From Candidatus Gastranaerophilales bacterium (GTDB lineage: Bacteria > Cyanobacteriota > Vampirovibrionia > Gastranaerophilales > Gastranaerophilaceae), in contig CANQDZ010000002.1 of assembly GCA_947594025.1 (NCBI GenBank), positions 62,001-126,000 on the forward strand: 64,000 nt of DNA. Reading direction: 5' to 3'. Under the pieces are notes generated by a model. The model saw only the letters and a program-made list of their open reading frames with translations. It was not told where the DNA came from and did not search any database. The translations under genes were made by a program, and so were the position numbers. This document shows positions 1-64,000 of the stretch, piece after piece (position 1 is the stretch's first letter; every line of letters begins with the position of its first letter).

Positions 1-957
1 GCCGGTTGCGATGTCGGAGTTCACAGAGATGTTCTGACTCATAAAATTGAACGTTCTAACTGCATTTTATCGGGCACAATTCAACAAATTAAGCAGACGG
101 CTTCAAAACTTAAAAATCAGCAGTTTTCAATGAATAAACTCGGCGTTTTAATTGAAGAAAATTTAGATAAAAAGTATTCTTTGCCTCAAATTATGGGAAT
201 AATAAATTTAAGCGAGAATTCTTTTTCAAACGATTTTGAAGAACCGATTAAAAAGATAAATTCATATTTATCTCAAAACGTTGATATCATCGATATTGGT
301 GCAGAAAGCACGTCACCAAATAAAGAAGATGTTGACCCGACCGTTCAAATAAATAAAATCATACCCGTTCTTGATTATCTCAAAGATAAACATGTAACCG
401 TAAGTGTTGACACAAGGTCTTATGAAGTTGCGCGCGAGGTCTTAAAACACAAGGTTGATATTATAAATGATGTTTCATTCCTAAGCGATGAAAAAATAGC
501 CGAATGTGTTTTAGAAAATAATAAAAAGTACGTTTTAACGCACTCTAAGGGTACTCCGAAAACTATGAACCTTTTGTGCGAATATGAAAACACGGTTGAT
601 GAAGTTTATTTGTCTTTATCTGAAAAATTAAACCGTCTTCAAGAAATGGGGATGAACAGAGAAAATATTATATTAGATGTCGGTTTTGGCTTTGCCAAAA
701 ATATTGAACAAAATCTTGAAATTATGCGTCATACAGAAGAATTTAAAAGCCTGAACTGCACCTTGCTTGCGGGAATTTCAAGGAAAAGAACAATACAGAG
801 TTTTTCAAACACTAAAGAAAATAACGAACTCGATTTTATAACGGCACTTTCTTCTTTTTATTTTGTGCTTAAAAATGTCGATATTTTAAGAGTTCATAAC
901 CCCTATATGACAAAGATTGCCGTTGACTTTGCAAAATCTTTAAAAGACAGATATTAA
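1..957 (+). CDS. folP: Dihydropteroate synthase, 5' end outside window
   Basis: Condenses dihydropterin pyrophosphate with p-aminobenzoate to make dihydropteroate in folate synthesis; cytosolic. The TIM-barrel signatures are present: an NLSENSFSND loop (usual form NxTPDSFSDG), IDIGAEST, SVDTRS, INDV, THSKGTPKTM, a GFGFAKN loop and the C-terminal ISRKR. The reading frame is open from base 1, so at least 43 residues precede the first visible ATG (position 130). That ATG has no ribosome binding site, so I read the gene as entering from the left, with an N-terminal part I cannot identify. Several substrate-loop residues differ from consensus: the T-P-D of the first loop reads S-E-N, and the P of the DPGxGF motif is V. 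The 3' end overlaps the convergent rsmG by 18 bp. The family call is solid; substrate specificity is less certain because of the loop changes. Confidence 0.82.
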   Translation, partial: AGCDVGVHRDVLTHKIERSNCILSGTIQQIKQTASKLKNQQFSMNKLGVLIEENLDKKYSLPQIMGIINLSENSFSNDFEEPIKKINSYLSQNVDIIDIGAESTSPNKEDVDPTVQINKIIPVLDYLKDKHVTVSVDTRSYEVAREVLKHKVDIINDVSFLSDEKIAECVLENNKKYVLTHSKGTPKTMNLLCEYENTVDEVYLSLSEKLNRLQEMGMNRENIILDVGFGFAKNIEQNLEIMRHTEEFKSLNCTLLAGISRKRTIQSFSNTKENNELDFITALSSFYFVLKNVDILRVHNPYMTKIAVDFAKSLKDRY

Positions 958-1566
958 ACATCTTTTATGCCGTTCATCGGTCGGCAGCATATAATTAATA
1001 ATTTTCACTTCTTTTTTATGTTTTTTTCTAAATTCATCAAGTTCCCCCTGATAATTTGAAGATTTGTAGAAGATAAATTCTCCGCCCTCTTTAAGATGTT
1101 TTGCGGATAAATCATATATTTTTAAAATTCTGCCAACTGCCCTTGTTACAATAAAATCGGTATTTAACGGCTTGATATTTTCAATTCTGTCATTTATAAC
1201 TTCAAGGTTTTGAAGATTTAACCTTTCTTTCACCATTTTTATGAAGTTTATTTTTTTACCTATGCTGTCAACTGCCGTAATCTTTAAATTTTCAAAAAAT
1301 ATTGCAAGAATAACAGAAGGAAATCCCCCGCCTGTCCCGACGTCAACTATTGTATAATTTTTATTCAAATCCAGATATTTTGTAAGAGCAAGACTGTCAA
1401 ATATATGTTTTTCAAAAATAAAATTCATATCATTCTTGCTTATGAGGTTTGTATGAGAGTTATATTCATTAAATAATTCAAGCCAAAGATTAAGCTTGGT
1501 TTGAATTTTATCTTCAACCCTGATATTTAATTCTTCTTCCAGAATTTTAATTTTTTGTTTGTTCAT
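940..1566 (-). CDS. rsmG: 16S rRNA (guanine527-N7)-methyltransferase RsmG (GidB)
   Basis: Methylates N7 of G527 in 16S rRNA using S-adenosylmethionine. The 208-aa length is normal. The SAM-binding motif VDVGTGGGFPS lies near residues 74-84, preceded by the family's FEKHIFDSL segment and followed by VTRAVG and a late RHKR-type basic patch. Its start overlaps the end of the upstream AAA/TPR gene by 20 bp, suggesting co-transcription and possibly translational coupling. Its end overlaps the convergent folP. Confidence 0.95.
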   Translation of the reverse strand: MNKQKIKILEEELNIRVEDKIQTKLNLWLELFNEYNSHTNLISKNDMNFIFEKHIFDSLALTKYLDLNKNYTIVDVGTGGGFPSVILAIFFENLKITAVDSIGKKINFIKMVKERLNLQNLEVINDRIENIKPLNTDFIVTRAVGRILKIYDLSAKHLKEGGEFIFYKSSNYQGELDEFRKKHKKEVKIINYMLPTDERHKRCLISVF

Positions 1567-3859
1567 ATTCTTTAACTATATCAATAAAATCTGTTCCGAG
1601 CTTATATTTCATATCTTCAATTCTTGAAGATATCATTCTGTGGTTTTGAGAATTTTTATCCTCATTTAAGCTGTCTTTTGCCCTTAAATAGTTTAAAAGC
1701 GCCTCTTTGTTTGAGCTTAGATTGTAATAATAATCGCCAAGCGCAATATAGCTTGTTGCAATTTCAAACATGTCATTTGTCATGCTTGCCCATTTCAGTG
1801 CTTCTTTCAGATACTTTTCTTCTTTATCGGAGCCCATCGCCTTAAAAATGTAAGCCAAATTTATATTTGCATTATAGAGAGATGTTGCTTTTGGTTTTTT
1901 ATCTTGTTCATATTTTGAAATTGCCATTTCATAATTATAAACAGCATCTTTTGTATTGTTTTCGTCAAATAATAAAGATGCAAGCGCAAGGTAAGAATCC
2001 GCAAGCACTGCATTATTTTTTCCGCATTCAATAGATATTTGATAATATTTTTTTGCATCATTTGTTTTATTTTGCTTTTCAAATATTGAAGCTATAAAAT
2101 AATATATTTCCGATGTTTTTTCTGTTAAGTTAGTTTCGTTTGAAATTCTAAGTGCTTGATTATAGTATTTAAGCGCCTCATCTTCATTATATCTTTTTTC
2201 TTCAATACTGCCGAGTGCGATGTATGCTTCAACTATATTTTTGTTGTCGGTATCTTCATTTGCGATTTTATGATATATTTTGCCTGCCCTTTCAAGGTCA
2301 TAAGTTTTGAAATATGTATCTGCAATTTTTAAAAGAACCGCGAAATATTTTTCCTTATTTCCTTTGTTTTTATAATTATCCGAAGCTTTTACGTAATATG
2401 AAATTGCATCTTCTTTTTTATTTAATTTGCGATAATTTTCCGCAATTTTTTCAAATATTTTATTTTCATTCTTTTTGTCAATTAAAGAAAGCTCTTTAAG
2501 AGAGGAAATTGCTCCTTTAAAATCAAATTTGTCTTCATACTCTTTAATTTTTTCTCTTAAAACGCTTGCTTTATCAATTTCGATTTTTTCTTCCTCTTGA
2601 ACTTTATCTTCAAAATGACTCTGCCTAAATTGTTTCAGCATTTCTAAATCTTCTTGATTAGGCGTTTGAGGTGCTTCGTTTATTTTTGGAGTACTTGGAA
2701 TTGCACTTTGATTAAGCCAAGGGGCAGAAACGTTTTGTACCTGCGTATAATAACTTACTTCCGTATTGGTAGGCGCATTTGGATTTATGCGCGGAATATT
2801 TTCTTCCAAAAGTTCAATCTGTTTTCTGATACCTTCTCTTGAAAGTCTTAAAATTCTGTCTTTAGGGCCTTTCGAAATTTCTTTCGAAAGACTGTCAATG
2901 ATAATATCTCCGTACCTGATTTTTTCCGCAACACTCATATTTTGAGACAAATATGCCTTAATATGCTCGTGTACATATATATTTTGTTTAACCTGATTAA
3001 TTATAAGTCTTTGTTGAAGATAAGGGATGTAGTTTACATCAAATAAGGCATATTTTTCAAGATAACTTAACGGTGTTAAAAAATTTGAAAGGCTTAACAC
3101 TTTAATTGAGCTCATATAATTTTGAGGAATAAGGGAGAGTGCTTTTCCCGTAATAAAGTTTTCATAAGCCTGCGGTTTTTTATTAAATTCATCAATTAAA
3201 TCAGACAAACTTGTGTTTGTGACGTCTATATACTTAAAAGTTGTCTTCAAAAGGATTGTATTTGCATGAGATATTTGATACAAACTCCTTATCGTACCAA
3301 GTTCTTCCATAGGACATGCAAAACTCATCTTTTGAATTATTCCGTCCTCATCCACAAATTCTTTTTGTATTTTAATTGTTTTTAGCCCGTTTAATTCAAA
3401 TTTATCTAAAGAGACATCGGTTCTTGATAACAATATAAGCTTTGTTTTTTCTTGTTTTGAAATATTTATTAAAAAATTATTTATGCTTTCATCTTCTTTA
3501 ATTTTTTCAAAGTTGTCCACTACAATTAAAGTATCTTGAGTAAGCGCTTTCATATAATTGCTTACTTTTTGGGTGAAATTGTCGCTTAAATCTTTTTTCA
3601 AAATTATTTTCTTTTGAATTGTATAATCTCTAAGTGTGTCATAGAAACCGAGAAGAAAATCTTCAATTACCGTTAACGAATTGCAGCAATAATAAAAATA
3701 CAAAAAATCACTTTTAAGCTCTCTTAAGGCAATATTTAATATGTCATTTTTTCCTGTGCCGGAAGGGGCATAGAATAAAAAAATGTCGTTTGAACTTGTG
3801 CAAAAATTTTTGATTTGTTCAATGGTTTTTTTATTAAATTGTGAATATGTATTCTGCAT
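1547..3859 (-). CDS. AAA/STAND-like ATPase with C-terminal TPR array
   Basis: A 770-aa protein with an N-terminal nucleotide-binding module and a long alpha-helical repeat tail. The P-loop reads APSGTGKN at residues 31-38, where the consensus would be GxxxxGK[ST]; both the first Gly and the final Ser/Thr are replaced. A Walker B-like TLIVVDNFEK follows near residue 115, then an LILLSRTD strand, a pattern typical of Orc/STAND-type ATPases. Residues about 430-760 hold tetratricopeptide repeats (recurring AYIALGSIEEK- and YYIASIFEKQ-type helices). A Pro/Gln-rich linker separates the halves. No known name fits. The architecture suggests a signalling or scaffold ATPase. It lies between the YgjP-like peptidase and rsmG on the same strand. 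Confidence 0.75.
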   Translation of the reverse strand: MQNTYSQFNKKTIEQIKNFCTSSNDIFLFYAPSGTGKNDILNIALRELKSDFLYFYYCCNSLTVIEDFLLGFYDTLRDYTIQKKIILKKDLSDNFTQKVSNYMKALTQDTLIVVDNFEKIKEDESINNFLINISKQEKTKLILLSRTDVSLDKFELNGLKTIKIQKEFVDEDGIIQKMSFACPMEELGTIRSLYQISHANTILLKTTFKYIDVTNTSLSDLIDEFNKKPQAYENFITGKALSLIPQNYMSSIKVLSLSNFLTPLSYLEKYALFDVNYIPYLQQRLIINQVKQNIYVHEHIKAYLSQNMSVAEKIRYGDIIIDSLSKEISKGPKDRILRLSREGIRKQIELLEENIPRINPNAPTNTEVSYYTQVQNVSAPWLNQSAIPSTPKINEAPQTPNQEDLEMLKQFRQSHFEDKVQEEEKIEIDKASVLREKIKEYEDKFDFKGAISSLKELSLIDKKNENKIFEKIAENYRKLNKKEDAISYYVKASDNYKNKGNKEKYFAVLLKIADTYFKTYDLERAGKIYHKIANEDTDNKNIVEAYIALGSIEEKRYNEDEALKYYNQALRISNETNLTEKTSEIYYFIASIFEKQNKTNDAKKYYQISIECGKNNAVLADSYLALASLLFDENNTKDAVYNYEMAISKYEQDKKPKATSLYNANINLAYIFKAMGSDKEEKYLKEALKWASMTNDMFEIATSYIALGDYYYNLSSNKEALLNYLRAKDSLNEDKNSQNHRMISSRIEDMKYKLGTDFIDIVKEYEQTKN

Positions 3860-3886
3860 ATTTTAGCTTCTATATTAACATATTTC

Positions 3887-4291
3887 TTAAAACCGCGTCT
3901 TTTTGAGCTCTTTTCTTAATTTCTTCGCGTCAGGTAAGTGCTTTTCAAGTAAGTTCCAAAACTTTTGGGAATGGTTTTTTTCAATTGTATGACACAATTC
4001 GTGCAAAATAACGTAATCGATTAGCTCGGGCTTTAATTTCATCAAATTAAGGTTTAAATTGATGTTATTTTTGTTTGAACAACTGCCCCATATTGTTTTT
4101 ACGTTTTTAATTCTTAAGGAATTATATTTAAATTTATGAGAAGAAGCAAGCTCTTTCACCCTATTTGGAAGATATTCCTTCGCTTGTTTTCGAAGAAGCT
4201 CAATCTCTGTTTTATTTTTTGTTATCGGCGTTGTTTTTTTTATTATTCTTCTTTTTCTTTTTTTGGGGAACAATAAATCAAGAAGTTTCAT
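3887..4291 (-). CDS. YgjP-like zinc metallopeptidase (DUF45/WLM type)
   Basis: A 134-aa protein with the HELCH zinc motif at residues 97-101, a further His at 107 (HSQKFW) and the upstream WGSCS motif near 68-72. These are hallmarks of the YgjP/SprT-like metallopeptidase family. The N-terminus is very basic (KKRKRRIIKK). Known relatives are about 170-240 aa, so this is a short version keeping the C-terminal catalytic half. Substrate unknown. Its start overlaps the end of the R3H ATPase gene by 14 bp, so the two are probably co-transcribed. Confidence 0.85.
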   Translation of the reverse strand: MKLLDLLFPKKRKRRIIKKTTPITKNKTEIELLRKQAKEYLPNRVKELASSHKFKYNSLRIKNVKTIWGSCSNKNNINLNLNLMKLKPELIDYVILHELCHTIEKNHSQKFWNLLEKHLPDAKKLRKELKKTRF

Positions 4292-5861
4292 GTTTTATCC
4301 TTGTGACTCTTATTCTTCTTTCTGACCCTTCGCCTATACTTTGAGAACGTAAACCATGTGAGTCAATAAGCTCATGCTGCAATTTCCTGATTTGCTGGGG
4401 CTGGGGTTGAAGTTCTATGTTGTCACTCCCTTCAAGAGCCTTTGCTATTGCGGCTTTTGCTTCATCAAGCGCAATTTCCGTTTCGTCTTTGTAATTTGTG
4501 TGATTTTCGATAAATTGGTCTTCCTGAGTTAAATTAAGAGCATCTTTTAATACTTTTTGAATTTGTGACATTGAATTTGTCCTTACAAAAAATACGGGCA
4601 AATGATATTCGTTCGCGGTTGAAAGCACCTTGCTTCCGTTTTTTGCAAAATTTTTGTGCGCAATGACAAAATCGGCATCTTCCACGTTTCTTACAATTTC
4701 TGCTGAAATGTCCAATCTTTCAATGATTTTATCGACAATAGACCTTGAAACCGCATAAATACATATTTTTTTATGTTTTTTAACATCTTTAATGTATTTT
4801 TCTCTGTTAAATTTAAAGTTGAGAGGGCTATCTTCCGCCTTCTTTTCTTCTTTAACCTCAATCTCTTTTTTAGGAGGGGCAAATTCTTGGTCAACTTTCC
4901 TTATTTCTGGAGTGATAGGCCAGCCTCTTAAAATATAATCAACAGCCTCCGCGGTATCTTTATAAACAGCAAGGGTGTTTCTGTCTATGATTTCAATTAC
5001 TATATCAAATGTCGGCTGTTTTTCTCTTTCTAATACTGTTTTTTGGCATCCTCTGTGCTTTGCTTCATCATCGCCTAAAGTTACGGATTGCACGCCCCCA
5101 ATCAAATCAGACATAGTCGGGTTTTTAATGAGGTTTTCAAGAGTGTTGCCATGAGCTGTTGCAATAAGCATAACACCACGTTCCGCAATTGTTCTTGCAG
5201 CGGCAGCTTCTTGGTCTGTACCTATTTCATCAACCACAATAACTTCCGGAGTGTGGTTTTCAACGGCTTCAATCATTATGTCCTTTTGAAATTCAGGTTG
5301 TGAAACCTGCATTCTTCTTGCTTTACCTATTGCAGGATGTGCAATGTCGCCGTCGCCTGCAATTTCGTTTGAGGTGTCAACCACAACAACTCTTTTACCC
5401 AAATCGTCTGCCATAAGACGGGCAATTTCTCTCAGCTTTGTTGTTTTGCCAACGCCGGGACGTCCGAGAAAAAGAATGCTTTTCCCTTGAGTTACAAAAT
5501 CTTGTATGCAGGCTATTGTGCCTGTGATAACTCTGCCTATACGGCAGGTAAGACCAATTATTTTCCCCTGCCTGTTTCTGATTGCACTAATTCTGTGAAG
5601 CGTGCCGGGGATACCCGACCTGTTGTCAAGAGTAAATTCGGGAATTTTTTCAACAATATGGTCAATTTCATCTGTTGTGACACTTTCATTTCCCAAATAG
5701 AAAATTTTGCCGTTTCCAAGTCTTACTTCAGGCAGTCTTCCGACATCTAATACTATTTCTATTGCTTCATCCAATGTATTTGACAAAATATTTCTTTTAA
5801 TCTTTGGCGGTAAAACATCAATAAGTAATTCAATGTCCTTTTGAAATTCTGTCTTATTCAT
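4278..5861 (-). CDS. Ycf45-like AAA ATPase with C-terminal R3H domain
   Basis: A 527-aa protein. An N-terminal region resembling SpoIIIAA leads into a P-loop ATPase with Walker A GRPGVGKT at 133-140 and Walker B VIVVDEIG near 207-214. A DTSNEIAGDG loop and the conserved ATAHG segment follow. An acidic linker (about 320-345) precedes a region with ISAEIVRNVEDADFVIAHK-like strands. An R3H single-stranded nucleic-acid-binding domain (HxxxxxxGLRSQSIGEG, R-rich) closes the protein near 490-527. This matches the cyanobacterial/plastid Ycf45 family; function not established, probably RNA or ssDNA handling. A ribosome binding site (AAGGGA) precedes the ATG, and a promoter is visible at 5898-5925. Confidence 0.86.
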   Translation of the reverse strand: MNKTEFQKDIELLIDVLPPKIKRNILSNTLDEAIEIVLDVGRLPEVRLGNGKIFYLGNESVTTDEIDHIVEKIPEFTLDNRSGIPGTLHRISAIRNRQGKIIGLTCRIGRVITGTIACIQDFVTQGKSILFLGRPGVGKTTKLREIARLMADDLGKRVVVVDTSNEIAGDGDIAHPAIGKARRMQVSQPEFQKDIMIEAVENHTPEVIVVDEIGTDQEAAAARTIAERGVMLIATAHGNTLENLIKNPTMSDLIGGVQSVTLGDDEAKHRGCQKTVLEREKQPTFDIVIEIIDRNTLAVYKDTAEAVDYILRGWPITPEIRKVDQEFAPPKKEIEVKEEKKAEDSPLNFKFNREKYIKDVKKHKKICIYAVSRSIVDKIIERLDISAEIVRNVEDADFVIAHKNFAKNGSKVLSTANEYHLPVFFVRTNSMSQIQKVLKDALNLTQEDQFIENHTNYKDETEIALDEAKAAIAKALEGSDNIELQPQPQQIRKLQHELIDSHGLRSQSIGEGSERRIRVTRIKHETS

Positions 5862-5897
5862 TCAAATTCCCTTAAACTGCCGTACGTTTATACTTAT

Positions 5898-5925
5898 ATT
5901 ATATCATTTTTTTTGTATCTTTCAA
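5898..5925 (-). promoter_or_regulatory. Promoter of the R3H ATPase gene
   Basis: On the minus strand, TTGAAA (5925-5920) and a perfect TATAAT (5903-5898) are 16 bp apart, about 37 bp upstream of the ATG at 5861. Confidence 0.55.
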
Positions 5926-5944
5926 CATGTTAAGACGCCTTGCT

Positions 5945-6619
5945 TCACTTTTTAAAAGTTAAGAAAACAATTGCATCAAACATATATTTTTCATAAGAAA
6001 CAAGTTTAAAACCTGAGTTCTTGAAGTTTTCTATAAGTTCATGCGGTTTTTTAAATTCTTTTTTAGATTTTATCAAGTATTTATATGATTGAACATCCCC
6101 GCCAAAAATTCTTGCAAACAAAACGGTTGTTCTATCAAATATTGAATTAACAAGGTCGTTTTTACAGGAAAAATCAAGATAAGCAAAAACCCCGTTATTT
6201 TTTAAAACTCTTTTTACTTCTTTTACCGCAAGATTAAAATTTTCAATGTTCCTGAGCCCAAATCCGGAAGTTATAATATCAAAAGTGTTATCTTCAAATT
6301 CTAAATTGCAAACATCCTCACAGATAAATTTGATATTTTCATCTTCATATTTTTCATTTGCAAATTCAAGCATTGAGCTTGAGAAATCAACTCCCGTAAC
6401 ATCTGCACTCGGTTCTTTTTGTTTAATTATGCGGGCGATATCTCCCGTACCCGTGCAGATATCTAAAATCTTACTCCCCTTTTTTATATTCAGTTTTCCA
6501 AAGGTGATTTTTTTTATAAACTTATGCGCCCCAAAAGATATGACGTTATTTAAAAAATCATATTTATTCGCAATTTTGTTGAACATTTTTTGAATTTTTT
6601 CAGGATTTTTATCAACCAT
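5945..6619 (-). CDS. ubiE: Demethylmenaquinone methyltransferase MenG/UbiE
   Basis: Last step of menaquinone synthesis: SAM-dependent C-methylation of demethylmenaquinone at the inner membrane. A 224-aa protein with the UbiE signature motif YDFLNNVISFG near residues 20-30, the SAM loop ILDICTGTGD (51-60), and GFGLRNIENF around residue 120, diagnostic of the UbiE/COQ5 family. It sits 4 bp downstream of menA on the same strand, so menA-ubiE is an operon covering the last two steps. UbiE can also act on ubiquinone precursors, but no ubiquinone gene is visible here. Confidence 0.92.
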   Translation of the reverse strand: MVDKNPEKIQKMFNKIANKYDFLNNVISFGAHKFIKKITFGKLNIKKGSKILDICTGTGDIARIIKQKEPSADVTGVDFSSSMLEFANEKYEDENIKFICEDVCNLEFEDNTFDIITSGFGLRNIENFNLAVKEVKRVLKNNGVFAYLDFSCKNDLVNSIFDRTTVLFARIFGGDVQSYKYLIKSKKEFKKPHELIENFKNSGFKLVSYEKYMFDAIVFLTFKK

Positions 6620-6623
6620 AAAT

Positions 6624-7493
6624 TTACCCGATTATACTAAGAATTACGGCTGCAGTTACAAATATAAAGAGCTTTTGACAAAGCAGAAAGTTTCTTAAAA
6701 AATCATTTCTGTCTTCATTTTGATTATACGATTTAAGATTATCTTTAAGTTTTCCCATAAAATAAATTGACCCTAAAGATAAAAGCGCGGTATATGATAA
6801 TGTTCCGTTAAACACAAGAAACGTAATTAAAATATAAGATAAAACGATAATTGAAATAATCCCTGAAAGTGCGGATTTTTTTGTTTTAAATAAAAGAGGA
6901 TACGTCTTTTTGCCGGAATTTTTATCAAAATCCATATCCATATATGAATGCACCATTCCGACAACGCCGACTAAAAGCCCCAAGGGAATTGAAATCAAAA
7001 GTATTTTTATATCAAAAGACTTTGTCATAACAAAATAAACACCCTCAAACATCAACGGACCAAATACTAAAGATATAAAAAATTCACAAGGCAAATACCT
7101 TCCCGCTCTCGGATAAAGAAGGGCGATTATTGCGGTTGGAATTACTGCATAAAAAATCTCAAATCCCAATTTGTAAATAAAAAACCCGCCTATTAAAAGA
7201 GCAATTGTAAAATATAAAATAAAGCCGATTAATACTTGTTTTAAGGTGAATATGTTTTTATCAAGATATTCCGTTTTGCATCCTTGTTTTGGGGTTTTAA
7301 AAATCGTGTCTATATAATCATCGTAAAGGTTCACCCCTAAATGTACAAAGATAATCCCGACGAACGCCAAAATGCCGTATAACAGATTTCCATGGTGTTT
7401 AAAACCGTAAGAAAAAGCTGTTAGAAAACATAAAAAACTTGTGGGAAGGGAGTATCCTCTGCATGCTGTAAACCATTGCCTTAATTTATCCAT
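6624..7493 (-). CDS. menA: 1,4-dihydroxy-2-naphthoate polyprenyltransferase (UbiA family)
   Basis: Attaches the polyprenyl tail to dihydroxynaphthoate, making demethylmenaquinone in the membrane. A 289-aa protein with about eight hydrophobic segments. The first Asp-rich motif NLYDDYID (55-62) and the second, DMDFDKNSGK, near 188-197 bind the Mg-diphosphate, as in all UbiA enzymes. The link to menaquinone rather than another UbiA product rests on adjacency to ubiE. A GAGGT ribosome binding site precedes the ATG. Confidence 0.86.
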   Translation of the reverse strand: MDKLRQWFTACRGYSLPTSFLCFLTAFSYGFKHHGNLLYGILAFVGIIFVHLGVNLYDDYIDTIFKTPKQGCKTEYLDKNIFTLKQVLIGFILYFTIALLIGGFFIYKLGFEIFYAVIPTAIIALLYPRAGRYLPCEFFISLVFGPLMFEGVYFVMTKSFDIKILLISIPLGLLVGVVGMVHSYMDMDFDKNSGKKTYPLLFKTKKSALSGIISIIVLSYILITFLVFNGTLSYTALLSLGSIYFMGKLKDNLKSYNQNEDRNDFLRNFLLCQKLFIFVTAAVILSIIG

Positions 7494-7603
7494 TTTGACC
7501 TCTTTTTATTAATTTTATTATACATAAAACTCTTAAATTTAAAAAATCAGGAATGATGAATATATAATAAATTGTTTTTTAAGTCCGATTTTTGTATCTC
7601 CGT

Positions 7604-7672
7604 TATAATACCTTCATAACAATTTTTTGACGAGTATCCAAAAAAGATGCAATATTGCTTGCTTCTTTTTTT
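7604..7672 (+). promoter_or_regulatory. thrS promoter -10 and leader hairpin (candidate attenuator)
   Basis: A TATAAT lies at 7604-7609; I see no clear -35. Downstream, at 7640-7671, AAAAAAGA and GCAA pair with TTGC and TCTTTTTT across one mismatch, forming a hairpin that ends in a T-run. It ends 38 bases before the thrS ATG, so a terminator here would lie inside the thrS leader. No T-box sequence was recognised. Confidence 0.42.
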
Positions 7673-7709
7673 GTGTTAAAATTTCTGTATCAGCATAAGG
7701 ACAAGAAAA

Positions 7710-9482
7710 ATGGAAGAAAATATTGATTTACAAACACTAAGACATTCAGCATCTCATATTATGGCGCAAGCTGTTCAAAATATTTATCCGAATGCAAAGC
7801 TTGCAATCGGACCTTCAATTGAAAACGGTTTTTACTACGATTTTGATATAGAAGGTGTGACATTATCCGATGAAGACCTTCAAAAAATTGAAGATGAGAT
7901 GAAAAATATCTTAAAAGAAGAATTGACTTTTGAAGAATACAAAATTCCTGATGTTGAAGCACAAATCGCAGAATTTAAAGCGCAGGGCGAAATTTATAAA
8001 GCTGAACTTTTAGAGGAGCATAAAAACGATAATCCGACTTTATATTTAACAAAAAATAAAAGGGGCGAAATTCTCTTTAATGACCTTTGCCGCGGACCTC
8101 ACTTAAAAAACACGCGTCCGATTAAAGCATTTAAGCTTTTATCCGTTGCGGGTGCTTATTGGAGAGGGGATGTAAACAAAAAAATGCTCCAAAGAATTTA
8201 TGCAACGGCATTTTTAACAAAAGAAGAATTAAAAAACTATTTGACAATGATTGAAGAAGCAAAAAAAAGAGACCATAGAAAATTGGGCTCTCAACTTGAT
8301 TTATTCTCAGTCAGAGAAGAAATAGGCGCAGGTCTTGTATTGTGGCACCCTAATTTAGCGGTAGTCAGAGAAGAAATAGAAAATTACTGGAGAAAAGAAC
8401 ACAGAAAAAGAGGATACGTTATCGTAAATACTCCTCAAATTGCAAAATCCAAACTTTGGGAATTGTCAGGACATATTGACCATTACAAGGAAAATATGTT
8501 TTTCATCCAAAAAGAAAATGAAAATGATGACCAGTACATTGTAAAACCGATGAACTGCCCTTTCCATATTCTTATTTATCAAGCAAACAGACACTCTTAT
8601 CGTTCTCTTCCTTTAAGAATGGCAGAACTCGGTACGGTATACAGAAAAGAACATTCAGGTGCACTTGCGGGTCTTACTCGTGTTCAAGGCTTCACTCAAG
8701 ATGATGCTCATATTTTCTGTACTCCCGAACAATTGGTTGACGAAATAAATGAAATTATTGACTTTGTTGCAGATACCATGAAAATCTTTAACATGGCTTT
8801 TGAAGTTGAACTTTCTACACGCCCCGAAAGTTATGTCGGCAAGCTTGAAAACTGGGAGCTTGCGGAAAAGGGGCTGAGAGAAGCAATGGATAAACGCGGA
8901 ATGAAATATGAAATCAACGAAGGCGACGGAGCATTTTACGGTCCTAAAATTGACTTCAAAGTAAAAGATGCGATTGGCAGAACTTGGCAATGTGCAACAA
9001 TTCAGCTTGATTTTAACTTACCTGAAAGATTTGATATTAAGTATCAGGATAAAGACGGCGAATTAAAAACTCCCGTTATGCTGCACAGAGTAATCTTTGG
9101 TTCTATGGAAAGATTTCACGGAATTTTAATTGAACACTACGCAGGATGTTTCCCGACTTGGCTTGCACCGACTCAAGTTGCGATTGTGCCGATTGCAGAA
9201 CGTCATAATGACGCTTGTGAAAAAATCTATAAAGAATTAAGAAATAAAGGTATAAGGACTCTGTTTGACGACAGAGCGGAGAGCATGAACTACAAAATAA
9301 GAGATTGTCTGCAAGGTAAGAAAATTCCTTACGTTCTTGTCTTAGGCGACAGAGAAATTGAAGAAGGAACAGTTGCAGTTCGTGCCAGAGGACGCGGTCA
9401 AACAGGCACAATGAAAGTTGAAGAATTTGTTTCTAAACTTGAACGAGAAATTGAAACAAAAGGAAAAGAAATAGTAGAATAA
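7710..9482 (+). CDS. thrS: Threonyl-tRNA synthetase lacking the TGS domain
   Basis: Charges tRNA-Thr. The 590-aa protein begins directly in the editing/SAD domain (HSASHIMAQ near residue 13, CRGPHL near 128). The class II core follows, with zinc ligands in KPMNCPFH, the H of TQDDAHIF and MLHRVIFGS, then the anticodon-binding domain (VAIVPI to the C-terminus). Typical bacterial ThrS is about 640 aa with a TGS domain of about 60 residues first. Here an in-frame TAA at 7677-7679, with no start codon between, excludes an N-terminal extension. A ribosome binding site (AAGGA) precedes the ATG. The gene ends flush against the convergent RWYD gene. Confidence 0.97.
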   Translation: MEENIDLQTLRHSASHIMAQAVQNIYPNAKLAIGPSIENGFYYDFDIEGVTLSDEDLQKIEDEMKNILKEELTFEEYKIPDVEAQIAEFKAQGEIYKAELLEEHKNDNPTLYLTKNKRGEILFNDLCRGPHLKNTRPIKAFKLLSVAGAYWRGDVNKKMLQRIYATAFLTKEELKNYLTMIEEAKKRDHRKLGSQLDLFSVREEIGAGLVLWHPNLAVVREEIENYWRKEHRKRGYVIVNTPQIAKSKLWELSGHIDHYKENMFFIQKENENDDQYIVKPMNCPFHILIYQANRHSYRSLPLRMAELGTVYRKEHSGALAGLTRVQGFTQDDAHIFCTPEQLVDEINEIIDFVADTMKIFNMAFEVELSTRPESYVGKLENWELAEKGLREAMDKRGMKYEINEGDGAFYGPKIDFKVKDAIGRTWQCATIQLDFNLPERFDIKYQDKDGELKTPVMLHRVIFGSMERFHGILIEHYAGCFPTWLAPTQVAIVPIAERHNDACEKIYKELRNKGIRTLFDDRAESMNYKIRDCLQGKKIPYVLVLGDREIEEGTVAVRARGRGQTGTMKVEEFVSKLEREIETKGKEIVE

Positions 9483-9794
9483 CTACTTTAAATCGTTAAT
9501 TTCATGCTCTTTCAAATACTTTAAAATATTAAGCGCCACTTCGTGCCTTGATGTCAAATCCATTTTTTTCATATATTCCAAGGCATTATGAAAACTGCTC
9601 AATGAGTCGGTCTTTCTTTGCCATACAAAATTAAAACTCGTATTTATATCATCTTCATTTCGGATGCCGAGATTTTTCGCTTTTTGTATTATGTAATTTG
9701 AACAAAAAACTTTAACATCTTCCTTTGCTTGTTCTAACAATGTTACTGCCAGTCTGACCGCGGCATCGTCGTCATACCAACGTCTATTCTTCAT
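9483..9794 (-). CDS. Small protein with N-terminal RWYD motif
   Basis: 103 aa, function unknown. It opens with RRWYDDDAAVRLAVTLL, the same RWYDxD...A..LL pattern found twice in the protein at 19678-20010. The remainder is predicted helical and includes NFVWQRKTDSLSSF and a C-terminal ALNILKYLKEHE helix. No signal peptide or membrane segment. It overlaps the end of wecA by 11 bp, so it is probably translated from the same message. See the RWYD finding. Confidence 0.72.
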   Translation of the reverse strand: MKNRRWYDDDAAVRLAVTLLEQAKEDVKVFCSNYIIQKAKNLGIRNEDDINTSFNFVWQRKTDSLSSFHNALEYMKKMDLTSRHEVALNILKYLKEHEINDLK

Positions 9795-10836
9795 CAGGAT
9801 TATCTTTCTTTATTGTTTTTGAGATAACACTCAATGCAATTAAGACAATAATCAAAATCGGAATATAAATAAAATATTTGCTCAATGAACCTGCAAGTGC
9901 AAAGGCTATTATTGAACATACAAATGCGATTGAAGATAAGATGATAACCGTTTGATTTTGCGAAAAACCGGCATGTAATAATTGATGGTGAATATGTTCG
10001 CTATCTGCAATAAACGGGCTTGAACCTTTCAAAATTCTTCTGATACTTGAAAATGCAACGTCTAAAATAGGCACTGCCAATATTAAAAACGGAAGATACA
10101 TAAACGGTCGTCCGCCCTTCATAATCCCCGTAATAGATATCGTTGCAAGCATAAAACCCGCAAACAATGAGCCGGAATCGCCCATAAATATTTTCGCGGG
10201 ATTATAGTTGAACATCAGGAATGAAAGCATAGCCCCCATTAAAATAAATGCAACAAGCGCGGATATTGAAGATTCCGGAACCAAAACAAGCGATATAACT
10301 GCAATTGCCGCGCATCCTATTGCTACAATTGAACCAGCAAGTCCGTCAATTCCGTCTATAAAGTTTGTAGCGTTTGAAATTCCGACTATCCATAGTAAAG
10401 TAATCGGATAAGATAACGCACCAAGCGGAATTTCATGTCCTACGGGTACATAAACAAAATCAATTTGAACACCTAAAAGATAGACAATTGTTGCAATTGC
10501 AATTTGAATAAACAATTTAAATTTTGCATTTAAGCAGAAAATGTCATCAATAAGCCCGAGCAAAAACATTAAAGAACTGCCCACGATGACGCCTGACATA
10601 CCGACACCTTTAGGATAGTAGCTTAAAAGTACTAAAAACAAAAAAGTAAACATAACCGATAACCAAATGGCAATTCCGCCAAGCCTTGATATTGCGCCAT
10701 GGTGAATTTTTCTTTTATTTGGTTTATCAACAAGTCCCACTTTTTTTGAGTAGTATATAACAAACGGAATGATTGAAATTCCGACTAAAAACGCCAATAT
10801 TGCGCCAATAATTTGTGCTTGAGTTAACTGTATCAT
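9784..10836 (-). CDS. wecA: Undecaprenyl-phosphate GlcNAc-1-phosphate transferase (WecA/TagO type)
   Basis: Transfers a sugar 1-phosphate from its UDP donor to undecaprenyl phosphate, starting a surface polysaccharide. About 10 membrane segments. Family motifs are visible: a DDxxD-like LGLIDDIFCLN, NATNFIDGIDGLAG, FMGDSGSLFAGF and the cytosolic HIHHQLLHAGFSQ loop that marks WecA/TagO rather than MraY. An ATG at 10857 would give seven more residues, but a TATAAT (10851-10846) lies inside that extension. I therefore choose the ATG at 10836 (350 aa), which the family alignment tolerates. The exact sugar cannot be read from sequence. Confidence 0.85.
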   Translation of the reverse strand: MIQLTQAQIIGAILAFLVGISIIPFVIYYSKKVGLVDKPNKRKIHHGAISRLGGIAIWLSVMFTFLFLVLLSYYPKGVGMSGVIVGSSLMFLLGLIDDIFCLNAKFKLFIQIAIATIVYLLGVQIDFVYVPVGHEIPLGALSYPITLLWIVGISNATNFIDGIDGLAGSIVAIGCAAIAVISLVLVPESSISALVAFILMGAMLSFLMFNYNPAKIFMGDSGSLFAGFMLATISITGIMKGGRPFMYLPFLILAVPILDVAFSSIRRILKGSSPFIADSEHIHHQLLHAGFSQNQTVIILSSIAFVCSIIAFALAGSLSKYFIYIPILIIVLIALSVISKTIKKDNPDEE

Positions 10837-10845
10837 AACAAGTTC

Positions 10846-10851
10846 ATTATA
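10846..10851 (-). promoter_or_regulatory. wecA -10 element, near-leaderless
   Basis: TATAAT on the minus strand ends 10 nt before the chosen ATG (10836), leaving room for a leader of only about 3 nt. No ribosome binding site is present. Confidence 0.4.
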
Positions 10852-10896
10852 CATCAAAATAAATCAAGGGCTAATACTTAAATATTTGTTAATTTT

Positions 10897-10924
10897 TTGT
10901 CTTTTTTTAAATTTATACTATAAT
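10897..10924 (+). promoter_or_regulatory. Promoter of the TonB/ExbBD/AsmA operon
   Basis: TTGTCT (10897-10902), 16-bp spacer, perfect TATAAT (10919-10924), about 30 bp upstream of the ATG at 10955. It is the only good promoter I see before 18 kb on this strand. Confidence 0.55.
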
Positions 10925-10954
10925 ATCTACTGTAAGTTTATGGGGATAAGAAAT

Positions 10955-11647
10955 ATGTATAAAAAGATTGTTTTGGCTCTATCAGTTTTTATGTTATTAA
11001 GCGGTATTTCGTTTGGCGGTAATTATTCTTTTACAACGCCGGCTCCCGAAACAAGCAATTACTTGCAGGGACAGGTAATTTATGTTCCTCAGGGTGCTGT
11101 TGCCTCAGTTGTTATGTCGACTCCGATAAGCTCTGAAACTGCATATCTCGGCGCAGAAGTTTTGGGCACATTCGTTTCACCATTTTCATATAACGGAAAA
11201 GTAATTGCTCCAAAAGGAAGCATTATTAAGGGAAATGTTATTGTTGTAAAAAAAGCGGGACGTGCAAATCATGACGGCGAAATAATGGTGAGATTTACAT
11301 CTATTACAACCCCTCAAAATTATGATATTGCAATATCAGGCGTTATCAAAACGGACGATAACACAGGTGTTCTAAAAGGCGGTGCAAAAATTGATGCCGC
11401 AAAAGATTACGCACTAAACACAGGTGTAGGTGCCGCAGGCGGAGCCGTATTAGGTACGGCACTCGGTGCTTTATCAGGCGGAAAGGTCGGCAAAGGAGCC
11501 GTATACGGTACTGCAATCGGTGCAGGTTTAGGACTTGCAAAGGGTGTAACGGATAAAGGCGAAGCGGTTGAAATTCCCGCAAATGCTACAATCCAAGTAT
11601 ATTTTGACCAGCCAATTACAAATGCTGCTCCGGTAGGAAGTTATTAA
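10955..11647 (+). CDS. Exported protein with VirB10/TrbI-like beta domain and glycine zipper
   Basis: 230 aa with a signal peptide (KKIVLALSVFMLLSGISFG). Of three in-frame ATGs, 10955 is chosen for its GGGG ribosome binding site and the clean signal peptide. The mature part has spaced motifs VPQGAV, SSETAYLGAEV, VIAPKGSIIKGNV and HDGEIMVRF. A Gly/Ala-rich stretch near 150-195 (GAAGGAVLGTALGALSGG) follows, then a late EIPANATIQVYF strand. This order (IPxGT, then IPxGS..G, then a Gly-rich helix, then a final IxPxxxIxV strand) resembles the periplasmic C-terminal domain of VirB10/TrbI. That is inference from pattern only. First gene of the TonB-ExbB-ExbD-AsmA run; 61 bp to the next gene. Confidence 0.72.
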   Translation: MYKKIVLALSVFMLLSGISFGGNYSFTTPAPETSNYLQGQVIYVPQGAVASVVMSTPISSETAYLGAEVLGTFVSPFSYNGKVIAPKGSIIKGNVIVVKKAGRANHDGEIMVRFTSITTPQNYDIAISGVIKTDDNTGVLKGGAKIDAAKDYALNTGVGAAGGAVLGTALGALSGGKVGKGAVYGTAIGAGLGLAKGVTDKGEAVEIPANATIQVYFDQPITNAAPVGSY

Positions 11648-11708
11648 AAATAGATAGTCAGGCTATTTGAAAAATAAACTGTTTGATTAAAATTAAAATA
11701 AAAAGACA

Positions 11709-12935
11709 ATGAATAATTTTATTAAGCAAACGACAAATCTGAATAATAATGACAGAAAAATAACAAAAAGACTGCCAAATTCATTTACTGACGATAGTGA
11801 TGAAATTACCTTACGCAGGGCTTTCTTATATTCTGTTATGGCACATCCTTTAGCAATATTGATTGCGTGGATATTGTTTGCGGGACTTACTTTTTTAGGT
11901 CTTGTGCCAAACGAATTTAATAAACCTTCTTTAAAAGTTCAAGATATTGAATTTATTCTTGTAAATAAAGAAGGTGAACCTATCGATAAAAATACTAAAT
12001 TCAGGTCTGACAGAAACTCTCAAGCGGGCGGTATACATGACCCGAAAAGAAAAATTGCGGAGCCCTCTCCTGCAGGGCCTAAAACAAAAAAACCAACTCC
12101 GTCAAAATCAGGGGGCGGACAAAGTAAAACTCCGCCAAAAGCGGCTCAGCCAAAACAGGCAAATGCTCCTGTACAACAGGCATCACCCGCACAATCTAAA
12201 ACAATATCAAAACCAAAACAAGCTTACGCACCAAAACCGACTGTTAATCCTAATTTGCCTTCAGGCGCATTAACAAGACCTCAAATGCCAAAAGTGGTTC
12301 AAACTCCAAAGAGTCCTTTTACCGTCGGCGTGCCAAATACAAATTTACCTAAAGGACCCGTTCCCTCAACTTCAAAAGGAACTGCTAAATATGGCGGTCA
12401 AGGCGGCGGAACACCAAGCGGTTCAGGTAACAGAATGGCTTCAATGCCCGCACCTCAATTTTCAAAAGGTCAAGGAACGGGAACAGGTGTCGGAAACGGC
12501 AAAGGTTCAGGATATGGGACAGGAAAAGGCACCGGCACAGGAGGTGGCGGTGGTCAAGGCGGTTACGGCACAAACGGTTGGGGTAATCCCGGACCGGGTA
12601 ATCCAAACGGAACACCCGGAGTTGACGCTATTAAACAAGCGGACTGGGGTCCTTATATGAGAGAACTCGAACGCCGTATAAAAAGAAATTGGAATCCTCC
12701 GAAGGGGGATACTTCAAAAAGAGTTGTTATGCTCTTTACAATAGGCAGAGACGGCAGACTTGTATCAATCAAAACACTGAAAAGCTCAGGTTCGCCTGAA
12801 AATGACAGAGCAGCAAAGGCTGCGATTGAACTGACTGCACCGTTTAAATCTTTGCCTCCGGAATACAAAGGAAACAACGTAGATATCGAATTTACGTTTG
12901 ATTACAATGTACTCGGTGCAAGAAGTTACAGATAA
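11709..12935 (+). CDS. TonB-like energy transducer
   Basis: 408 aa. One membrane anchor at about residues 48-66 (AHPLAILIAWILFAGL) follows a cytoplasmic N-terminus. A long periplasmic Pro/Lys/Gln-rich stretch (about 110-230) and a Gly-rich stretch (about 235-300, GTGKGTGTGGGGG) span the envelope. A C-terminal TonB/TolA-type domain ends the protein (YMRELERRIKRNWNPP near 315, then IGRDGRLVSIKTLKSSG and an AAKAAIELTAPF helix). It would carry motor force across the periplasm. ExbB and two ExbDs follow directly, 24 bp downstream, confirming the module. No TonB-dependent receptor is in the window. Confidence 0.88.
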   Translation: MNNFIKQTTNLNNNDRKITKRLPNSFTDDSDEITLRRAFLYSVMAHPLAILIAWILFAGLTFLGLVPNEFNKPSLKVQDIEFILVNKEGEPIDKNTKFRSDRNSQAGGIHDPKRKIAEPSPAGPKTKKPTPSKSGGGQSKTPPKAAQPKQANAPVQQASPAQSKTISKPKQAYAPKPTVNPNLPSGALTRPQMPKVVQTPKSPFTVGVPNTNLPKGPVPSTSKGTAKYGGQGGGTPSGSGNRMASMPAPQFSKGQGTGTGVGNGKGSGYGTGKGTGTGGGGGQGGYGTNGWGNPGPGNPNGTPGVDAIKQADWGPYMRELERRIKRNWNPPKGDTSKRVVMLFTIGRDGRLVSIKTLKSSGSPENDRAAKAAIELTAPFKSLPPEYKGNNVDIEFTFDYNVLGARSYR

Positions 12936-12959
12936 TAAAAAGGAAGAAAGAGGATAAAA

Positions 12960-13607
12960 ATGAACTTATTTATTGAATCAATTAGAATGGACTGGCCTGT
13001 ATTAACGCCAATTTTCTTATGCTCAATTTTGGTTGTAGCCGTTGCTATAAACAGAATTACTTACTATAAGAAAAATGAAAGAAATATAGGCGACTTTATT
13101 CAAGGTCTTCAAAGAAACCTTGCCGAAAAGAATATCGCAGGTGCGCAAAGATTATCAAGCAAACTTGGCGGTATTATCAGTGAAATGGTTGATGAAGGCT
13201 TAAGAATTTATACCGAACAAAAATCAGGTTTTTCAAGAGCTTACGATATTTCAGCAAGCCTTGCAACAAGAAAGCTTGAAAAGAACCTGTCAGTTTTAGG
13301 TACAATCGGTGCGGTTGCCCCGTTTTTAGGTTTGTTTGGTACAGTTGTCAGAATTCTGTTCACATTCCAAGATTTGGCTATGCAAGGTAACCAATCGGCA
13401 ACGGTTGCAACCGGTATCGCATCAGCTCTTATCGCAACTGCTCTGGGTTTAGGCGTTGCAATTTGCGCGGTTGTATTATTCAACTGGTTCCAAAGCACGG
13501 TTACACGTTTTGAAAACGATTTTAAATTAATAAAACTTGTATTCTTAAGCTTTATTGATTCCGATGAAGAAGTACATCTTGATAAAGATAACAAAATGGC
13601 ACTGTAG
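12960..13607 (+). CDS. exbB: ExbB/TolQ-family proton channel subunit
   Basis: Inner-membrane stator of a proton-driven motor. 215 aa with three membrane segments: residues about 12-30; about 110-130 (LGTIGAVAPFLGLFGTVVRI, the conserved MotA/ExbB/TolQ signature); and about 145-170 (ATGIASALIATALGLGVAI). Spacing to exbD is 21 bp. Whether it belongs to a Ton or Tol type system is not decided by sequence; the adjacent TonB-like gene favours Ton. Confidence 0.93.
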   Translation: MNLFIESIRMDWPVLTPIFLCSILVVAVAINRITYYKKNERNIGDFIQGLQRNLAEKNIAGAQRLSSKLGGIISEMVDEGLRIYTEQKSGFSRAYDISASLATRKLEKNLSVLGTIGAVAPFLGLFGTVVRILFTFQDLAMQGNQSATVATGIASALIATALGLGVAICAVVLFNWFQSTVTRFENDFKLIKLVFLSFIDSDEEVHLDKDNKMAL

Positions 13608-13628
13608 CCTTTGAGGAAATAAAACAAA

Positions 13629-14084
13629 ATGGCAATGAAAATCTCAAAAGACGGCGAGAAAAAAGCCAGCTTTAATGAAATAAATATTACACCTTTAACA
13701 GATATCTTTTTGGTGCTTTTAATCATAATGATGGTTATTGCGCCGAGTTTCCAATCTCAAAATCAAAATATTAAAATGCCTGAAATAAATTCAGGTGTAT
13801 CTGTTGAAGAAAAAAATGCCACTGTTTCTATCACCAAAGAAGGTGAAATGTTCTTAAACGATGAAAAAATCACGGAAGATAAATTAGCTGAAAAACTTGA
13901 AATACTTGGCGGAGATGCTGAGGACAAGCAAGTTATAGTTAAGGCTGACGAAAAAACAAAAAGCTCCGAAATTATGAAAGTTATGAGAGCGGCACAAGAT
14001 GCGGGATACGAAAAGCTTATTGTTGCAGGTGAACCCTTGAGTCAAAAAAGACAAGAAGAATTAAAAGAAAAGGACAAAAAATAA
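13629..14084 (+). CDS. exbD: ExbD/TolR-family protein, first copy
   Basis: Proton-conducting partner of ExbB. 151 aa: a short cytoplasmic tail, one membrane helix beginning at the TPLTDIFLVLLIIMMVIAP segment (the Asp after PLT is the conserved proton carrier), then a periplasmic domain with ITKEGEMFLND and an AxxxGYEKLIVAG C-terminus. A charged tail (KRQEELKEKDKK) distinguishes it from the second copy. Its membrane-helix DNA is identical over 74 bp to the next gene. Confidence 0.92.
   Translation: MAMKISKDGEKKASFNEINITPLTDIFLVLLIIMMVIAPSFQSQNQNIKMPEINSGVSVEEKNATVSITKEGEMFLNDEKITEDKLAEKLEILGGDAEDKQVIVKADEKTKSSEIMKVMRAAQDAGYEKLIVAGEPLSQKRQEELKEKDKK
13671..13744 (+). repeat. 74-bp perfect direct repeat, copy 1
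   Basis: Bases 13671-13744 are identical to 14101-14174. They encode the first periplasmic-entry helix of ExbD. The bases on either side differ. Confidence 0.95.
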
Positions 14085-14085
14085 A

Positions 14086-14469
14086 ATGGCAAGACAATCT
14101 TTTAATGAAATAAATATTACACCTTTAACAGATATCTTTTTGGTGCTTTTAATCATAATGATGGTTATTGCGCCAATGCTTGACCAACAAGGTTTAAATT
14201 TGGCAGTCCCTCAATACGTTGAAGAAAGTGCCGTAAAACACGATTCAAAAATTTTGACGGTTGGGGTGACCGTTGATAATAAATATATAATGAACGGGAG
14301 AGTAATTGCATTGGAAAGCTTAAAGAGCGAGCTTCAAGAAAATGCAAAAGCATATCCGGACGGTCTTATGATTGAAGCTCAAGGAGATTCAAATCACGGG
14401 GCGGTTGTTAAATTAATGGATGCCGCAAGAAATTCCGGCATATCAAGCATATCTGTTACAGAAATATAA
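14086..14469 (+). CDS. exbD: ExbD/TolR-family protein, second copy
   Basis: 127 aa. The N-terminal FNEINITPLTDIF helix is identical to copy 1, but its periplasmic domain is only distantly similar (DSKILTVGVTVDNKYIMNG, C-terminal AARNSGISSISVTEI). It starts 1 bp after the stop of copy 1 and is followed 13 bp later by the AsmA-like gene. Two different ExbDs per ExbB suggests a heteromeric stator or two alternative TonB partners. Confidence 0.92.
   Translation: MARQSFNEINITPLTDIFLVLLIIMMVIAPMLDQQGLNLAVPQYVEESAVKHDSKILTVGVTVDNKYIMNGRVIALESLKSELQENAKAYPDGLMIEAQGDSNHGAVVKLMDAARNSGISSISVTEI
14101..14174 (+). repeat. 74-bp perfect direct repeat, copy 2
   Basis: Second copy of the tract at 13671-13744, in the same codon phase. 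Confidence 0.95.
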
Positions 14470-14482
14470 AATTGAGGGAAGC

Positions 14483-17400
14483 ATGATTTTAAAAAGAATT
14501 AAAATGCACGCTTTTCCCAAGAAGGGATTAAGCGTTACATTTGGAATTATTTTTGGTTTATTTGCCGTTTTCTATGCATTATTTTTAATTGTTCCGAGAA
14601 CTATAGATGTTTCAAAATATACTCCTGAAATAAACAAGATAATTAAGGATTATACCCGCCTCGAATTTGTGCTGAATAACCCTAAAATCGTAACAACCTT
14701 TGATTTTGGACTTAAAATTTCAGCTGATGAAATAGCTTTTAAATATGACGATAAAACAGACTTTTTAAATTTAAAAAATTCTTCAATTAAAATAAATCTT
14801 TTAACCTTAATTGTTAAAAATTTAAATTTAGATAAAATTTATGTTCAAAATGCTGACTTAAATCTTGTATTCGACAAAAATAAGAAATACACGATTGAAG
14901 ATTACATTATTTTGCCTAAATCTGATGAAGAAAATGAAAATGAAAGTGCAGATAATGTAATTGAAGAAGATGAGATACAAAATGCCGAATTTCCTATTAA
15001 TATTAAAAATATCAACATTGTTGCAGATAATGTAAATATAACTTTAAAGGACAAAAACGTTTCTAAAACATTTATTTTAAATACGAAAAATAATAATATT
15101 CACCTGTCCTCTCTAAACGGACCTCTTAAATTTAAATCAGAGGGATATCTGGGAACCGACAAAACACATTTTATTGATTTTAATATTGATGTTCAAACTC
15201 CGCTTCCCGATTTTGAAGCTCAGCAACCAAATACACAAAATGAACAAACAAAATTCAAACTCCCTGATTTTAATCCTCTCCAAGATGTTGATAAATTTAA
15301 ACTTTATACAAAAGCGGACGTTGACTTAAAAATATCAAATTTAGATGATTTTAAAGCAAAAGGTCATGCATATCTTTACGATATGTCTATGATGATAAAA
15401 GATGTTCAGCTTCCAAAAAGCTACATAAATATAGATTTTAACGGAAGCAAACTAACAAACGACATTAAATTTTATGTCGCACAGGATGAATTTATCCAAT
15501 CCAAAGGGACAACAAATTTCGGCAAAAAATCAAGTTTTGATATAAATGCAAAGACGGAAAAAATTTCCCTCAACAATATAAAAATCTTACTATCTTCCGT
15601 TTTGGATATGTTTTCAATTAAAAACGATGTTAAAACGGCAAGTGCAACAGGTTATTTAACCTGTGATTTTAATATTAAAAGCAGCGGAAATAAGTTAAAA
15701 AGCAGTGGTAAATCAGAAATTGTAAACGGCTCTTTCACATACCCTGCAATAAATGTTAAATTAACAAACATCACTTCGATTTTAGATTTTGCTAACAATA
15801 AATTATCAATAAAAGAATCAAGCGCAAACTTAAACGGCTCAAAGTTCAGCGTAAAAGGTGAAATACTGACCGATTCAAGCTTAAACATTGATGTAAATTC
15901 CGATCCGATTAAAATTGCAGATATCATAAAACTTGCATCTTCCGTTAAAATTTTAAACCCGAATGATATACGTGATTTTAACTTTAAGTCAGGTATTATT
16001 AAAATTGCAGTTAAATTATCCGGAACACTCCAAAATATATTGCCCGATGCGCACGTTAGCGTTAACAGTCTGGCATTTTTAGTTAAAAGTATAAATACAT
16101 CAGTTAATATTCCAAATATTGAAATATCCGCTAAGCCGACTAAAGGAACAGATTTTGAAGGTTCAGTCGATGTTAATAATCTCTCTGTCAACTATCCCGA
16201 TTTAAAATTAAATATAAAAGCTCCAAAAATCTCCATACCTTTTGATTCTAAAAATCTTACAATTAAAAAGTCAGACATAACTGCAGACGGCACTGTTGTA
16301 TCCGTTAGCGGAGATATAAAAAATTACATGACAAAACCTGAATTTGTAATAAATGCGGACGGAAAAATTGCGCCAAATACAATTTTAAATATGGTGCCGT
16401 CATCAAGCAGAAAACTTGTTCAATATCAAGGACTTGTGCCTGTAAAAACTGTTATTTCAGGTGATTTGAATAACATAAAAATAAAAGGCGATGCCGTATC
16501 TAATCCGCAAAATTACATAAGCGTGATTGATATTGACACAATTAAAGGCGCACAAAATACCTTAAATTACGAAATAGATTTAAAGGGTGATACTTTAAAT
16601 TTAACGGATATATCCCTTAATTCTTCTAAAGCGGGAAAAGTTGCAAATATTAAAGGTAAACTGTCCTCTATATATAAAGCAAACCCTGTCATAGACGGAA
16701 TTACGGTGTCAGTTCCTCAAAAATTGAATTTAGTTATTGCTCCTTTAGATAACACTCAATTATCTCTAATTTCCAACATTAATATAGCAGGAACCGTTTT
16801 AAACCCTGCAATTACGGGTTCTGCAGAATTAAGCAACGTTAACTATCCTCCGTTCAAATTGAGTGCGGGCGATGTTAAATTGAACTTTAAAAAATCCGTT
16901 ATTTCTGCAAATGCGTCAGGCATTTCCGTTGCAAACTCTGATTTTTCAGGAAACGCAGAAGTTTCAACAAATATGGCAAAGAAAATTACAATAAACGAGT
17001 TAAACTTCAAATCAAACAAATTTGATACCGACGAACTTATGAAACTTATGGCAAAAATGCCCGCAAGCTCATCCGCTCCCGGCAGTGACGCGGGTGAAAT
17101 CCAAATCACAAAAGGTAAGGGCGAAATAGGCAGTCTGAAATCAGGCGGTCTGAACATTAACAATATAGATTTTGACTATAGCTTAAAAAATAATTTATTT
17201 GATATGAAAAACCTCAAAGCATCTGTTTATGAGGGCAGTGCAAGCGGAGAAGCAAGCTATCATCTTTCACAGCTTAGAACATCAATAAATATGACTGTTT
17301 CAGGTGTGAATGCAGGAAAATTTTCATCCGCATTCACCGGTCTCATCGTTCCTGTTTCAGGTACCGCAAGCGGAATGGCAAAACTTTCGCTAAAAGGCTC

Positions 17401-18016
17401 AACTATGAAGCAGCAAATGCAAACATTAAACGGTTCTGTCAAATTCAACGTCAGAAACGGCGAGATTAAAGATTTTGTGAAGCTTGAAAACTTCTTAAGA
17501 GCAGGAAACATATTATCTCAAAATCTGTTAGGTTTTAATTTAAATTCCGTATTATCAACAGTTTCAAATAAAAACACAGGCGCATTTGACAGTCTTGACG
17601 GAATGGTTTCTTTTGGAAACGGTATAGCAAACATTGAAACCTTTAAGACAAGAGGAAGTCAAATGAGCATGTCTGTTACGGGCAAATACAATATGCTTAC
17701 AAACTATGCCGATATGAGGGTTTTAGGCAGAATTTCATCAACGATTGTAAATGTTATGGGTCCTTTAGGTAACTATTCCGTAAGCAAAGTGCTCGATAAC
17801 GTAGCTGCAAAAAATGATACGGTAAATACAATTTTAAATATTGCAAAATCAATAGCGCCTCAAAATCCGCTGTTCCAAACAGTTACAAAAGAGGAGTTGT
17901 CTCAAATTCCGGAACTTACAACAAATGTTGAAAATAAAAAGTTTTTAGCAATAATTAAAGGTCTTGCAAATCAAACAAGCGCAGTTAAAACGTTTAAGTG
18001 GATTGACGTTCAATAG
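14483..18016 (+). CDS. Giant AsmA-like envelope protein
   Basis: 1177 aa. The start at 14483 is chosen because a GAGGGA ribosome binding site precedes it; a longer frame from 14420 would overlap exbD without a site. One N-terminal membrane anchor (about residues 17-38, LSVTFGIIFGLFAVFYALFL) is followed by a long periplasmic region of repeating beta segments (recurrent SGxxxNxxIKG, LxIKxSxxxxNGS). The C-terminus (INMTVSGVNAGKF, LKGSTMKQQMQTLNGSV, FNVRNGEI, a Gly-rich LxxFKTRGSQMSM) matches the AsmA/DUF748 superfamily. Such proteins act as bridges moving phospholipid between inner and outer membranes. The overlap with yitT at the 3' end is 23 bp, convergent. Last gene of the TonB/ExbBD operon. 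Confidence 0.85.
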   Translation: MILKRIKMHAFPKKGLSVTFGIIFGLFAVFYALFLIVPRTIDVSKYTPEINKIIKDYTRLEFVLNNPKIVTTFDFGLKISADEIAFKYDDKTDFLNLKNSSIKINLLTLIVKNLNLDKIYVQNADLNLVFDKNKKYTIEDYIILPKSDEENENESADNVIEEDEIQNAEFPINIKNINIVADNVNITLKDKNVSKTFILNTKNNNIHLSSLNGPLKFKSEGYLGTDKTHFIDFNIDVQTPLPDFEAQQPNTQNEQTKFKLPDFNPLQDVDKFKLYTKADVDLKISNLDDFKAKGHAYLYDMSMMIKDVQLPKSYINIDFNGSKLTNDIKFYVAQDEFIQSKGTTNFGKKSSFDINAKTEKISLNNIKILLSSVLDMFSIKNDVKTASATGYLTCDFNIKSSGNKLKSSGKSEIVNGSFTYPAINVKLTNITSILDFANNKLSIKESSANLNGSKFSVKGEILTDSSLNIDVNSDPIKIADIIKLASSVKILNPNDIRDFNFKSGIIKIAVKLSGTLQNILPDAHVSVNSLAFLVKSINTSVNIPNIEISAKPTKGTDFEGSVDVNNLSVNYPDLKLNIKAPKISIPFDSKNLTIKKSDITADGTVVSVSGDIKNYMTKPEFVINADGKIAPNTILNMVPSSSRKLVQYQGLVPVKTVISGDLNNIKIKGDAVSNPQNYISVIDIDTIKGAQNTLNYEIDLKGDTLNLTDISLNSSKAGKVANIKGKLSSIYKANPVIDGITVSVPQKLNLVIAPLDNTQLSLISNINIAGTVLNPAITGSAELSNVNYPPFKLSAGDVKLNFKKSVISANASGISVANSDFSGNAEVSTNMAKKITINELNFKSNKFDTDELMKLMAKMPASSSAPGSDAGEIQITKGKGEIGSLKSGGLNINNIDFDYSLKNNLFDMKNLKASVYEGSASGEASYHLSQLRTSINMTVSGVNAGKFSSAFTGLIVPVSGTASGMAKLSLKGSTMKQQMQTLNGSVKFNVRNGEIKDFVKLENFLRAGNILSQNLLGFNLNSVLSTVSNKNTGAFDSLDGMVSFGNGIANIETFKTRGSQMSMSVTGKYNMLTNYADMRVLGRISSTIVNVMGPLGNYSVSKVLDNVAAKNDTVNTILNIAKSIAPQNPLFQTVTKEELSQIPELTTNVENKKFLAIIKGLANQTSAVKTFKWIDVQ

Positions 18017-18857
18017 GTGTTTTATTTTGCGAATTATATTGTCTTCCCGTAACTTCATGGACATTTTCAATTGCCATGAATGCTTCAGGGTCAACGTCAT
18101 TAATTATCTCTTTAAGTTTTGATATTTCAAATCTTGATATAACGCAAAAAATCATCTTTTTATCAGATAGTGAATAACCGCCCTGCGCTTTAACATAAGT
18201 AACACCTCTGCATATTTCTTCCATAATCCGTTTTGCAAGTTCTTCATGTTTATCTGATACGATAAAAATTGATTTTGATTCATTCAAGCCTTGAATAACC
18301 ATATCTATACATTTATATGCGGTAAAATAAGTTATTGCACTGTACATTGCTCTATCGGGTTCATACACAAAACCTGCACATATAAAGATGAATATATTAA
18401 AGAACATTATAATTTCGCCAACCGTAAACGGCACTTTTTTGTTAAAACGGATTGCCAAGATTTCTGTTCCGTCAAGAGACGCACCGTTTTTTAAAACGGT
18501 TCCGACTCCTATACCTAAAACTATACCTCCGAATATAGAGCTTAGGAATAAATCCTTTGTAACTAAATCAAAATATGTTTCACATACATGAATAAAAAAT
18601 GCAAGTGTTATAACGCTGTAAAGAGTATAAATTACAAACCTCAGCCCCATTTTCTTGTAGGCTAAAAGGATAAACGGGATGTTAAGCACAACAACAAAAA
18701 AGCCTAAATCAATTCCCGTCAAATAACTTGACATAATTGAAACGCCTACGACACCGCCATCAATGATATTATTTGGAACCAAAAACGTTTCAAGCGCATA
18801 TGCAGCTATAAAACATCCTAAAGTTAAGAAAAACAATTTAATTAAAATTTTTTTCAT
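17994..18857 (-). CDS. YitT-family membrane protein (DUF161 + DUF2179)
   Basis: 287 aa. Five or six membrane helices in the first 180 residues, including ETFLVPNNIIDGGVVGVS, a conserved YitT motif, and KNGASLDGTEILA. A soluble DUF2179 domain (about 195-280; KHEELAKRIMEEICRGVT, YVKAQGGYS, EAFMAIENVHEVTGR) completes the standard YitT layout. Function in the family is not established; a transporter or sensor is suspected. It is divergent from the binding lipoprotein, with only 23 bp between start codons. Confidence 0.9.
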   Translation of the reverse strand: MKKILIKLFFLTLGCFIAAYALETFLVPNNIIDGGVVGVSIMSSYLTGIDLGFFVVVLNIPFILLAYKKMGLRFVIYTLYSVITLAFFIHVCETYFDLVTKDLFLSSIFGGIVLGIGVGTVLKNGASLDGTEILAIRFNKKVPFTVGEIIMFFNIFIFICAGFVYEPDRAMYSAITYFTAYKCIDMVIQGLNESKSIFIVSDKHEELAKRIMEEICRGVTYVKAQGGYSLSDKKMIFCVISRFEISKLKEIINDVDPEAFMAIENVHEVTGRQYNSQNKTPIERQST

Positions 18858-18864
18858 ATGTTTT

Positions 18865-18870
18865 ATGATA
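18865..18870 (-). promoter_or_regulatory. yitT -10 element (leaderless arrangement)
   Basis: TATCAT on the minus strand ends 8 nt before the A of the yitT ATG. No ribosome binding site. It overlaps the opposing -10 at 18869-18874. Confidence 0.35.
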
Positions 18871-18874
18871 GAAT
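18869..18874 (+). promoter_or_regulatory. Extended -10 of the binding lipoprotein gene (leaderless)
   Basis: TGA followed by TAGAAT (18869-18874) ends exactly 7 nt before the ATG at 18881, so transcription would start at or next to the A of the start codon. Confidence 0.45.
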
Positions 18875-18880
18875 AAAATT

Positions 18881-19669
18881 ATGAAAAAAATCAACCCTAT
18901 ACTAATAGCCGTAATATGTTTATTTTTGACGGGCTGTACCGTGGAAAATGTCTCCAGCTATGATAAACTTAAAGCAAAAAGCGAAATCACGGTCGGCGTA
19001 AAAGAGGACTCCCCTCCTTTCGGATATCTTGAAAACGGTGAATACAAAGGGTTTGATATTGATGTTGCCAATTTGGTTTTTTCAAAATTATTCGAATATG
19101 ACAAAAAGAAAATTGTATTCAAAACTGTTACCGCTCAAAATAAAATTATGAAATTAAACTCGGGCGAAGTTGATTTTGTTGTTGCAATTGTGAGTATCAC
19201 TCCTCAAAGACAAGAGATTGTTGACTTTACTCTCCCCTATTTCATTGCAGGGCAAGCAATTCTTGTCAAAGATAACTCAACCGTTAAGTCAATTGAAGAT
19301 TTAAACAACAAAGATGTTACCGTTATTTTGGGTTCAACGGGTGAAAAAGTGTTAAGAAAACTTGCACCAAATGCCCGCATTAAAGGTGCAGATACTTACG
19401 AAAAAGCTTTTAATACACTTAAAAAAGGCGAAACACAGGCAATATACGGCGACGATAGCATATTATACGGCTTGCTTTTAAAAGAAAAAGGTTATAAAAT
19501 TCTAAGTAAAAGATATACAAAAGAATATTACGCGATTGCTTACCGCAAAGATAAAAACAATCGTGAGCTTGCCGAAAGACTGGATTTTATATTAAACGAA
19601 ATACAAACAAACGGCGAATTAAATAAAATAAAATACAAATGGATACCAAAAACCGAGCTTGCAAATTAG
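18881..19669 (+). CDS. Amino-acid ABC transporter substrate-binding lipoprotein
   Basis: 262 aa, family SBP_bac_3. A lipoprotein signal peptide (LIAVICLFLTGC, Cys near residue 19) is followed by EITVGVKEDSPPFGYLENGEYKG-type lobe 1, the signature GFDIDVANLVF, DFVVAIVSITPQRQEIVDFT and the hinge ILGSTGEKVLRKL. It resembles polar amino-acid (glutamine/arginine) binding proteins. No permease or ATPase is adjacent, so partner and ligand are unknown. 8 bp upstream of the RWYD-repeat gene. Confidence 0.9.
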   Translation: MKKINPILIAVICLFLTGCTVENVSSYDKLKAKSEITVGVKEDSPPFGYLENGEYKGFDIDVANLVFSKLFEYDKKKIVFKTVTAQNKIMKLNSGEVDFVVAIVSITPQRQEIVDFTLPYFIAGQAILVKDNSTVKSIEDLNNKDVTVILGSTGEKVLRKLAPNARIKGADTYEKAFNTLKKGETQAIYGDDSILYGLLLKEKGYKILSKRYTKEYYAIAYRKDKNNRELAERLDFILNEIQTNGELNKIKYKWIPKTELAN

Positions 19670-19677
19670 GGGGATAA

Positions 19678-20010
19678 ATGGAAGAAAATCGAAATTCAGA
19701 AAATCAAGAAAATAAACGTTGGTATGATAAAGACCCCGTTTTAAAAGAAGCACTTGAACTTCTTCGAATATCAACCGATGAAGAAAAAGAAGAAGCAAAA
19801 GCATTTATTTTAAAACTGCAGGAAGATGTTGCAGGTGAAGTAATAGAGAGAATTTACGATATAGTAACTCAATACAGCGGTAAGGGAAATCGCTGGTACG
19901 ATAATGACCCTGTTATGCTAAGAGCAATTGAAATTTTAAGACAAGCTGATCCTAAAACACAAAGAAAGGCTGCACTAAAATTATTATTAGCTCTCGAAGA
20001 AAAAAAGTAA
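19678..20010 (+). CDS. Small protein with two RWYD repeats
   Basis: 110 aa, not recognised. An acidic, Asn-rich start leads to the first repeat RWYDKDPVLKEALELLR. A helix rich in Glu/Lys/Ala follows, then the second repeat RWYDNDPVMLRAIEILR and a final ALKLLLALEEKK. The repeats are about 64 residues apart and match the N-terminus of the protein at 9483-9794. Soluble, no signal peptide. It lies between an amino-acid binding protein and folE2 in a tight run (8 and 3 bp gaps). Confidence 0.75.
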   Translation: MEENRNSENQENKRWYDKDPVLKEALELLRISTDEEKEEAKAFILKLQEDVAGEVIERIYDIVTQYSGKGNRWYDNDPVMLRAIEILRQADPKTQRKAALKLLLALEEKK

Positions 20011-20013
20011 TAA

Positions 20014-20790
20014 ATGATTGACGTTCAAAAACAAAACGATACCCGAGAAATAGATATTCAAAAAGTTGGTGTAAAGGATGTTGAAATCCCTTTGATTATT
20101 CAAAGGAAATTTGACGAAAATCAGGTTGTTTACGCTAAAGCAAGAATGAGTGTCTCGCTTCCAAAACACTATAAAGGCACTCACATGTCCCGATTTATTG
20201 AGATTTTAAACGAATACAGAGAAAAAAATATTTTAGGTATTGATATAAAATCAATGCTTAAACTTATGCAAGAACGACTTGATGCAAAATCATCATATTT
20301 GAGATTTGATTTTAAATATTTTATCGAAAAAGAAGCTCCGGTAAGCAAAATGAAGTCGCTCATGAGTTATGATTGTTATTTTGAAGGCACTTTAGACGGT
20401 GATGATTACAAATTTTATTTGGGAGCAAAAGTTCCCGTTACAACGCTTTGCCCTTGTTCCAAAGAAATATCCGAATATGGGGCCCATAATCAAAGAGCGC
20501 TTGCAAAAATAAAAATTTCATACGATGAAAATGAACACATCTGGCTTGAAGATTTAATTGATATGGTTGAAAGTGAAGGCTCAAGTCCTCTTTATCCTCT
20601 ATTAAAAAGACAGGATGAAAAATACGTGACGGAGCATGCATACGAAAACCCAAAATTTGTAGAAGATATTATAAGAGATGTGGTTTTAAAGTTTAAAGAA
20701 AATAAAAAAATCAATTGCTATGAAGTTGAAATTGAGGCAATGGAAAGCATTCACAATCACAATGCATGGGCTTATCAAAAAAGCGTTTAA
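20014..20790 (+). CDS. folE2: GTP cyclohydrolase IB (FolE2/MptA family)
   Basis: Opens GTP to dihydroneopterin triphosphate, the first step of folate (and queuosine) synthesis, with a flexible metal requirement. 258 aa, the usual length. Motifs: KHYKGTHMSRF near 57, TTLCPCSKEIS with the active-site Cys near 150, GAHNQRA directly after, and the C-terminal ESIHNHNAWA. FolE2 replaces FolE when zinc is limited in some bacteria; no FolE is seen here. It pairs functionally with the folP at the left edge. Confidence 0.95.
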   Translation: MIDVQKQNDTREIDIQKVGVKDVEIPLIIQRKFDENQVVYAKARMSVSLPKHYKGTHMSRFIEILNEYREKNILGIDIKSMLKLMQERLDAKSSYLRFDFKYFIEKEAPVSKMKSLMSYDCYFEGTLDGDDYKFYLGAKVPVTTLCPCSKEISEYGAHNQRALAKIKISYDENEHIWLEDLIDMVESEGSSPLYPLLKRQDEKYVTEHAYENPKFVEDIIRDVVLKFKENKKINCYEVEIEAMESIHNHNAWAYQKSV

Positions 20791-20844
20791 TTTCCCTTTT
20801 CTTTTTTAAACCCTTATTATTTTCGTGCTTTTTGGTGCGTATTG

Positions 20845-20853
20845 TGATAAAAT
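20845..20853 (+). promoter_or_regulatory. Extended -10 of def (leaderless)
   Basis: TGA-TAAAAT ends at 20853, exactly 7 nt before the def ATG at 20860. A further TATAAT directly touches the ATG and would be too close to drive this gene. No ribosome binding site. Confidence 0.45.
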
Positions 20854-20859
20854 TATAAT

Positions 20860-21471
20860 ATGAGTATTTTAAAAATAGTTAAATACGGCGAGCCTGTGCT
20901 TAGGGAGCCCACCAAGGAAGTTCAAAAATTTTCAAAAAAGGTTAAAAACCTTGTGTATGATATGCTTGACACCATGTATGCAAATAACGGCGTCGGGCTT
21001 GCAGCACCTCAAGTCGGAGTTTCACTTAAAATTTTTGTAATTGATGTATCCGAGCCAAATGAACCTTACAACCCTATTATCTTTATAAATCCCAAAATGA
21101 TTAAAAAAGAAGGGGCAATGAACAGTTATGAGGGTTGTTTGAGTTTTCCCAAAGCGTACACAAACGTTAAAAGATACTCTCATGTAATAGTTAAGGCACA
21201 AAATCTTGAAGGCAGATATTTTACGCTTGAAGCCAACGGAGATAAACTGCTGACCCGTGCCATTCAACATGAATTTGACCACCTGAACGGTATTTTATTT
21301 GTTGATCACGCAAGAGATATTGATGAAACAAATAAAATTTTAAAAGAATTTGAATTAAATCCCATAGAAAATGATAAATGGTTAGAAGAAAAAAGTTTGG
21401 AAGAAGAAATAAAAAAACAGCCGACGTCAGTTGAAAACGTAATTCAAGAGGCGGTTGATGGAAAAGATTAA
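20860..21471 (+). CDS. def: Peptide deformylase
   Basis: Removes the formyl group from nascent N-terminal Met. 203 aa with all three motifs: GVGLAAPQVG near 44-53, EGCLSFP near 91-97 (metal-ligand Cys) and QHEFDHLNG near 135-143 (His ligands, catalytic Glu). The C-terminal tail of about 35 residues is acidic and longer than in E. coli. Its 3' end overlaps fmt by 14 bp, the common def-fmt coupling. Confidence 0.97.
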   Translation: MSILKIVKYGEPVLREPTKEVQKFSKKVKNLVYDMLDTMYANNGVGLAAPQVGVSLKIFVIDVSEPNEPYNPIIFINPKMIKKEGAMNSYEGCLSFPKAYTNVKRYSHVIVKAQNLEGRYFTLEANGDKLLTRAIQHEFDHLNGILFVDHARDIDETNKILKEFELNPIENDKWLEEKSLEEEIKKQPTSVENVIQEAVDGKD

Positions 21472-22408
21472 GCTTGTATATTTTGCAACTCCAAAACTTG
21501 CGCTTACCACATTTGACCACTTGATAAATTCAAACGATTTTGAAGTTTTATCACTTGTGACTCAAATGCCGAAACCTTCAGGCAGAGGGAAGAAAATTAA
21601 AGACAGCGAGCTTAAATGTCTTGCTTTAAAAAATAATATTGAAGTTATCGAAACCCCAAGAATTTCAAAAGATAAAGAAGCCATTAAAAAATTAAAATCA
21701 TTGGGGGCAGATTTTTTTGTCACTTTTGCATTTGGACAAATACTTTCTCAGGAGGTTTTAGATATTCCTAAGTTTTCCACAATTAATGTTCACCCGTCAC
21801 TTTTGCCTAAATACAGGGGTTCTAATCCCATTAGGGAATGCCTTTTAAACGGCGATTGCAAAACGGGTATCGTAACTGCAATTACTGTTTTAGCGCTTGA
21901 CGAGGGGGATATTGCACTTAAGGATGAGTTTGAAATTACTCCTGATACAACGGCGGTTGAACTTGAACAAATAATCGAAGAAAGGGCACCCAAGCTCTTG
22001 GAAAAAACTCTTATCGGACTCAGAAAATATGAAATAGTGCCAAGCGCGCAGTCAGGCGAGGCTGTTTATACGTGCAAAACAAAAAAAGAGGACAAAAATA
22101 TCTGTTTTGATATAGACTGCTCTTGCGTTCATAACAAAATCAGGGCGCTTCTTGGTGAATACACTTGTCAAAGTACATTTAATGGTAAAATAATTAAATT
22201 TATAAAGTCAACCTGTGTCCCATGCAGTGAAAATCTTAATGCTCAAGCGGGAGAGGTTATTGATATAAATAAAAAAGGTATTATTGTTAAATGCGGTAAA
22301 GGCGCCATTCAACTAATAAAGATAAAACCTGAAGGAAAAAATGAGATGGATGCCTACGCTTGGTCATTGGGTTCAAAAATAAAGATAGGAGATAAATTTG
22401 GCAGTTAG
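21458..22408 (+). CDS. fmt: Methionyl-tRNA formyltransferase
   Basis: Formylates Met-tRNAi using 10-formyl-THF. 316 aa. Motifs: VTQMPKPSGRGKK near 33, FGQILSQEVL, INVHPSLLPKYRGSNPI with the catalytic Asn/His region near 110, then ITVLALDEGDI; the C-terminal OB-like domain is present. The ATG at 21458 is used, with an AGAGG ribosome binding site; a TTG three bases earlier is possible. Start lies inside def. Confidence 0.95.
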   Translation: MEKIKLVYFATPKLALTTFDHLINSNDFEVLSLVTQMPKPSGRGKKIKDSELKCLALKNNIEVIETPRISKDKEAIKKLKSLGADFFVTFAFGQILSQEVLDIPKFSTINVHPSLLPKYRGSNPIRECLLNGDCKTGIVTAITVLALDEGDIALKDEFEITPDTTAVELEQIIEERAPKLLEKTLIGLRKYEIVPSAQSGEAVYTCKTKKEDKNICFDIDCSCVHNKIRALLGEYTCQSTFNGKIIKFIKSTCVPCSENLNAQAGEVIDINKKGIIVKCGKGAIQLIKIKPEGKNEMDAYAWSLGSKIKIGDKFGS

Positions 22409-22760
22409 AGGTATAAGAGGGGCTATTACTGTTGATACCAACAGTGAAGCTGATATGAAAACGGCAACAGTTGAACTTATAAGTAAAATGATTGAAGAAA
22501 ACGGCATTAAACTTGAAGATATTGTCTATACTCAATTTTCAACAACAAAAGATTTAAATTGTGCATTTCCTGCAAAATTCGCAAGGCTTGACTTGGGTTT
22601 CACTTCTGTTCCCATGATGTCAGCTAACGAACAGGAGGTTGAAGGTTCCCTTCGAATGGCACTCAGGGTTTTAATTGTTGTAAATACAGATAAGAAACAA
22701 GAAGAAATCAAACATCAATACTTGAAAGGAGCAAAGGTTTTAAGACCGGATTTAAAATGA
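22398..22760 (+). CDS. aroH: Chorismate mutase, AroH class
   Basis: Converts chorismate to prephenate for Phe/Tyr. 120 aa trimeric AroH-type fold with RGIRGAITVD at the N-terminus (catalytic Arg), a FSTTKDLNCAFPA segment and SLRMALRVLIVV (second Arg). It starts with TTG: the frame has no earlier start and family alignments begin at AVRGIRGA. It overlaps fmt by 11 bp and the next peptidase gene by 4 bp. Confidence 0.95.
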   Translation: MAVRGIRGAITVDTNSEADMKTATVELISKMIEENGIKLEDIVYTQFSTTKDLNCAFPAKFARLDLGFTSVPMMSANEQEVEGSLRMALRVLIVVNTDKKQEEIKHQYLKGAKVLRPDLK

Positions 22761-24076
22761 AAAGAGAATTAATTGATTATCCTTATTTAGAAAAACCCGT
22801 GAGCCTTTATAAACTCGATAACGGCCACACAGTTATTATTGCCTATAAAAAGGGTGAAATGGCAAACGTTAGCAGCTGGGTAAAAACAGGTTCCATAAAC
22901 GAAAATGATAAAAATAACGGTGTTTCACATTTTCTGGAACACTTAATGTTCAAAGGAACCCATAAATATAAAGCGGGCGAATTTGACAGAATTCTTGAAA
23001 GAAAAGGCGCTATTATAAACGCTGCAACATGGAAAGATTATACTTTCTATTATGTAACAATAGAGGGTAAATATATTGATTTAGCAATAAAAATGCACTC
23101 TGATATGATGATTGACCCTGTTTTGCCCAAGGAAGAAATAGGCCCTGAATTTGACCCGAATGGCAAAGCTCCCGATGATAAAAGAGAAAGATATGTCGTT
23201 ATTGAAGAAATAAAAATGGGTGAAGATAATGACTGGGGCAAGGTTTATCACCTAACCAACAATCTTATGTATGAAAAACATCCGTATAAACGTAAAGTTA
23301 TAGGTACAGCCGATATAATTTCGCGGATTTCTCAAGAAAAAATTATGGATTATTATAAAACCTTCTACACTCCCGATAACATCTCGACTATTGTTGTCGG
23401 CGAATTTAAAGATGAAGAAGAAATTCTGAATAAAATTATTGAGAACTTCAAATTTCAATATAACAAAACAGCCCCCGTTATCAAAAACGAACCCGAGCTT
23501 ATAATGAAAGTCCCAAAATACGAAGAAAAAACTTCTGAAACAAGTACGGGTTATGTTATGTTCGGATTTTTAACCGACGTACCCAAAAACCTTAAAGAAA
23601 CAATAGCACTCAGTTTGCTCACAGGTATCTTAGGCGGGTCAAGGACATCAAGATTAAATTCAAAACTTATAGAAAATGTTGATAAACCTCATTATAACGC
23701 AATTGATACATGCTATTATCAATTTAGAGAAGGAAATAACTTCTTTATTGAGGCTAATTTTGACCCTGATTACAAAGAGCAGGTTATTAAAGAAATAAAA
23801 GAGGAATTAAAGGGTCTGAATAAAATAACCGAGGATGAACTTAAAAGAGCAAAAAAACGCACCCTTGTAGAGTTTGTTGAAAACGCGGAAACGGTCTCCG
23901 ATATTGCGGAAGAAATAGGTCATTACTATACCGTTTGCGGTGATTTATCATACGTTAAACAATACGAAACCACTCTGGATGAAATTACAAAAGAATATTT
24001 GGAAGAAGTTGCCTCAAAATACCTTGACGGCGACAGGTGTGCAATAGGAGTTGTAATGCCCAAGGAGGAAGCATAA
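22757..24076 (+). CDS. M16 zinc peptidase, catalytic subunit
   Basis: 439 aa, insulinase/processing-peptidase family. The inverted zinc motif HFLEH lies near residue 55 (GVSHFLEHLMFKGT), with the downstream ligand Glu in VVIEEIKMGEDN near 138. A second half-domain (LLTGILGGSRTSRLN) completes the M16B subunit. An insertion of about 15 residues near 120-133 (EIGPEFDPNGKAPDDK) is unusual. In bacteria such subunits pair with an inactive partner, which is the next gene. The stop and next start overlap (TAATG). Confidence 0.92.
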   Translation: MKRELIDYPYLEKPVSLYKLDNGHTVIIAYKKGEMANVSSWVKTGSINENDKNNGVSHFLEHLMFKGTHKYKAGEFDRILERKGAIINAATWKDYTFYYVTIEGKYIDLAIKMHSDMMIDPVLPKEEIGPEFDPNGKAPDDKRERYVVIEEIKMGEDNDWGKVYHLTNNLMYEKHPYKRKVIGTADIISRISQEKIMDYYKTFYTPDNISTIVVGEFKDEEEILNKIIENFKFQYNKTAPVIKNEPELIMKVPKYEEKTSETSTGYVMFGFLTDVPKNLKETIALSLLTGILGGSRTSRLNSKLIENVDKPHYNAIDTCYYQFREGNNFFIEANFDPDYKEQVIKEIKEELKGLNKITEDELKRAKKRTLVEFVENAETVSDIAEEIGHYYTVCGDLSYVKQYETTLDEITKEYLEEVASKYLDGDRCAIGVVMPKEEA

Positions 24077-25299
24077 TGAAAACATATAAGCAAGACGGAT
24101 TTGAAATAATTGTAAAAAATAATCCTAAAACTCCAAGGGCTTGTATATCTTGCTATTTTTCAATTGATAATGCGGCAAAATATGCGGGAGTTAACTCTCT
24201 TATTGCAAGACTGTTAGTCAGAGGAACAAACAAAAGAACGGCAGAGGAGTTGACACTTGAGCTTCAAAATAACGGTATTGAGCTTTCATCTGAAGCAAGA
24301 CAAGATTATTTAAAAGCAGAAACGGTCTTTTTAAATCAGGACTTTGACTTAGCAAAGGAGATTTTGCATGATGTTCTTGAAAATTCCACTTTTCTTGAAA
24401 CAAGTAAGGAAATATTTAAATTAAAAGGTGAAATTACCGCAAATCTTGATTCTTCCGTAGCCAAAGTTTCAGACAAGTTTACAAGAACCTTATTTGAAGG
24501 ACATCCTTACGGCAACACCGTTACAAAAACTCTTGAGGAAGCGGATTTTATAACCGCTGATATCCTAAAAGACTTTTATAAAATTATATTAAAATCTAAA
24601 AAAGTTCTTGTTGCAGTAGGCAGTTTTGAGGATGAAGAAAAAGTTTTAAATATCTTGAAAAATGAATTTTTATTTCTTCAAAACCATGAGCCGAAAGGAG
24701 ATATAAAAGATTTTAAGGTAATTGAGGAAGATAAAACGGTAAAAATCATAAAAAATTCCGCAAATCAGGCTCATATTTTACAAGGCTGGCTTGTGGGAAC
24801 AGCCGACAGTGAAGATTATGCAAAACTTGTGGTGATGAATAATCTTTTAGGGTCATCAGGTCTAAGCTCAAGGCTGTTTTATGAACTTCGTGACAAGCAG
24901 GGGCTTGCATACACGGTTAGAAGTTCATATGAGGTGCTTCGTCACGCAGGAATTTTAAGTTTTTATATAGGCACATCTCCTAAAAATATTAATAAATCGC
25001 TTGATGGCTTTAAAACGGAAATTATAAAGCTGAGAGATAATTTGCCGACGGAAGAAGAACTTCAAGGTGCAAAAGAAAATGTACTCGGAAGACTTGCTTA
25101 TTTTTCACAAACCAACGAACAACAAGCTAACATGATGGCGCGTGATTTAATATTTAACAGAGGTACGGATTACAGAGAAAAATATGTTCAAATGATAAAT
25201 TCGGTGACAAGAAAAGACTTATCCGATATGGCAGGCAAATATTTGACCGGAAAAAGTCTTATCGCAGTCATTGCACCGGAAGAATATTTGGATTTTTAA
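24076..25299 (+). CDS. M16 peptidase-like partner, zinc motif lost
   Basis: 407 aa; the ATG at 24076 has an AGGAGG site. The region aligned to HFLEH reads SLIAR (GVNSLIARLLVRGT), so both zinc His and the catalytic Glu are gone. The Arg-Tyr pair of the substrate-binding subunit is present in FYELRDKQGLAYTVRSSY near 280. This is the classic non-catalytic half of an M16B heterodimer. It shares one base with the catalytic gene. Confidence 0.9.
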   Translation: MKTYKQDGFEIIVKNNPKTPRACISCYFSIDNAAKYAGVNSLIARLLVRGTNKRTAEELTLELQNNGIELSSEARQDYLKAETVFLNQDFDLAKEILHDVLENSTFLETSKEIFKLKGEITANLDSSVAKVSDKFTRTLFEGHPYGNTVTKTLEEADFITADILKDFYKIILKSKKVLVAVGSFEDEEKVLNILKNEFLFLQNHEPKGDIKDFKVIEEDKTVKIIKNSANQAHILQGWLVGTADSEDYAKLVVMNNLLGSSGLSSRLFYELRDKQGLAYTVRSSYEVLRHAGILSFYIGTSPKNINKSLDGFKTEIIKLRDNLPTEEELQGAKENVLGRLAYFSQTNEQQANMMARDLIFNRGTDYREKYVQMINSVTRKDLSDMAGKYLTGKSLIAVIAPEEYLDF

Positions 25300-25347
25300 A
25301 TTATTTGCATATTTTTCCATGATAAATTAAAATATTTTTGAGGGTAA

Positions 25348-26949
25348 ATGCAAGAAGTTAACAGTGAAAAAGAAATAAATAATCAAATATCTCAAATGGC
25401 TCAAAAGGGCAAAACCCAAAAGGCGATTGAGTTATGTCAAAGTGCGTTGTTAAAAAATCCAAATGACCCAAAACTCCATGTTAAATTAGGCGACTTATAC
25501 ATGGAATGGCACTTGGATATTTATCAGGCAAAACATTATATTGATGAAGCTATTACCCAGTATCAAATTGCATCTGAAACCCTTATTGATAACGGTGAGA
25601 TATATTATAAAATAGGCTTTGCTTTCTTTCATAAAGGAGAGCTTGACAGAGCGATGAGCTATTTTGATTTAGCCATTGAAAATAACGGCAGCAAAAGCAA
25701 ATGCCATTATATGCTGGCTAAAATACTAAAGAAAAAAGACAGATACCAAGAAGCTCTTGAAGAAACAAAAATTGCCCTAAAAAACGGCTTTTTCGGCACT
25801 TCTAAAATACATTACTTAAAGCACAGGCTTTTAACGGCAATATACTTTTCATCTTTTAAAACAAAAGTATCATGCGTTGTTGAACTTATATTGTCATGGC
25901 TTACACTTCCTTTTGATATGGAAGCAATTAAAGAATGTACCGATAAGCTTAAAATAGTTGCAGTATTGCCTAAATTATTTGAGGCGTTTTGTTATTTAAA
26001 AACTGAAGAATATGAAGAAGCAATTAAAATTTACACTAAACTTATAAACAAAATGCCCGGTTACCCTCTTTTTTACTGTTCTTTAGGTAATGCTTATAAG
26101 GCAATAGGCAGATATGACGAGGCTATTGTTGAATTTAAAATGGCGCGCTGGATTGACTCATTATGTCTGGAAGCTTATAACAGTATGGCTCAAACATATG
26201 AAGAAATGGGTGATTATGATAACGCAATTTTGACTTATCAAAACTTTATTAAAATTCACCCGAATAGCGCCGTTCTTCACTCAAATATAGCAAATTTGTA
26301 TTTTATGAAGGGGGATACTCAATCTGCGGTTGCTCACTATCAATCGGCAATTTCGCTTAATCCTTCTAAAAATTTTACAGCTTCTGTATGTGAAATTTTA
26401 GGATACATTCATCAAAATATTAACAAAAATGCCGATGCCGCCATATCGTCTTTTCATGGGTCATATCTTCTAAACCCGAGTGCATCGGACGTTTATATCC
26501 ATTTAGGAAGCGCTTTTTATGATAAAGAAGATTATGATAATGCACTTGTAATATACAGACGCGCTCTTGAACTTGACCCTAAAAATTCTAAAATCCATTG
26601 CAATATGGGTTATTTATACTGGGGCATGGGAGATATTAAGGAAGCAATTAAAGAATATGAATTATCTATAAAATATGACCCTAATAACGACATTTCATAC
26701 AATAACCTAGGCGTTATTTATCTTGATGACTTGGCCCATATGCAAAAGGCGATGGATTGCTTTGAAAATGCAATAAAAATAAATCCAAACTATGCTCTCG
26801 CATATTACAATTTGGCTCGTTCTTTAAGTATTAAGGGCGAAAAGATTGAAGCTGCAAAATACTATCAAATCGCATATGATGTAAATTCAATTACTCAAGA
26901 ACTTGACCCTGTTGAAATTCAGGAAAGACTTAACAATTTATTTGATTAG
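25348..26949 (+). CDS. Tetratricopeptide-repeat protein
   Basis: 533 aa, no signal peptide. At least ten TPR units are visible (for example KLHVKLGDLYMEW, YYKIGFAFFHKG, YNSMAQTYEEMGDYD, IHCNMGYLYWGMGDI, YYNLARSLSIKGEK). A non-repeat segment near 150-215 (FFGTSKIHYLKHRLL, ELILSWLTLPFDMEAIKE) interrupts the array. The repeats suggest a scaffold for protein complexes; no catalytic domain is seen. A GAGGGT site precedes the ATG. Confidence 0.85.
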   Translation: MQEVNSEKEINNQISQMAQKGKTQKAIELCQSALLKNPNDPKLHVKLGDLYMEWHLDIYQAKHYIDEAITQYQIASETLIDNGEIYYKIGFAFFHKGELDRAMSYFDLAIENNGSKSKCHYMLAKILKKKDRYQEALEETKIALKNGFFGTSKIHYLKHRLLTAIYFSSFKTKVSCVVELILSWLTLPFDMEAIKECTDKLKIVAVLPKLFEAFCYLKTEEYEEAIKIYTKLINKMPGYPLFYCSLGNAYKAIGRYDEAIVEFKMARWIDSLCLEAYNSMAQTYEEMGDYDNAILTYQNFIKIHPNSAVLHSNIANLYFMKGDTQSAVAHYQSAISLNPSKNFTASVCEILGYIHQNINKNADAAISSFHGSYLLNPSASDVYIHLGSAFYDKEDYDNALVIYRRALELDPKNSKIHCNMGYLYWGMGDIKEAIKEYELSIKYDPNNDISYNNLGVIYLDDLAHMQKAMDCFENAIKINPNYALAYYNLARSLSIKGEKIEAAKYYQIAYDVNSITQELDPVEIQERLNNLFD

Positions 26950-27003
26950 TCCGCAGACAGGCTACTTTATTTTAATCAAGTTTTATTATAAAATTCAGTT
27001 AAT

Positions 27004-27972
27004 ATGATAATCTTGAAGTTTGTTTTAAAAAGAATATTGCAGGCTGTTCCGATACTTTTTATAGTGTCTTTAATCAGTTTCTTTTTAATCAGATTGTCGC
27101 CTGTTGACCCTTTGGCAGAGTTAAGGCTTAACCCTTCCATTTCCAAACAAACTTTAGAATACGAGCAAAAAAGACTCGGCCTTGACAAGCCCATTGCAGT
27201 TCAATATTTTTTGTGGGCGAAAAGCTTTATAAAAGGTGACTTAGGAACATGTACTACAGGCGAACGCGTAATTGATAAAATTAAAGAAAGAACCCTAAAT
27301 ACCCTTCTTCTATCTTTAAGCGTCATATTTTGGACTTGGGCTATAGGTATTCCCGTCGGAATAATAGCAGCTTTAAATTACAGGCGGGTATTTGATAGGA
27401 TTTTAACCCTGTTTTCAAGTATAGGTATGGCAATTCCTTCGTTTTTCTTTGCGATATTGTTACTCATATTTGCGCAAAAAACAGGCCGGTTTCCGATAGG
27501 GGGGCTTACGTCATACAATTTTCAAGGTATGACGCCTGCAGGTAAAATTTTGGATGTTTTATATCATTTGGTCTTGCCTACCGTTGTACTCTCTACAATT
27601 TCACTTGCAGGGCTTGCACGTCAGATGAGGGCAAATTTACTTGATGTACTTGACTCCGATTACGTTAAATTTGCAAAAGCAAAAGGACTTTCTTCGTTTA
27701 AAGTCGTATTTAAACATGCACTGAGAAATGCGATTAACCCTTTGATTACACTTTTAGGTTTTGAATTTGCAGGACTTTTATCGGGGGCTGCACTAACGGA
27801 GTACGTTTTTCAATACCCGGGTCTTGGAAGACTTATTTTGGAAGCAGTTATGAAATCAGATATAAATCTTGTCATGGCAAGCCTTATGATAGGCTCAATT
27901 ATGCTTATTTTAGGCAACATGCTTGCAGATATTCTACTTAGAATTACAGATCCGAGAGTGAGGGTGCAGTGA
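27004..27972 (+). CDS. Peptide/nickel-type ABC permease, DppB/OppB family
   Basis: 322 aa, six membrane segments, N-terminal VLKRILQAVPILFIVSLISF typical of OppB/DppB. The cytosolic EAA loop reads ARQMRANLLDVLDSDYVKFAKAKG-like near 215, contacting an ATPase. It overlaps the next permease by 4 bp (GTGA). No binding protein or ATPase gene is adjacent. Confidence 0.92.
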   Translation: MIILKFVLKRILQAVPILFIVSLISFFLIRLSPVDPLAELRLNPSISKQTLEYEQKRLGLDKPIAVQYFLWAKSFIKGDLGTCTTGERVIDKIKERTLNTLLLSLSVIFWTWAIGIPVGIIAALNYRRVFDRILTLFSSIGMAIPSFFFAILLLIFAQKTGRFPIGGLTSYNFQGMTPAGKILDVLYHLVLPTVVLSTISLAGLARQMRANLLDVLDSDYVKFAKAKGLSSFKVVFKHALRNAINPLITLLGFEFAGLLSGAALTEYVFQYPGLGRLILEAVMKSDINLVMASLMIGSIMLILGNMLADILLRITDPRVRVQ

Positions 27973-29033
27973 GAGAAGTTATAAAAAAACTTATGAAAGA
28001 TAAAATCAGTCTCACGGCATTTTGCGTGCTTGTTATTTTATATACTCTTATCTTTTTTGCAAACTTTGTCGCAATCTACGATAAAGATTTTTCATCAAGG
28101 TCAATGTCTTACGCTCCGCCTTCAAATATATACTTCATAACTCCTGAAGGAAAATTCTCAAGGCCGTATACTTATAATCAAATAAGAGAGTTTGACCCTG
28201 ACTCGCTTGATATAGTATACAAACAAGACAGGTCTAAAAGATATTATTTAAAATTCTTTTCAAAAGGTTTTGAATATAAGTTTTTGGGTCTTAAATTAAA
28301 CAGGCACCTTATAGGAATTGAAGACGGAGGCAAATTGTTTCTTTTAGGCTGCGATATAAACGGACGGGATAATTTTTCAAGACTTTTATACGGTGGTCAA
28401 ATTTCTTTAACAATAGGATTTTTAGCCTTATTCATATCGTTTCCCATAGGTCTTTTATACGGCGGAATTTCAGGTTATTTCGGCGGAAAAACGGATACAA
28501 TTATGATGAGAATTGCAGAAGCCGTTATGAGCATACCGAGTTTTTACCTGTTAATAATTCTTGCTGCCATTTTGCCGTCAGGCATGACCTCAGGGCAAAG
28601 ATTTGCGCTTATTACGGTTATTCTTGCTTTTATCGGCTGGGCAGGTTTTGCCCGTGTCGTGAGGGGTATGGTTTTATCAATTAAAACTCAGGATTATGTA
28701 ACCGCCGCAAAATCAATAGGCGCAAGCAGATTAAGAATAATCTTGAGGCACATTCTTCCTCAAACATCAAGTTATGTAATTATAGCTGTCACTTTAAGTG
28801 TTCCAAGCTATATTCTTGCAGAATCAGGACTAAGCTTTATCGGGCTCGGCATTCAACAGCCTGATGCAAGCTGGGGAAATATGCTCAAAGAGGCACAAGA
28901 ATTTGCAAACATTTTATACCGACCTTGGCTTTTAACGCCGGGATTTTTAATTTTTGTTGCAGTTTTGTCATTTAATTTGATAGGTGATACCATAAGGGAT
29001 ATACTGGATCCAAAAAGCAAATTAAGGGCATAA
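27969..29033 (+). CDS. Peptide ABC permease, DppC/OppC family, with N-terminal periplasmic insert
   Basis: 354 aa with a GTG start that overlaps the previous stop. One N-terminal membrane helix (ISLTAFCVLVILYTLIFFAN) is followed by about 90 extra periplasmic residues (YAPPSNIYFITPEGKF, YLKFFSKGFEYKFL, LFLLGCDINGRDN), then the usual five helices and EAA loop (DYVTAAKSIGASRLRIIL). The insert resembles the YejE-type permeases (PPTxIHFFxxxGRF) more than short DppC. Ligand unknown. Confidence 0.9.
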   Translation: MREVIKKLMKDKISLTAFCVLVILYTLIFFANFVAIYDKDFSSRSMSYAPPSNIYFITPEGKFSRPYTYNQIREFDPDSLDIVYKQDRSKRYYLKFFSKGFEYKFLGLKLNRHLIGIEDGGKLFLLGCDINGRDNFSRLLYGGQISLTIGFLALFISFPIGLLYGGISGYFGGKTDTIMMRIAEAVMSIPSFYLLIILAAILPSGMTSGQRFALITVILAFIGWAGFARVVRGMVLSIKTQDYVTAAKSIGASRLRIILRHILPQTSSYVIIAVTLSVPSYILAESGLSFIGLGIQQPDASWGNMLKEAQEFANILYRPWLLTPGFLIFVAVLSFNLIGDTIRDILDPKSKLRA

Positions 29034-29037
29034 TTTT

Positions 29038-29541
29038 ATGGAATTTGATTTAAATATTACTCTGAGAGTTGTAAGTGCAATTGTTTTTGGTTTTATGCTT
29101 GGCTTAGAACGTGAAGTTACAGGCAAAATCGCAGGTCTTAGAACGCATATTCTCGTGTGTGTCGGGTCATGCGTGTTTACCGTTTTATCAATATACGGCT
29201 TTAGGTTTGCCCTCCAAGACGGTCTTAACGGCATAAATGACCCTGCAAGAATTGCAGCCCAAGTCATAACGGGTATCGGTTTTATAGGTGCGGGAACCGT
29301 TATGCGCCATGGCACAACCGTTTTTGGTATAACAACTGCCGCAACGCTTTGGGTATCTGCTGCCGTTGGTATGGCATGCGGCTGCGGAATGTACTATTTA
29401 GGCGGACTTGTTACAGTTCTTACTCTTATGGTGCTTATACTTATCAGATATTTTGAAAGAAGCTATATAATAAAAAGAATTTCCGAAAAAAGACGCAAAA
29501 AAATATGTGAATGTCAAAAAAATGACACTCACACATTATAA
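29038..29541 (+). CDS. MgtC/SapB-family membrane protein
   Basis: 167 aa with four membrane helices. The MgtC signature GLEREVTGKIAGLRTHILV is near residue 22, and AAQVITGIGFIGAGTVMR near 81-98. The family is linked to magnesium homeostasis or to modulation of ATP synthase in pathogens, but many members have no known role. This version lacks the long C-terminal ACT-like domain of MgtC. It starts 4 bp after the permease pair. Confidence 0.92.
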   Translation: MEFDLNITLRVVSAIVFGFMLGLEREVTGKIAGLRTHILVCVGSCVFTVLSIYGFRFALQDGLNGINDPARIAAQVITGIGFIGAGTVMRHGTTVFGITTAATLWVSAAVGMACGCGMYYLGGLVTVLTLMVLILIRYFERSYIIKRISEKRRKKICECQKNDTHTL

Positions 29542-29552
29542 TTCTTAAAAAC

Positions 29553-29909
29553 CTATGAAGCGAATGACATTAAAGCCCTTATTGAACTTGCCGTATCCTT
29601 AACGTCTTGTTCTTCGTTTTCTTCAATAGTTTCATCTAATATTTTAAGAATGTTTTCCTTGTCTTCAAGCGCTAAAAGCTCATTGATGGTTGTCATTACA
29701 ACTTTAGGACTTAAGTCATTTATTCCTTTTCCTTTGTTTGCAACTACAACCTTGAGAGATTCTTCAGAATTTCTTTTTACAAGAGCTTTCGCTGTTAATT
29801 CTCTAACATCATCCATTTCGCAGTTAGTGCCGATTTCATCCAAAATTTTAACTGCTTCGGAATCTTCATGTATAGATAATGCCTCAATTATATTTTTAAT
29901 CTTTTTCAT
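29553..29909 (-). CDS. Small HEAT-like helical protein
   Basis: 118 aa, not recognised. All helical in appearance, with repeated units near IEALSIHEDSEAVKILDEIG, VRELTAKALVKRNSEES and TINELLALEDKENILKILDE spaced about 35-40 residues, similar to short HEAT-type repeats. Acidic, no signal peptide. Its ATG shares one base with the stop of the preceding gene, so the pair is translationally coupled. Confidence 0.6.
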   Translation of the reverse strand: MKKIKNIIEALSIHEDSEAVKILDEIGTNCEMDDVRELTAKALVKRNSEESLKVVVANKGKGINDLSPKVVMTTINELLALEDKENILKILDETIEENEEQDVKDTASSIRALMSFAS

Positions 29910-30349
29910 TACTTAATCCTCAACGAAGAAATTTCTTTACTTAACATTTCGCCAAGCTCACTGACCGGACGTTTTGCTAAACTTGAAACGCTGTATTTTG
30001 AAAAATCGAATTCAACATTTGTTGTATTTAGCATTTCAATGAATTCTTTTGTGCTTGTTTTAACATTTTTTGCAAAATCCGCAATATTTTGTTTTATTGA
30101 TGAAAACCTGTTTATTACGGTTGTCCAAGCGCTTGCTAATAACTTACCTGCATCTTGCATTTTTTGTTTTACGACGTTTGGAGCCTTGCTGCTTGCAGAT
30201 TCAAAAACATCCATTTGCAAAACGGTGCCTTTAAATGTAATACCAAAAGGATTTGTTGAATGACCGTTTGCGTTTATGTTGTTTTCTCTGTTTGTCTTAA
30301 ACTTTTTAAATGCTTCCAAACTTGATCTTAAGGGGGTTATTTTTTGCAT
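29909..30349 (-). CDS. Unrecognised small protein, first of a coupled pair
   Basis: 146 aa. Begins MQKITPLRSSLEAFKKFK, contains TNPFGITFKGTVLQMDVFE near residue 35 and an amphipathic helical region (SSIKQNIADFAKNVKTSTKE). No signal peptide. GAGGT ribosome binding site. Followed at once by the HEAT-like gene. No function assigned. Confidence 0.6.
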   Translation of the reverse strand: MQKITPLRSSLEAFKKFKTNRENNINANGHSTNPFGITFKGTVLQMDVFESASSKAPNVVKQKMQDAGKLLASAWTTVINRFSSIKQNIADFAKNVKTSTKEFIEMLNTTNVEFDFSKYSVSSLAKRPVSELGEMLSKEISSLRIK

Positions 30350-30422
30350 TTTTATACCTCGATTATTTTACATGGCGAGGATAACATAGACGGAAAATAC
30401 TAAAATCATACTTTTGATGTAT

Positions 30423-31550
30423 TTAATTAAAATACTTAGGATTTAGCGCAATCCAAGAATAAGATTCTTTATCATCTTCAGGCATATCATTTACAAAAAT
30501 TCCGCCGTATTTACCCCTTGACGTGTGTAAAATGCCTTCTTCCGATAATACGCTTACAGCCTTTCTTAAAGAATTTATACTCGTGTTTAATATTTTTATA
30601 AGTTCAGAAATCGGAGGCAGTTTGTCCCCCGCCTCATGGTTTTTTGATATGTATTTTTTAAGGTCATTAAGAGTTTTTTGCCAGTTGTACAATATATTTT
30701 CCTGTTTTATTGTATGACTTGATGTCATAAACATATTTTTATCATTTTTATTTTTTCTGTTTTGAGCGGCAATAGGCTCCATTATATATATTGTCCCGTA
30801 TTGTCCCCTTCTTGATAAAATAATGCCTTCTTTACTTAATATTTTCATTGCGTCATTTACGGTTCTCACGCTTACGTTAAAAATGCGCGCAAAATCTTCA
30901 TTTTTAAGGATTTTATCTCCTACTTTATAATTTGTTGCTACATATTTTCTTATATCGGTTGATAATTTTTGAGAAAGAGTTTTATGAACAACATTTTGTG
31001 CGTTTTCTTCCCCAAAATCTTTATTGTTTACGGTATAAACTATATTATTTTTTTTAAGAACTCTTTTTTTAATAAAATTATTTCTAACCAAATTTTCAAG
31101 CGCAAGTCTTATCGTATTTTTGGAAATTCCCGTTTTTTCGCTTATCTCTTTAACTGAAGGCAAGGGCTTGCTTATTTCAATTCTTGTCATTAGCTTTATA
31201 ATTCTTGAATATGCAACCTGCAGTTTTGAAGACATCTTTTGAAAGGTTTCTTTACTTGAGTTTCTATCTCTAATCATCGTGCCTTTGCATTGTTTAGATT
31301 CGAAATAACCCATATCTTCCGCATATCTTACGGCATTCTGCACCGTACTTGTGCTTACTCGAAAAAGCTTTGCAATTTCTGATTTAGAAGGCATTATATC
31401 TCCCGCAGAGATTTTTTTATTCTCCAGATTATCTCTAACCCAAGATATTAATAAATTCAATATCATTTTGTCTTTAGGCAAAAAATAATCATTTTGATTG
31501 AAATCAAAACTGTATTCCGAAAGCTCTGCGATATGAATTTTTCTTCCCAT
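30423..31550 (-). CDS. Transcription regulator with four tandem GntR-type winged helices
   Basis: 375 aa. Four winged-helix units follow one another with no ligand-binding or aminotransferase domain. Unit 1 is about 25-95 (PSKSEIAKLFRVSTSTVQNAV). Unit 2 is about 105-170 (PSVKEISEKTGISKNTIRLAL). Unit 3 is about 190-255 (NEDFARIFNVSVRTVNDAM). Unit 4 is about 285-355 (PPISELIKILNTSINSLRKAV). Units 1, 3 and 4 end in the GntR wing (KGTMI, YGTIYI, YGGIFV). Normal GntR regulators carry a single unit plus an effector domain. AAAGGG site before the ATG. Divergent from the glycine-rich pseudopilin, a likely target. Confidence 0.85.
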   Translation of the reverse strand: MGRKIHIAELSEYSFDFNQNDYFLPKDKMILNLLISWVRDNLENKKISAGDIMPSKSEIAKLFRVSTSTVQNAVRYAEDMGYFESKQCKGTMIRDRNSSKETFQKMSSKLQVAYSRIIKLMTRIEISKPLPSVKEISEKTGISKNTIRLALENLVRNNFIKKRVLKKNNIVYTVNNKDFGEENAQNVVHKTLSQKLSTDIRKYVATNYKVGDKILKNEDFARIFNVSVRTVNDAMKILSKEGIILSRRGQYGTIYIMEPIAAQNRKNKNDKNMFMTSSHTIKQENILYNWQKTLNDLKKYISKNHEAGDKLPPISELIKILNTSINSLRKAVSVLSEEGILHTSRGKYGGIFVNDMPEDDKESYSWIALNPKYFN

Positions 31551-31606
31551 AAAACCCTTTTTGCTTATTATACACCTTAATTTAAAAAAACAAAAACTAA
31601 ATTTTG

Positions 31607-31635
31607 TTGCGCCTGCATATAAAATAGTTTATAAT
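31607..31635 (+). promoter_or_regulatory. Promoter of the glycine-rich pseudopilin gene
   Basis: TTGCGC (31607-31612), 17-bp spacer, TATAAT (31630-31635), 22 bp before the ATG at 31657. Confidence 0.5.
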
Positions 31636-31656
31636 AATCATGGTTAAGGAGCAAAG

Positions 31657-32493
31657 ATGAAAAACAACCGTAAAAAAGGATTTAGCTTAGCGGAAATGCT
31701 TATTGTATTTTTGCTTATATCTACGATGCTTGCTGCCTTTGCGCCTATAATGACAAAGCAGGCAAAGAAAAAAACTGACCCAAGCTGCCCGAGCGGGGTA
31801 AAATCTTTAACCGCCGAATACCCTATAGCAGGAACTTATACATTTACCGCACCTGAAAACATTACAGGCGAGGTTACCGTTACCATTGTAGGTGCAGGCG
31901 GCAGAGGTGCAGATGCTTCAAGCATAGAATATAACGAAGAAACAGGCACGATTATAAGCGCGGTTACGGGCGGCGGCGGCGGCGCAGGTGCGTTTATTCA
32001 ATATAAAACAACCCTTGCAAGCGGAGACTATGGAATTATTGTCGGTAAAGGCGGCGGTACACCAACTGCCGCAGGTACATATATTATAAACGGTGAAGAT
32101 AGCGTTTTCGATTCTGTTTCTGCAAAAGGCGGAACGGATGCTAACCTTGGTGTTGGCGGAAATGGCGGTATTTCTCAAGTTGAAAATTCCTCAAGCGGTC
32201 AAAATGGCGGAAGCGGCGGTCTAAATGTTGTCCCCGGAACCGGAGGAGGCAACCCTGCATTTTCTACCTCAATACTTGGCGGTGCACCCGGTGCATATTG
32301 TCCGGAAGGAAGCTGTGACCCGCATGGTAAGGCGGGCAGCGGATACGAAAAAAGCGGTCTTAGCGCCACAGGATTTGTGGCAGGTCTTGGCGGCGGCGGC
32401 GGCGGAGTTGATGCTGCATCAAAAACAGGCGGTTACGGCGGTGTTGGCGGAGACGGTTTTGTCAAAGTTGAATACCAAATTCGCTGCCAATAA
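31657..32493 (+). CDS. Type IV prepilin-like protein with large glycine-rich domain
   Basis: 278 aa. The prepilin signal is clear: a short basic leader KNNRKKG, then FSLAEMLIVFLLISTMLAAF with Glu at +5, for processing by prepilin peptidase. The rest is Gly-rich (about 85-270; GGGGGAGAFIQY, GGNGGISQ, GTGGGNPAFS, GLGGGGGG) with a conserved final GGDGFVKVEYQI. A Cys pair in YCPEGSCDP suggests a disulfide. The layout fits a surface pseudopilin with a glycine-rich, perhaps adhesive, head. AAGGAGC ribosome binding site. Confidence 0.8.
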   Translation: MKNNRKKGFSLAEMLIVFLLISTMLAAFAPIMTKQAKKKTDPSCPSGVKSLTAEYPIAGTYTFTAPENITGEVTVTIVGAGGRGADASSIEYNEETGTIISAVTGGGGGAGAFIQYKTTLASGDYGIIVGKGGGTPTAAGTYIINGEDSVFDSVSAKGGTDANLGVGGNGGISQVENSSSGQNGGSGGLNVVPGTGGGNPAFSTSILGGAPGAYCPEGSCDPHGKAGSGYEKSGLSATGFVAGLGGGGGGVDAASKTGGYGGVGGDGFVKVEYQIRCQ

Positions 32494-32511
32494 CCCGTAA
32501 TTAAAAAGGGC

Positions 32512-32539
32512 TTGTAAAATTTTTTGTTTATTTTATAAT
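32512..32539 (+). promoter_or_regulatory. Promoter upstream of the 234-aa protein gene
   Basis: TTGTAA (32512-32517), 16-bp spacer, TATAAT (32534-32539), 30 bp before the TTG start. Confidence 0.5.
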
Positions 32540-32568
32540 GATTTTATAAGAACAAAGGGTGATTTCAA

Positions 32569-33273
32569 TTGGCAGAGAATAACGATATACCAATGAATAT
32601 GGGCAAAAAAATTGCAGAAGCTCTTAAAAATCAAGAGTCTGAAGCTGATTCTTTCGATTCATTATCAATGGAGGAGATGAGAGATCTCATCAGATTAGAC
32701 AGCGAAGAAGATATTATCCCAAAAATTGAAATTGAAGAAGAAGAACCTTTAACTGTCAGAGCGCAAATAAAGCCTGCTTCTAAGAAAACCAAAAAAACCG
32801 AAAAGAACATTATTGAAGATTCAAACATTGAAAAAGTTTCAATTGATGTTCCTTCAACTCCGAAAGAAGAAACTCCGGTTTTAAAAGTAAATGCTAATGA
32901 AATTAATCCGGAACCTGATATGGCTCTTACTTTTGAAGATGAAAAAGAAGAAGTTGAAGAGTTTGAAATGCCTAACAACATCAACGTTTTAAAGAAACTC
33001 ATTGCTCAACTTCCGGCAGGTGTCCCGAAAACCACAGGGGCAATCATCATAAGACAGACCATTGAGGCTTTGGGTATTCCAATGAAAAGTGTTTTACAAG
33101 ACGCTCAAAAGGTTAGAGAATGCCTAAACAGTTCAATAAAAGATTGTGCTTTTACAATTCAAGAATACAAAAGTAACATCAAAAATCTTGAGAGACAAAG
33201 CGCAAGCTACCAAAAACAGTTAGCTAAGCTGAATGACATCATAGAACTTTTTGTTTACAGCGACAAAAAGTAG
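32569..33273 (+). CDS. Unrecognised acidic protein with C-terminal coiled coil
   Basis: 234 aa with a TTG start preceded by AGGGTGA. Acidic and disordered for about the first 130 residues (EEEEPLTVRAQIK, KEETPVLK). An ordered segment near 140-180 (LIAQLPAGVPKTTGAIIIRQTIEALGIPM, in overlapping parts) is followed by a coiled coil (QEYKSNIKNLERQSASYQ). No signal peptide or membrane segment. It ends just before tRNA-Glu. Function unknown. Confidence 0.7.
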   Translation: MAENNDIPMNMGKKIAEALKNQESEADSFDSLSMEEMRDLIRLDSEEDIIPKIEIEEEEPLTVRAQIKPASKKTKKTEKNIIEDSNIEKVSIDVPSTPKEETPVLKVNANEINPEPDMALTFEDEKEEVEEFEMPNNINVLKKLIAQLPAGVPKTTGAIIIRQTIEALGIPMKSVLQDAQKVRECLNSSIKDCAFTIQEYKSNIKNLERQSASYQKQLAKLNDIIELFVYSDKK

Positions 33274-33287
33274 AGCATAAAAATTAT

Positions 33288-33363
33288 GCTCCCGTCGTCT
33301 AGAGGCCTAGGACAACACCCTTTCACGGTGTAGACAGGGATTCGAATTCCCTCGGGAGTACCA
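33288..33363 (+). tRNA. tRNA-Glu (UUC)
   Basis: 76 nt including encoded CCA (33361-33363). Acceptor GCTCCCG pairs with CGGGAGT; anticodon stem ACACC/GGTGT with loop CTTTCAC gives anticodon TTC at 33322-33324. TTCGAAT T-loop present. Confidence 0.97.
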
Positions 33364-33370
33364 TTAAATT

Positions 33371-33393
33371 AAGAGGCTTAACGCCTCTTTTTT
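33371..33393 (+). terminator. Terminator after tRNA-Glu
   Basis: Stem AAGAGGC/GCCTCTT, loop TTAAC, followed by a T-run. Confidence 0.85.
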
Positions 33394-33433
33394 AATGCAA
33401 ATATTGATTTGACAGTTTACGTTAATTTAAACA

Positions 33434-34342
33434 TTATACATGACATACTTTTGTATAAACCAAAGGAAGGGTAAAACCAAAAGAGATTTTATCTCCCTCA
33501 TCTCTTGCAAATATGCTTCCTTGATGCTTTTCAATAATTTTTCTTGAAATATATAACCCAAGCCCTGTGCTTGTTTTGCTTGATGTTTCAAATTTTTCAA
33601 AGAGTTTGTCCAGTTCTTTTTTCTCTAAATTGCCCTTATCATTTTTGACTTCAAAAATTATATTATTACCCTTGTTTTCAAGATTAACTAAAATATTTTG
33701 TTTGTTTGAACCGTATTTTATTGCATTTGAGATAAGATTTGTTATCACTCTTGATATCTGCAATTTATCCGCATATGTCTCAACCGCTTCTTTGGCATCA
33801 AGGATTATATTTTGCTCGTTATTATTTGCAAGTTCCGATAAGTTTAAACATATTTGATGAATTGTGTTCCTTAAATCAAAATTTTCGCACTCCAATTTAA
33901 TTTCTCCGTCATCATATTTATAAGTATACAAGATAGTATTTATCATTTCTGACATATACGTGCAGGAAGATAAAACTTGTCTTAAAAGGCTTTCCTGTTC
34001 TTCATTTAAATAACCGACCTTGTTGTCTAAAAGTATTTTTATTGTTCCTATTTGTGCAAGAGTCGGGGTTTTAAGGTCGTGCGTTATATTTGCCACAAAT
34101 TCTTCTTTTTGTACTTCTTTTGATTTTACTCTTTTAATGTCGTCTGCAAAAATTTTTACCCTTTTAAACAATATTCTTCTTTCATTTAGGAAATGTACAA
34201 CCAGAATAACTAAAAAGCCTATAAGAACATCTTGTAATTTTACCGGTATAACAGGGTCTATAAGGATAGAAACTCCAAGAAGTATAAGTAAAAAATAAAA
34301 TAATACTATTGAAATATGACGCTTTTTAAATCTTCTAAACAT
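33434..34342 (-). CDS. Sensor histidine kinase, orphan
   Basis: 302 aa. Two membrane helices within residues 10-52, almost no periplasmic loop between them. HisKA domain with phospho-acceptor His88 in ITHDLKTPT, then an ATPase domain with N box ITNLISNAIKYGS and G2 box TGLGLYISRKI near 265. Response regulator not found on either side. The lack of an external domain suggests sensing within the membrane or by another protein. Confidence 0.92.
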   Translation of the reverse strand: MFRRFKKRHISIVLFYFLLILLGVSILIDPVIPVKLQDVLIGFLVILVVHFLNERRILFKRVKIFADDIKRVKSKEVQKEEFVANITHDLKTPTLAQIGTIKILLDNKVGYLNEEQESLLRQVLSSCTYMSEMINTILYTYKYDDGEIKLECENFDLRNTIHQICLNLSELANNNEQNIILDAKEAVETYADKLQISRVITNLISNAIKYGSNKQNILVNLENKGNNIIFEVKNDKGNLEKKELDKLFEKFETSSKTSTGLGLYISRKIIEKHQGSIFARDEGDKISFGFTLPLVYTKVCHV

Positions 34343-34398
34343 TTCAAATACATTTTAAAACCGTATTTAAAATCAGGAACATTGCCCAACTTACTTAT

Positions 34399-34974
34399 TT
34401 AATCAAGCAGGGTGGCTAAATCCCCTTGGGTAAGGGCTTTTTCAATTTTTGCCTTAATGCCTTCCAAATCAACATTTTTTTCAAATTTTGGATTTAGCTT
34501 GATATCAGAGGTTTTTGCCGTTTTTAAAAAATTTTCGTTTAAATTCAAAAATTCTTTATAATCCTTCACAATTTCTAAATAGTAAGGAGGAAAATTTTCT
34601 TCTTTTCCTAAATTTATTTTTGTATTTCTCGGATAATTTGAAATATATTCTTCTATAAGCTTAAATTCAAGTTCATAAAAATACTCGTCTATATCCTCTT
34701 TGTTTTTGCCAAGAAAGGAATTTCCTTTAATATCACATTCAGGATATTTAAATTTGATATATGCTGCCCATAAAATACATCCGACCCAAAAACCCAGCGT
34801 TGATTTAAGGGCTTTATTGAACTTTGAAACGTATAATCTGAATTTAAATTTTCTCTGATTGCCGTTAACCGTTTTTTTGATATCTTCCATACCTTCAAGA
34901 TAATTTTGTGCAAATATCAAAAGATATTTTGAATATCCCGGGTCAAACGGAACATTGTCTTTAAAATCTAACAT
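34399..34974 (-). CDS. Unrecognised cytosolic protein
   Basis: 191 aa. Basic first half (RKFKFRLYVSKFNKALK) with a short hydrophobic patch FWVGCILWAAYIKF near 70, then a Glu/Lys-rich helical C-terminus. No known motif. Divergent from waaA with 38 bp between start codons. Confidence 0.6.
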   Translation of the reverse strand: MLDFKDNVPFDPGYSKYLLIFAQNYLEGMEDIKKTVNGNQRKFKFRLYVSKFNKALKSTLGFWVGCILWAAYIKFKYPECDIKGNSFLGKNKEDIDEYFYELEFKLIEEYISNYPRNTKINLGKEENFPPYYLEIVKDYKEFLNLNENFLKTAKTSDIKLNPKFEKNVDLEGIKAKIEKALTQGDLATLLD

Positions 34975-34981
34975 ACAAGTT

Positions 34982-34990
34982 ATTTTATCA
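34982..34990 (-). promoter_or_regulatory. Extended -10 of the 191-aa protein gene (leaderless arrangement)
   Basis: TGA-TAAAAT on the minus strand ends 8 nt before the A of the ATG at 34974; no ribosome binding site. Confidence 0.4.
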
Positions 34991-34997
34991 TAATTTA

Positions 34998-35006
34998 TGC
35001 TAAAAT
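34998..35006 (+). promoter_or_regulatory. Extended -10 of waaA (leaderless)
   Basis: TGC-TAAAAT ends at 35006, exactly 7 nt before the waaA ATG at 35013. No ribosome binding site. Confidence 0.45.
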
Positions 35007-35012
35007 TATCTT

Positions 35013-36233
35013 ATGATATTTATTTACAACATATTATTTACAATATTTTTCTTGCCTATAATTTTAATCTTAAGCATATTTTCAAAAAAAATCAGAGCAG
35101 GCATAAAAGAAAAGTTTGGTTTTTATAATTTTAATTTTAAAGAAATTAAAAATATTTTATGGATTCACACAATTTCAGTCGGCGAAGTTCAACTCGTTCA
35201 AGATATAGTTAAAAATCTTCCGAATTATGAAATTGTGCTTACAACATCAACTCCTCAAGGGCAAGAGCTCGCTAAAAACAAGCTCTCCGGATATTTAAAA
35301 CAAATTACTTACTATCCTTACGATTTTGCATTCAGCGTCAAAAATGCAATCAAGGCGATAAATCCGAGTGCTGTTTTAATTGCGGAAACCGAAATTTGGC
35401 CCGAATTTGCACACGAATTAAATAAGAAGAATATTCCTCTTGTAATATTTAACGGAAGGATATCCGACAGAACATTTAAATCATATAAAAAACTGAAATT
35501 TATCTTTAAAAATGTCCTCAAAAACTACTCGAAAATCCTAACCCAAAGTGCGGAAGACAGAGAGAAATTTATAAAAATCGGTGCCGATGAAGAAAAAGTT
35601 GAAGTTATGGGGAATATTAAATTTGATATTCAAAAAATGAGTAATAATTACCCCGATTTAGACCTAAACGGTGCCCCTTTAATTGTTGCGGGAAGTACGC
35701 ACAAAGGCGAAGACGAAATTATATTTAAGACATATACCGATTTAAAGAAAAATCATCCTGATTTAAAACTTATGATTGCGCCAAGACATCTTGAAAGAGT
35801 ATCTTCAATTCAAGCTTTAACGAAAGGCGCCCTGAAATCACAAAACACTTTTAAGAATTCTGATATTTTAATACTGGATACAACAGGTGAATTAAAATAC
35901 CTTTATTCTATAGCACACAGCGTATTTATGGGCGGAAGCTTTAATGAAACCGGAGGACACAATCCGCTTGAAGCAACAATATGGGAAAAGCCCGTTATAT
36001 CAGGACCTAATATTAAAAACTTTAAGTCTGTTTTTAAAAGTTTAACAGAGCTTAATTGTGCGGTTGTCGTAAAAACGGAAAACGAGTTAACCGAAGAATT
36101 CGAAAAGCTTCTGTCAAATAAACAATATTATAATAATATGAGGCAGAATTGCGCGGAAGTGTTTATAAAAAATAAAGGCGCAACTGAATATTTATACGAT
36201 TATATAAAAGGAAACTTAAAAAATGGCAATTGA
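35013..36233 (+). CDS. waaA: Kdo transferase (3-deoxy-D-manno-octulosonic acid transferase)
   Basis: Adds Kdo to lipid A precursor at the inner membrane, making the LPS core. 406 aa: an N-terminal membrane anchor (ILFTIFFLPIILILSIF), WIHTISVGEVQ near 50, VLIAETEIWPEF near 120, and the C-terminal FMGGSFNETGGHNPLEA with the family's essential residues. Together with kdsB (48026-48751) it shows the organism makes LPS-type lipid. It overlaps dapF by 11 bp. Confidence 0.95.
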   Translation: MIFIYNILFTIFFLPIILILSIFSKKIRAGIKEKFGFYNFNFKEIKNILWIHTISVGEVQLVQDIVKNLPNYEIVLTTSTPQGQELAKNKLSGYLKQITYYPYDFAFSVKNAIKAINPSAVLIAETEIWPEFAHELNKKNIPLVIFNGRISDRTFKSYKKLKFIFKNVLKNYSKILTQSAEDREKFIKIGADEEKVEVMGNIKFDIQKMSNNYPDLDLNGAPLIVAGSTHKGEDEIIFKTYTDLKKNHPDLKLMIAPRHLERVSSIQALTKGALKSQNTFKNSDILILDTTGELKYLYSIAHSVFMGGSFNETGGHNPLEATIWEKPVISGPNIKNFKSVFKSLTELNCAVVVKTENELTEEFEKLLSNKQYYNNMRQNCAEVFIKNKGATEYLYDYIKGNLKNGN

Positions 36234-37014
36234 ATTTGAAAAATGGGAAGGTCTAGGAAACGATTTCGTAATACTAAAAAATGCTGACGCAACACCTGAG
36301 CTTGCAATAAAACTGTGTGACAGAAAGTTTGGCATAGGTGCGGACGGTATATTTTCAGTTAAAAAGACAGAGGTAGCGGATATAGGCTGGAATTTTTTTA
36401 ACTCCGACGGTTCATCTGCTCAAATGTGCGGAAACGGAGTCAGATGTTTTGCAAAATATATTTATAATAACAAGATAATAGACAAAAAAAGTTTTAAAAT
36501 TGAAACGCTTGCAGGCATTATAGTTCCTGAAATTCAAGAAGACGGTAAAGTCAAAGTGGATATGGGAGAACCTATTCTTGACGGTGTTAAAATCCCTTGT
36601 GCTTCAAATACTCCTCAAGACTTTGAAGTTGAAGGATACAGGGCATGCGCAATAAGCATGGGTAATCCTCATTGCGTAATTGTCGTGCCGAATAAATCTA
36701 AAGAGCTTGCATACAAGGACGGTGCAAAAATTGAAACCTCAACTCTTTTCCCTGAAAAAACAAATGTTGAATTTATAGAAATTGTAAACAGAAACAAAAT
36801 TATTTTAAACGTATGGGAAAGAGGCTGCGGAATAACTCTTGCATGCGGAACGGGGGCTTGCGCATCAGTTGTCACGGGTGTTATTAAAGGACTTCTTGAT
36901 AATAAGGTTGAAGTTGTTCTTCCGGGCGGTACTCTCACCATTGAATACGAAATCGGCTCTCATGTATATATGACCGGCATTGCGACAAAAGTTTTTGAAG
37001 GAGTTTTGAGCTAA
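36223..37014 (+). CDS. dapF: Diaminopimelate epimerase
   Basis: Converts LL- to meso-diaminopimelate for peptidoglycan and lysine. 263 aa. The two catalytic Cys are in MCGNGVRC near 68-75 and ACGTGACAS near 206-214; the N-terminal GLGNDFVIL is conserved. It overlaps waaA, so two envelope genes are co-transcribed. It fits with the DapL-like aminotransferase at 46615. Confidence 0.96.
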   Translation: MAIEFEKWEGLGNDFVILKNADATPELAIKLCDRKFGIGADGIFSVKKTEVADIGWNFFNSDGSSAQMCGNGVRCFAKYIYNNKIIDKKSFKIETLAGIIVPEIQEDGKVKVDMGEPILDGVKIPCASNTPQDFEVEGYRACAISMGNPHCVIVVPNKSKELAYKDGAKIETSTLFPEKTNVEFIEIVNRNKIILNVWERGCGITLACGTGACASVVTGVIKGLLDNKVEVVLPGGTLTIEYEIGSHVYMTGIATKVFEGVLS

Positions 37015-37040
37015 AATTGCTTTTTTAAAAAATTTCATTA

Positions 37041-37073
37041 AACCTGTAAGAGCTTAGTTCTTACAGGTTTTCT
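37041..37073 (+). terminator. Terminator after dapF
   Basis: Stem AACCTGTAAG/CTTACAGGTT with a 9-nt loop; the T-run is short. Confidence 0.7.
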
Positions 37074-37184
37074 GCATTTATATATTTAATTGTAAAGATA
37101 TGTAACAAATATAAATAAAAAAACTAAAGTTTTAGCCCAAAACCGCCGTATAACATGGAGAACCCAAGAGAAGGAGAATTGAAA

Positions 37185-38153
37185 ATGGGCATGGCAGCAT
37201 CTCAAGCTAGGTTTTTAGCTTTGACAGCAAGAAAAAGTAACACAGAATATCATGGACAACAAATTAACCAACAAAGAACGGCTTTGTCCAACCAAAGTGC
37301 TAACTTGTATAACCAAATGATGAATTTGCAAGTTCCAACACCTCCGTCACCCGATAGTTACTATAATATCAGTTACGTATTTCAATCAGGTAACTCAGAT
37401 GATAATGCAAACTATGCAATTACATCATTTTCTAACCTTAACAAAACGGTTTCTGTTGAATATACAACTGATGCAAATATGATGAAGCAGTCTAATACAT
37501 ATTTATCTTCCGAAGACGGCAGAACCTTTATGTTTGGTGATCAAGTTGCTCAACTTGTAGCTGTTAGTAAAAGCTCAAAACCTGAAGTATACGAGGCTGC
37601 AGGCAACATAGATAACTCTGATTGGAACAATGCGGATATATTCTCAATCCAAGTTAGAGACAAGGACGGAAGATATGTCGATAGCGGCTACTATGTAACC
37701 GGAAACTATAAAGATATCGTAATGAGCAACAAAACTTCAGTTGCCGCTTGGGAAATCAAAGAAGGCAGACTATCCAGAAACATAGAATTTAAAGTTAATA
37801 ATTTCGAATTTAACGAAAGCGGCAGACTTGCAAGCTTTACAACAACGGCTGAGGGTTGTCCGAGTGCAAAAATTCCCGCAAACCAAAAATTTGAAGTAGG
37901 CTTCTCTAAAGTTAAAGATGATGATGCTTACGAAGATGCAATGAATGATTATAACTACAAGAAAAATCAATATGACCAAAAATATAATGAATTAAACGCC
38001 GAAACAGAAAAAATTCAAGCAAAAGATAAAAACCTTGAACTTAAACTTAAACAACTTGATACTGAACAAAGTGCAATCCAAACCGAAATGGAAGCAGTTA
38101 AAAACGTTATCAAGAAAAACGTTGAAGATACTTTCAAAACATTCAACGCATAA
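37185..38153 (+). CDS. MGMAASQAR-family protein, long form
   Basis: 322 aa. The ATG at 37185 has an AAGGAG site and aligns exactly with the paralogue at 38315; the earlier ATG (37155) has neither. First 35 residues (GMAASQARFLALTARKSN, GQQINQQRTALS) are nearly identical to the paralogue. The middle (about 50-240) is unrelated to it. The C-terminal 70 residues form a coiled coil (NAETEKIQAKDKNLELKLK, LDTEQSAIQTEMEAVK), again shared. No cleavable signal peptide. The fixed ends look like targeting and assembly parts, as in axial or filament proteins exported by a dedicated apparatus, but this is inference. Family not recognised. Confidence 0.75.
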   Translation: MGMAASQARFLALTARKSNTEYHGQQINQQRTALSNQSANLYNQMMNLQVPTPPSPDSYYNISYVFQSGNSDDNANYAITSFSNLNKTVSVEYTTDANMMKQSNTYLSSEDGRTFMFGDQVAQLVAVSKSSKPEVYEAAGNIDNSDWNNADIFSIQVRDKDGRYVDSGYYVTGNYKDIVMSNKTSVAAWEIKEGRLSRNIEFKVNNFEFNESGRLASFTTTAEGCPSAKIPANQKFEVGFSKVKDDDAYEDAMNDYNYKKNQYDQKYNELNAETEKIQAKDKNLELKLKQLDTEQSAIQTEMEAVKNVIKKNVEDTFKTFNA

Positions 38154-38182
38154 TAAAGATATAAATGACATAACCATGCTTT

Positions 38183-38210
38183 GCCCGACGAAAATCGGGC
38201 TTTTTATTTT
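38183..38210 (+). terminator. Terminator after the long MGMAASQAR gene
   Basis: Stem GCCCGA/TCGGGC, 6-nt loop, strong T-rich tail. Confidence 0.85.
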
Positions 38211-38236
38211 ATTATCATCTTTTTAGATGATGAAAA

Positions 38237-38264
38237 TTGACATATAAAAAAATATCATTATAAC
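38237..38264 (+). promoter_or_regulatory. Promoter of the secreted-protein cluster
   Basis: Perfect TTGACA (38237-38242), 16-bp spacer, TATAAC (38259-38264), 50 bp before the ATG at 38315. It follows a terminator, so the genes from 38315 on form their own unit. Confidence 0.5.
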
Positions 38265-38314
38265 GTATAGTATAAATTCCCCAATATAGTAATTTAAAAT
38301 AGGAGAAATTAATT

Positions 38315-39007
38315 ATGGGTATGGCAGCATCTCAAGCGAGATATTTGGCTCTTACTGCAAGAAAGTCAAATGTTGAATTTCAAGGTCAGCAAATTAACCA
38401 GCAAAGAACAATGCTTTCATGTGAGCAAAGCGAACTGTTCTCTGATTTAACATCACTTAAAAATCCAATGCCTCCAAGTGCGCTTGATTATGAGTATGAT
38501 GTGTATACATTTGATTCAATCAGCGAAGAAGCTGAGTCACTTTCCTACAGAATAAGGGAAGACAGCATTACAACAGACCCAAACACGGGTGTTTCAACAA
38601 TGAAGGTTACATGGACTGAAAATGGTATTGAATATGAAGACACCATCGAAGGTGAATTTTTAGGGACGTCTTCAACGGGCTATACTCAATTAAATATAAC
38701 AAACGGTGGTGAAAAAGCACGTATTCAAACGGGGTACGTTGATAAACTGGCTAAAGGTAAATGGAATGATGAAGAAGCGTTTAACGAAGCTATGGCAAAA
38801 TACAACGCAGACATTGTAAAATATAACAACGAAGTTCAAAGAATTAACTTAAAAGCGGAAGATATTCAGCTTCAAGACAGAACTCTTGAATTAAAACTAA
38901 GAAACCTTGATACTGAACAAAGTGCAATCCAGACCGAGCTTGAATCAGTTAAAAAGGTTATCGAAGACACCGTCAAAACCGTATTTACGACATTCCAATC
39001 ATCATAA
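38315..39007 (+). CDS. MGMAASQAR-family protein, short form
   Basis: 230 aa. N-terminus GMAASQARYLALTARKSN and C-terminal coiled coil (AEDIQLQDRTLELKLR, LDTEQSAIQTELESVKK) match the gene at 37185. The centre (about 45-150) is different and rich in Glu/Asp/Thr. A 26-bp run of DNA in the C-terminal part is identical to the paralogue (38906-38931 versus 38055-38080). AGGAGA ribosome binding site. 16 bp to the next gene. Confidence 0.75.
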   Translation: MGMAASQARYLALTARKSNVEFQGQQINQQRTMLSCEQSELFSDLTSLKNPMPPSALDYEYDVYTFDSISEEAESLSYRIREDSITTDPNTGVSTMKVTWTENGIEYEDTIEGEFLGTSSTGYTQLNITNGGEKARIQTGYVDKLAKGKWNDEEAFNEAMAKYNADIVKYNNEVQRINLKAEDIQLQDRTLELKLRNLDTEQSAIQTELESVKKVIEDTVKTVFTTFQSS

Positions 39008-39023
39008 TAACGTGAGGTAAAAT

Positions 39024-39851
39024 ATGTCATACAAAAATGACCACTACTTAACAATCGTAAATAAATACTCGGGCGCAAGTTCTGCAGCCAAAGCACAACT
39101 GTTTGAAACCTATGACCAATTAAGGGATTTAACAGTGTCAGGCAGTAATGCGACAGGCACAGGCTTTGGTATTGCCGGTGGTTTATTGTGGCAATTGGCG
39201 AGTGTGTTTGCACCAAGTACATTTATGTCTGTAATGGGCGGCGGCAACACAATGAATGTTGCAGGTACGTCTTATTTTTCTCCGTACACCGGTGCTTATT
39301 CTTCTTATGACGGTGCGAACAGTGCATTTGGTATTGGCGCTCTGGGTAATTATCCGGGATTTCCCTCAGGTGCAGCACCTGTTATGTATGGTTTTGGAAG
39401 CGATAAAATAGGATATGCAACGGGCGGTGCTTCAGGCGTAATGACAGGCGGAGCCGTCAGTGCTGCAGGTATTACAGGTTTGAACGCAGCGGCATATGCT
39501 GCAGGTACTGCTTCAGGATTTTCAATAGGACAAAATATAGTTCTTCCTGTTGCAGGGTTAGTTTCAGGCTGGGGCGGTATTTTACAATCAATTGCGCCTT
39601 ATATGGGCGAATACGGTCTCGGCGCTTTGGTTGCAGGTAATTTGCTTCAAGGTACGGGCAGCGCTGCCGTTAACGCATACCAGAATATAACGGGTAATAT
39701 TACGGCTAACGCGGATACAATTTTAGAGCAAAGAGTTGTAAACATTGAAACTGTATGTAAAATGCTTGATGCACAGTCAGATGTTGTAAGACAAATGCTT
39801 AAATCTGACATGGATTCAACTAAAGAAGACGTTAAATCTATAAGTTCATAA
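39024..39851 (+). CDS. Gly/Ala/Ser-rich protein, probably secreted
   Basis: 275 aa, not recognised. Residues 45-220 are Gly/Ala/Ser-rich with hydrophobic stretches (GFGIAGGLLWQLASVFAP, AAGITGLNAAAYAAGTASG, GYGLGALVAGNLL-like). The C-terminal 45 residues form a coiled segment (ILEQRVVNIETVCKML, VVRQMLKSDMDSTKED). No signal peptide. Its amphipathic/hydrophobic make-up resembles pore or translocator proteins of secretion machines; this is only a resemblance. GTGAGGT site; operon member. Confidence 0.68.
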   Translation: MSYKNDHYLTIVNKYSGASSAAKAQLFETYDQLRDLTVSGSNATGTGFGIAGGLLWQLASVFAPSTFMSVMGGGNTMNVAGTSYFSPYTGAYSSYDGANSAFGIGALGNYPGFPSGAAPVMYGFGSDKIGYATGGASGVMTGGAVSAAGITGLNAAAYAAGTASGFSIGQNIVLPVAGLVSGWGGILQSIAPYMGEYGLGALVAGNLLQGTGSAAVNAYQNITGNITANADTILEQRVVNIETVCKMLDAQSDVVRQMLKSDMDSTKEDVKSISS

Positions 39852-39935
39852 AGTTTTGTAACATAATATATATTTTTTGAAATTTCAACATAAATTTTGT
39901 GTTTATTTACATGTAAATTAAAAAAGGTAAATTGA

Positions 39936-40892
39936 GTGGGTGTAAATAACGTTTCATTTGTATCAATAGACGATAAGATTAAAGCATTAGATATGTCTGA
40001 AAATTCTGCTGCTAAATCAGAAACGTCAGATGAACAAAAATATCTGAACGATGCTGAAAAAACAAATGAGAATGATGCCGTTGAGGTAGATTCTTCTGCA
40101 ACGATTACGACATCACACCTTAATATGATGTTAAAGCAGCAAAATGTGCAAAAGCAAATTCGTGAATTAAGAAAAAAAGAAATGGAATTACAGAGAGAAT
40201 TGCGTAGCGCTGAGTCTGACAAAAAAACAAAAATCAGAAAAGAAATTAGAAATATTAATACGCAAATATATAAACTTAACAGCGAATTAAGAACTTCTGC
40301 CGCAAATCAATCTGCTAATCTTCTTCTAACGTCTTTGATGTCGGCATCTTCTTCGACAAGCGGTTCAAGTACGACAACTTCATCAGGCGCCTCATCCGTT
40401 TCCGACGGAAATTTTGATACCATGTTAAGCTATGTACTTCAATATGAAGGCGGATATGTAAATGACCCTTATGACCGAGGCGGTGCTACAAATAAAGGTA
40501 TTACTCAAAGTACATATAATTCATGGTTAAAATCTCAAGGACTTCCCGCAAAAGATGTCAGAAATATAACTGACAGCGAGGTTAAAGAAATTTATTATAA
40601 GAATTATTATGTGGCATCAGGCGCCTCAGAATATTCAAAAACAAATCCTCAGCTTGCTTTTGCTATTTTTGATGCCGCCGTAAACCATGGTGTATATAAG
40701 GCAAAAGATATGCTTAAAAAATCAGGCGGCGACGTAGATAAATTTATGGAAATAAGGAAAAACTACTACATTGCAATTGTTGCAAACAATCCAAGCCAAA
40801 AAAGATTTGCAAAAGGCTGGCAAAACAGGTGGAATAAAGTATATAGCGTCATAAATCCAAACCATCAATATGAAAATTACATTAACGCATAA
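39936..40892 (+). CDS. GH108 (ZliS-type) peptidoglycan muramidase with N-terminal coiled coil
   Basis: 318 aa with a GTG start (AAAAGG site). Residues 1-60 are acidic and disordered, 62-118 a coiled coil (QIRELRKKEMELQREL), 135-158 a Ser/Thr linker. A GH108 domain follows: catalytic Glu171 in YEGGYVNDPYDRGGATNKGIT, DAAVNHG near 246, and the Trp-rich end GWQNRWNKV. GH108 domains cut peptidoglycan and several are linked to secretion or phage exit. No signal peptide, so it probably leaves by a dedicated route, like its neighbours. Same operon. Confidence 0.86.
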   Translation: MGVNNVSFVSIDDKIKALDMSENSAAKSETSDEQKYLNDAEKTNENDAVEVDSSATITTSHLNMMLKQQNVQKQIRELRKKEMELQRELRSAESDKKTKIRKEIRNINTQIYKLNSELRTSAANQSANLLLTSLMSASSSTSGSSTTTSSGASSVSDGNFDTMLSYVLQYEGGYVNDPYDRGGATNKGITQSTYNSWLKSQGLPAKDVRNITDSEVKEIYYKNYYVASGASEYSKTNPQLAFAIFDAAVNHGVYKAKDMLKKSGGDVDKFMEIRKNYYIAIVANNPSQKRFAKGWQNRWNKVYSVINPNHQYENYINA

Positions 40893-40898
40893 TGTTAA

Positions 40899-40907
40899 TG
40901 ATATAAT
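40899..40907 (+). promoter_or_regulatory. Extended -10 of the ABC ATPase gene (leaderless)
   Basis: TGA-TATAAT ends at 40907, exactly 7 nt before the ATG at 40914. No ribosome binding site; lies in the 21-bp gap after the muramidase gene. Confidence 0.45.
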
Positions 40908-40913
40908 TTGTTT

Positions 40914-41714
40914 ATGGTTAATTTGAATGTAAAATGCCCTGCAATAAAAATAAAAGACGCAAATGTTTATTTAGACGGCGTTCAAATTTTGCATGATATA
41001 AATTTTGAGATTGAGCAGGGACAAAAATGTTTTATCTTAGGGGCAAACGGTGCAGGCAAGACGACACTTGTAAAAACCATATTGGGATATGTTTGGCCAA
41101 AATGGGGCGCTTGTGTTGAAATTTTAGGTCAAAGATTTGGCAAAACCGACCTCAACGAACTCAGAAAAAATATTGCATGGGTAAGTCCGTTTATCCATAA
41201 AATGGCAGGTATAAATAACGGTGTTGATATGGTTTTATCCGGTCGTGAAGGTACGCTCGGCTACTATCAACAAGCAAGTAATGATGAAATCGATGAGGTT
41301 GCAAACCTTTTAGAAAGTCTTGACGCAATTCATCTTGCAAATAAAAATTTTGCAGACATGTCATCAGGAGAGCAAGTTAAAATATTAATCGCAAGAGCGC
41401 TGTTTAATAACCCTAAACTTATGATTTTAGATGAACCTACTGCATATTTGGATATTGCACAAAAAGAATTTTTGCTCAAAACCGTTGATAAAATCGCAAA
41501 AGAAAACAAAAATCTAACAATAATTTTCATATCTCAAAATATAAGCGATATTTTACCCGTTTTTGATTACGGTATGATACTAAAAGACGGAAGAATACAT
41601 AAATACGGCAAAAGAGAAGATGTTTTAACGGAAAAGAATTTAAAAGATATATTTAATGTAGATGTTAAATTGGTTAAAACTGAAAACGGAAGACTTTGGA
41701 GTGTAGTCGAATAA
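40914..41714 (+). CDS. ABC transporter ATP-binding protein (ModF/YlmA-like)
   Basis: 266 aa, complete ATPase: Walker A LGANGAGKTT, signature MSSGEQVKILIARAL, Walker B LMILDEP, a switch-region IFISQNI in place of the usual His, and no permease fusion. The Q-loop region reads WVSPFIHKMAG, without an obvious Gln. It resembles the single-domain YlmA/PhrA group. Start ATG 40914 is chosen; a TTG six bases earlier is open. Whether it powers export of the neighbouring proteins is unknown. No permease gene is adjacent. Confidence 0.85.
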   Translation: MVNLNVKCPAIKIKDANVYLDGVQILHDINFEIEQGQKCFILGANGAGKTTLVKTILGYVWPKWGACVEILGQRFGKTDLNELRKNIAWVSPFIHKMAGINNGVDMVLSGREGTLGYYQQASNDEIDEVANLLESLDAIHLANKNFADMSSGEQVKILIARALFNNPKLMILDEPTAYLDIAQKEFLLKTVDKIAKENKNLTIIFISQNISDILPVFDYGMILKDGRIHKYGKREDVLTEKNLKDIFNVDVKLVKTENGRLWSVVE

Positions 41715-41786
41715 ATTTATATGGTGAACTTAAGATATTTTTTAAAACTTTACCATAATTTTATTGTTTATATGCAATCTTCCAAG

Positions 41787-42281
41787 TTATATTGTATATT
41801 CCATAATAAAATCATCCATAACAAATCCGCTTCCTATATCCGTGACAACGGAATTAACAGTTTTGAAGCCCCATTTATTATAGGCATTAATTGTATTTTT
41901 ATTATACTTGTTGACGGTTAGTCGGATTTTATTATAGTTGTTGGTGCGAGCAAATTCTTTTACAAATTCAAAAGATTTTGTGCCTATGCCTTTGTGTCTA
42001 AAATCTTTTTCGACGTAGAATTTTGATAGGAAAAGATAATTCTCCTTCTTGGACATTCCTATGTAGCCTGTTTTTTTACCATTTAATAAAATATAAAAAT
42101 AGACATAGTTTTCATTTGAAACCTGCTCTTTAATTGCATGCTCTGATTGAAATTTATCAATCATATAATTAATTTGTTCATCGGATAACAGGCATGGCCA
42201 ATATTCATGCCAGATTTCATCTGCCATTTGCGCAAGTTCATTTATGTTGTTTGCTTTCGTAAATTGAATATTGTCTTTCAT
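41787..42281 (-). CDS. GNAT-family acetyltransferase
   Basis: 164 aa. Acetyl-CoA motif A reads FYVEKDFRHKGIGTKSF (near 95), and the family's final NAYNKWGFK is near 137. Substrate cannot be predicted. Start context weak: no clear ribosome binding site before the ATG. Confidence 0.87.
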   Translation of the reverse strand: MKDNIQFTKANNINELAQMADEIWHEYWPCLLSDEQINYMIDKFQSEHAIKEQVSNENYVYFYILLNGKKTGYIGMSKKENYLFLSKFYVEKDFRHKGIGTKSFEFVKEFARTNNYNKIRLTVNKYNKNTINAYNKWGFKTVNSVVTDIGSGFVMDDFIMEYTI

Positions 42282-42357
42282 TGTTGTCCGATAAATGCCG
42301 GTAAATTTTATTATGGTTTAAAACTCAACCCGTTTGTTATTTTGGCTGCTTTTTTAT

Positions 42358-42846
42358 TTAATTTTGCTGTTTATTCTTGTTTATGATTTTTCGCGGTTTG
42401 ATTTGCTGATATTTATGTATCTTATTTAAAATTTTAGGATTTTTTATAAGATTTGCCCAAAGTTCCGCGTTGCTTTTCGGTTCAATAAGATTCCACTTAA
42501 GTTTGTCATCTTTAAAAGTGTTTTTGGTTATTATTTCATTGCTTTTATCATATATAATGTTTGATTTAAGGGCAACCGTATTTTTTGAATAGTCAATAAT
42601 TATTTGAGATAACGCATAGGATAAGGGTTTTTTATACCTGTTTTCAATATCTTTATAGTTTTCAGGCTTATTGTCTTTTAACCAAAAAACACTTTTGTTA
42701 TCTTCAACATCCCCATTATCGTTGACATAAGATTGAATACTATCTTTGTCTATACAATAGTTAACATCAATTTGCACCCATGTTGCGGAATATACAGGTG
42801 TTATCATTGCACAAAATGCAATAAGACACAATAACATCTTTCTCAT
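42358..42846 (-). CDS. Exported protein, surface-adhesin-E-like
   Basis: 162 aa with a signal peptide (MRKMLLCLIAFCAMITPVYSA). The mature start WVQIDVNYCIDKDSIQS, followed by VFWLKDNKPEN and later IIIDYSKNTVALKS, resembles the small beta domain called surface-adhesin protein E. The C-terminus is basic (RKIINKNKQQN). AGGAGA site. Role unknown. Confidence 0.7.
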   Translation of the reverse strand: MRKMLLCLIAFCAMITPVYSATWVQIDVNYCIDKDSIQSYVNDNGDVEDNKSVFWLKDNKPENYKDIENRYKKPLSYALSQIIIDYSKNTVALKSNIIYDKSNEIITKNTFKDDKLKWNLIEPKSNAELWANLIKNPKILNKIHKYQQIKPRKIINKNKQQN

Positions 42847-42932
42847 GAATATTCTCCTAACACAACACTTATTATAATATAAATATGGGTTTTATAAAAA
42901 CATGATATACTTATCGTATAAGGAGAAAAGTT

Positions 42933-43709
42933 ATGGGATTTAAAGGATTGCATAAAAAGGCGTTTTTGTTTGTATTTATGCCGTTTTTAGCATTATTTTT
43001 AAGCGGATGTATTACAGTTGATGAATATATCAGCATAGACAGAAAAGGTAACGTAAGGATAGAAGAATATACTAAAATCAGAAACGAAGCCATGCAAATG
43101 CTTGAAGAAGGCATAAATAACAGAATAGATGAATTAAATTCAAAAAAAGGCTCAAATTTCTACATGGAAAAAACAGTTGATGATACAAACACAACTGTTA
43201 AAATCACAAAAATAATTCATAATATTCAAAAAAATGATATAGATTTTCAGGATTTAACCATGAGCAATGTCGTAAAAGCTAAGGTTGACGGCGGCAGATT
43301 TGTTGATGCAGATAAAAGTTTTTTCCAAACAAAATACGACATAGATTTTGATGTTGTGCTTGCAGAGGACATAAATTATTTTGATACAAGTTTTACAATA
43401 AAAATACCTGTTTCAGCAGATAGCTGTAATTCTGTTTCATCAGATACAAAAAAACATGCCTATACTTGGACAATCACAAAACCGCGGCAAAATATTCAAC
43501 TAAGTTATACAACAATAAATATTTTGAATATTTTGCTTTGTATCATCCCGCTAATTCTTTTAATATCTGGCGGAGTTGTCATGGTTCTTAAAATAAAAAA
43601 TAAACCGTCTAAAGCAGAACTAAAAGCGGATGAAGCGGAAAAAGATAAAACATCCGAAGAAGAACAAAAAGCGGATGAACCCCAAAAAGATAAACCGTCT
43701 GAAGAATAA
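42933..43709 (+). CDS. Lipoprotein with C-terminal membrane helix (DUF3153-like)
   Basis: 258 aa. Lipobox FLSGC (Cys near residue 26) after a hydrophobic leader. The periplasmic part (TVDEYISIDRKGNVRIEEY, FTIKIPVSAD) resembles the beta domain found in cyanobacterial DUF3153 proteins. A membrane helix near 200-222 (ILLCIIPLILLISGGVVMVL) is followed by a charged tail with two copies of KADExxKDKxSEE. A lipid anchor plus a membrane helix is an uncommon topology. AGGAGA site. Confidence 0.72.
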   Translation: MGFKGLHKKAFLFVFMPFLALFLSGCITVDEYISIDRKGNVRIEEYTKIRNEAMQMLEEGINNRIDELNSKKGSNFYMEKTVDDTNTTVKITKIIHNIQKNDIDFQDLTMSNVVKAKVDGGRFVDADKSFFQTKYDIDFDVVLAEDINYFDTSFTIKIPVSADSCNSVSSDTKKHAYTWTITKPRQNIQLSYTTINILNILLCIIPLILLISGGVVMVLKIKNKPSKAELKADEAEKDKTSEEEQKADEPQKDKPSEE

Positions 43710-43733
43710 ATTAAAAAGAATATCAAAATTTGA

Positions 43734-43924
43734 TTTAAACAAAAACGGAAAATGTATATAATGGGATAAAGTTTGAACTTTTCGCGAAAGAATTTATTAA
43801 AAAATTAAATGAACTCTAAAGACTTTTGCTCTCGGATAAAGTTTGCGTGATTGTTAAAGCTCGCTTGAACTCTTAATATTCAATAATGACAATAAAAAAG
43901 ACCTTTTTAAAAGGTCTTTTTTTA
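43734..43924 (+). ncRNA. Candidate small RNA with promoter and terminator
   Basis: TTTAAA (43734-43739), 17-bp spacer and TATAAT (43757-43762) lie in a region without a convincing ORF; a terminator follows at 43894-43924. A transcript of about 155 nt would result. GGATAAAGTTTG occurs twice inside (near 43763 and 43834). The terminator may instead serve the upstream lipoprotein gene. Confidence 0.3.
43894..43924. terminator. Bidirectional terminator
   Basis: AAAAAAGACC/GGTCTTTTTT stem with a T/A-rich loop. It serves the tRNA-Leu on the minus strand and whatever is transcribed on the plus strand. Confidence 0.85.
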
Positions 43925-43928
43925 AAAA

Positions 43929-44009
43929 TGTCGTAAGGGGGACTTGAACCCCCATGGATTTCTCCACACGCCCCTCAAACGTGCGCGTCTACCGTTCCGC
44001 CACTACGAC
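43929..44009 (-). tRNA. tRNA-Leu (GAG)
   Basis: 81 nt without encoded CCA. Acceptor GTCGTAG pairs with TTACGAC (last pair G-T); anticodon stem CACGT/GCGTG with loop TTGAGGG gives GAG. Long variable arm (GTGGAGAAATCCAT) fits the class II tRNA-Leu. Confidence 0.95.
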
Positions 44010-44048
44010 ACGATAATACATACATCATCTTATCTATTCAATTTTCAA
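43999..44048. repeat. 50-bp direct repeat, copy 1 (tRNA-Leu 5' end and promoter)
   Basis: Identical to 44133-44182. It covers the first 11 nt of tRNA-Leu (43999-44009) and 39 bp upstream, including a minus-strand TATTAT. Confidence 0.95.
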
Positions 44049-44132
44049 TTTTCATCGGTCTGCGCGGCGGATGTTCCCTCAAGGGGAACCCTCTCGGGAA
44101 AACGATTTTTAATCGTTTCCCTTCGGCAGAGT
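44049..44132. other. 84-bp structured segment between two 50-bp repeats
   Basis: Contains two strong hairpins: GTTCCC/GGGAAC at 44073-44089, and GGGAAAACGAT/ATCGTTTCCC (one bulged base) at 44096-44121. TCTGC/GCAGA near the ends could close a three-way fold. No ORF. Possibly a palindromic element or a structured RNA. Confidence 0.6.
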
Positions 44133-44182
44133 GCCACTACGACACGATAATACATACATCATCTTATCTATTCAATTTTCAA
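44133..44182. repeat. 50-bp direct repeat, copy 2
   Basis: Second copy of 43999-44048; the tRNA sequence stops after its 11th base and continues into the structured segment. Confidence 0.95.
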
Positions 44183-44224
44183 CCGATGACCTTAGTCAAC
44201 TTTTTTCAGAGTTTTGTTTGAACC

Positions 44225-44269
44225 TATAAAAGTAAAGTCGGGTTGTTATAATCCGGCTTTACTTTTATA
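44225..44269. terminator. fabF terminator
   Basis: 17-bp stem TATAAAAGTAAAGTCGG against its complement with one G-T pair; 10-nt loop; lies 8 bp past the fabF stop. Confidence 0.85.
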
Positions 44270-44276
44270 TAATTAT

Positions 44277-45530
44277 CTAATCTTGATATTTCTTTATAAT
44301 AATACTTGCATTATGACCGCCAAATCCAAATGAATTTGAAAGCGCATAATTAACTTCTGCCCTGACTGCTTTATTTGGAACGTAATCTAAATCCGCCGTC
44401 TTAGGATCTCTGTTATCCAAGTTAATTGTAGGAGGGACTATTCCTTCATTTATTGCCATAATACAAGCTATGGCTTCAATTGCTCCTGTCGCGCCAAGGA
44501 AGTGACCATGCATGCTTTTTGTTGATGAAACTTTTAGTTTTTTGTTTGTATTTCTATCGCCAAAAACTCTTGCAATGGCATTTGATTCTGCAATGTCGCC
44601 AAGCCCCGTGCTTGTACCGTGTGCGTTAATATAGTCAACATCTTTCGGTTCAATGCCGGCATCTCTAAGTGCAAACTCCATAGCATGCTCCGCACCTGCA
44701 CCTGACGGGTCAGGAGCAACGATGTCATAAGCATCTGCAGTTTGACCGTAGCCTACAACTTCCGCGTATATTTTAGCACCGCGTTTTTTGGCATGTTCAA
44801 GTTCTTCAAGCACCAAGATACCTGAACCCTCTGACATAACAAAACCGTCCCTGTCTATATCAAAAGGACGTGATGCTTTTTGAGGTTCGTCATTTCTTCT
44901 TGAAAGCGCTCTCAAGCTTGAAAAAGCGCCTATACCTATTTTTGTAACAACTGCTTCCGCACCGCCCGTAATCATAACATCAGCTTCGCCGTATTGAATG
45001 GATCTCATCGCATCGCCTATTGCGTGATTTGACGTTGCACAAGCGCTTGAAACGCCTTTATTTATTCCTTTAAAACCATATTTAATTGAAACTCGGCCTG
45101 ATACCATATCTGCAATTAACATGGGAATTGTAAACGGTGAACATTTTGTAGGTCCTTTGTCAAGGATATTTTGGAATTGTTTTTCAAATGTATCAAAACC
45201 GCCAACGCCTGAACCTACAAGAACGCCGTATTTATATGGGTCTTCAAGATTTTCTGTATCAATTTTTGAATCTTTAACGGCTTCTTCCGCCGCAACCATA
45301 GCAAGCTGATTGTATCTGTCCATTCTTTTTGCTTCTTTTGGGTCGATAAGATGCATATCATCAAAATCTGCAATTTCACCCGCAAAAGTAACGGCTTGTC
45401 CTTCATGAGAAATTCTTTTAACTGTTGCTATTGCACTTTTGCCTTCTTTAAGGGCGCTCCATAAAGTTTGAGCTCCTACGCCGTATGGTGTTATTGCTCC
45501 AATTCCTGTAATAACTACTCTTCTTTTCAT
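44277..45530 (-). CDS. fabF: 3-oxoacyl-ACP synthase II (KASII)
   Basis: Chain-elongating condensing enzyme of fatty-acid synthesis. 417 aa from the ATG at 45530 (GAGGAA site), which begins MKRRVVITGIGAITP as in all FabF; the longer frame from 45563 has no site. Catalytic Cys in SSACATSNHA near 165, His in NAHGTSTGLGD near 305 and STKSMHGHFLGATG near 340. Directly downstream of acpP. Confidence 0.97.
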   Translation of the reverse strand: MKRRVVITGIGAITPYGVGAQTLWSALKEGKSAIATVKRISHEGQAVTFAGEIADFDDMHLIDPKEAKRMDRYNQLAMVAAEEAVKDSKIDTENLEDPYKYGVLVGSGVGGFDTFEKQFQNILDKGPTKCSPFTIPMLIADMVSGRVSIKYGFKGINKGVSSACATSNHAIGDAMRSIQYGEADVMITGGAEAVVTKIGIGAFSSLRALSRRNDEPQKASRPFDIDRDGFVMSEGSGILVLEELEHAKKRGAKIYAEVVGYGQTADAYDIVAPDPSGAGAEHAMEFALRDAGIEPKDVDYINAHGTSTGLGDIAESNAIARVFGDRNTNKKLKVSSTKSMHGHFLGATGAIEAIACIMAINEGIVPPTINLDNRDPKTADLDYVPNKAVRAEVNYALSNSFGFGGHNASIIIKKYQD

Positions 45531-45623
45531 AAATTTTTCCTCAATAATAAATACTTGCAACAAAAGCTAAAGATACAAGTCATAAAGCTTTCCGTTGCAA
45601 GTATTAAATTTTAATTACCCAGA

Positions 45624-45854
45624 TTATGAGTGAGCATCTATGTAGTCAACAGCATCTTGTACAGTTGCAATTTTTTCAGCTTCTTCATCAGGAATTTCAC
45701 ATCCGAATTCTTCTTCAAAAGCCATTACCAATTCAACTGTATCTAATGAATCAGCACCAAGATCAGCCGTGAAGCTTGCTTGTGGTGTAACTAGAGCTTC
45801 TTCGATACTAAGTTGATCTACAACTACTTTTTTTACTCTTTCTAATGTACTCAT
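45624..45854 (-). CDS. acpP: Acyl carrier protein
   Basis: 76 aa from the ATG at 45854 (GAGGAA site). The phosphopantetheine attachment Ser is in [11 protein letters not shown] near residue 37. Acidic, typical ACP. acpP-fabF is a two-gene operon driven by the promoter at 45899-45926. Confidence 0.97.
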
Positions 45855-45898
45855 TGATTTTTTCCTCACTATTTAATTAAATACTAATTGATGTCTCT

Positions 45899-45926
45899 AT
45901 TATACAGACTAAATAAAAAATTGCAA
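45899..45926 (-). promoter_or_regulatory. acpP-fabF promoter
   Basis: TTGCAA (45926-45921), 16-bp spacer, TATAAT (45904-45899) on the minus strand, 45 bp before the acpP ATG. I see no FapR-like operator. Confidence 0.65.
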
Positions 45927-46063
45927 ATATCTTCACAATTAGTCATTTTTTTTGATTTTGACCACTCAAAAATTAGAAAAATATTAAAACATGCTTGCAT
46001 TTCAATTTTGCTTGTGTTTTTATATTATTAAAGATTTGAAACAGAAGAAAAGGACTAAAAGAA

Positions 46064-46450
46064 GTGGTAAAAATCAGACTAAAAAGATTGGGATATAAGA
46101 AAAACCCGTCATATCGTATAATTGTAATTGATTCTCGTGAAAAACGCGAGGGTAAACCTATTGAAGAATTAGGTTATTACAATCCGAAAACAAAAGAAAT
46201 GAAATTAAACAAAAAATCAGCGGAAAACTGGGTTAAAAACGGAGCGCAAGTTTCTGAAACGGTTTCTTATCTGATTGCAAACTGCAATGATGACGGTTCT
46301 TTAAACTATAAGAAGAAAGAAACGGTAAAACTTTCAAGAAAAGCACAAGAAAAAGCTAAGGCGGAAGCTGAAGCAACAACTAAAGAAGAAACAACAGCTG
46401 ACGAAGCACAAGCGGCGGCCGCCGAAGGTGCTGATGAGGCCGGTGTATAA
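46064..46450 (+). CDS. rpsP: 30S ribosomal protein S16 with C-terminal extension
   Basis: 128 aa, GTG start. The S16 core is residues 1-85 (VKIRLKRLGYKKNPSYRIIVIDSR in two parts, IEELGYYNPKT). Residues about 90-128 are an Ala/Glu/Thr-rich tail (AKAEAEATTKEE) beyond the usual length of about 80-90. No trmD or rimM follows, unlike the common rpsP operon. Confidence 0.95.
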   Translation: MVKIRLKRLGYKKNPSYRIIVIDSREKREGKPIEELGYYNPKTKEMKLNKKSAENWVKNGAQVSETVSYLIANCNDDGSLNYKKKETVKLSRKAQEKAKAEAEATTKEETTADEAQAAAAEGADEAGV

Positions 46451-46471
46451 ATTTCAAAAGAACACTTTATA

Positions 46472-46505
46472 AAAGCCTCGAAGGAATTTGAGGCTTCTTT
46501 TTTTA
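46472..46505 (+). terminator. rpsP terminator
   Basis: Stem AAGCCTC/GAGGCTT, loop of 10 nt, T-run. Confidence 0.88.
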
Positions 46506-46614
46506 CTTAAATGTTAGGAATAGAAAAATGAAAGATAGTATTTATTTGGGTTTTCGAGCGAGCATGTTCTAATTTCAAAATTACTTAAGACACGATAAAC
46601 AAAAAGGAGAAATT

Positions 46615-47808
46615 ATGAACAAAACATGCTCAATAAATATAAGACCGTCAGATAAAGTAACAAAGTTACCAAAATATATTTTTGCGGAACTTGACGAATG
46701 GAAAGAAGAAGCAAGGGAAAAAGGGGCTGACCTTATCGACTTGGGTATAGGAAATCCTGACGGAGCAACTCCAAGACCGGTTGTTGAAGCTGCGCTTAAA
46801 GCAATTCAAAATCCCGTATCTCACGGTTATCCGAGTTTTAAGGGCAAAATTGAATTAAGAGAAGCAATTGCTGACTGGGTAAAAAGAAGATATAACGTTG
46901 AGGTTAATCCTAAGACCGAAATTCAAACTCTTATCGGCGAGAAAGAAGGACTTGCAAATGTCGCTATGGCATTTACAAATCCGGGTGACATAAACATTGT
47001 GCCTGACCCGTATTATCCCGTTTTATCTCGCGGTACTTGGGTTGCAAGCGGTGAAATTTATCATGTTCCGTTGACAGATGAAAATAACTATTTACCCGAT
47101 TTAGATTCAATTCCGATTTCTGTCGCAAAAAGAGCAAAAATGTTTATAATTAACTACCCTAATAACCCTACAGGCGCAACGGCACCAAGAGAATTTTTAG
47201 AAAAATTGGTTGAATTTTGCAGAAAATACAACATACTTTTGATTTCAGATTTAGCTTACGGCGAGGTTTGTTATGATAACTATCGCCCTTTAAGCATATT
47301 TTCAATTGAAGGTGCTAAAGACGTGGCAATGGAATTTCATTCATTCTCAAAAACATTTAACATGGCAGGCTGGCGCGTGGGTTTTGCCTGCGGTAAAAAA
47401 GAATTTATTGATGCTCTTTCTGCCATGAAAAACAATCTTGATTACGGTACATCAACAATTGTGCAAGATGCTGCGATTGAAGCATTAAATATGCCGTATT
47501 CTTATGTTCAGGAAATTATGGACGGATATAACGCTCGCCGCGAGATTGTGGCTCAAGGCTTTAATAAACTCGGCTGGAAAATGAAAAGAAGTTCAGCAAC
47601 AATGTATTTTTGGCTAAAAGTGCCAAAGGGTTATACTTCAAAAGAATTCTGCAAGTACGTTATTGATAAAACAGGCGTTGTATTTACACCTGGAATTGCA
47701 TTTGGTGATATGAGCGATGACCATTTCAGAGTTTCTATTGTACAGCCTCCGGAAAGATTAAAAGAAGCATTTCAAAGACTTCAAAATGCGGGAATAAGAT
47801 ACGAATAA
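46615..47808 (+). CDS. Class I PLP aminotransferase, LL-diaminopimelate aminotransferase-like
   Basis: 397 aa. PLP Lys in SFSKTFNMAGWRVGF near 245, the Asn/Asp/Tyr set in NYPNNPTGA near 180 and ISDLAYGE near 214. The N-terminal DLGIGNPDGATP is typical of DapL and AlaC-type enzymes. With dapF in the same window, a role in the DapL route to LL-diaminopimelate is plausible. Alanine or aspartate transamination cannot be excluded. AAGGAG site. Confidence 0.85.
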   Translation: MNKTCSINIRPSDKVTKLPKYIFAELDEWKEEAREKGADLIDLGIGNPDGATPRPVVEAALKAIQNPVSHGYPSFKGKIELREAIADWVKRRYNVEVNPKTEIQTLIGEKEGLANVAMAFTNPGDINIVPDPYYPVLSRGTWVASGEIYHVPLTDENNYLPDLDSIPISVAKRAKMFIINYPNNPTGATAPREFLEKLVEFCRKYNILLISDLAYGEVCYDNYRPLSIFSIEGAKDVAMEFHSFSKTFNMAGWRVGFACGKKEFIDALSAMKNNLDYGTSTIVQDAAIEALNMPYSYVQEIMDGYNARREIVAQGFNKLGWKMKRSSATMYFWLKVPKGYTSKEFCKYVIDKTGVVFTPGIAFGDMSDDHFRVSIVQPPERLKEAFQRLQNAGIRYE

Positions 47809-47815
47809 CTTTAAA

Positions 47816-47844
47816 TTGTCTACTTTTAATAAAAATGGTATAAT
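47816..47844 (+). promoter_or_regulatory. Promoter of the Flp-type pilin gene
   Basis: TTGTCT (47816-47821), 17-bp spacer, TATAAT (47839-47844), 22 bp before the ATG. Confidence 0.6.
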
Positions 47845-47865
47845 TAAAACAAAGGAGTTTGAGTT

Positions 47866-48024
47866 ATGAAAACAAAAAAAGGACAAAGTTTGGTAGAATA
47901 TGCTCTAATTTTGGCTCTTATGACTCTTATTGTAATTACGGTTTTAAGTTTTATAAGTAAAAAAATGGGTTCCGTTTTTCAAGATACAAGCACTGAAACA
48001 GAAATTCAAAATATTGCAAAGTAA
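47866..48024 (+). CDS. Flp-type (class III signal) small pilin
   Basis: 52 aa with a strong AAGGAG site. A short basic leader KTKKGQ precedes SLVEYALILALMTLIVITV: Glu at +5 after the Gly is the prepilin-peptidase mark, and the single hydrophobic helix is the pilin core. The tail is about 20 residues. Flp pilins build Tad pili. No Tad genes are in the window, so the assembly machinery lies elsewhere or is absent. Confidence 0.85.
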   Translation: MKTKKGQSLVEYALILALMTLIVITVLSFISKKMGSVFQDTSTETEIQNIAK

Positions 48025-48025
48025 A

Positions 48026-48751
48026 CTAGCCCACCATTTTTTTGAAGTTAATTAAATCCTCTCGGGTATCTATACCTATGGGGTTAAGTTCCGTTATTGA
48101 AACTTTTATTTTCATTCCGTTTGAAAGTGCGCGCAGCTGTTCAAGGCTTTCTGCCTTTTCAATGTCCGATTGAGGAAGGGATGTTAACTTTTTAAGAGAT
48201 TTTTTTGTGTATCCGTACAGACCGATGTGCCCATATGTTTTTGCGGTATTCTTATTCCTTTCATAAGGTATAGGAGAACGCGAAAAATAAAGAGCATTAA
48301 AATTATTATCAAAAACGCACTTAACGCAATTTGGGTCTTGAATTTGTTTATCATCTTTTAATTCTCTAACCAACGTAGAGATATCACAATCACCATCCAT
48401 AACAGTCTTTAGTACTATATCGATAATTTCAGGTGTGACGGAGGGCTCATCTCCTTGAAGATTGAGGATGTACTTAAATTCATCATGACGGGACGCAACC
48501 TCCATAATTCTGTCAGAACCGCATTTATGGTCAGGACTCGTCATTTCAACTTCCGCACCGAATGATTTTGCCTTTTTATAAATTTCTTTATGATCCGTTG
48601 CGATAATCACTCTTGTTGCATACTTTGACTGTATTGCTTTTTCCCAAACCCATTGAATAACGGGTTTTCCCTTAACATCAGCTAAAACTTTTGCATTAAG
48701 TCTTGTTGATGCGTATCTTGCAGGTATTAAAATCGCAGCTTCATCTTTCAT
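48026..48751 (-). CDS. kdsB: CMP-Kdo synthetase
   Basis: Activates Kdo with CTP for LPS synthesis. 241 aa with IPARYASTRLNAKVLAD at the N-terminus, VIIATDHKEIYKKA near 48, NLQGDEPSV near 98, SRSPIPYERN near 150 and a C-terminal IDTREDL. It supplies WaaA. Convergent with the Flp pilin, 1 bp apart. Confidence 0.96.
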   Translation of the reverse strand: MKDEAAILIPARYASTRLNAKVLADVKGKPVIQWVWEKAIQSKYATRVIIATDHKEIYKKAKSFGAEVEMTSPDHKCGSDRIMEVASRHDEFKYILNLQGDEPSVTPEIIDIVLKTVMDGDCDISTLVRELKDDKQIQDPNCVKCVFDNNFNALYFSRSPIPYERNKNTAKTYGHIGLYGYTKKSLKKLTSLPQSDIEKAESLEQLRALSNGMKIKVSITELNPIGIDTREDLINFKKMVG

Positions 48752-48757
48752 ACTTTA

Positions 48758-48763
48758 ATTATA
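48758..48763 (-). promoter_or_regulatory. -10 element of kdsB (leaderless)
   Basis: TATAAT on the minus strand ends exactly 7 nt before the A of the ATG at 48751; no ribosome binding site. Confidence 0.45.
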
Positions 48764-48838
48764 TATCAAATAAATTTTGACTTTGAAATTATTTTCTAAA
48801 GGAGCAAAGCGAAGTTTTTTATCCCCCTGCCGCCGCAT

Positions 48839-48870
48839 TAAAAAAGCAAGAGACTTGAAACGCTCTTGCT
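48839..48870 (-). terminator. Terminator after the CAU tRNA
   Basis: AGCAAGAG/CTCTTGCT stem with 10-nt loop, T-run on the minus strand. Confidence 0.85.
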
Positions 48871-48886
48871 ATCCTGATTTTAAATT

Positions 48887-48958
48887 TGGGCCCGGGGGGA
48901 TTCGAACCCGCGACCAAGGGATTATGAGTCCCCTGCTCTACCGCTGAGCTACAGGCCC
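48887..48958 (-). tRNA. tRNA with CAU anticodon (Met elongator or Ile2)
   Basis: 72 nt, no encoded CCA. Acceptor GGGCCTG/CGGGCCC, anticodon stem GGGGA/TCCCT with loop CTCATAA. G1-C72 pairing excludes the initiator. Sequence alone does not separate elongator Met from lysidine-modified Ile. Confidence 0.93.
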
Positions 48959-49010
48959 TTTTTAGTCTGTATGTTAAAATTAACACAAAATAATTTTTCC
49001 GTCAATTTAT

Positions 49011-50303
49011 TTAAGGCGTTTGGTATTCAATCTCTTTTAATATTTTACTGTTTGGAAAAATACTTAATCCCGTCCGTAAAATTTCATTTGCGCTGTTTGT
49101 ATCTCCCAGTTTAAAAAATATTTCGCTTGCTTCCTTGTAATAATTTGGATTTTTTGCATTTTTTATGGCAGTTAAAATGTAGTCAATTCCTTCTTGATTT
49201 CTTGATAAATCTTCGCTTAAAAGAGCAAGATAATAATAAATTTCAGCATTATCAGGTGTTGAATTTAAGGCTTTTCTGCAATTTATTATCGCTTCATTTG
49301 TGTTTTTATTTTCCACATATATTTTTATAAGCTCTAAATATCCTTCAACAAAGCTTTTATCAAGAGATGTTGCCTGCTTGAAATTTAAAATCGCATTTTC
49401 TAAATCGCCATTATCTTTATAATATTTTCCAAGCTGATAATAAACATATTTATCATTTGGATTGATTGAAATTGCCTGTTTCAGATAGCTTTCTTCCTTT
49501 TTTTTATTTGTTTTTGCAAGATTTCTGTATATTGAAGTGTCGCTGCCGTTATTTGAAAGTGCCTTTTTAAAATAATTGTTTGCGGTTTTTATGTCATTTT
49601 CCATTAAATAGATATTCCCTATATTATTTAATGCTTTGTAATTTTTAGGGTTTATTTTAAGTGCAAGATTAAAGTTTTCTTTCGCCTTATTATTTTCGCC
49701 TATATAAAAATACTGAAGCCCTTTGGAATTATAGTAATTGTCATTAAATTTCGGCAGTTCTTTGATTTCAAGCATGACTGCCCAGTCGGAATTAAGATAA
49801 GAAGAATCTTGTTCTAAGACATGTAAAAAACTTTGATAAGAAGCCTCCTTGTTTTTGAGTTTAAGATAAATTTCGGTTTTTAAAAGGTAAGCCTCTTTAT
49901 TATTTGGGTCTATTTCATTAGTTAAATCGGCATATTCAAGGGCAGATTTTAAATTATTATCTTCAAGAAACATCTTTGCCATGTCAAGATAATCTTCAAT
50001 AGGCAGATTTTGGACATCGGGCGCTATTTGAAAATCACTTATATCGTTAGTTAAATTATACGATTTTTCAAGGTTATATTTTGATTTTAAAAGATTATTT
50101 TCATCTTTATAAATAAGTCCCAAATAATAAAATCCCAGAGGGTCGTTTGGGAAAATTTTTGTATAATCTTCAAAAAATAATTTTGCAGATGTTCTTTCTT
50201 GTTCTTTATACAGCTTTATTCCGTCTTCTATATTCCAATTATCTCCAAAGCATAAGGGAGATAATGTAAGCATAAAAGATAGAAATAAAATTACTCTTTT
50301 CAT
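49011..50303 (-). CDS. Exported TPR protein
   Basis: 430 aa with a signal peptide (KRVILFLSFMLTLSPLCFG). Nearly the whole mature protein is TPR units (GFYYLGLIYKDENN, YKALNNIGNIYLMEN, YVYYQLGKYYKDNGD, AEIYYYLALLSEDLS). It lies in the periplasm or outer envelope and probably scaffolds a complex. It overlaps tmk by 4 bp. Confidence 0.85.
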   Translation of the reverse strand: MKRVILFLSFMLTLSPLCFGDNWNIEDGIKLYKEQERTSAKLFFEDYTKIFPNDPLGFYYLGLIYKDENNLLKSKYNLEKSYNLTNDISDFQIAPDVQNLPIEDYLDMAKMFLEDNNLKSALEYADLTNEIDPNNKEAYLLKTEIYLKLKNKEASYQSFLHVLEQDSSYLNSDWAVMLEIKELPKFNDNYYNSKGLQYFYIGENNKAKENFNLALKINPKNYKALNNIGNIYLMENDIKTANNYFKKALSNNGSDTSIYRNLAKTNKKKEESYLKQAISINPNDKYVYYQLGKYYKDNGDLENAILNFKQATSLDKSFVEGYLELIKIYVENKNTNEAIINCRKALNSTPDNAEIYYYLALLSEDLSRNQEGIDYILTAIKNAKNPNYYKEASEIFFKLGDTNSANEILRTGLSIFPNSKILKEIEYQTP

Positions 50304-50911
50304 TTATTTAAAAATCCCAAAATTATTGCCTTAGTTTGTTCAAAAACTTCATCAATACTTTTGCTTGCATCAACAACCTTTATGCGGTCAGGTTCATTTT
50401 CCGCCATTTTAAGATAGCCAAATCTTATCTTTTTATAGAATTCAATTCCCTCACTTTCAAGACGGTCTTTTTCTTTTCCTACGCGTGTTTGAGCCGTTTC
50501 GCTATCAACATCAAACACTATTGTTAAGTCAGGTTTAAAAGAATTTGTTGCAATATCATTCAGGTAATTCAATTTTTCAACGGAAACTCCCCTGCCATAT
50601 CCTTGATAAGCAACGGTTGAATCCGTATATCTGTCACAAAGAACAATCTTGCCTTCTTTTAAGGACGGCTTTATAAAGTTTTGAACATGTTGAGCTCTGT
50701 CTGCCAAATACAAAAATGTTTCGCATTCATCTGCAACGGGACCTTCATAATGAAGTAAAATCTTTCTGAGTTCAACACCTAAAGGGGTGGCGCCGGGTTC
50801 TCTCGTTGTTACGTTTTCAATATTCATATCGGTTAACATTTTTGAAATATTATTTAACTGAGTTGTTTTGCCGCAGCCGTCAGCGCCTTCAAATGTAATA
50901 AAATAGCTCAC
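50300..50911 (-). CDS. tmk: Thymidylate kinase
   Basis: Makes dTDP from dTMP. 203 aa from the GTG at 50911, chosen for its AAAGGGG site and because family proteins start just before FITFEGADGCGKTTQ; a longer ATG frame (50950) lacks a site. P-loop GADGCGKT near 10-17, DRYTDSTVAYQGYGRG near 95 and LVxxDxE-type Asp. Confidence 0.95.
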   Translation of the reverse strand: MSYFITFEGADGCGKTTQLNNISKMLTDMNIENVTTREPGATPLGVELRKILLHYEGPVADECETFLYLADRAQHVQNFIKPSLKEGKIVLCDRYTDSTVAYQGYGRGVSVEKLNYLNDIATNSFKPDLTIVFDVDSETAQTRVGKEKDRLESEGIEFYKKIRFGYLKMAENEPDRIKVVDASKSIDEVFEQTKAIILGFLNK

Positions 50912-51129
50912 TTTCTTGCCCCTTTCTATCCTATTGTAACATAATCTCATCTAAAACGTCCATTTAATATAAACAGTATTTTCAAGCTTAAAAAAATATT
51001 GTATAATTTAAACGAATAAAAACGTAACATTTTCGTAACATTTGTGTTTAAAATGTCATTTTTTTTATTCACGGTACTTAAATATATAGGAAAGCATGTT
51101 AGTGTAAAATAAGTGAAGGAAACTAAGCA

Positions 51130-51438
51130 ATGAACTTCAAAAATCTTAAAATCGTAAAAAAATTAAAAGGACTTGCCCCTCGTTTCAGATGGTTAATGTT
51201 CTCTAAAATGCAGGATTTGAAGATTAATTCCAGATATATAGATTTTTTAATTTCAGATGAAGATAAAGCTCCTGATTATGACAACAGGAAACTTGAAGCT
51301 ATGGTTAAAGAAACGTTAATACAAGAGTTTACACCTGAAATCATGAAGAATAAATCTTATGGTATACTTGTTGACGCCGTTGTTCATAATTTAAAAAAAC
51401 AACAACTCGGAGAAGACTCTGAAGTCAAAATTGATTAA
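51130..51438 (+). CDS. Unrecognised small basic protein
   Basis: 102 aa. Basic start (KIVKKLKGLAPRFRW), then acidic (ISDEDKAPDYDN) and a helical end. No known motif or signal peptide. GAAGGA site. 8 bp to the GT9 gene. Confidence 0.62.
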   Translation: MNFKNLKIVKKLKGLAPRFRWLMFSKMQDLKINSRYIDFLISDEDKAPDYDNRKLEAMVKETLIQEFTPEIMKNKSYGILVDAVVHNLKKQQLGEDSEVKID

Positions 51439-51446
51439 CCAACAAA

Positions 51447-52508
51447 ATGGATATTAAGAAAAAATTTTTAATAATAAGACTCTCGGCTTTGGGCGATATT
51501 GTGCATTGTTTGCCGGTAGCTTATGCTTTACGCCAAAAATATCCTGATGCTCAAATAGACTGGGTTGTCGGGGATAAGTCTTCAAGCATTATTTTAAATA
51601 ACCCGTTAATTGATAACGTTTATGTTGCAAATCTTTCAAAATGGAAGAAAAATTGGCTTTCAATATCAACCATAAAAGATATTTGCACCTTAAATAAAAA
51701 ACTTCAAAAAGAAAAATACGATTATTCAATCGATTTGCATGGAATGTTTAAAAGCCTTATAATTCAAATGTTTTCAGGTGCAAAAAACAGAGTCGGCTAC
51801 AAAGATTACAGAGAATTTTCAACTCTCGGTTCAAATATTTTGGTTGAGCCAAAATCTAAAAGACCGCACAGAAACTATCATGTTGTAAAAAGAAATTTAG
51901 ACTTGCTTGAGGAGGCTTCAATTTTAACGAAAGAAGAACTTAATTCAATTGAGCCCAGAGCGGTTTTGCCAAATCCTTCCGATGAAACCAAGCATGTAAT
52001 CGATAATTATTTATCTGATATTGATAAATCTAAAAAAACAGTTGCCTTTGCACCCGCGACAACATGGAAAAATAAACATTGGGCGGAAGATAATTGGAAA
52101 AAGCTTTACCTTGAATTAAAAGATAAGGTTAATATTATTTTTACGGGCACAAAGGATGATATCGATTTAATTAAAAGAATTACGGACAACGATGAAAAAG
52201 CCTTTATTCTTGCCGGCAAAACAAATTTAAACGAATACATAGAACTTTTAGGACGTGTTGACTTAACGGTGAGTCCAGATTCCTCTGCGGCACATTTTTC
52301 CTGGGCGCAGGGAGTTAAAACAATAACATTATTTTGCGCAACAAGCAAGCATACTTTTGCGCCAATAGGCGGTATTGCATTTCCAAGCGGAGAGGAAATT
52401 TGTAAACCATGCCACAAAAGAAAATGCAAAAACCCAATTTGCACATCTCAAACAGGTCCTCAAGAGGTGCTTGATGCTATAAAAACCGTTTTGGAATTAG
52501 ATTCTTGA
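51447..52508 (+). CDS. Glycosyltransferase family 9 (heptosyltransferase-like)
   Basis: 353 aa. N-terminal LIIRLSALGDIVHCLPVAYALR is diagnostic of GT9/WaaC-WaaF. VAFAPATTWKNKHWAE, a sugar-binding DLTVSPDSSAAHFSWAQG (near 280) and a Cys-rich end (CKPCHKRKCKNPIC) follow; the Cys cluster is not typical and may bind metal. Probably adds sugars to the LPS core. Confidence 0.9.
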   Translation: MDIKKKFLIIRLSALGDIVHCLPVAYALRQKYPDAQIDWVVGDKSSSIILNNPLIDNVYVANLSKWKKNWLSISTIKDICTLNKKLQKEKYDYSIDLHGMFKSLIIQMFSGAKNRVGYKDYREFSTLGSNILVEPKSKRPHRNYHVVKRNLDLLEEASILTKEELNSIEPRAVLPNPSDETKHVIDNYLSDIDKSKKTVAFAPATTWKNKHWAEDNWKKLYLELKDKVNIIFTGTKDDIDLIKRITDNDEKAFILAGKTNLNEYIELLGRVDLTVSPDSSAAHFSWAQGVKTITLFCATSKHTFAPIGGIAFPSGEEICKPCHKRKCKNPICTSQTGPQEVLDAIKTVLELDS

Positions 52509-52533
52509 TTTTTTAATCCCCTTTATGTATAAT
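52505..52533 (+). promoter_or_regulatory. Ferredoxin promoter
   Basis: TTGATT (52505-52510), 17-bp spacer, TATAAT (52528-52533), 31 bp before the ATG. The -35 overlaps the GT9 stop codon. Confidence 0.6.
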
Positions 52534-52564
52534 TTTACTGTAAAGAAAAGGAGTCTTAATTAAA

Positions 52565-52741
52565 ATGAAAGTAAGAATCGAAGACGGTTGTATCGCATGC
52601 GGCGCTTGTGAATCATTCTGCGACGCGGTTTTCAAAGTAGAAGACCAAGCTGTTGTTAACCAAGATGCAGTTGCAGCAAATGAAGATGCTGTTAAAGAAG
52701 CAGCAGATGCATGCCCTGTGGGCGTTATCGTTGTTGAATAG
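52565..52741 (+). CDS. Single-cluster [4Fe-4S] ferredoxin
   Basis: 58 aa with an AAGGAG site. Cys pattern CIACGACESFC (residues 9-19) plus CPVG near 50 makes one [4Fe-4S] site, like clostridial/Thermotoga ferredoxins. The residue after the fourth Cys is Asp, not the common Pro. Electron carrier in fermentative metabolism; monocistronic. Confidence 0.93.
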   Translation: MKVRIEDGCIACGACESFCDAVFKVEDQAVVNQDAVAANEDAVKEAADACPVGVIVVE

Positions 52742-52756
52742 TTAAAAAATTCAATT

Positions 52757-52793
52757 ATAAAAAGGAGCCCTTGAAATAAAGGCTCCTTTTTTA
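52757..52793. terminator. Ferredoxin terminator
   Basis: AAAAAGGAGCC/GGCTCCTTTTTT stem, bidirectional; also ends nanK. Confidence 0.9.
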
Positions 52794-52803
52794 AATCTTA
52801 AAT

Positions 52804-53682
52804 TTATCCGCTGATTTTCTCTATACCTAAAAGTGCGGCTCCAATCATTCCCGAATAATTTCCTGCACTTGCGCGGTAAATCTTGGTTGGAGTTGTGACA
52901 ATTTCCGAACTTACATATTCTTCAATTGGTTTAACTTCAACAAATTGTGCAAGAGAGCCTGATAAAACAATACAATCAGGGTCGAAAATATCGCACAAAC
53001 CAACTATTCCCTGAGCTATATTTTTTTGCCATGTTTCCATAATATCATAATATTTTGGCTTTTTTTGGTTATATCCCTCAATTATTTCATATGTTGTGAG
53101 CTTTTTATTTAAAATATCTTCTGCGGTGAGCTCTAAGCCCCTGCCCGAAGCGTATATTTCATAGCAATCCCATGCGCCGCAGGTGCATTTTCTTGTTTTT
53201 TCAAGGGACATTTTAAAGTGCATTTCACCCGCCGCACCTGATTTCCCTTTCATCAATTTGCCGTTTACGATAACACCGCCCCCGACTCCTGTTCCGAGAG
53301 TGATTGTTATGTTGTTATCTTGGTTTTTGGCGGCTCCAATTTTGTATTCTGCCCAAGCGGCACAATTTGCATCATTTTCAACAAAAACAGGCTGTTTCGA
53401 AAGAGATGTGAAATCTATGGTTCTGTATCCTTCAGGTAAATTGCCCGTTGAGCTTATAACTTTATTATTTTCAAGGTTTACCGCCCCTGCTGTCGAAAAA
53501 GCCACAACATCAATTTTATCTTCATTTTCTTTAATGATTTTTTTTAATGTTTCAACAATTCCGTTTAAAGTTTTTGGAGTAGAGTTTCTTGAAATTTCAC
53601 TTAAAAAATTGCCATTTTCATCAATTATCGCAGAATAAATTTTAGTTCCGCCAATATCTATACCCAACGCCTTTTTACTCAT
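52804..53682 (-). CDS. nanK: ROK-family sugar kinase, probable N-acetylmannosamine kinase
   Basis: 292 aa. GIDIGGTKIYSAI at the N-terminus, LGTGVGGGVIVNG near 130, and the ROK zinc motif CTCGAWDC near 165 with HF upstream. ROK enzymes include NanK, glucokinase and others; overlap by 8 bp with nanE indicates NanK. It phosphorylates ManNAc for NanE. Confidence 0.85.
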   Translation of the reverse strand: MSKKALGIDIGGTKIYSAIIDENGNFLSEISRNSTPKTLNGIVETLKKIIKENEDKIDVVAFSTAGAVNLENNKVISSTGNLPEGYRTIDFTSLSKQPVFVENDANCAAWAEYKIGAAKNQDNNITITLGTGVGGGVIVNGKLMKGKSGAAGEMHFKMSLEKTRKCTCGAWDCYEIYASGRGLELTAEDILNKKLTTYEIIEGYNQKKPKYYDIMETWQKNIAQGIVGLCDIFDPDCIVLSGSLAQFVEVKPIEEYVSSEIVTTPTKIYRASAGNYSGMIGAALLGIEKISG

Positions 53683-54331
53683 ACTTTACAAACCTTTCCG
53701 TTATAAGCCATGGGCGCGTTACGGCTGAACCTATAACAACTGCGTGTGCGCCTTTTAAAAATGCTTCTTTAACTTGGCTTTTCTCCCAGATTTTTCCTTC
53801 AGCAATAACTTTAACGCCTTCTTTTGCCAATCTTTCAACAAGTTCAAAATCAGGTTCATCACTTTGTTTTGAATATGTTGTATATCCGCTTAGTGTTGTT
53901 GAAACTAAATCACAACCCGTTTTATGCGCCAAAACACCTTCTTCATAGGTTGAAATATCAGCCATTGCAATTTTGCGGCGGCTTTTAATTGTATCTAAAA
54001 TTTTTGAATAGTCATGCCTTTTTGTGCCGTCAAAAGCAATAATATCCGCACCTGCCTCAATTAAACTTAAAGCATCGTCTGCAGTCGGTGTTATATAGAC
54101 AAGTTCTTTATAATTTTGAGGGATATGTTTTGGTTTTGTAATAGCAATAACCGGAATATCGGGATAAAGTTTTTTTGCAAGTCTTACATCAGCTTCGCCC
54201 GCAAGTCTAAAACCCTTTGCGCCCCCTTGAAAGGCGCTTTTAATAAAAGCTTCTTTACATACTTCGTTGTGGGTCGGATCTCCCTCTGTTGATTGAATTG
54301 AAATAATGACCGTATTTTTTTCTATTTCCAT
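53675..54331 (-). CDS. nanE: N-acetylmannosamine-6-phosphate 2-epimerase
   Basis: Interconverts ManNAc-6-P and GlcNAc-6-P. 218 aa from the ATG at 54331. A longer frame from 54358 exists, but the promoter lies in it. Signatures: KGFRLAGEADVRLAK near 48, ITPTADDALSLIEAGADIIAFDGTKR near 90 in parts, and AEGKIW near 165. It starts sialic-acid catabolism with nanK; no nanA or transporter is in the window. Confidence 0.92.
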   Translation of the reverse strand: MEIEKNTVIISIQSTEGDPTHNEVCKEAFIKSAFQGGAKGFRLAGEADVRLAKKLYPDIPVIAITKPKHIPQNYKELVYITPTADDALSLIEAGADIIAFDGTKRHDYSKILDTIKSRRKIAMADISTYEEGVLAHKTGCDLVSTTLSGYTTYSKQSDEPDFELVERLAKEGVKVIAEGKIWEKSQVKEAFLKGAHAVVIGSAVTRPWLITERFVKYE

Positions 54332-54338
54332 ATTTGGT

Positions 54339-54347
54339 ATTGTATCA
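54339..54347 (-). promoter_or_regulatory. Extended -10 of nanE (leaderless arrangement)
   Basis: TGA-TACAAT on the minus strand ends 8 nt before the A of the ATG at 54331; no ribosome binding site. Confidence 0.4.
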
Positions 54348-54400
54348 TATTTTTTCATATCCTCATAGGCTATTTTTTATGTTTCAAAACATACATTAAA

Positions 54401-54430
54401 TTGACTATTCCCATATGTTTGAGTTATAGT
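54401..54430 (+). promoter_or_regulatory. tig-clpP-clpX promoter
   Basis: TTGACT (54401-54406), 18-bp spacer, TATAGT (54425-54430), 30 bp before the tig ATG. Confidence 0.5.
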
Positions 54431-54459
54431 ACACTATATATAAGAGGTAATATAAAATT

Positions 54460-55782
54460 ATGAACAAAACAATTGAAAAACTTGAAGGAAATATCGCAAA
54501 ATTTGATATGATAATTCCTGCCGAAAAGGCACAAAAAGCATATGACGACACACTAAATCAGATTGGTAAAACTTTAAATGTACCGGGGTTTAGAAAGGGC
54601 AAAATTCCAAAAAATGTAATTGAAGCAAGATATGGTGTTGACGCAATTAAATATCAGGCAATTGAAAAAATATTCCCCGAAGCATTTTCAAATGAAATTA
54701 GCGAAAATAAACTTGATGTTGCACAACAACCATATATAGAATCATATGATTATGAATTGGGTAAAGACCTTAAAATTGTTGTTAAAGTTGAACTTAAACC
54801 CGAGGTTAAACTCGGAGAATACAAAGGTCTGGAAGTTTCATACGAAGAATTCAAAACAGATAAAAATGCTCTTCAAAATGAAATTGACACTATTAAAAAC
54901 CGTTTTTCAACCTTGAAAAACGCGGAAGGCAGAAAAACTCAAGAAACAGATACGGTTGTATTTGATTTTGAAGGCTCTGCAAACGGCAAATTAATCCCCG
55001 GCGGAGCAGCTAAGCAATATTCCTTAGACTTAGCTCATTCAAATTTTATTCCGGGTTTTGCGGAAGGTCTTGTAGGGCATGAAATCGGGGAAGAATTTAC
55101 AATCGACGTTAAATTTCCTGACGAATATCACAGTGAAGAATTAAAGGGAGCTCCTGCTCAATTTAAAATTAAAATTCATGAAATTAAAGAAAGAATTTTG
55201 CCCGCGGAAGATGACGAACTTGCAAAAAAAGCAACTAACGGCAAAATGAAAACCTTAGACGAACTTAAAGCAGATATTCAAAAATTCCTTGATGAAAATG
55301 AAAAAATGACAAATGAAAGAAACAAGGAAAATGCAGTCATGGATAAGGTTATAGATGAAGCTAAAATCGATATCCAACCTGCCATGATTGAAAGAGAAAA
55401 AGAAGCCGTAAGACAGGAATCAAGGCAAAGAGCAAACGCCCAAGGACTTGATTTTGATAAAATGATTAAAGAAGAAGGCGCGGACAAAGTTGAAAAACAA
55501 CTTGAAGAAGAAGCAATAAAAAGAATTAGAAATTCTTTGGTAATTGAAAAAATCGCAAATGTTGAAAATATTCAGGTTGAACAAGCTGACTTATTTAATC
55601 AAATTCAGCTGATTGCAAATCAATACGGCGAAAAAAGAGTTGAAGCAATGCAGGAAATATTCAAAAACCCATCTTCTGTTGCTATGATTACTCAGCAAGT
55701 TGCAACAGAGAAAGTCGGTAAATTCTTGGTTGAACAGAATACGTTTAAAGCTAAATCTAAAACAAAGAAAGGGGATAAATAA
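54460..55782 (+). CDS. tig: Trigger factor
   Basis: Ribosome-bound chaperone. 440 aa. The ribosome-binding signature [19 protein letters not shown] is near residues 38-56, a PPIase domain near 155-240 ([34 protein letters not shown]), then the helical C-terminal arms. First gene of tig-clpP-clpX; its stop overlaps the clpP start (TAATG). Confidence 0.97.
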
Positions 55783-56375
55783 TGAGTTTCGTACCTGTTG
55801 TAATTGAACAATCTTCACGCGGTGAAAGGTCATTTGATATCTTTTCAAGATTACTTCGCGAAAGAATTATATTTTTAGGAACTCCGATTGATGATATGGT
55901 TGCAAACCTTATTGTTGCTCAATTGTTGTTACTTGACAGCGAAAACCCCGAAAAAGATATTATGTTGTATATAAATTCTCCGGGCGGTTCAGTTACCGCC
56001 GGCTTTGCAATTTATGACACTATGCAGCATATAAGAGCTGATGTTTCAACAATCTGTTTAGGTCAAGCCGCTTCAATGGGTGCATTCTTGTTGTCATCCG
56101 GTAAAAAAGGTAAGAGAATGGCCCTGCCTCATTCAAGAGTTTTAATCCACCAGCCTTTAGGCGGAGCTCAAGGTCAGGCAACGGATATTGAAATCCAAGC
56201 AAATGAAATTATCAGAATTAAAAAATCATTAAACTCTATTCTGTCTGAAAACACGGGACAACCTCTTAAAAAAATCGAAAAAGATACGGATAGAGATTAC
56301 ATCATGACACCTGAAGAAGCACTGGAATATGGTATGATTGATAAAGTTATTACAAGCGAACAGCCGGAAAAGTAA
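55782..56375 (+). CDS. clpP: ATP-dependent Clp protease proteolytic subunit
   Basis: 197 aa. Catalytic Ser in [11 protein letters not shown] near 98, His in [12 protein letters not shown] near 123, Asp in [17 protein letters not shown] near 172. No prodomain. Works with ClpX, next gene, 11 bp downstream. Confidence 0.98.
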
Positions 56376-56386
56376 GGATTTAATAA

Positions 56387-57694
56387 ATGTCAAAACACGA
56401 TGATCCAAATTTAAAATGTTCATTCTGCGGTAAAACACAAGATCAAGTCAAAAAACTCATTGCCGGGCCTGATGTATGTATTTGTGACGAGTGTATTGAG
56501 CTTTGCAATGAAATTTTAGATGAGGAGCTGTTTAATTTAAAACAGGAAGAAAAATCCGCAGACAGCGAAACAATTTTTGATAAAATTCCAAAACCGAAAG
56601 AAATTAAAGAATATTTAGACGAATACATAATCGGTCAAGATGATGCCAAAAAGGTTTTAGCGGTAGCCGTTTATAACCACTACAAAAGAATTTCTCACAA
56701 TATTGACGCAAATGAGAAAAAGGGCATTGAAATTCAAAAAAGCAACATTCTGCTTGTAGGACCTACAGGTTCGGGTAAAACACTTTTGGCACAAACTCTG
56801 GCTAAAATGTTAAAAGTGCCTTTTGCTGTTGCTGATGCTACAACGCTTACCGAAGCGGGATATGTTGGCGATGATGTTGAAAACATCTTGCTTCGTTTAT
56901 ATCAAAACGCCGACTACAACGCCGAAAAAGCTGAAAGAGGCATTATTTACATTGATGAAATAGATAAGATTGCAAGAAAGTCGGAAAATACTTCAATCAC
57001 CCGTGATGTTTCAGGTGAAGGCGTGCAGCAAGCACTTTTAAAAATGATTGAAGGCACCGTTGCAAATGTTCCTCCGCAAGGCGGCAGAAAACATCCGCAC
57101 CAAGAATTTATTCAAATAGATACAAGCAATATCTTGTTTATTGTGGGCGGTGCGTTTGTCGGTCTCGATAAAATTGTTGAAAGACGTTGTACGGAAGGAA
57201 CAAGCGTTGGTTTTGGCGCAAAAGCAAAATCAAACGCCGAAAAAGAAATTGAGCTTAATAAACTGCTTAAAAAGCTTCAACCCGATGACTTGCTAAAATT
57301 TGGTTTGATACCTGAATTTATCGGAAGAATTCCTATTTTTGCCGTGTTAGACCAATTAAATGAGGAAAGTCTAAAGAGAATTTTAACAGAGCCAAAGAGT
57401 GCTATATTAAAACAATATGAGTGCTTAATGGATATGGATGATGTTGAGCTTGTTTTTGATAACAGTGCAATTGAATGTATTGCACAAGAAGCAATAAAAA
57501 GAAAAACAGGTGCTCGTGCTTTAAGATCTATTGTTGAAGAACTTATGCTTGATATAATGTATGATGTTCCTTCAAACAAAGATTTGAAGAAGTTAACGAT
57601 AACGGGAGATATGGTAAGAAAACAGCTTAATCTTGCAGAAGTGATTAAACTTCCTAAAGAAAAGAAAAAACGTATTGAAGGTGAAATTGCATAA
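56387..57694 (+). CDS. clpX: ClpX ATPase, unfoldase for ClpP
   Basis: 435 aa. N-terminal zinc site [10 protein letters not shown]...CDEC near 11-37, Walker A GPTGSGKT near 125, Walker [11 protein letters not shown] near 190, and the ClpP-contact IGF-like loop region near 270. Standard ClpX. AAGGA site. Confidence 0.98.
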
Positions 57695-57710
57695 TTTGAA
57701 AGGGGATTGT

Positions 57711-58904
57711 ATGAGAAAAATTGTTATAGCGCTATTAATCGGATTTTTATCATGCATTTTGTTTGCACAGAATGTTATGGCATATACCGATATGGACGAA
57801 AATAACTGGGCTTATGATTACGTTACATACCTTACGGAAAAAGGTGTTTTATACGGTTATCCCGATGGAACATTCAGGCCGGATGATTTTGCAACAAAAG
57901 CAGAATTTACATCTATGGCAGTAAGAGCATTGGAACTTATTGATAAGCCGGTAAATGAAGTTTTTAATTGGATGGATGTTACACCTGATTATTGGGCATA
58001 TCCGTATATCCAATTAGCCGCAAATTTTGATTTGGTTGAACCTAATCCGGAAGGATTTTTCTTGCCAAACGATAACGTAAAAAGAGTTGAGGTTATTGAA
58101 TTAATAACAAATGCGCTTAACATTACAGAATTAACTGCAGAAAAATCAAAAGAAGTATTAGCTAAATACAATGATGCAGACGAAGTTCCGGAATGGGCTC
58201 TTAAAAGAACGGCAAAAGCAGACCAATTAGGAATGTTAATTATTCCTCCGTTCGATGAAGGTTATATTTCACCCCTTCGTCCCGCAACTCGTGGTGAACT
58301 TGCTGCCTTTCTTGTAAAAATGATGGAAAATGCGGCAATTTCTCCTAACAAGAAAATTGGCGGACAACCAAAAGTTATGAACGGTTATATACTTGAGAAT
58401 GTATATATTGATAACAACATTGCATACATTCCCGCAGGCACAATCATTCCTTTATCAGTTATGGATTGTATGAGTTCTAAAAAACCGTTTGATGACTCAA
58501 GAGTTGCAGTTACGGGCGAACACTTTGAAGCTCGTGCTACAAAGAACTTTGTTGATAAAAACAACGTTTTGGTAATTCCAATCGGTACAAGATTTGAAGG
58601 TACAATTCAAAAAGTTGTTAAAGAGTTAACGTTGATTAAAAACGGCGAAATTGTTCTATCAACTGAAACAATGATTAAAGATAACTCTGATGAAACAACC
58701 GAATTTCCTGCAGTTGTTGATATCAAAGCAATCTTTAAACATCCTAAGCACTCTAACGTATGGAAAATGAACAACTTCTTAGATAAAGTTGCATACAACG
58801 TATTTAAAGGTCAAAATGCGTGGGTTCACTTAGGACAATTAAAAGAATTTATTCTTTTAAAACCCGTTAAAATTGATATCACAACAAACTGGGTTGCTCA
58901 ATAA
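57711..58904 (+). CDS. SLH-domain surface protein with VirB10-like C-terminal beta domain
   Basis: 397 aa from the ATG at 57711 (GAAAGGGG site), with a signal peptide (KIVIALLIGFLSCILFAQNVMA). Three S-layer homology units follow: DMDENNWAYDYVTYLTEKG, WMDVTPDYWAYPYIQLA and KYNDADEVPEWALKRTAK, each with a following GxxRP/N motif. SLH domains bind cell-wall polymers and are common in cyanobacterial outer-membrane proteins. The C-terminal half has IPAGTIIPLSVMD, VLVIPIGTRFEGTIQK and NGEIVLSTETM, the same order as in the protein at 10955. Confidence 0.87.
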   Translation: MRKIVIALLIGFLSCILFAQNVMAYTDMDENNWAYDYVTYLTEKGVLYGYPDGTFRPDDFATKAEFTSMAVRALELIDKPVNEVFNWMDVTPDYWAYPYIQLAANFDLVEPNPEGFFLPNDNVKRVEVIELITNALNITELTAEKSKEVLAKYNDADEVPEWALKRTAKADQLGMLIIPPFDEGYISPLRPATRGELAAFLVKMMENAAISPNKKIGGQPKVMNGYILENVYIDNNIAYIPAGTIIPLSVMDCMSSKKPFDDSRVAVTGEHFEARATKNFVDKNNVLVIPIGTRFEGTIQKVVKELTLIKNGEIVLSTETMIKDNSDETTEFPAVVDIKAIFKHPKHSNVWKMNNFLDKVAYNVFKGQNAWVHLGQLKEFILLKPVKIDITTNWVAQ

Positions 58905-58927
58905 CCAATTGAGTTTTACAAAAAATT

Positions 58928-58959
58928 TGGCGCCTTTTGAATTTAGGGCGCCATTTTTT
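58928..58959 (+). terminator. Terminator after the SLH gene
   Basis: TGGCGCC/GGCGCCA stem, 12-nt loop, T-run. Confidence 0.9.
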
Positions 58960-58973
58960 ATTTAATTAATTTT

Positions 58974-59699
58974 TTATTTAACCATAAATACAACGTTTGC
59001 AACGGCTGTTATTTTCTTTTTAATTGTGCTTGAATCGTTTATTCCCCAATCGCTGACCTCATTTGAATCAGCAGGAGTTATTTGGAAAACGCCCATTCTG
59101 ACTGAACGAATTTTACCCACCCTGTTGTGTGTTGCTTTTAACATTCCTTGAGCTCTTTTTTTAGCGTCAAGAGTTGCTTCTTCAAGAAGAACAAGCTTCT
59201 TTTCCGCAAGTTTTGAATAATAATACTGGGGTGAACCTCCGCTTATATTAACCCCTTTTTCAATTAAAGAAGGGCTTTTTTGATAAACTTTTTTGATAAG
59301 CTCAACATCGTCGGATGAAACGGATATTGCTTTTGAATAAACATAAGATGCAACTTCTTCCGTTATATTGCCCATGGAATTTCTTTTATATTTTTCCCAG
59401 TTGCTTACGCCGTTTTCTTCAATATTTTCTTGCTTGATGCCGTTTTCAACCAAAAATTCTTTTACTATTTCAACATCGCGCTCAAGATTTTTGTAAGCTT
59501 GAAGTTTGTTTGGTGCAGAGCTTTCAACTCCAAAATCCCATTTTCCGGAGTCTGATTCTACAAGTTCAAATGCTGAACCCGTAACAGTGATTTCATTCTT
59601 TGATACATTTCTTGATACAATAACCGTACTGTAAATAAGGGCAAGCCCAAGTATTACGGATAAAATAACAAGTTGGATTTTTGTGATTTTTTCAAACAT
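58974..59699 (-). CDS. SIMPL-domain (DUF541) envelope protein
   Basis: 241 aa. N-terminal anchor (LVILSVILGLALIYSTVIV) then the SIMPL core: EITVTGSAFELVESDSGKWD, FLVENGIKQENIEENGVS and ARL-like C-terminal ARxKAxxxA (LDAKKRAQGMLKATHN). Family members are linked to oxidative-stress protection and outer-membrane quality control (BP26/OMP28). It follows the PLP lyase gene by 9 bp. Confidence 0.88.
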   Translation of the reverse strand: MFEKITKIQLVILSVILGLALIYSTVIVSRNVSKNEITVTGSAFELVESDSGKWDFGVESSAPNKLQAYKNLERDVEIVKEFLVENGIKQENIEENGVSNWEKYKRNSMGNITEEVASYVYSKAISVSSDDVELIKKVYQKSPSLIEKGVNISGGSPQYYYSKLAEKKLVLLEEATLDAKKRAQGMLKATHNRVGKIRSVRMGVFQITPADSNEVSDWGINDSSTIKKKITAVANVVFMVK

Positions 59700-59708
59700 G
59701 TTTTCCCC

Positions 59709-60956
59709 CTATACACATACACTACTTTTTATTTTGTCTAACACTTCTTTTAAAACGATTTTTACATGCGAATAGCTCAATCCGCCCTGTATATATACTG
59801 CATAAGGCGGACGAACGGGGCCGTCTGCGCTGAGTTCAATAGTTGAACCTTCTATAAATGTTCCGCCTGCCATTATAAGCTTGTCATCATAGCCGGGGAC
59901 TTCATCAGGAATTGGAGTCAAATAACTGTCCACTGGTGAATACATTTGTATAGCACGGCAAAACTCGCTTTGATTTTCAGGGTTTTCAAACTCTATTCGC
60001 TGTATTAAATCTGACCTTTTGGCATTTGATGACGGCGTTGTTTTAAGCCCCATATTTTCAAATACCCTTGCACATAAAATTGCACCTTTAACCGCTTGAG
60101 ATACTATCAAAGGTGCCATAAACACGCCCTGAAGCATTACTCTTGTTTGGTTAAACATGGCTCCCCCTTGAGAATAAATTCCCGGAGCCGTAAGTCTTGC
60201 AGCACAAAGGTTTACCAAATCTTTTCTTCCTGCTATGTATCCGCCTGCTTCAACAATCCCTCCGCCGGGATTTTTTATAAGACTGCCGCCAATTAAATCT
60301 GCGCCAACTTCAATAGGTTCTTTTTCTTCAACAAATTCGCCGTAGCAGTTATCCACAAAACATATACATTTTGGATTTTTATATTTTACTTCTTTTACGA
60401 TTTTTCCGATTTCATCAACAGATAATGATTTTCTGCGGCTATATCCTCTTGAACGTTGAATAAGAACCATTTTGATACTTTTATCAACTTTATTTCTTAT
60501 TTCCTCAAAATTTATTTCGCCGTCTTCTTTAAAATCTATTTCTTTATAATTTACCCCATGCCCCGTCAAAGATTCGGAAGTTTTATGATTTATGCCGATT
60601 ACCTGCTGCATGGTATCGTAAGGTGTTCCCGTAACGGATAATAAAGTATTACCCGCCCTTAAAACCCCAAAAAGACAGCATGCAAGAGTGTGTGTTCCTG
60701 ATACGAAATGAGGTCTGACAATTGCGCTTTCCGCTTTAAAAATATCTCTAAAGACGTTATCAAGCGCTTCCCGTCCCATATCGTCATGACCATAGCCCGT
60801 GACTGTGTAAAAATGTTCTTCACCTATTTTATTTTTTCTGAATGCTTCTAAAACTTTTTCTTGGTTATAGTCACATATTTTTTCAACTTGTTTAAACTCT
60901 TTTAAAAGGGATTTTTCGGCTTCTTCAATGGTTTTTTCTATATCTTCTCGGTTCAT
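59709..60956 (-). CDS. Methionine gamma-lyase/YnbB-type PLP enzyme
   Basis: 415 aa. The internal ATG at 60956 is chosen because it starts just after the rubredoxin stop; the longer frame runs inside rubredoxin. Family features: GYGHDDMGREALDNVF, HFVSGTHTLACCLF, SVTGTPYDTMQQVIG, FVDNCYGEF and the PLP Lys in GGSLIKNPGGGI near 230. YnbB-type proteins are close to aluminium-resistance proteins; true substrate unknown. No ribosome binding site, consistent with coupling to rubredoxin. Confidence 0.86.
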   Translation of the reverse strand: MNREDIEKTIEEAEKSLLKEFKQVEKICDYNQEKVLEAFRKNKIGEEHFYTVTGYGHDDMGREALDNVFRDIFKAESAIVRPHFVSGTHTLACCLFGVLRAGNTLLSVTGTPYDTMQQVIGINHKTSESLTGHGVNYKEIDFKEDGEINFEEIRNKVDKSIKMVLIQRSRGYSRRKSLSVDEIGKIVKEVKYKNPKCICFVDNCYGEFVEEKEPIEVGADLIGGSLIKNPGGGIVEAGGYIAGRKDLVNLCAARLTAPGIYSQGGAMFNQTRVMLQGVFMAPLIVSQAVKGAILCARVFENMGLKTTPSSNAKRSDLIQRIEFENPENQSEFCRAIQMYSPVDSYLTPIPDEVPGYDDKLIMAGGTFIEGSTIELSADGPVRPPYAVYIQGGLSYSHVKIVLKEVLDKIKSSVCV

Positions 60957-60957
60957 T

Positions 60958-61119
60958 TTATTTTTGTTCCACAAATTTTTCTTTTTTTGCACCGCATAAA
61001 GGACAAGTCCAATCTTCCGGCAAGTCCTCAAACGGAGTTCCTGCTTCTACGTTACTGTCCTTGTCCCCCTCTCTCGGATCATAAGCATATCCGCAGTTTA
61101 AGCAAATATTAAATATCAT
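60958..61119 (-). CDS. Rubredoxin
   Basis: 53 aa. Two CxxC iron ligand pairs: [10 protein letters not shown] at residues 6-15 and CPLCGAKK at 39-46. This is the full rubredoxin fold with conserved [13 protein letters not shown] ribosome binding site. The stop is 1 base from the start of the PLP lyase, a coupled pair. Electron carrier, often in peroxide/superoxide defence of anaerobes; no rubrerythrin is visible here. Confidence 0.96.
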
Positions 61120-61199
61120 ATTTTGTCTCCAGATTTATTTTCTCATTATACCGCTTTTTTAAAAAATTCAAAATAATTTCTTTTTTAATTAAAAAACAT

Positions 61200-61205
61200 T
61201 ATAAT
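61200..61205 (+). promoter_or_regulatory. -10 element of the zinc-ribbon gene (leaderless)
   Basis: Perfect TATAAT ends at 61205, exactly 7 nt before the ATG at 61212. TTTCTT 17 bp upstream could be a weak -35. No ribosome binding site. Confidence 0.48.
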
Positions 61206-61211
61206 AAAAGT

Positions 61212-61436
61212 ATGTATATCTTTGAACTTATCGGCAAATTAAGAAAAGATTATAAAGAAGGAAAGGGAATTTTTTCTAAAAAAGCGGAAGTCCAAAAATC
61301 TCTTGACGATGAATATGCTGCCTGTGAACATATCTTTGTGCCGATTGATTCCACAAAAAAGGTGCTGGCATGCTCTAAATGCGGATTTATTCTTCATAGA
61401 GAAGATATTAATAAGATTAACAAAGGCATTTTATAA
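61212..61436 (+). CDS. Small zinc-ribbon-like protein
   Basis: 74 aa. A basic N-terminal helix (LIGKLRKDYKEGKGIF), then ACEHIF near 38 and ACSKCGFILH near 54-63, giving Cys/His pairs (CEH...CSKC) that could bind zinc. It is convergent with era, 1 bp apart. Function unknown. Confidence 0.72.
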   Translation: MYIFELIGKLRKDYKEGKGIFSKKAEVQKSLDDEYAACEHIFVPIDSTKKVLACSKCGFILHREDINKINKGIL

Positions 61437-61437
61437 G

Positions 61438-62343
61438 CTATTCAATTTCCTCAAGCCCGAGTCTTTTCATCGCCTTCAAATCTTTTTGCCAATTCTTTTG
61501 CACTTTTACAAAAAGCTCTAAGAAAATTTTTGTCTCGGCTATTTTTTCAAGCTCAAGTCTTGCTTCCATACCTATTTTTTTAAGTAAACTTCCTTTTGAG
61601 CCTATCACAATTCCTTTTTGACTTTCAGTTGAAACATAAATTGTTGCGGAAATTCTGTCAATATTTTCATCTGACTTATAAGAATCAATCATAACCGCAA
61701 CGCTGTGCGGAACTTCATCTCTTGTATTTAATATGATTTTTTCTCTTATAACTTCAGATGCTATCATTCTCATATTTTGGTCGGTAATTTCATCATCAGG
61801 ATATAATTTTTCGCCTGCGGGCAAAAATTTCTCTATATGTTCTAAAAGTTGGTTAATATTTTTACCTGTTTTTGCGCTAATTCTAACCGTTTGTATGTTG
61901 TTTGAAAACATTTGCTTATAGCTGTAAACATTTTCTTCTATAATGTCGGGCTTTTTAACCGTATCAATCTTATTAAATACCAATAAAACAGGTTTTTTAG
62001 TGTCTTTAAGATAATTCTCGTATATCCATTTATCTCCTGCCATACAAGGGGAAGACACATCCGTTAAAAACAAAATTAAATCAGTATCTTTAATTGCACT
62101 TGCGGTTTGAGATGATAAAAATTCTCCAAGCTTATTTAAAGGTTTATGAATGCCGGGGGTATCTATAAAAATGATTTGAGAGGTATTTGTTGTTACAATA
62201 CCTTTTATTTTTTTTCTTGTTGTTTGAGCTGTATTTGTGGTAATTGCAACTTTTTGTCCGACTAAATTATTCAGCAGAGTAGATTTACCTACGTTAGGAC
62301 GGGCTATAATTGTTACAAAACCTGTTTTGAATTCGTTTTCCAT
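61438..62343 (-). CDS. era: GTPase Era
   Basis: 30S assembly GTPase. 301 aa. G1 ARPNVGKST near residue 14, G2 TTR, G3 IDTPGIH near 60, G4 NKID near 123, G5 SAKTG near 155. The C-terminal KH domain has IVIGSKGSLLKKIG near 245. Confidence 0.97.
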   Translation of the reverse strand: MENEFKTGFVTIIARPNVGKSTLLNNLVGQKVAITTNTAQTTRKKIKGIVTTNTSQIIFIDTPGIHKPLNKLGEFLSSQTASAIKDTDLILFLTDVSSPCMAGDKWIYENYLKDTKKPVLLVFNKIDTVKKPDIIEENVYSYKQMFSNNIQTVRISAKTGKNINQLLEHIEKFLPAGEKLYPDDEITDQNMRMIASEVIREKIILNTRDEVPHSVAVMIDSYKSDENIDRISATIYVSTESQKGIVIGSKGSLLKKIGMEARLELEKIAETKIFLELFVKVQKNWQKDLKAMKRLGLEEIE

Positions 62344-62409
62344 ATATAAAGTTTGAGTTTTTATAGTATAATTAAAGTATAATCATTATACCACAAATGG
62401 GGAGGTCAA

Positions 62410-64000
62410 ATGAAGAAAATACTGCTTATATTGCTGGTTTTCATAAGCTTAACCACTGTGGGTTTTTCTATTGATAATGAATTTAAAAATGAACTTACAA
62501 AAGTAGATATTGTAAAAGTTTCAGACGGTAATTACAGAATTGACCTATATACAAAAAACCCTTACATGGGTTCCGTAAAAGCAATTAAAAAAGGTAAAAA
62601 CAGCTATAATATTTTACTTCCCGAAACGGATAATTCAATTACCGCATCAGCTTCAAATTCTGACATTAAAAGCGTTGATATTAAGCTTTATCCTTATGCA
62701 GGGCAGGATATTAAAAACGGATACACAAAAATTGTCATTACAACCGCAAAAGATATAAATATCACAACAAGCGTTAAGGCAGAAAGCGGTGCGTCAGGAA
62801 GTGACAAAATTGCAAAAATTAATAAAGAACTCGAACAAATTAAAAAAGGAGAAATTAAAGCTCAGCCTTCTCAAAAAACGGTTCAGGAAGCTCAAAATAA
62901 GCTTAAACCTGCAATAAAAACGGCGAACGAGAAAGAAGAAAAGATTGCGCTTAATAAAATTTCCAAAAGTGACGTAGAAAAACAAGCAAAAAAGGTCAAG
63001 ACAAAAACCGCAGACGGTACTGTTGCCGTTAACAGCAACGATAAAGTAAAAAAAGCCATAGACAAAAAACAAGAAACGGCAAAGACCGCAAAAGAAAAAG
63101 AAACTGTTAAAATTGCAAAAGAAAAAGAAACTGTTAAAACCGCAAAAAAAGAAAATGCGAAAACAACAAAACCTGATAAACCTAAAAAGCAAGCAGAAAT
63201 TGTTGAACCCAAAGCACCCGAAAGCATAAAAGCTGCGCAAAATGACTCACCCGCCTCCGTTAAAGACGAGGGAAGGGCTGAGCAAAATCAAAATAACCCC
63301 GTAAAACCGGAAGCAATAGATGAAAATACATCTAATATCGAAGAAATTAATAATTCTGAATTAAATGACTCCTTTGATACGGATAGTATTGTAAAAGAAC
63401 CGGTACCAACACCTTATGGCTCGGGTAATGCCGCAAAAACAGCCTTACTTTCTTTTTTGGCTTTAATTATTGTTCTTGTATTATTTAAATTCGTATTCAG
63501 ACGTCCAAAAAGAGAAAGGCTTAAAGATATACTTTTAGATAAAGAAGAAGAAACGCAAGATTCAGATATTCCCGATTTTACTGCAATTGTAAAAGAGGCG
63601 GAAGAAAATGCGCCCGTTCAGGATGAACTTGAATTAATTGAAAAAGAACCCGCAAAAGAACAGGTTGAAGAAGATGCTGATAAGGTAGCCGATGAGGCTT
63701 ACGAAGTCCAAACAAAAGAAGAAGTAACGGAACAGAAAGAACAAACACCTGTTACAAATCAGCAGGAATTTGAAGAAATTGTTCAAAATAAAGTTGAAGA
63801 AACTAAAGAGGAAATTAAAGAAGAAATCAAAGAGGCTGTGGCTGAAACAAGCGATGCCGGAATGAATGAAGAAGAAGCGCAGAAAGCAATTTCAGCTACT
63901 GCTCATGAATTTTTCGATTTATCAATCAAAAAGTTAAAAGAATTAAGAGAGCTTAAACGTCTTGAAAAAGAAGAAAAACGTAAAAGACGCGAGGAAGCTT
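62410..64000 (+). CDS. Membrane-spanning charged protein, cut by window end
   Basis: At least 530 residues; the frame runs off the window. GGAGG ribosome binding site and a signal-like start (KKILLILLVFISLTTVGFS). A beta-type segment near 25-115 (VDIVKVSDGNYRIDLY, VDIKLYPYAGQDIKNG) comes next. Lys/Glu-rich repeats follow near 150-270 (AKEKETVK occurs twice, plus related units). One membrane helix near 343-363 (TALLSFLALIIVLVLF) leads to a long acidic, helical C-terminus. This layout (periplasmic beta domain, membrane helix, cytosolic coiled tail) resembles AMIN/FimV-type pilus-associated proteins. That is a resemblance only; no LysM domain is seen. Confidence 0.78.
   Translation, partial: MKKILLILLVFISLTTVGFSIDNEFKNELTKVDIVKVSDGNYRIDLYTKNPYMGSVKAIKKGKNSYNILLPETDNSITASASNSDIKSVDIKLYPYAGQDIKNGYTKIVITTAKDINITTSVKAESGASGSDKIAKINKELEQIKKGEIKAQPSQKTVQEAQNKLKPAIKTANEKEEKIALNKISKSDVEKQAKKVKTKTADGTVAVNSNDKVKKAIDKKQETAKTAKEKETVKIAKEKETVKTAKKENAKTTKPDKPKKQAEIVEPKAPESIKAAQNDSPASVKDEGRAEQNQNNPVKPEAIDENTSNIEEINNSELNDSFDTDSIVKEPVPTPYGSGNAAKTALLSFLALIIVLVLFKFVFRRPKRERLKDILLDKEEETQDSDIPDFTAIVKEAEENAPVQDELELIEKEPAKEQVEEDADKVADEAYEVQTKEEVTEQKEQTPVTNQQEFEEIVQNKVEETKEEIKEEIKEAVAETSDAGMNEEEAQKAISATAHEFFDLSIKKLKELRELKRLEKEEKRKRREEA

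Follow-up and report, generated by a model that had tools for sequence, protein, structure and literature searches.

Two tandem genes of a Candidatus Gastranaerophilales bacterium, exbD1 and exbD2, share a tract of 74 identical bases, and recurrent ectopic gene conversion between them is the best explanation of this identity (probability of roughly 0.88). Across relatives, the within-genome excess of identical silent sites is limited to the tract, the two tract copies group by genome, and the pattern recurs in separate lineages. The window analysed here is a 64-kb stretch (64,000 nucleotides) of a 1.51-Mb draft genome consisting of 52 contigs and 98.9 % complete. The locus encodes, in order, a TonB/TolA-like protein, an ExbB/TolQ-like protein, ExbD1, ExbD2 and an AsmA/YhdP-like protein (Table 1). 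ExbD1 and ExbD2 both pass the PF02472 gathering cut-off of 25.4 bits.

Table 1. Genes and tract copies at the exbD locus, in window coordinates
Feature	Position	Strand	Remarks
TonB/TolA-like protein, TonB C-terminal domain	11709..12935	+	Sole PF03544 match in the genome
exbB/tolQ-like	12960..13607	+	Sole PF01618 match in the genome
exbD1, 151 aa, ExbD/TolR family	13629..14084	+	PF02472, 95.2 bits
Tract copy 1, in exbD1	13671..13744	+	Conserved Asp codon 13701-13703
exbD2, 127 aa, ExbD/TolR family	14086..14469	+	PF02472, 88.9 bits
Tract copy 2, in exbD2	14101..14174	+	Same 74 bases; conserved Asp codon 14131-14133
AsmA/YhdP-like, immediately 3' of exbD2	14483..18016	+	Start codon unsettled; mechanical ORF from 14420

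The two tract copies, separated by 430 nt start-to-start, are identical at 74 of 74 positions (one family at 100 % in a repeat search) and form the longest direct repeat reported within the window. When the whole assembly is searched for the tract at the DNA level, it occurs only at these two places in exbD1 and exbD2. The tract translates to FNEINITPLTDIFLVLLIIMMVIAP, a peptide of 25 residues, with the last base of the final Pro codon falling outside the 74 nt; when the 25 codons (75 nt) are compared in full, that third codon position is the one base at which the copies are unlike. The peptide aligns with the N-terminal part and the membrane helix in solved structures of ExbD and TolR, and the membrane-helix Asp of both window proteins aligns with an Asp of these chains, D25 in E. 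coli numbering. Outside the tract, ExbD1 and ExbD2 match at 22 of 101 aligned residues. The original prediction, a model's reading of the letters, had described a perfect repeat in two otherwise distantly similar proteins, and both parts of this description hold, as do its gene calls for exbB, exbD1 and exbD2.

Genes from relatives were found by motif, which yielded 262 sequences (261 loci and the window) and 258 tandem pairs. The remaining four were dropped, two lying at contig ends (L071 and L107), one having a single motif match (L179) and one having none (L193). Pairs identical over the tracts and the 200 bases behind each were counted once, giving 220 distinct pairs; these rows still include close relatives and are not phylogenetically independent. 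The printed alignment of L096, a gene that begins at a contig edge, is shifted, and its mismatch count is unaffected. Two genomes, G266 (contigs C24 and C31) and G322 (contigs C30 and C72), each contain two separate exbD1-exbD2 pairs, reflecting either mixed binning or an additional operon.

The helix is strongly constrained as a protein. The conserved Asp is present in 220 of 220 pairs, although the gene-finding motif itself requires that Asp, and 22 of the 25 tract positions carry the same residue in both genes in at least 210 of the 220 pairs, some of these residues likewise being demanded by the motif. The variable residues are at positions 2 and 23, and 12 pairs have Leu at position 19 of ExbD2. 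Because of this constraint, a baseline of tract DNA similarity is always present: the two tracts of a pair are 73-100 % identical (median 84 %), and even in the 163 pairs with at least 10 mismatches, identity stays at 70-100 % in 23 of the 25 three-base bins and drops to about a third just 3' of the tract. Protein constraint does not explain, however, why silent sites are identical.

The number of mismatches per pair ranges from 0 to 20 of 75 bases (median 12), and 15 of the 220 pairs have four or fewer. On a FastTree tree built from the non-tract proteins alone, these 15 pairs require at least 11 changes, and the 29 pairs with six or fewer mismatches require at least 21. The near-identical pairs span at least seven genera (g1, g21, g25, g26, g36, g37 and g38), and those with a placeable genome all lie inside the family of the window genome. 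Beyond that family, only weaker signs are observed, such as L174 with 17 of 22 identical codons (p = 7.9e-5). A screen of 30 wider loci (L264-L293, 29 of them outside the class) revealed a tandem pair only in L289, a family member; this is a weak negative, with 7 of the 30 having no motif match at all.

Synonymous codons in the tract agree more often within a genome than between genomes. For 171 unique pairs, codon identity in the tract is 0.599 within genomes (2211/3689) versus 0.439 between genomes, whereas in the rest of the genes the corresponding values are 0.439 (1198/2730) and 0.418, so the within-genome excess is nearly absent there. The original prediction had named as a counter-sign tracts that, in the majority of relatives, diverge between the two genes as fast as the codons flanking them. 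Differences in most relatives are indeed found, as 205 of the 220 pairs have more than four, but the comparison with the rest of the genes turns out otherwise. In 97 unique pairs, within-genome codon identity is 0.616, compared with a mean of 0.463 over 10,000 random re-pairings (sd 0.009, maximum 0.498). Among 94 disjoint pairs of related genomes, tract codons group by genome 152 times and in the cross pattern 45 times (p 9e-15), versus 47 and 51 times in the rest of the genes (p 0.76). Without conversion, the two counts should be about equal, and the rest of the genes displays that near-equality. With ties included, 64 of the 440 tracts have their own paralogue as nearest neighbour and 341 have an orthologue, and the paralogues are reciprocal neighbours in 28 of 220 genomes. 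For the non-tract proteins, the paralogue is nearest in 0 of 440 cases and an orthologue in 440 of 440, and the flanks thus keep the orthologue tree; mean within-genome protein identity is about 17 % over the rest of both genes.

The exchange is episodic rather than constant, since 205 of the 220 pairs are not near-identical at present. In 18 genome pairs with a protein distance below 5 %, 126 sites follow the orthologue pattern, 10 the genome pattern and 2 the cross pattern; in 12 pairs at a distance of 28-36 %, the numbers are 24, 38 and 9, respectively. With increasing distance, genome-pattern sites gain at the expense of orthologue-pattern sites. The dominance of orthologue patterns in very close pairs indicates that few events occur over such short times. 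Two contrasts at 8-9 % protein distance point to recent events in a single lineage: L072 (1 mismatch) with its relatives L064, L070 and L081 (13-16 mismatches), and L073 (0 mismatches) with its relative L034 (13 mismatches).

We propose that exbD1 and exbD2 arose from an old duplication and are now distinct proteins except for 25 residues, which comprise the membrane helix, bearing the proton-carrying Asp, and a short stretch in front of it. Selection on the protein keeps both helices nearly constant and thereby leaves a 75-bp island of DNA identity in poorly alignable sequence. Occasional homologous exchange over this island, the copies here being ~430 bp apart, would overwrite one copy and reset its silent sites to identity, and between events silent changes would build up anew. 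The agent would presumably be RecA-type homologous recombination. The original prediction had conversion keeping the helix identical, and this applies only in part: the helix is almost invariant even in genomes where no recent conversion has taken place, which means that protein selection alone can account for the residues and that conversion acts mainly on silent sites.

The borders of the identity are consistent with this mechanism, in which exchange stops near the edges of the island because homology stops there. In the 15 homogenised pairs, identity is near-complete from codon 3 to the Pro codon and drops immediately behind it, so the borders follow the end of homology; identity continues for 6-11 bases 5' of the tract in L232, L058 and L097. 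L124 and L254 are matched in the centre and differ at residue 2 (L124 also at residue 23), and exchange of the centre alone is therefore possible. A direction is indicated in single cases. In L072, both copies resemble the exbD1 of three relatives more than their exbD2, indicating a transfer from exbD1 to exbD2, and L211 suggests the same direction. The opposite direction is not established: L073 leans weakly toward it, and L105 gives conflicting results, pointing one way by L091 and the other way by L082.

The same end state could be reached by cycles of unequal crossing-over, in which a third, hybrid gene is formed and then deleted, rather than by non-reciprocal conversion. Direct repeats a few hundred base pairs apart permit such cycles, and the class includes more distant genomes that have just one PF02472 match (G114, G119 and G124), either ancestral or reduced. 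We consider this route improbable, given that the motif used detects no third adjacent exbD in 258 loci and that none of the 18 genomes with unusual exbD numbers has exactly one match (13 have zero exbD, possibly through draft gaps, and 5 have two to four).

Gene conversion also accounts better than selection on the nucleic acid for the comparison of the window with its congener. One congener, a different species (G001, locus L004), was compared, with one genome per species. In the congener, the two tracts are identical except for 2 of 75 bases, which lie in the same codon, encoding Ser in one copy and Asn in the other. Over the 75 sites of the four tracts, 7 sites group by species, 0 by orthologue and 0 crosswise, 65 are constant and 3 show other patterns. 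The original prediction had proposed that within-genome identity exceeding between-strain identity would demonstrate conversion; in the between-species form of this comparison, within-genome identity is the higher of the two, and conversion is strongly supported. A regulatory element, an RNA structure or a codon programme present in both genes might also fix the 74 bases, and the extension of identity to silent sites is what such selection would produce. It should hold the tract between species as well, but the congeners keep 14 of 22 and 16 of 23 synonymous codons in the two tracts, similar to 57 of 88 and 36 of 68 in the rest of the genes. This silent divergence, comparable to that of the flanks, favours conversion and speaks against selection at the DNA level. 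Moreover, tract codon identity between exbD1 and exbD2 of different genomes is 0.44, near the 0.42 outside the tract, the value for orthologous tracts is only 0.47, and different species carry different, internally matching versions. Strong selection on the DNA itself, which the original prediction had offered as its second reading, is thus unsupported and has a very small chance of being correct.

Silent identity in the window pair exceeds what codon usage predicts. Shared codon bias could in principle make the same peptide converge on the same codons in the same genome, and 13 of 20 comparable codons of the window pair also match outside the tract. Nevertheless, 22 of the 23 comparable tract codons are identical, versus 9.5 expected from the codon usage of the locus (p = 1.9e-8), and over all pairs the remainder of these genes is hardly more alike within than between genomes; convergence of this kind is scarcely credible. 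The direct comparison of the tract with the rest of the window pair gives a Fisher p of 0.013, so the window pair alone is only suggestive and the relatives carry the proof. In the 220 pairs, 2886 of 4751 codons are identical, compared with 1987 expected from own codon usage. Under this own-usage null, 74 of the 220 genomes pass a 5 % FDR, an upper figure because the null is slightly generous, with 3.2 % rather than 1 % of controls reaching p < 0.01. At p < 0.001, 17.7 % of genomes are positive, versus 0.3 % of the 655 between-genome controls, each of which combines exbD1 from one genome with exbD2 from another.

An assembly or binning artefact, with the reads of one copy used for both, is extremely unlikely: although the assembly is a draft of 52 contigs and a 74-bp repeat, short relative to read length, could yet confuse an assembler, collapse (the check requested by the original prediction) would delete the intervening sequence, both copies sit in different and intact flanks, a separate congener assembly is in the same state with seven species-specific differences, and near-identity recurs in other assemblies (15/220).

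Concerted evolution of bacterial genes and the tandem arrangement of exbD1 and exbD2 are both already known (PMC6053082 and PMC3551730, respectively, by their accessible text). Long-lasting concerted evolution of prokaryotic paralogues was described by Wang and Chen in 2018 (PMC6053082), and as far as the available sections go, their cases resemble the present one in that paralogues within a genome are more alike than orthologues, silent sites included, recurrently over deep time, and in that most are members of protein complexes. That study treats genes, whereas only about 75 bp take part here, and exbD has 0 occurrences in its main text. The E. coli rRNA operons and tufA/tufB likewise undergo conversion within one bacterial genome, and the excerpted text describes that process as RecA-dependent (PMC8022953). 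In those systems, similarity between the copies is high throughout (98.9 % for tufA/tufB) and the product is the same, in contrast to exbD1 and exbD2, which are unlike outside the tract. The same excerpt puts the length that efficient RecA-mediated recombination requires at 50 bp; the exbD tract, at 74-75 bp, exceeds this value. In the tonB cluster of Xanthomonas campestris, a member of another phylum, exbD2 also lies directly 3' of exbD1 and has its own function (PMC3551730); the portion of that paper at hand does not mention tract exchange.

No paper linking gene conversion or concerted evolution with exbD, exbB or TolR was found in the literature searched, most of it outside subscription journals, as judged by titles and the opening of abstracts. 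As far as we have seen, the new element is that tandem partners which are otherwise very different repeatedly exchange a single helix of 25 residues and nothing beyond it, in at least seven genera of the same family. As a natural example of bacterial gene conversion that is recurrent, limited to one domain and very short (about 75 bp), the locus is a clean one, and the 220 distinct pairs make minimal homology, tract borders and rate measurable from public genomes. It also carries a warning: where phylogenies or primers rely on this part of exbD, its most conserved one, the two paralogues can become mixed.

The locus further raises the question of how two distinct ExbDs share one ExbB. The genome contains one PF01618 match, one TonB C-terminal domain match and two PF02472 matches, exbD1 and exbD2. 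Exactly one PF01618 match is present in 37 of the 64 family members listed, window included. The extra PF01618 matches elsewhere, among those listed, lie in longer open reading frames, of about 240-285 aa within the family, which we would guess from their length to be MotA. In the Ton and Tol motors, an ExbD/TolR dimer lies inside a pentameric ExbB/TolQ pore and the conserved Asp likely carries the proton, and each E. coli pore protein has one ExbD or TolR partner, according to the accessible part of PMC12215075; here, one ExbB is accompanied by two different ExbDs. Both helices therefore probably share one pore, with the two ExbDs most plausibly forming mixed or alternative dimers, and the protein constraint on the helix would come from the need of both helices to fit the single ExbB pore. 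One may speculate further, though we regard it as rather doubtful, that ExbDs of different periplasmic specificity form such dimers and that the exchange is more than a by-product, recurrent conversion of the pore helix alone spreading ExbB-suited changes to both partners simultaneously. If true, this would constitute a mechanism of module-wise co-evolution in a rotary proton motor.

The ExbD1 and ExbD2 proteins differ in their nearest solved structures. The best-matching solved chain of ExbD1 is an ExbD (6tyi, E 1.7e-15), whereas ExbD2 is slightly nearer to TolR (E 7.6e-8) than to ExbD (4.3e-7); the genome has one ExbB/TolQ-family match. One motor may possibly serve a Ton-like and a Tol-like branch. 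With the NCBIfam models, both ExbD1 and ExbD2 score best with TolR, below its equivalog cut-off (83.4 and 78.2 versus 127.3 bits). The scores are also below cut-off for TolQ (107.1 versus 221 bits), TolA (32.1 versus 59.45 bits), the ExbB equivalogs TIGR02797 (75.6 versus 206.2) and TIGR02805 (70.8 versus 135.35), ExbD_1 (69.1 and 43.1 versus 152.95) and ExbD_2 (52.1 and 49.9 versus 123.45). Only the TonB-family C-terminal domain model TIGR01352 is reached, by the TonB/TolA-like protein (37.2 versus 27.1), and membership in neither the Ton nor the Tol system can thus be claimed. The TonB-dependent receptor plug domain PF07715, the one receptor model used, has 0 matches in the genome, even though a TonB, an ExbB and two ExbDs are encoded. 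As a guess, the AsmA/YhdP-like neighbour might hint at outer-membrane lipid traffic. ExbD2 is 76 % identical to a protein of Cyanobacteria bacterium SIG30 (the same locus as that of the congener), and further near relatives are Candidatus Gastranaerophilales.

The window contains another repeat, an exact 50-bp direct repeat at 43999-44048 and 44133-44182 (134 bp apart), whose first 31 bases occur genome-wide only at these two places. Either part of the region was duplicated, or the repeat is the scar of an insertion or a fault of the assembly. Its first copy extends into the 5' end of a tRNA-Leu(GAG) gene on the minus strand (43928-44010), so the repeated segment comprises the beginning of this tRNA together with the region upstream of it.

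What the first reader, a model, noticed from the sequence alone, without database searches (positions are those of the whole stretch)
37185..41714. Possible new secretion locus: MGMAASQAR proteins, a hydrophobic Gly-rich protein, a GH108 muramidase and an ABC ATPase
Seen: two paralogues with identical N-terminal ~35 residues and C-terminal coiled coils but unrelated centres, a Gly/Ala-rich hydrophobic protein, a muramidase and an ATPase, in tight succession. None of the four non-ATPase proteins has a signal peptide. Known: GH108/ZliS enzymes open peptidoglycan for secretion machines. Fixed termini around a variable middle are typical of axial, filament or needle subunits exported by an N-terminal signal. 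Inference: the cluster encodes substrates and a wall-opening enzyme of an export or surface-filament system.
Basis: partly seen in the sequence, partly recalled or inferred. Interest (0 to 1): 0.75.

Follow-up and report, generated by a model that had tools for sequence, protein, structure and literature searches.

The report
Cargo candidates of an overlooked flagellum-like exporter
Two odd gut-bacterium proteins belong to a large, unnamed family of helical-hairpin proteins that occurs only in bacteria carrying a second, flagellin-free flagellum-like export machine, which earlier papers took for an incomplete flagellum; secretion of the proteins is likely but not shown.

Summary
The genes exist, but the locus is not one unit. 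Window 37185-39851 holds two paralogues (here FAM) and a Gly-rich protein (GLY). They belong to a conserved module FAM - GLY - ~90-aa protein - ~108-aa hairpin found in Candidatus Gastranaerophilales and related orders of non-photosynthetic Cyanobacteriota. The GH108 muramidase and the ABC ATPase are adjacent only in the same genus. FAM has 5 members in this genome and more in relatives. In other orders FAM is a bare 109-aa helical hairpin; in this order unrelated domains sit at the hairpin turn. FAM and GLY co-occur with one FlhA clade, that of a second T3SS (FliE/F/H, FlhA/B, FliO/P/Q/R, a FliN/SctQ protein; rod and hook genes in relatives). It is distinct from the true flagellar system of flagellated relatives. 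This genome has only the second system and no flagellin. In 40 genomes of seven genera GLY lies 6-14 kb from its FliG-position gene. Best reading: these proteins are late export substrates or outer subunits of this machine, hairpin helices assembling, inserted domains facing out. Secretion is not shown. No sequence match to flagellin, rod or hook proteins, needles or any Pfam family was found.

The parts
37185..38153 (+). FAM-a, 322 aa: conserved N-terminal helix, variable centre, conserved C-terminal helix
   Evidence: an in-frame ATG at 37155 exists but the conserved start is 37185
38183..38200 (+). intrinsic terminator-like stem with T-rich tail after FAM-a
   Evidence: consensus match only; 5 found against 3.9 expected in the region
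38315..39007 (+). FAM-b, 230 aa, paralogue with a shorter, unrelated centre
   Evidence: model with helices 2-48 and 153-229
39024..39851 (+). GLY, 275 aa, Gly/Ala-rich; constant partner of FAM
   Evidence: no Pfam, NCBIfam or PHROG family over cut-off
39936..40892 (+). GH108 muramidase with a coiled-coil N-terminal region; neighbour only within the genus
40908..41714 (+). ABC-type ATPase, no transmembrane part; neighbour only within the genus
32569..33273 (+). 234-aa protein of unknown family whose homologues lie between the hairpin gene and the T3SS-2 operon in several relatives
   Evidence: no Pfam family over cut-off

Best explanation
The two paralogues and the Gly-rich protein are export substrates or outer structural subunits of a second, flagellin-free, flagellum-like type III secretion system (T3SS-2). 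Proposed mechanism: FAM proteins leave the cell unfolded through T3SS-2 without a Sec signal. Their N- and C-terminal helices then pair into a hairpin that packs with other subunits, by analogy with D0/D1 of flagellar axial proteins. The insert at the hairpin turn, different in every paralogue, is displayed outward as a binding or decoy surface. GLY, the ~90-aa protein and the bare ~108-aa hairpin are constant partners, for example base, cap, adaptor or chaperone. Shown: the family, the module, the bare-hairpin form in other orders, the second T3SS, co-distribution and partial physical linkage. Inferred: export, assembly and outward display.
For: Co-distribution: over 240 genomes of the class GLY and the FliG-position protein of T3SS-2 are both present in 155, neither in 77, and disagree in 8. 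Outside the order three families have FAM, GLY and the T3SS-2 FlhA together; the checked genomes of five other families have none of them, even where another FlhA type is present. Physical linkage: GLY 6-14 kb from the FliG-position gene in 40 genomes of seven genera; examples L067-L072, L143, L144, L146. T3SS-2 is a distinct system: its FlhA is one clade with support 100, apart from the flagellar FlhA of the same genomes. The own genome has T3SS-2 only and no flagellin. No Sec-like signal in FAM or GLY. Hairpin architecture with insertion at the turn.
Against: No secretion or localisation data. The co-distribution follows clades, so it is not independent evidence genome by genome, and the synteny may be one ancestral arrangement. 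In this genome and many others FAM-GLY and T3SS-2 lie on different contigs. FAM and the hairpin show no profile similarity to FliE, rod, hook, FliJ or flagellin. G136 and G234 keep FAM genes while GLY and the full T3SS-2 FlhA are not found, though broken contigs may explain that. Most FAM genes are scattered over the genome.
Confidence: 0.5

Rival explanations
1. The proteins are cytoplasmic or envelope-associated coiled-coil scaffold proteins unrelated to export; they share clades with T3SS-2 only by common descent.
For: Most FAM genes are scattered and not next to T3SS-2 genes; profile hits are generic coiled coils; G136 and G234 retain FAM without a found T3SS-2 FlhA.
Against: Exact clade match with T3SS-2 rather than with other FlhA types or the class as a whole; conserved synteny in seven genera; a hypervariable insert between fixed helices is unusual for a cytosolic scaffold (inference).
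Confidence: 0.25
2. FAM proteins are soluble effectors of T3SS-2: the shared ends are a secretion and chaperone-binding frame and each variable centre is a different activity delivered to other cells.
For: Variable centres, several to many scattered copies per genome, sizes from 106 to 750 aa in the fetched set.
Against: No enzyme or toxin domain in 24 scanned members; the form in other orders has no centre at all, so the hairpin itself must have a function; the C-terminal helix is as conserved as the N-terminal one.
Confidence: 0.15
3. The window locus is itself a secretion cassette: GH108 opens the wall and the ABC ATPase powers export of the FAM proteins.
For: Gene order in the window and in the one same-genus genome seen; no signal peptides.
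Against: GH108 and the ABC homologue are absent from the neighbourhood of FAM-GLY in all other loci examined. The ATPase has no membrane domain and is not closest to type I exporters. A terminator and gaps separate the genes.
Confidence: 0.05
4. T3SS-2 is only a decaying flagellum and FAM has nothing to do with it.
For: The genomes with T3SS-2 alone lack flagellin, and two papers describe incomplete flagellar gene sets.
Against: Flagellin-bearing relatives mostly carry both sets. The second FlhA forms its own clade and keeps full length in seven families of the order and three families outside it.
Confidence: 0.05

Closest known systems
Bacterial flagellum (export gate, rod, hook, filament)
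   Same: T3SS-2 uses FliE, FliF, FliH, FlhA, FlhB, FliO/P/Q/R homologues; in relatives FlgB/C/G/E/D, FliK and FliJ homologues. FAM has the axial-protein layout of paired terminal helices around a variable centre.
   Different: No flagellin in this genome. FlhA and FliF score below the curated flagellar cut-offs. The protein at the FliG position has no FliG match. FAM has no detectable similarity to flagellin, rod or hook proteins.
Non-flagellar T3SS (injectisome; needle SctF, SctV, SctQ)
   Same: A single FliN/SctQ-type C-ring protein and a small hairpin protein as a possible subunit.
   Different: FliF-type ring with the FliF C-terminal domain rather than SctJ; SctV score below cut-off; no needle chain among the structure-database matches. 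Secretin not tested.
Myxococcales-type intermediate NF-T3SS (Abby and Rocha 2012, PMC3459982)
   Same: Described as a form that lacks elements essential for motility and was argued to act in protein translocation.
   Different: Direct comparison was not made here; T3SS-2 keeps rod and hook genes in relatives.
GH108 muramidases, including the holin-associated subfamily and TtsA-type secretion-linked enzymes (the latter from memory)
   Same: The window protein carries a clear GH108 domain.
   Different: 52.9 bits against a cut-off of 240 for the holin-associated equivalog; adjacency to FAM-GLY only within the genus.

Membership tests
Flagellum (for T3SS-2) | FlhA, FlhB, FliP, FliQ, FliR export gate | tested here: met
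   FlhA below the equivalog cut-off (680.6 against 772.1), FliP and FliR above theirs
Flagellum (for T3SS-2) | flagellin filament protein | tested here: not met
   no PF00669 match in the own genome
Flagellum (for T3SS-2) | rod and hook proteins | tested here: inconclusive
   two Flg_bbr_C matches in the own genome, their positions not shown; rod and hook homologues identified in relatives
Flagellum (for T3SS-2) | FliG switch protein | tested here: not met
   the protein at the FliG position has no FliG match
Flagellum (for T3SS-2) | MotAB stator, L and P rings | not tested
   no search left; reported missing L/P rings concern another genome of the order
Injectisome (NF-T3SS) | SctJ-type inner ring and SctV above curated cut-offs | tested here: not met
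   SctJ 29 against 162 on a protein cut at a locus end; SctV 581 against 692
Injectisome (NF-T3SS) | needle SctF homologue | tested here: not met
   no needle match for the hairpins in Pfam or solved structures
Injectisome (NF-T3SS) | secretin | not tested
Flagellin or other flagellar axial protein (for FAM) | sequence or profile similarity | tested here: not met
   no Pfam match; hhalign probabilities below 1 percent, with few sequences for some partners
Flagellin or other flagellar axial protein (for FAM) | terminal helices around a variable centre | tested here: met
   similarity of layout, not of descent
T3SS substrate (for FAM and GLY) | export dependent on the T3SS | not testable with these tools
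   needs proteomics or genetics
GH108 | PF05838 over cut-off | tested here: met
   92.6 bits against 21.2

The most novel reading that the evidence does not exclude
Non-photosynthetic Cyanobacteriota carry an undescribed class of flagellum-related surface machine: a rod-hook export apparatus without flagellin. Its outer part is built from a new helical-hairpin protein family in which unrelated domains were repeatedly inserted at the hairpin turn, giving each gut species its own set of displayed surfaces.
Probability: 0.35. Interest if true: 0.9.

Novelty: new variant of a known kind. Interest (0 to 1): 0.7.

Why it matters
Gastranaerophilales are animal-gut relatives of cyanobacteria known mainly from metagenomes; members without a full flagellum were thought to have lost it. 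An intact second T3SS with its own substrate-like family would change that reading and give a concrete candidate for how these bacteria touch their host or neighbours. It would also offer a further case of a flagellum-related machine put to another use, and of an axial-type hairpin family evolving variable inserts, separate from flagellin. Three gene families without a Pfam or NCBIfam assignment (FAM, GLY, the ~90-aa protein) get a testable role.

Tried and rejected
Database families for FAM, GLY, hairpin and the 90-aa protein: none over cut-off. Solved-structure sequence search: nothing for FAM, one insignificant hit for GLY, only generic coiled-coil-type hits for the hairpins. Foldseek with the FAM-b model: nothing below 0.001; V/A-ATPase central-stalk subunits at 0.039 and 0.057 lead the list and are read as generic long-helix similarity. 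AlphaFold2 of GLY with 39 sequences: pLDDT 39, not used. FAM-b was modelled from one sequence because I sent that job without an alignment. Profile comparison with FliE, FlgB/C/E, FliJ, flagellin: no homology. Toxin or enzyme domains in FAM centres: none. GLY in viral contigs and plasmids: none; the one 'phage' hit is probably a mislabelled bacterial contig. An N-terminal SFKG-type motif as a shared export signal: crude test showed no enrichment. Joint absence of GLY and the T3SS-2 FlhA in G136 and G234 was not used as support because contigs end inside FAM genes there.

Full report
Naming used here: FAM = the MG[ML]AASQAR...FKTF family; GLY = the Gly/Ala-rich ~275-aa family; hairpin = the ~108-aa protein related to FAM; T3SS-2 = the second type III secretion system described below. 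Handles G..., L... are session handles.

The observation. All five ORFs exist. The paralogues share 30 of the first 35 residues (not all 35) and 37 of 78 at the C-terminus; their centres are unrelated by shuffle test. None of the four non-ATPase proteins has a hydrophobic N-terminus. An intrinsic terminator-like site stands between the first and second gene, so the locus is not one tight operon. GH108 is clear. The window lies in a 1.51-Mb genome, 98.9% complete. Of 80 related loci from named records, those that carry a taxonomic name are Candidatus Gastranaerophilales, Melainabacteria or 'Cyanobacteria' MAGs; the rest are unnamed bacteria. The placement of the window itself in Gastranaerophilales is inferred from these relatives.

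The family. The own genome has five FAM members: two in the window, L009:7678-8316 (212 aa), L010:8480-9151 (223 aa) and the 106-aa hairpin L011:985-1305. 57 of 59 relatives have the family, with up to 33 matched pieces in one genome (a gene often gives two pieces). GLY lies in the same fetched stretch as FAM in 38 of 80 loci, normally right behind it, and often a ~90-aa protein and the hairpin follow. GLY is the best conserved (48-84% identity to the window copy). In this genome the 90-aa and hairpin genes sit together on another contig (L011:1308-1577 and 985-1305). The GH108 gene and a close homologue of the ABC ATPase accompany the module only in the same genus.

The core is a hairpin. In other orders of the class, FAM proteins next to GLY are 109 aa long: the N-terminal ~48 residues, a turn of the DPDS/DPES kind, and the C-terminal ~55 residues of the long forms. 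Profile comparison joins this short FAM and the hairpin over the full length (E 1.3e-41). The single-sequence model of FAM-b has a helix 2-48, a beta-rich centre and a helix 153-229; helix confidence is good, the centre poor. The simplest reading is that the variable centres are insertions at the hairpin turn in the Gastranaerophilales lineage; the direction is inferred from distribution, not from a rooted tree.

The export system. FlhA-type proteins occur in 57 of 59 relatives, in two full-length types: one strongest to FHIPEP (E about 1e-260), found in most flagellin-bearing genomes, and one at E about 1e-200 to 1e-222 in nearly all. FliP and FlhB also come in two copies in many flagellin-bearing genomes. 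The own genome has one FlhA (second type), one FliP, one FlhB and no flagellin. Its set: FliE, FliF-like, an unrecognised protein at the FliG position, FliH and FlhA in one operon with a lytic transglycosylase beside FliE (L065/L066), and a FliN/SctQ-like protein with FliO, FliP, FliQ, FliR in another (L091). FlhA scores below both the flagellar and the injectisome curated cut-offs. In other families of the order the operon also holds two FlgG-like proteins and FlgC; G046 has FlgE, FlgD, FliK and FliJ together with a FlhA-C-like protein. A tree of 39 FlhA proteins puts the T3SS-2 FlhA in one clade (support 100) apart from the flagellar FlhA of the same order (quick method, midpoint root, long branches flagged).

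The link. Over 240 genomes of the class GLY and the FliG-position protein of T3SS-2 are both present in 155, neither in 77, and disagree in 8. Disagreements include weak or paralogous hits and incomplete assemblies. Outside the order three families have both, and the checked genomes of five other families have neither, even those with another FlhA type. These counts follow clades and are not independent, so the Fisher values should not be read as probabilities. Physically, GLY and the FliG-position gene share a contig in at least 42 genomes of seven genera, 40 of them within 14 kb (positions copied by hand from the printed tables, which are cut, so more may exist). Examples: L067-L072, L143, L144, L146.

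Prior knowledge. Di Rienzi et al. [quoted passage not shown] their list of flagellum-related genes for ACD20 includes two flhA. Soo et al. 2014 (PMC4040986) wrote that most Gastranaerophilales genomes have a gene subset that would not make a functional flagellum. No paper in the held library was found that describes a second T3SS here; most subscription papers are missing from that library.

Judgement. FAM/GLY as T3SS-2 late substrates or outer subunits is the best-supported mechanism (0.5). The chief doubt is that the link rests on co-distribution and what may be one ancestral synteny. Cytosolic scaffold (0.25) and effector (0.15) readings remain open.

Noticed in passing
L101:6026-7477, L103:6724-8202, L209:9538-11019: A ~483-500-aa protein with only the cytoplasmic C-terminal part of FlhA (FHIPEP positions ~321-655) occurs in most relatives; in G046 it lies beside fliJ, fliK, flgD and flgE homologues. 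It was not found in the own genome.
   Followed up: partly
L229 (MW495066.1, 118059-149000): The record 'Microcystis phage MaAM05' carries a short FAM, GLY and a 96-aa protein amid smc, scpAB, secDF and glyS; it looks like a bacterial contig of this class rather than a phage.
   Followed up: partly
L052:10293-12542, L144:7892-9634: A divergent FAM branch (MGL[AS]ASQARLLSIT[SA]R...) of 580-750 aa occurs near ordinary FAM genes.
   Followed up: no
L125:9983-11062: A FAM gene is convergent with a flagellar operon that looks like flgL, flgK, flgN, flgI, flgH, flgG by sequence in a flagellated relative; seen in one locus only.
   Followed up: partly
L218-L220, L224, L225, L227: Other families of the class (f10-f12) have an FlhA type that groups next to the T3SS-2 clade, without FAM or GLY.
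   Followed up: partly
window 29909-30349: N-terminal stretch ending in a FKG motif, similar to N-termini such as 'INSINN...SFKG' on otherwise different proteins in relatives; a crude test showed no enrichment.
   Followed up: partly
L091:4715-5200: The FliQ of T3SS-2 is 161 aa long, while the FliQ profile covers only the first ~80 residues; the extension is unexplained.
   Followed up: no
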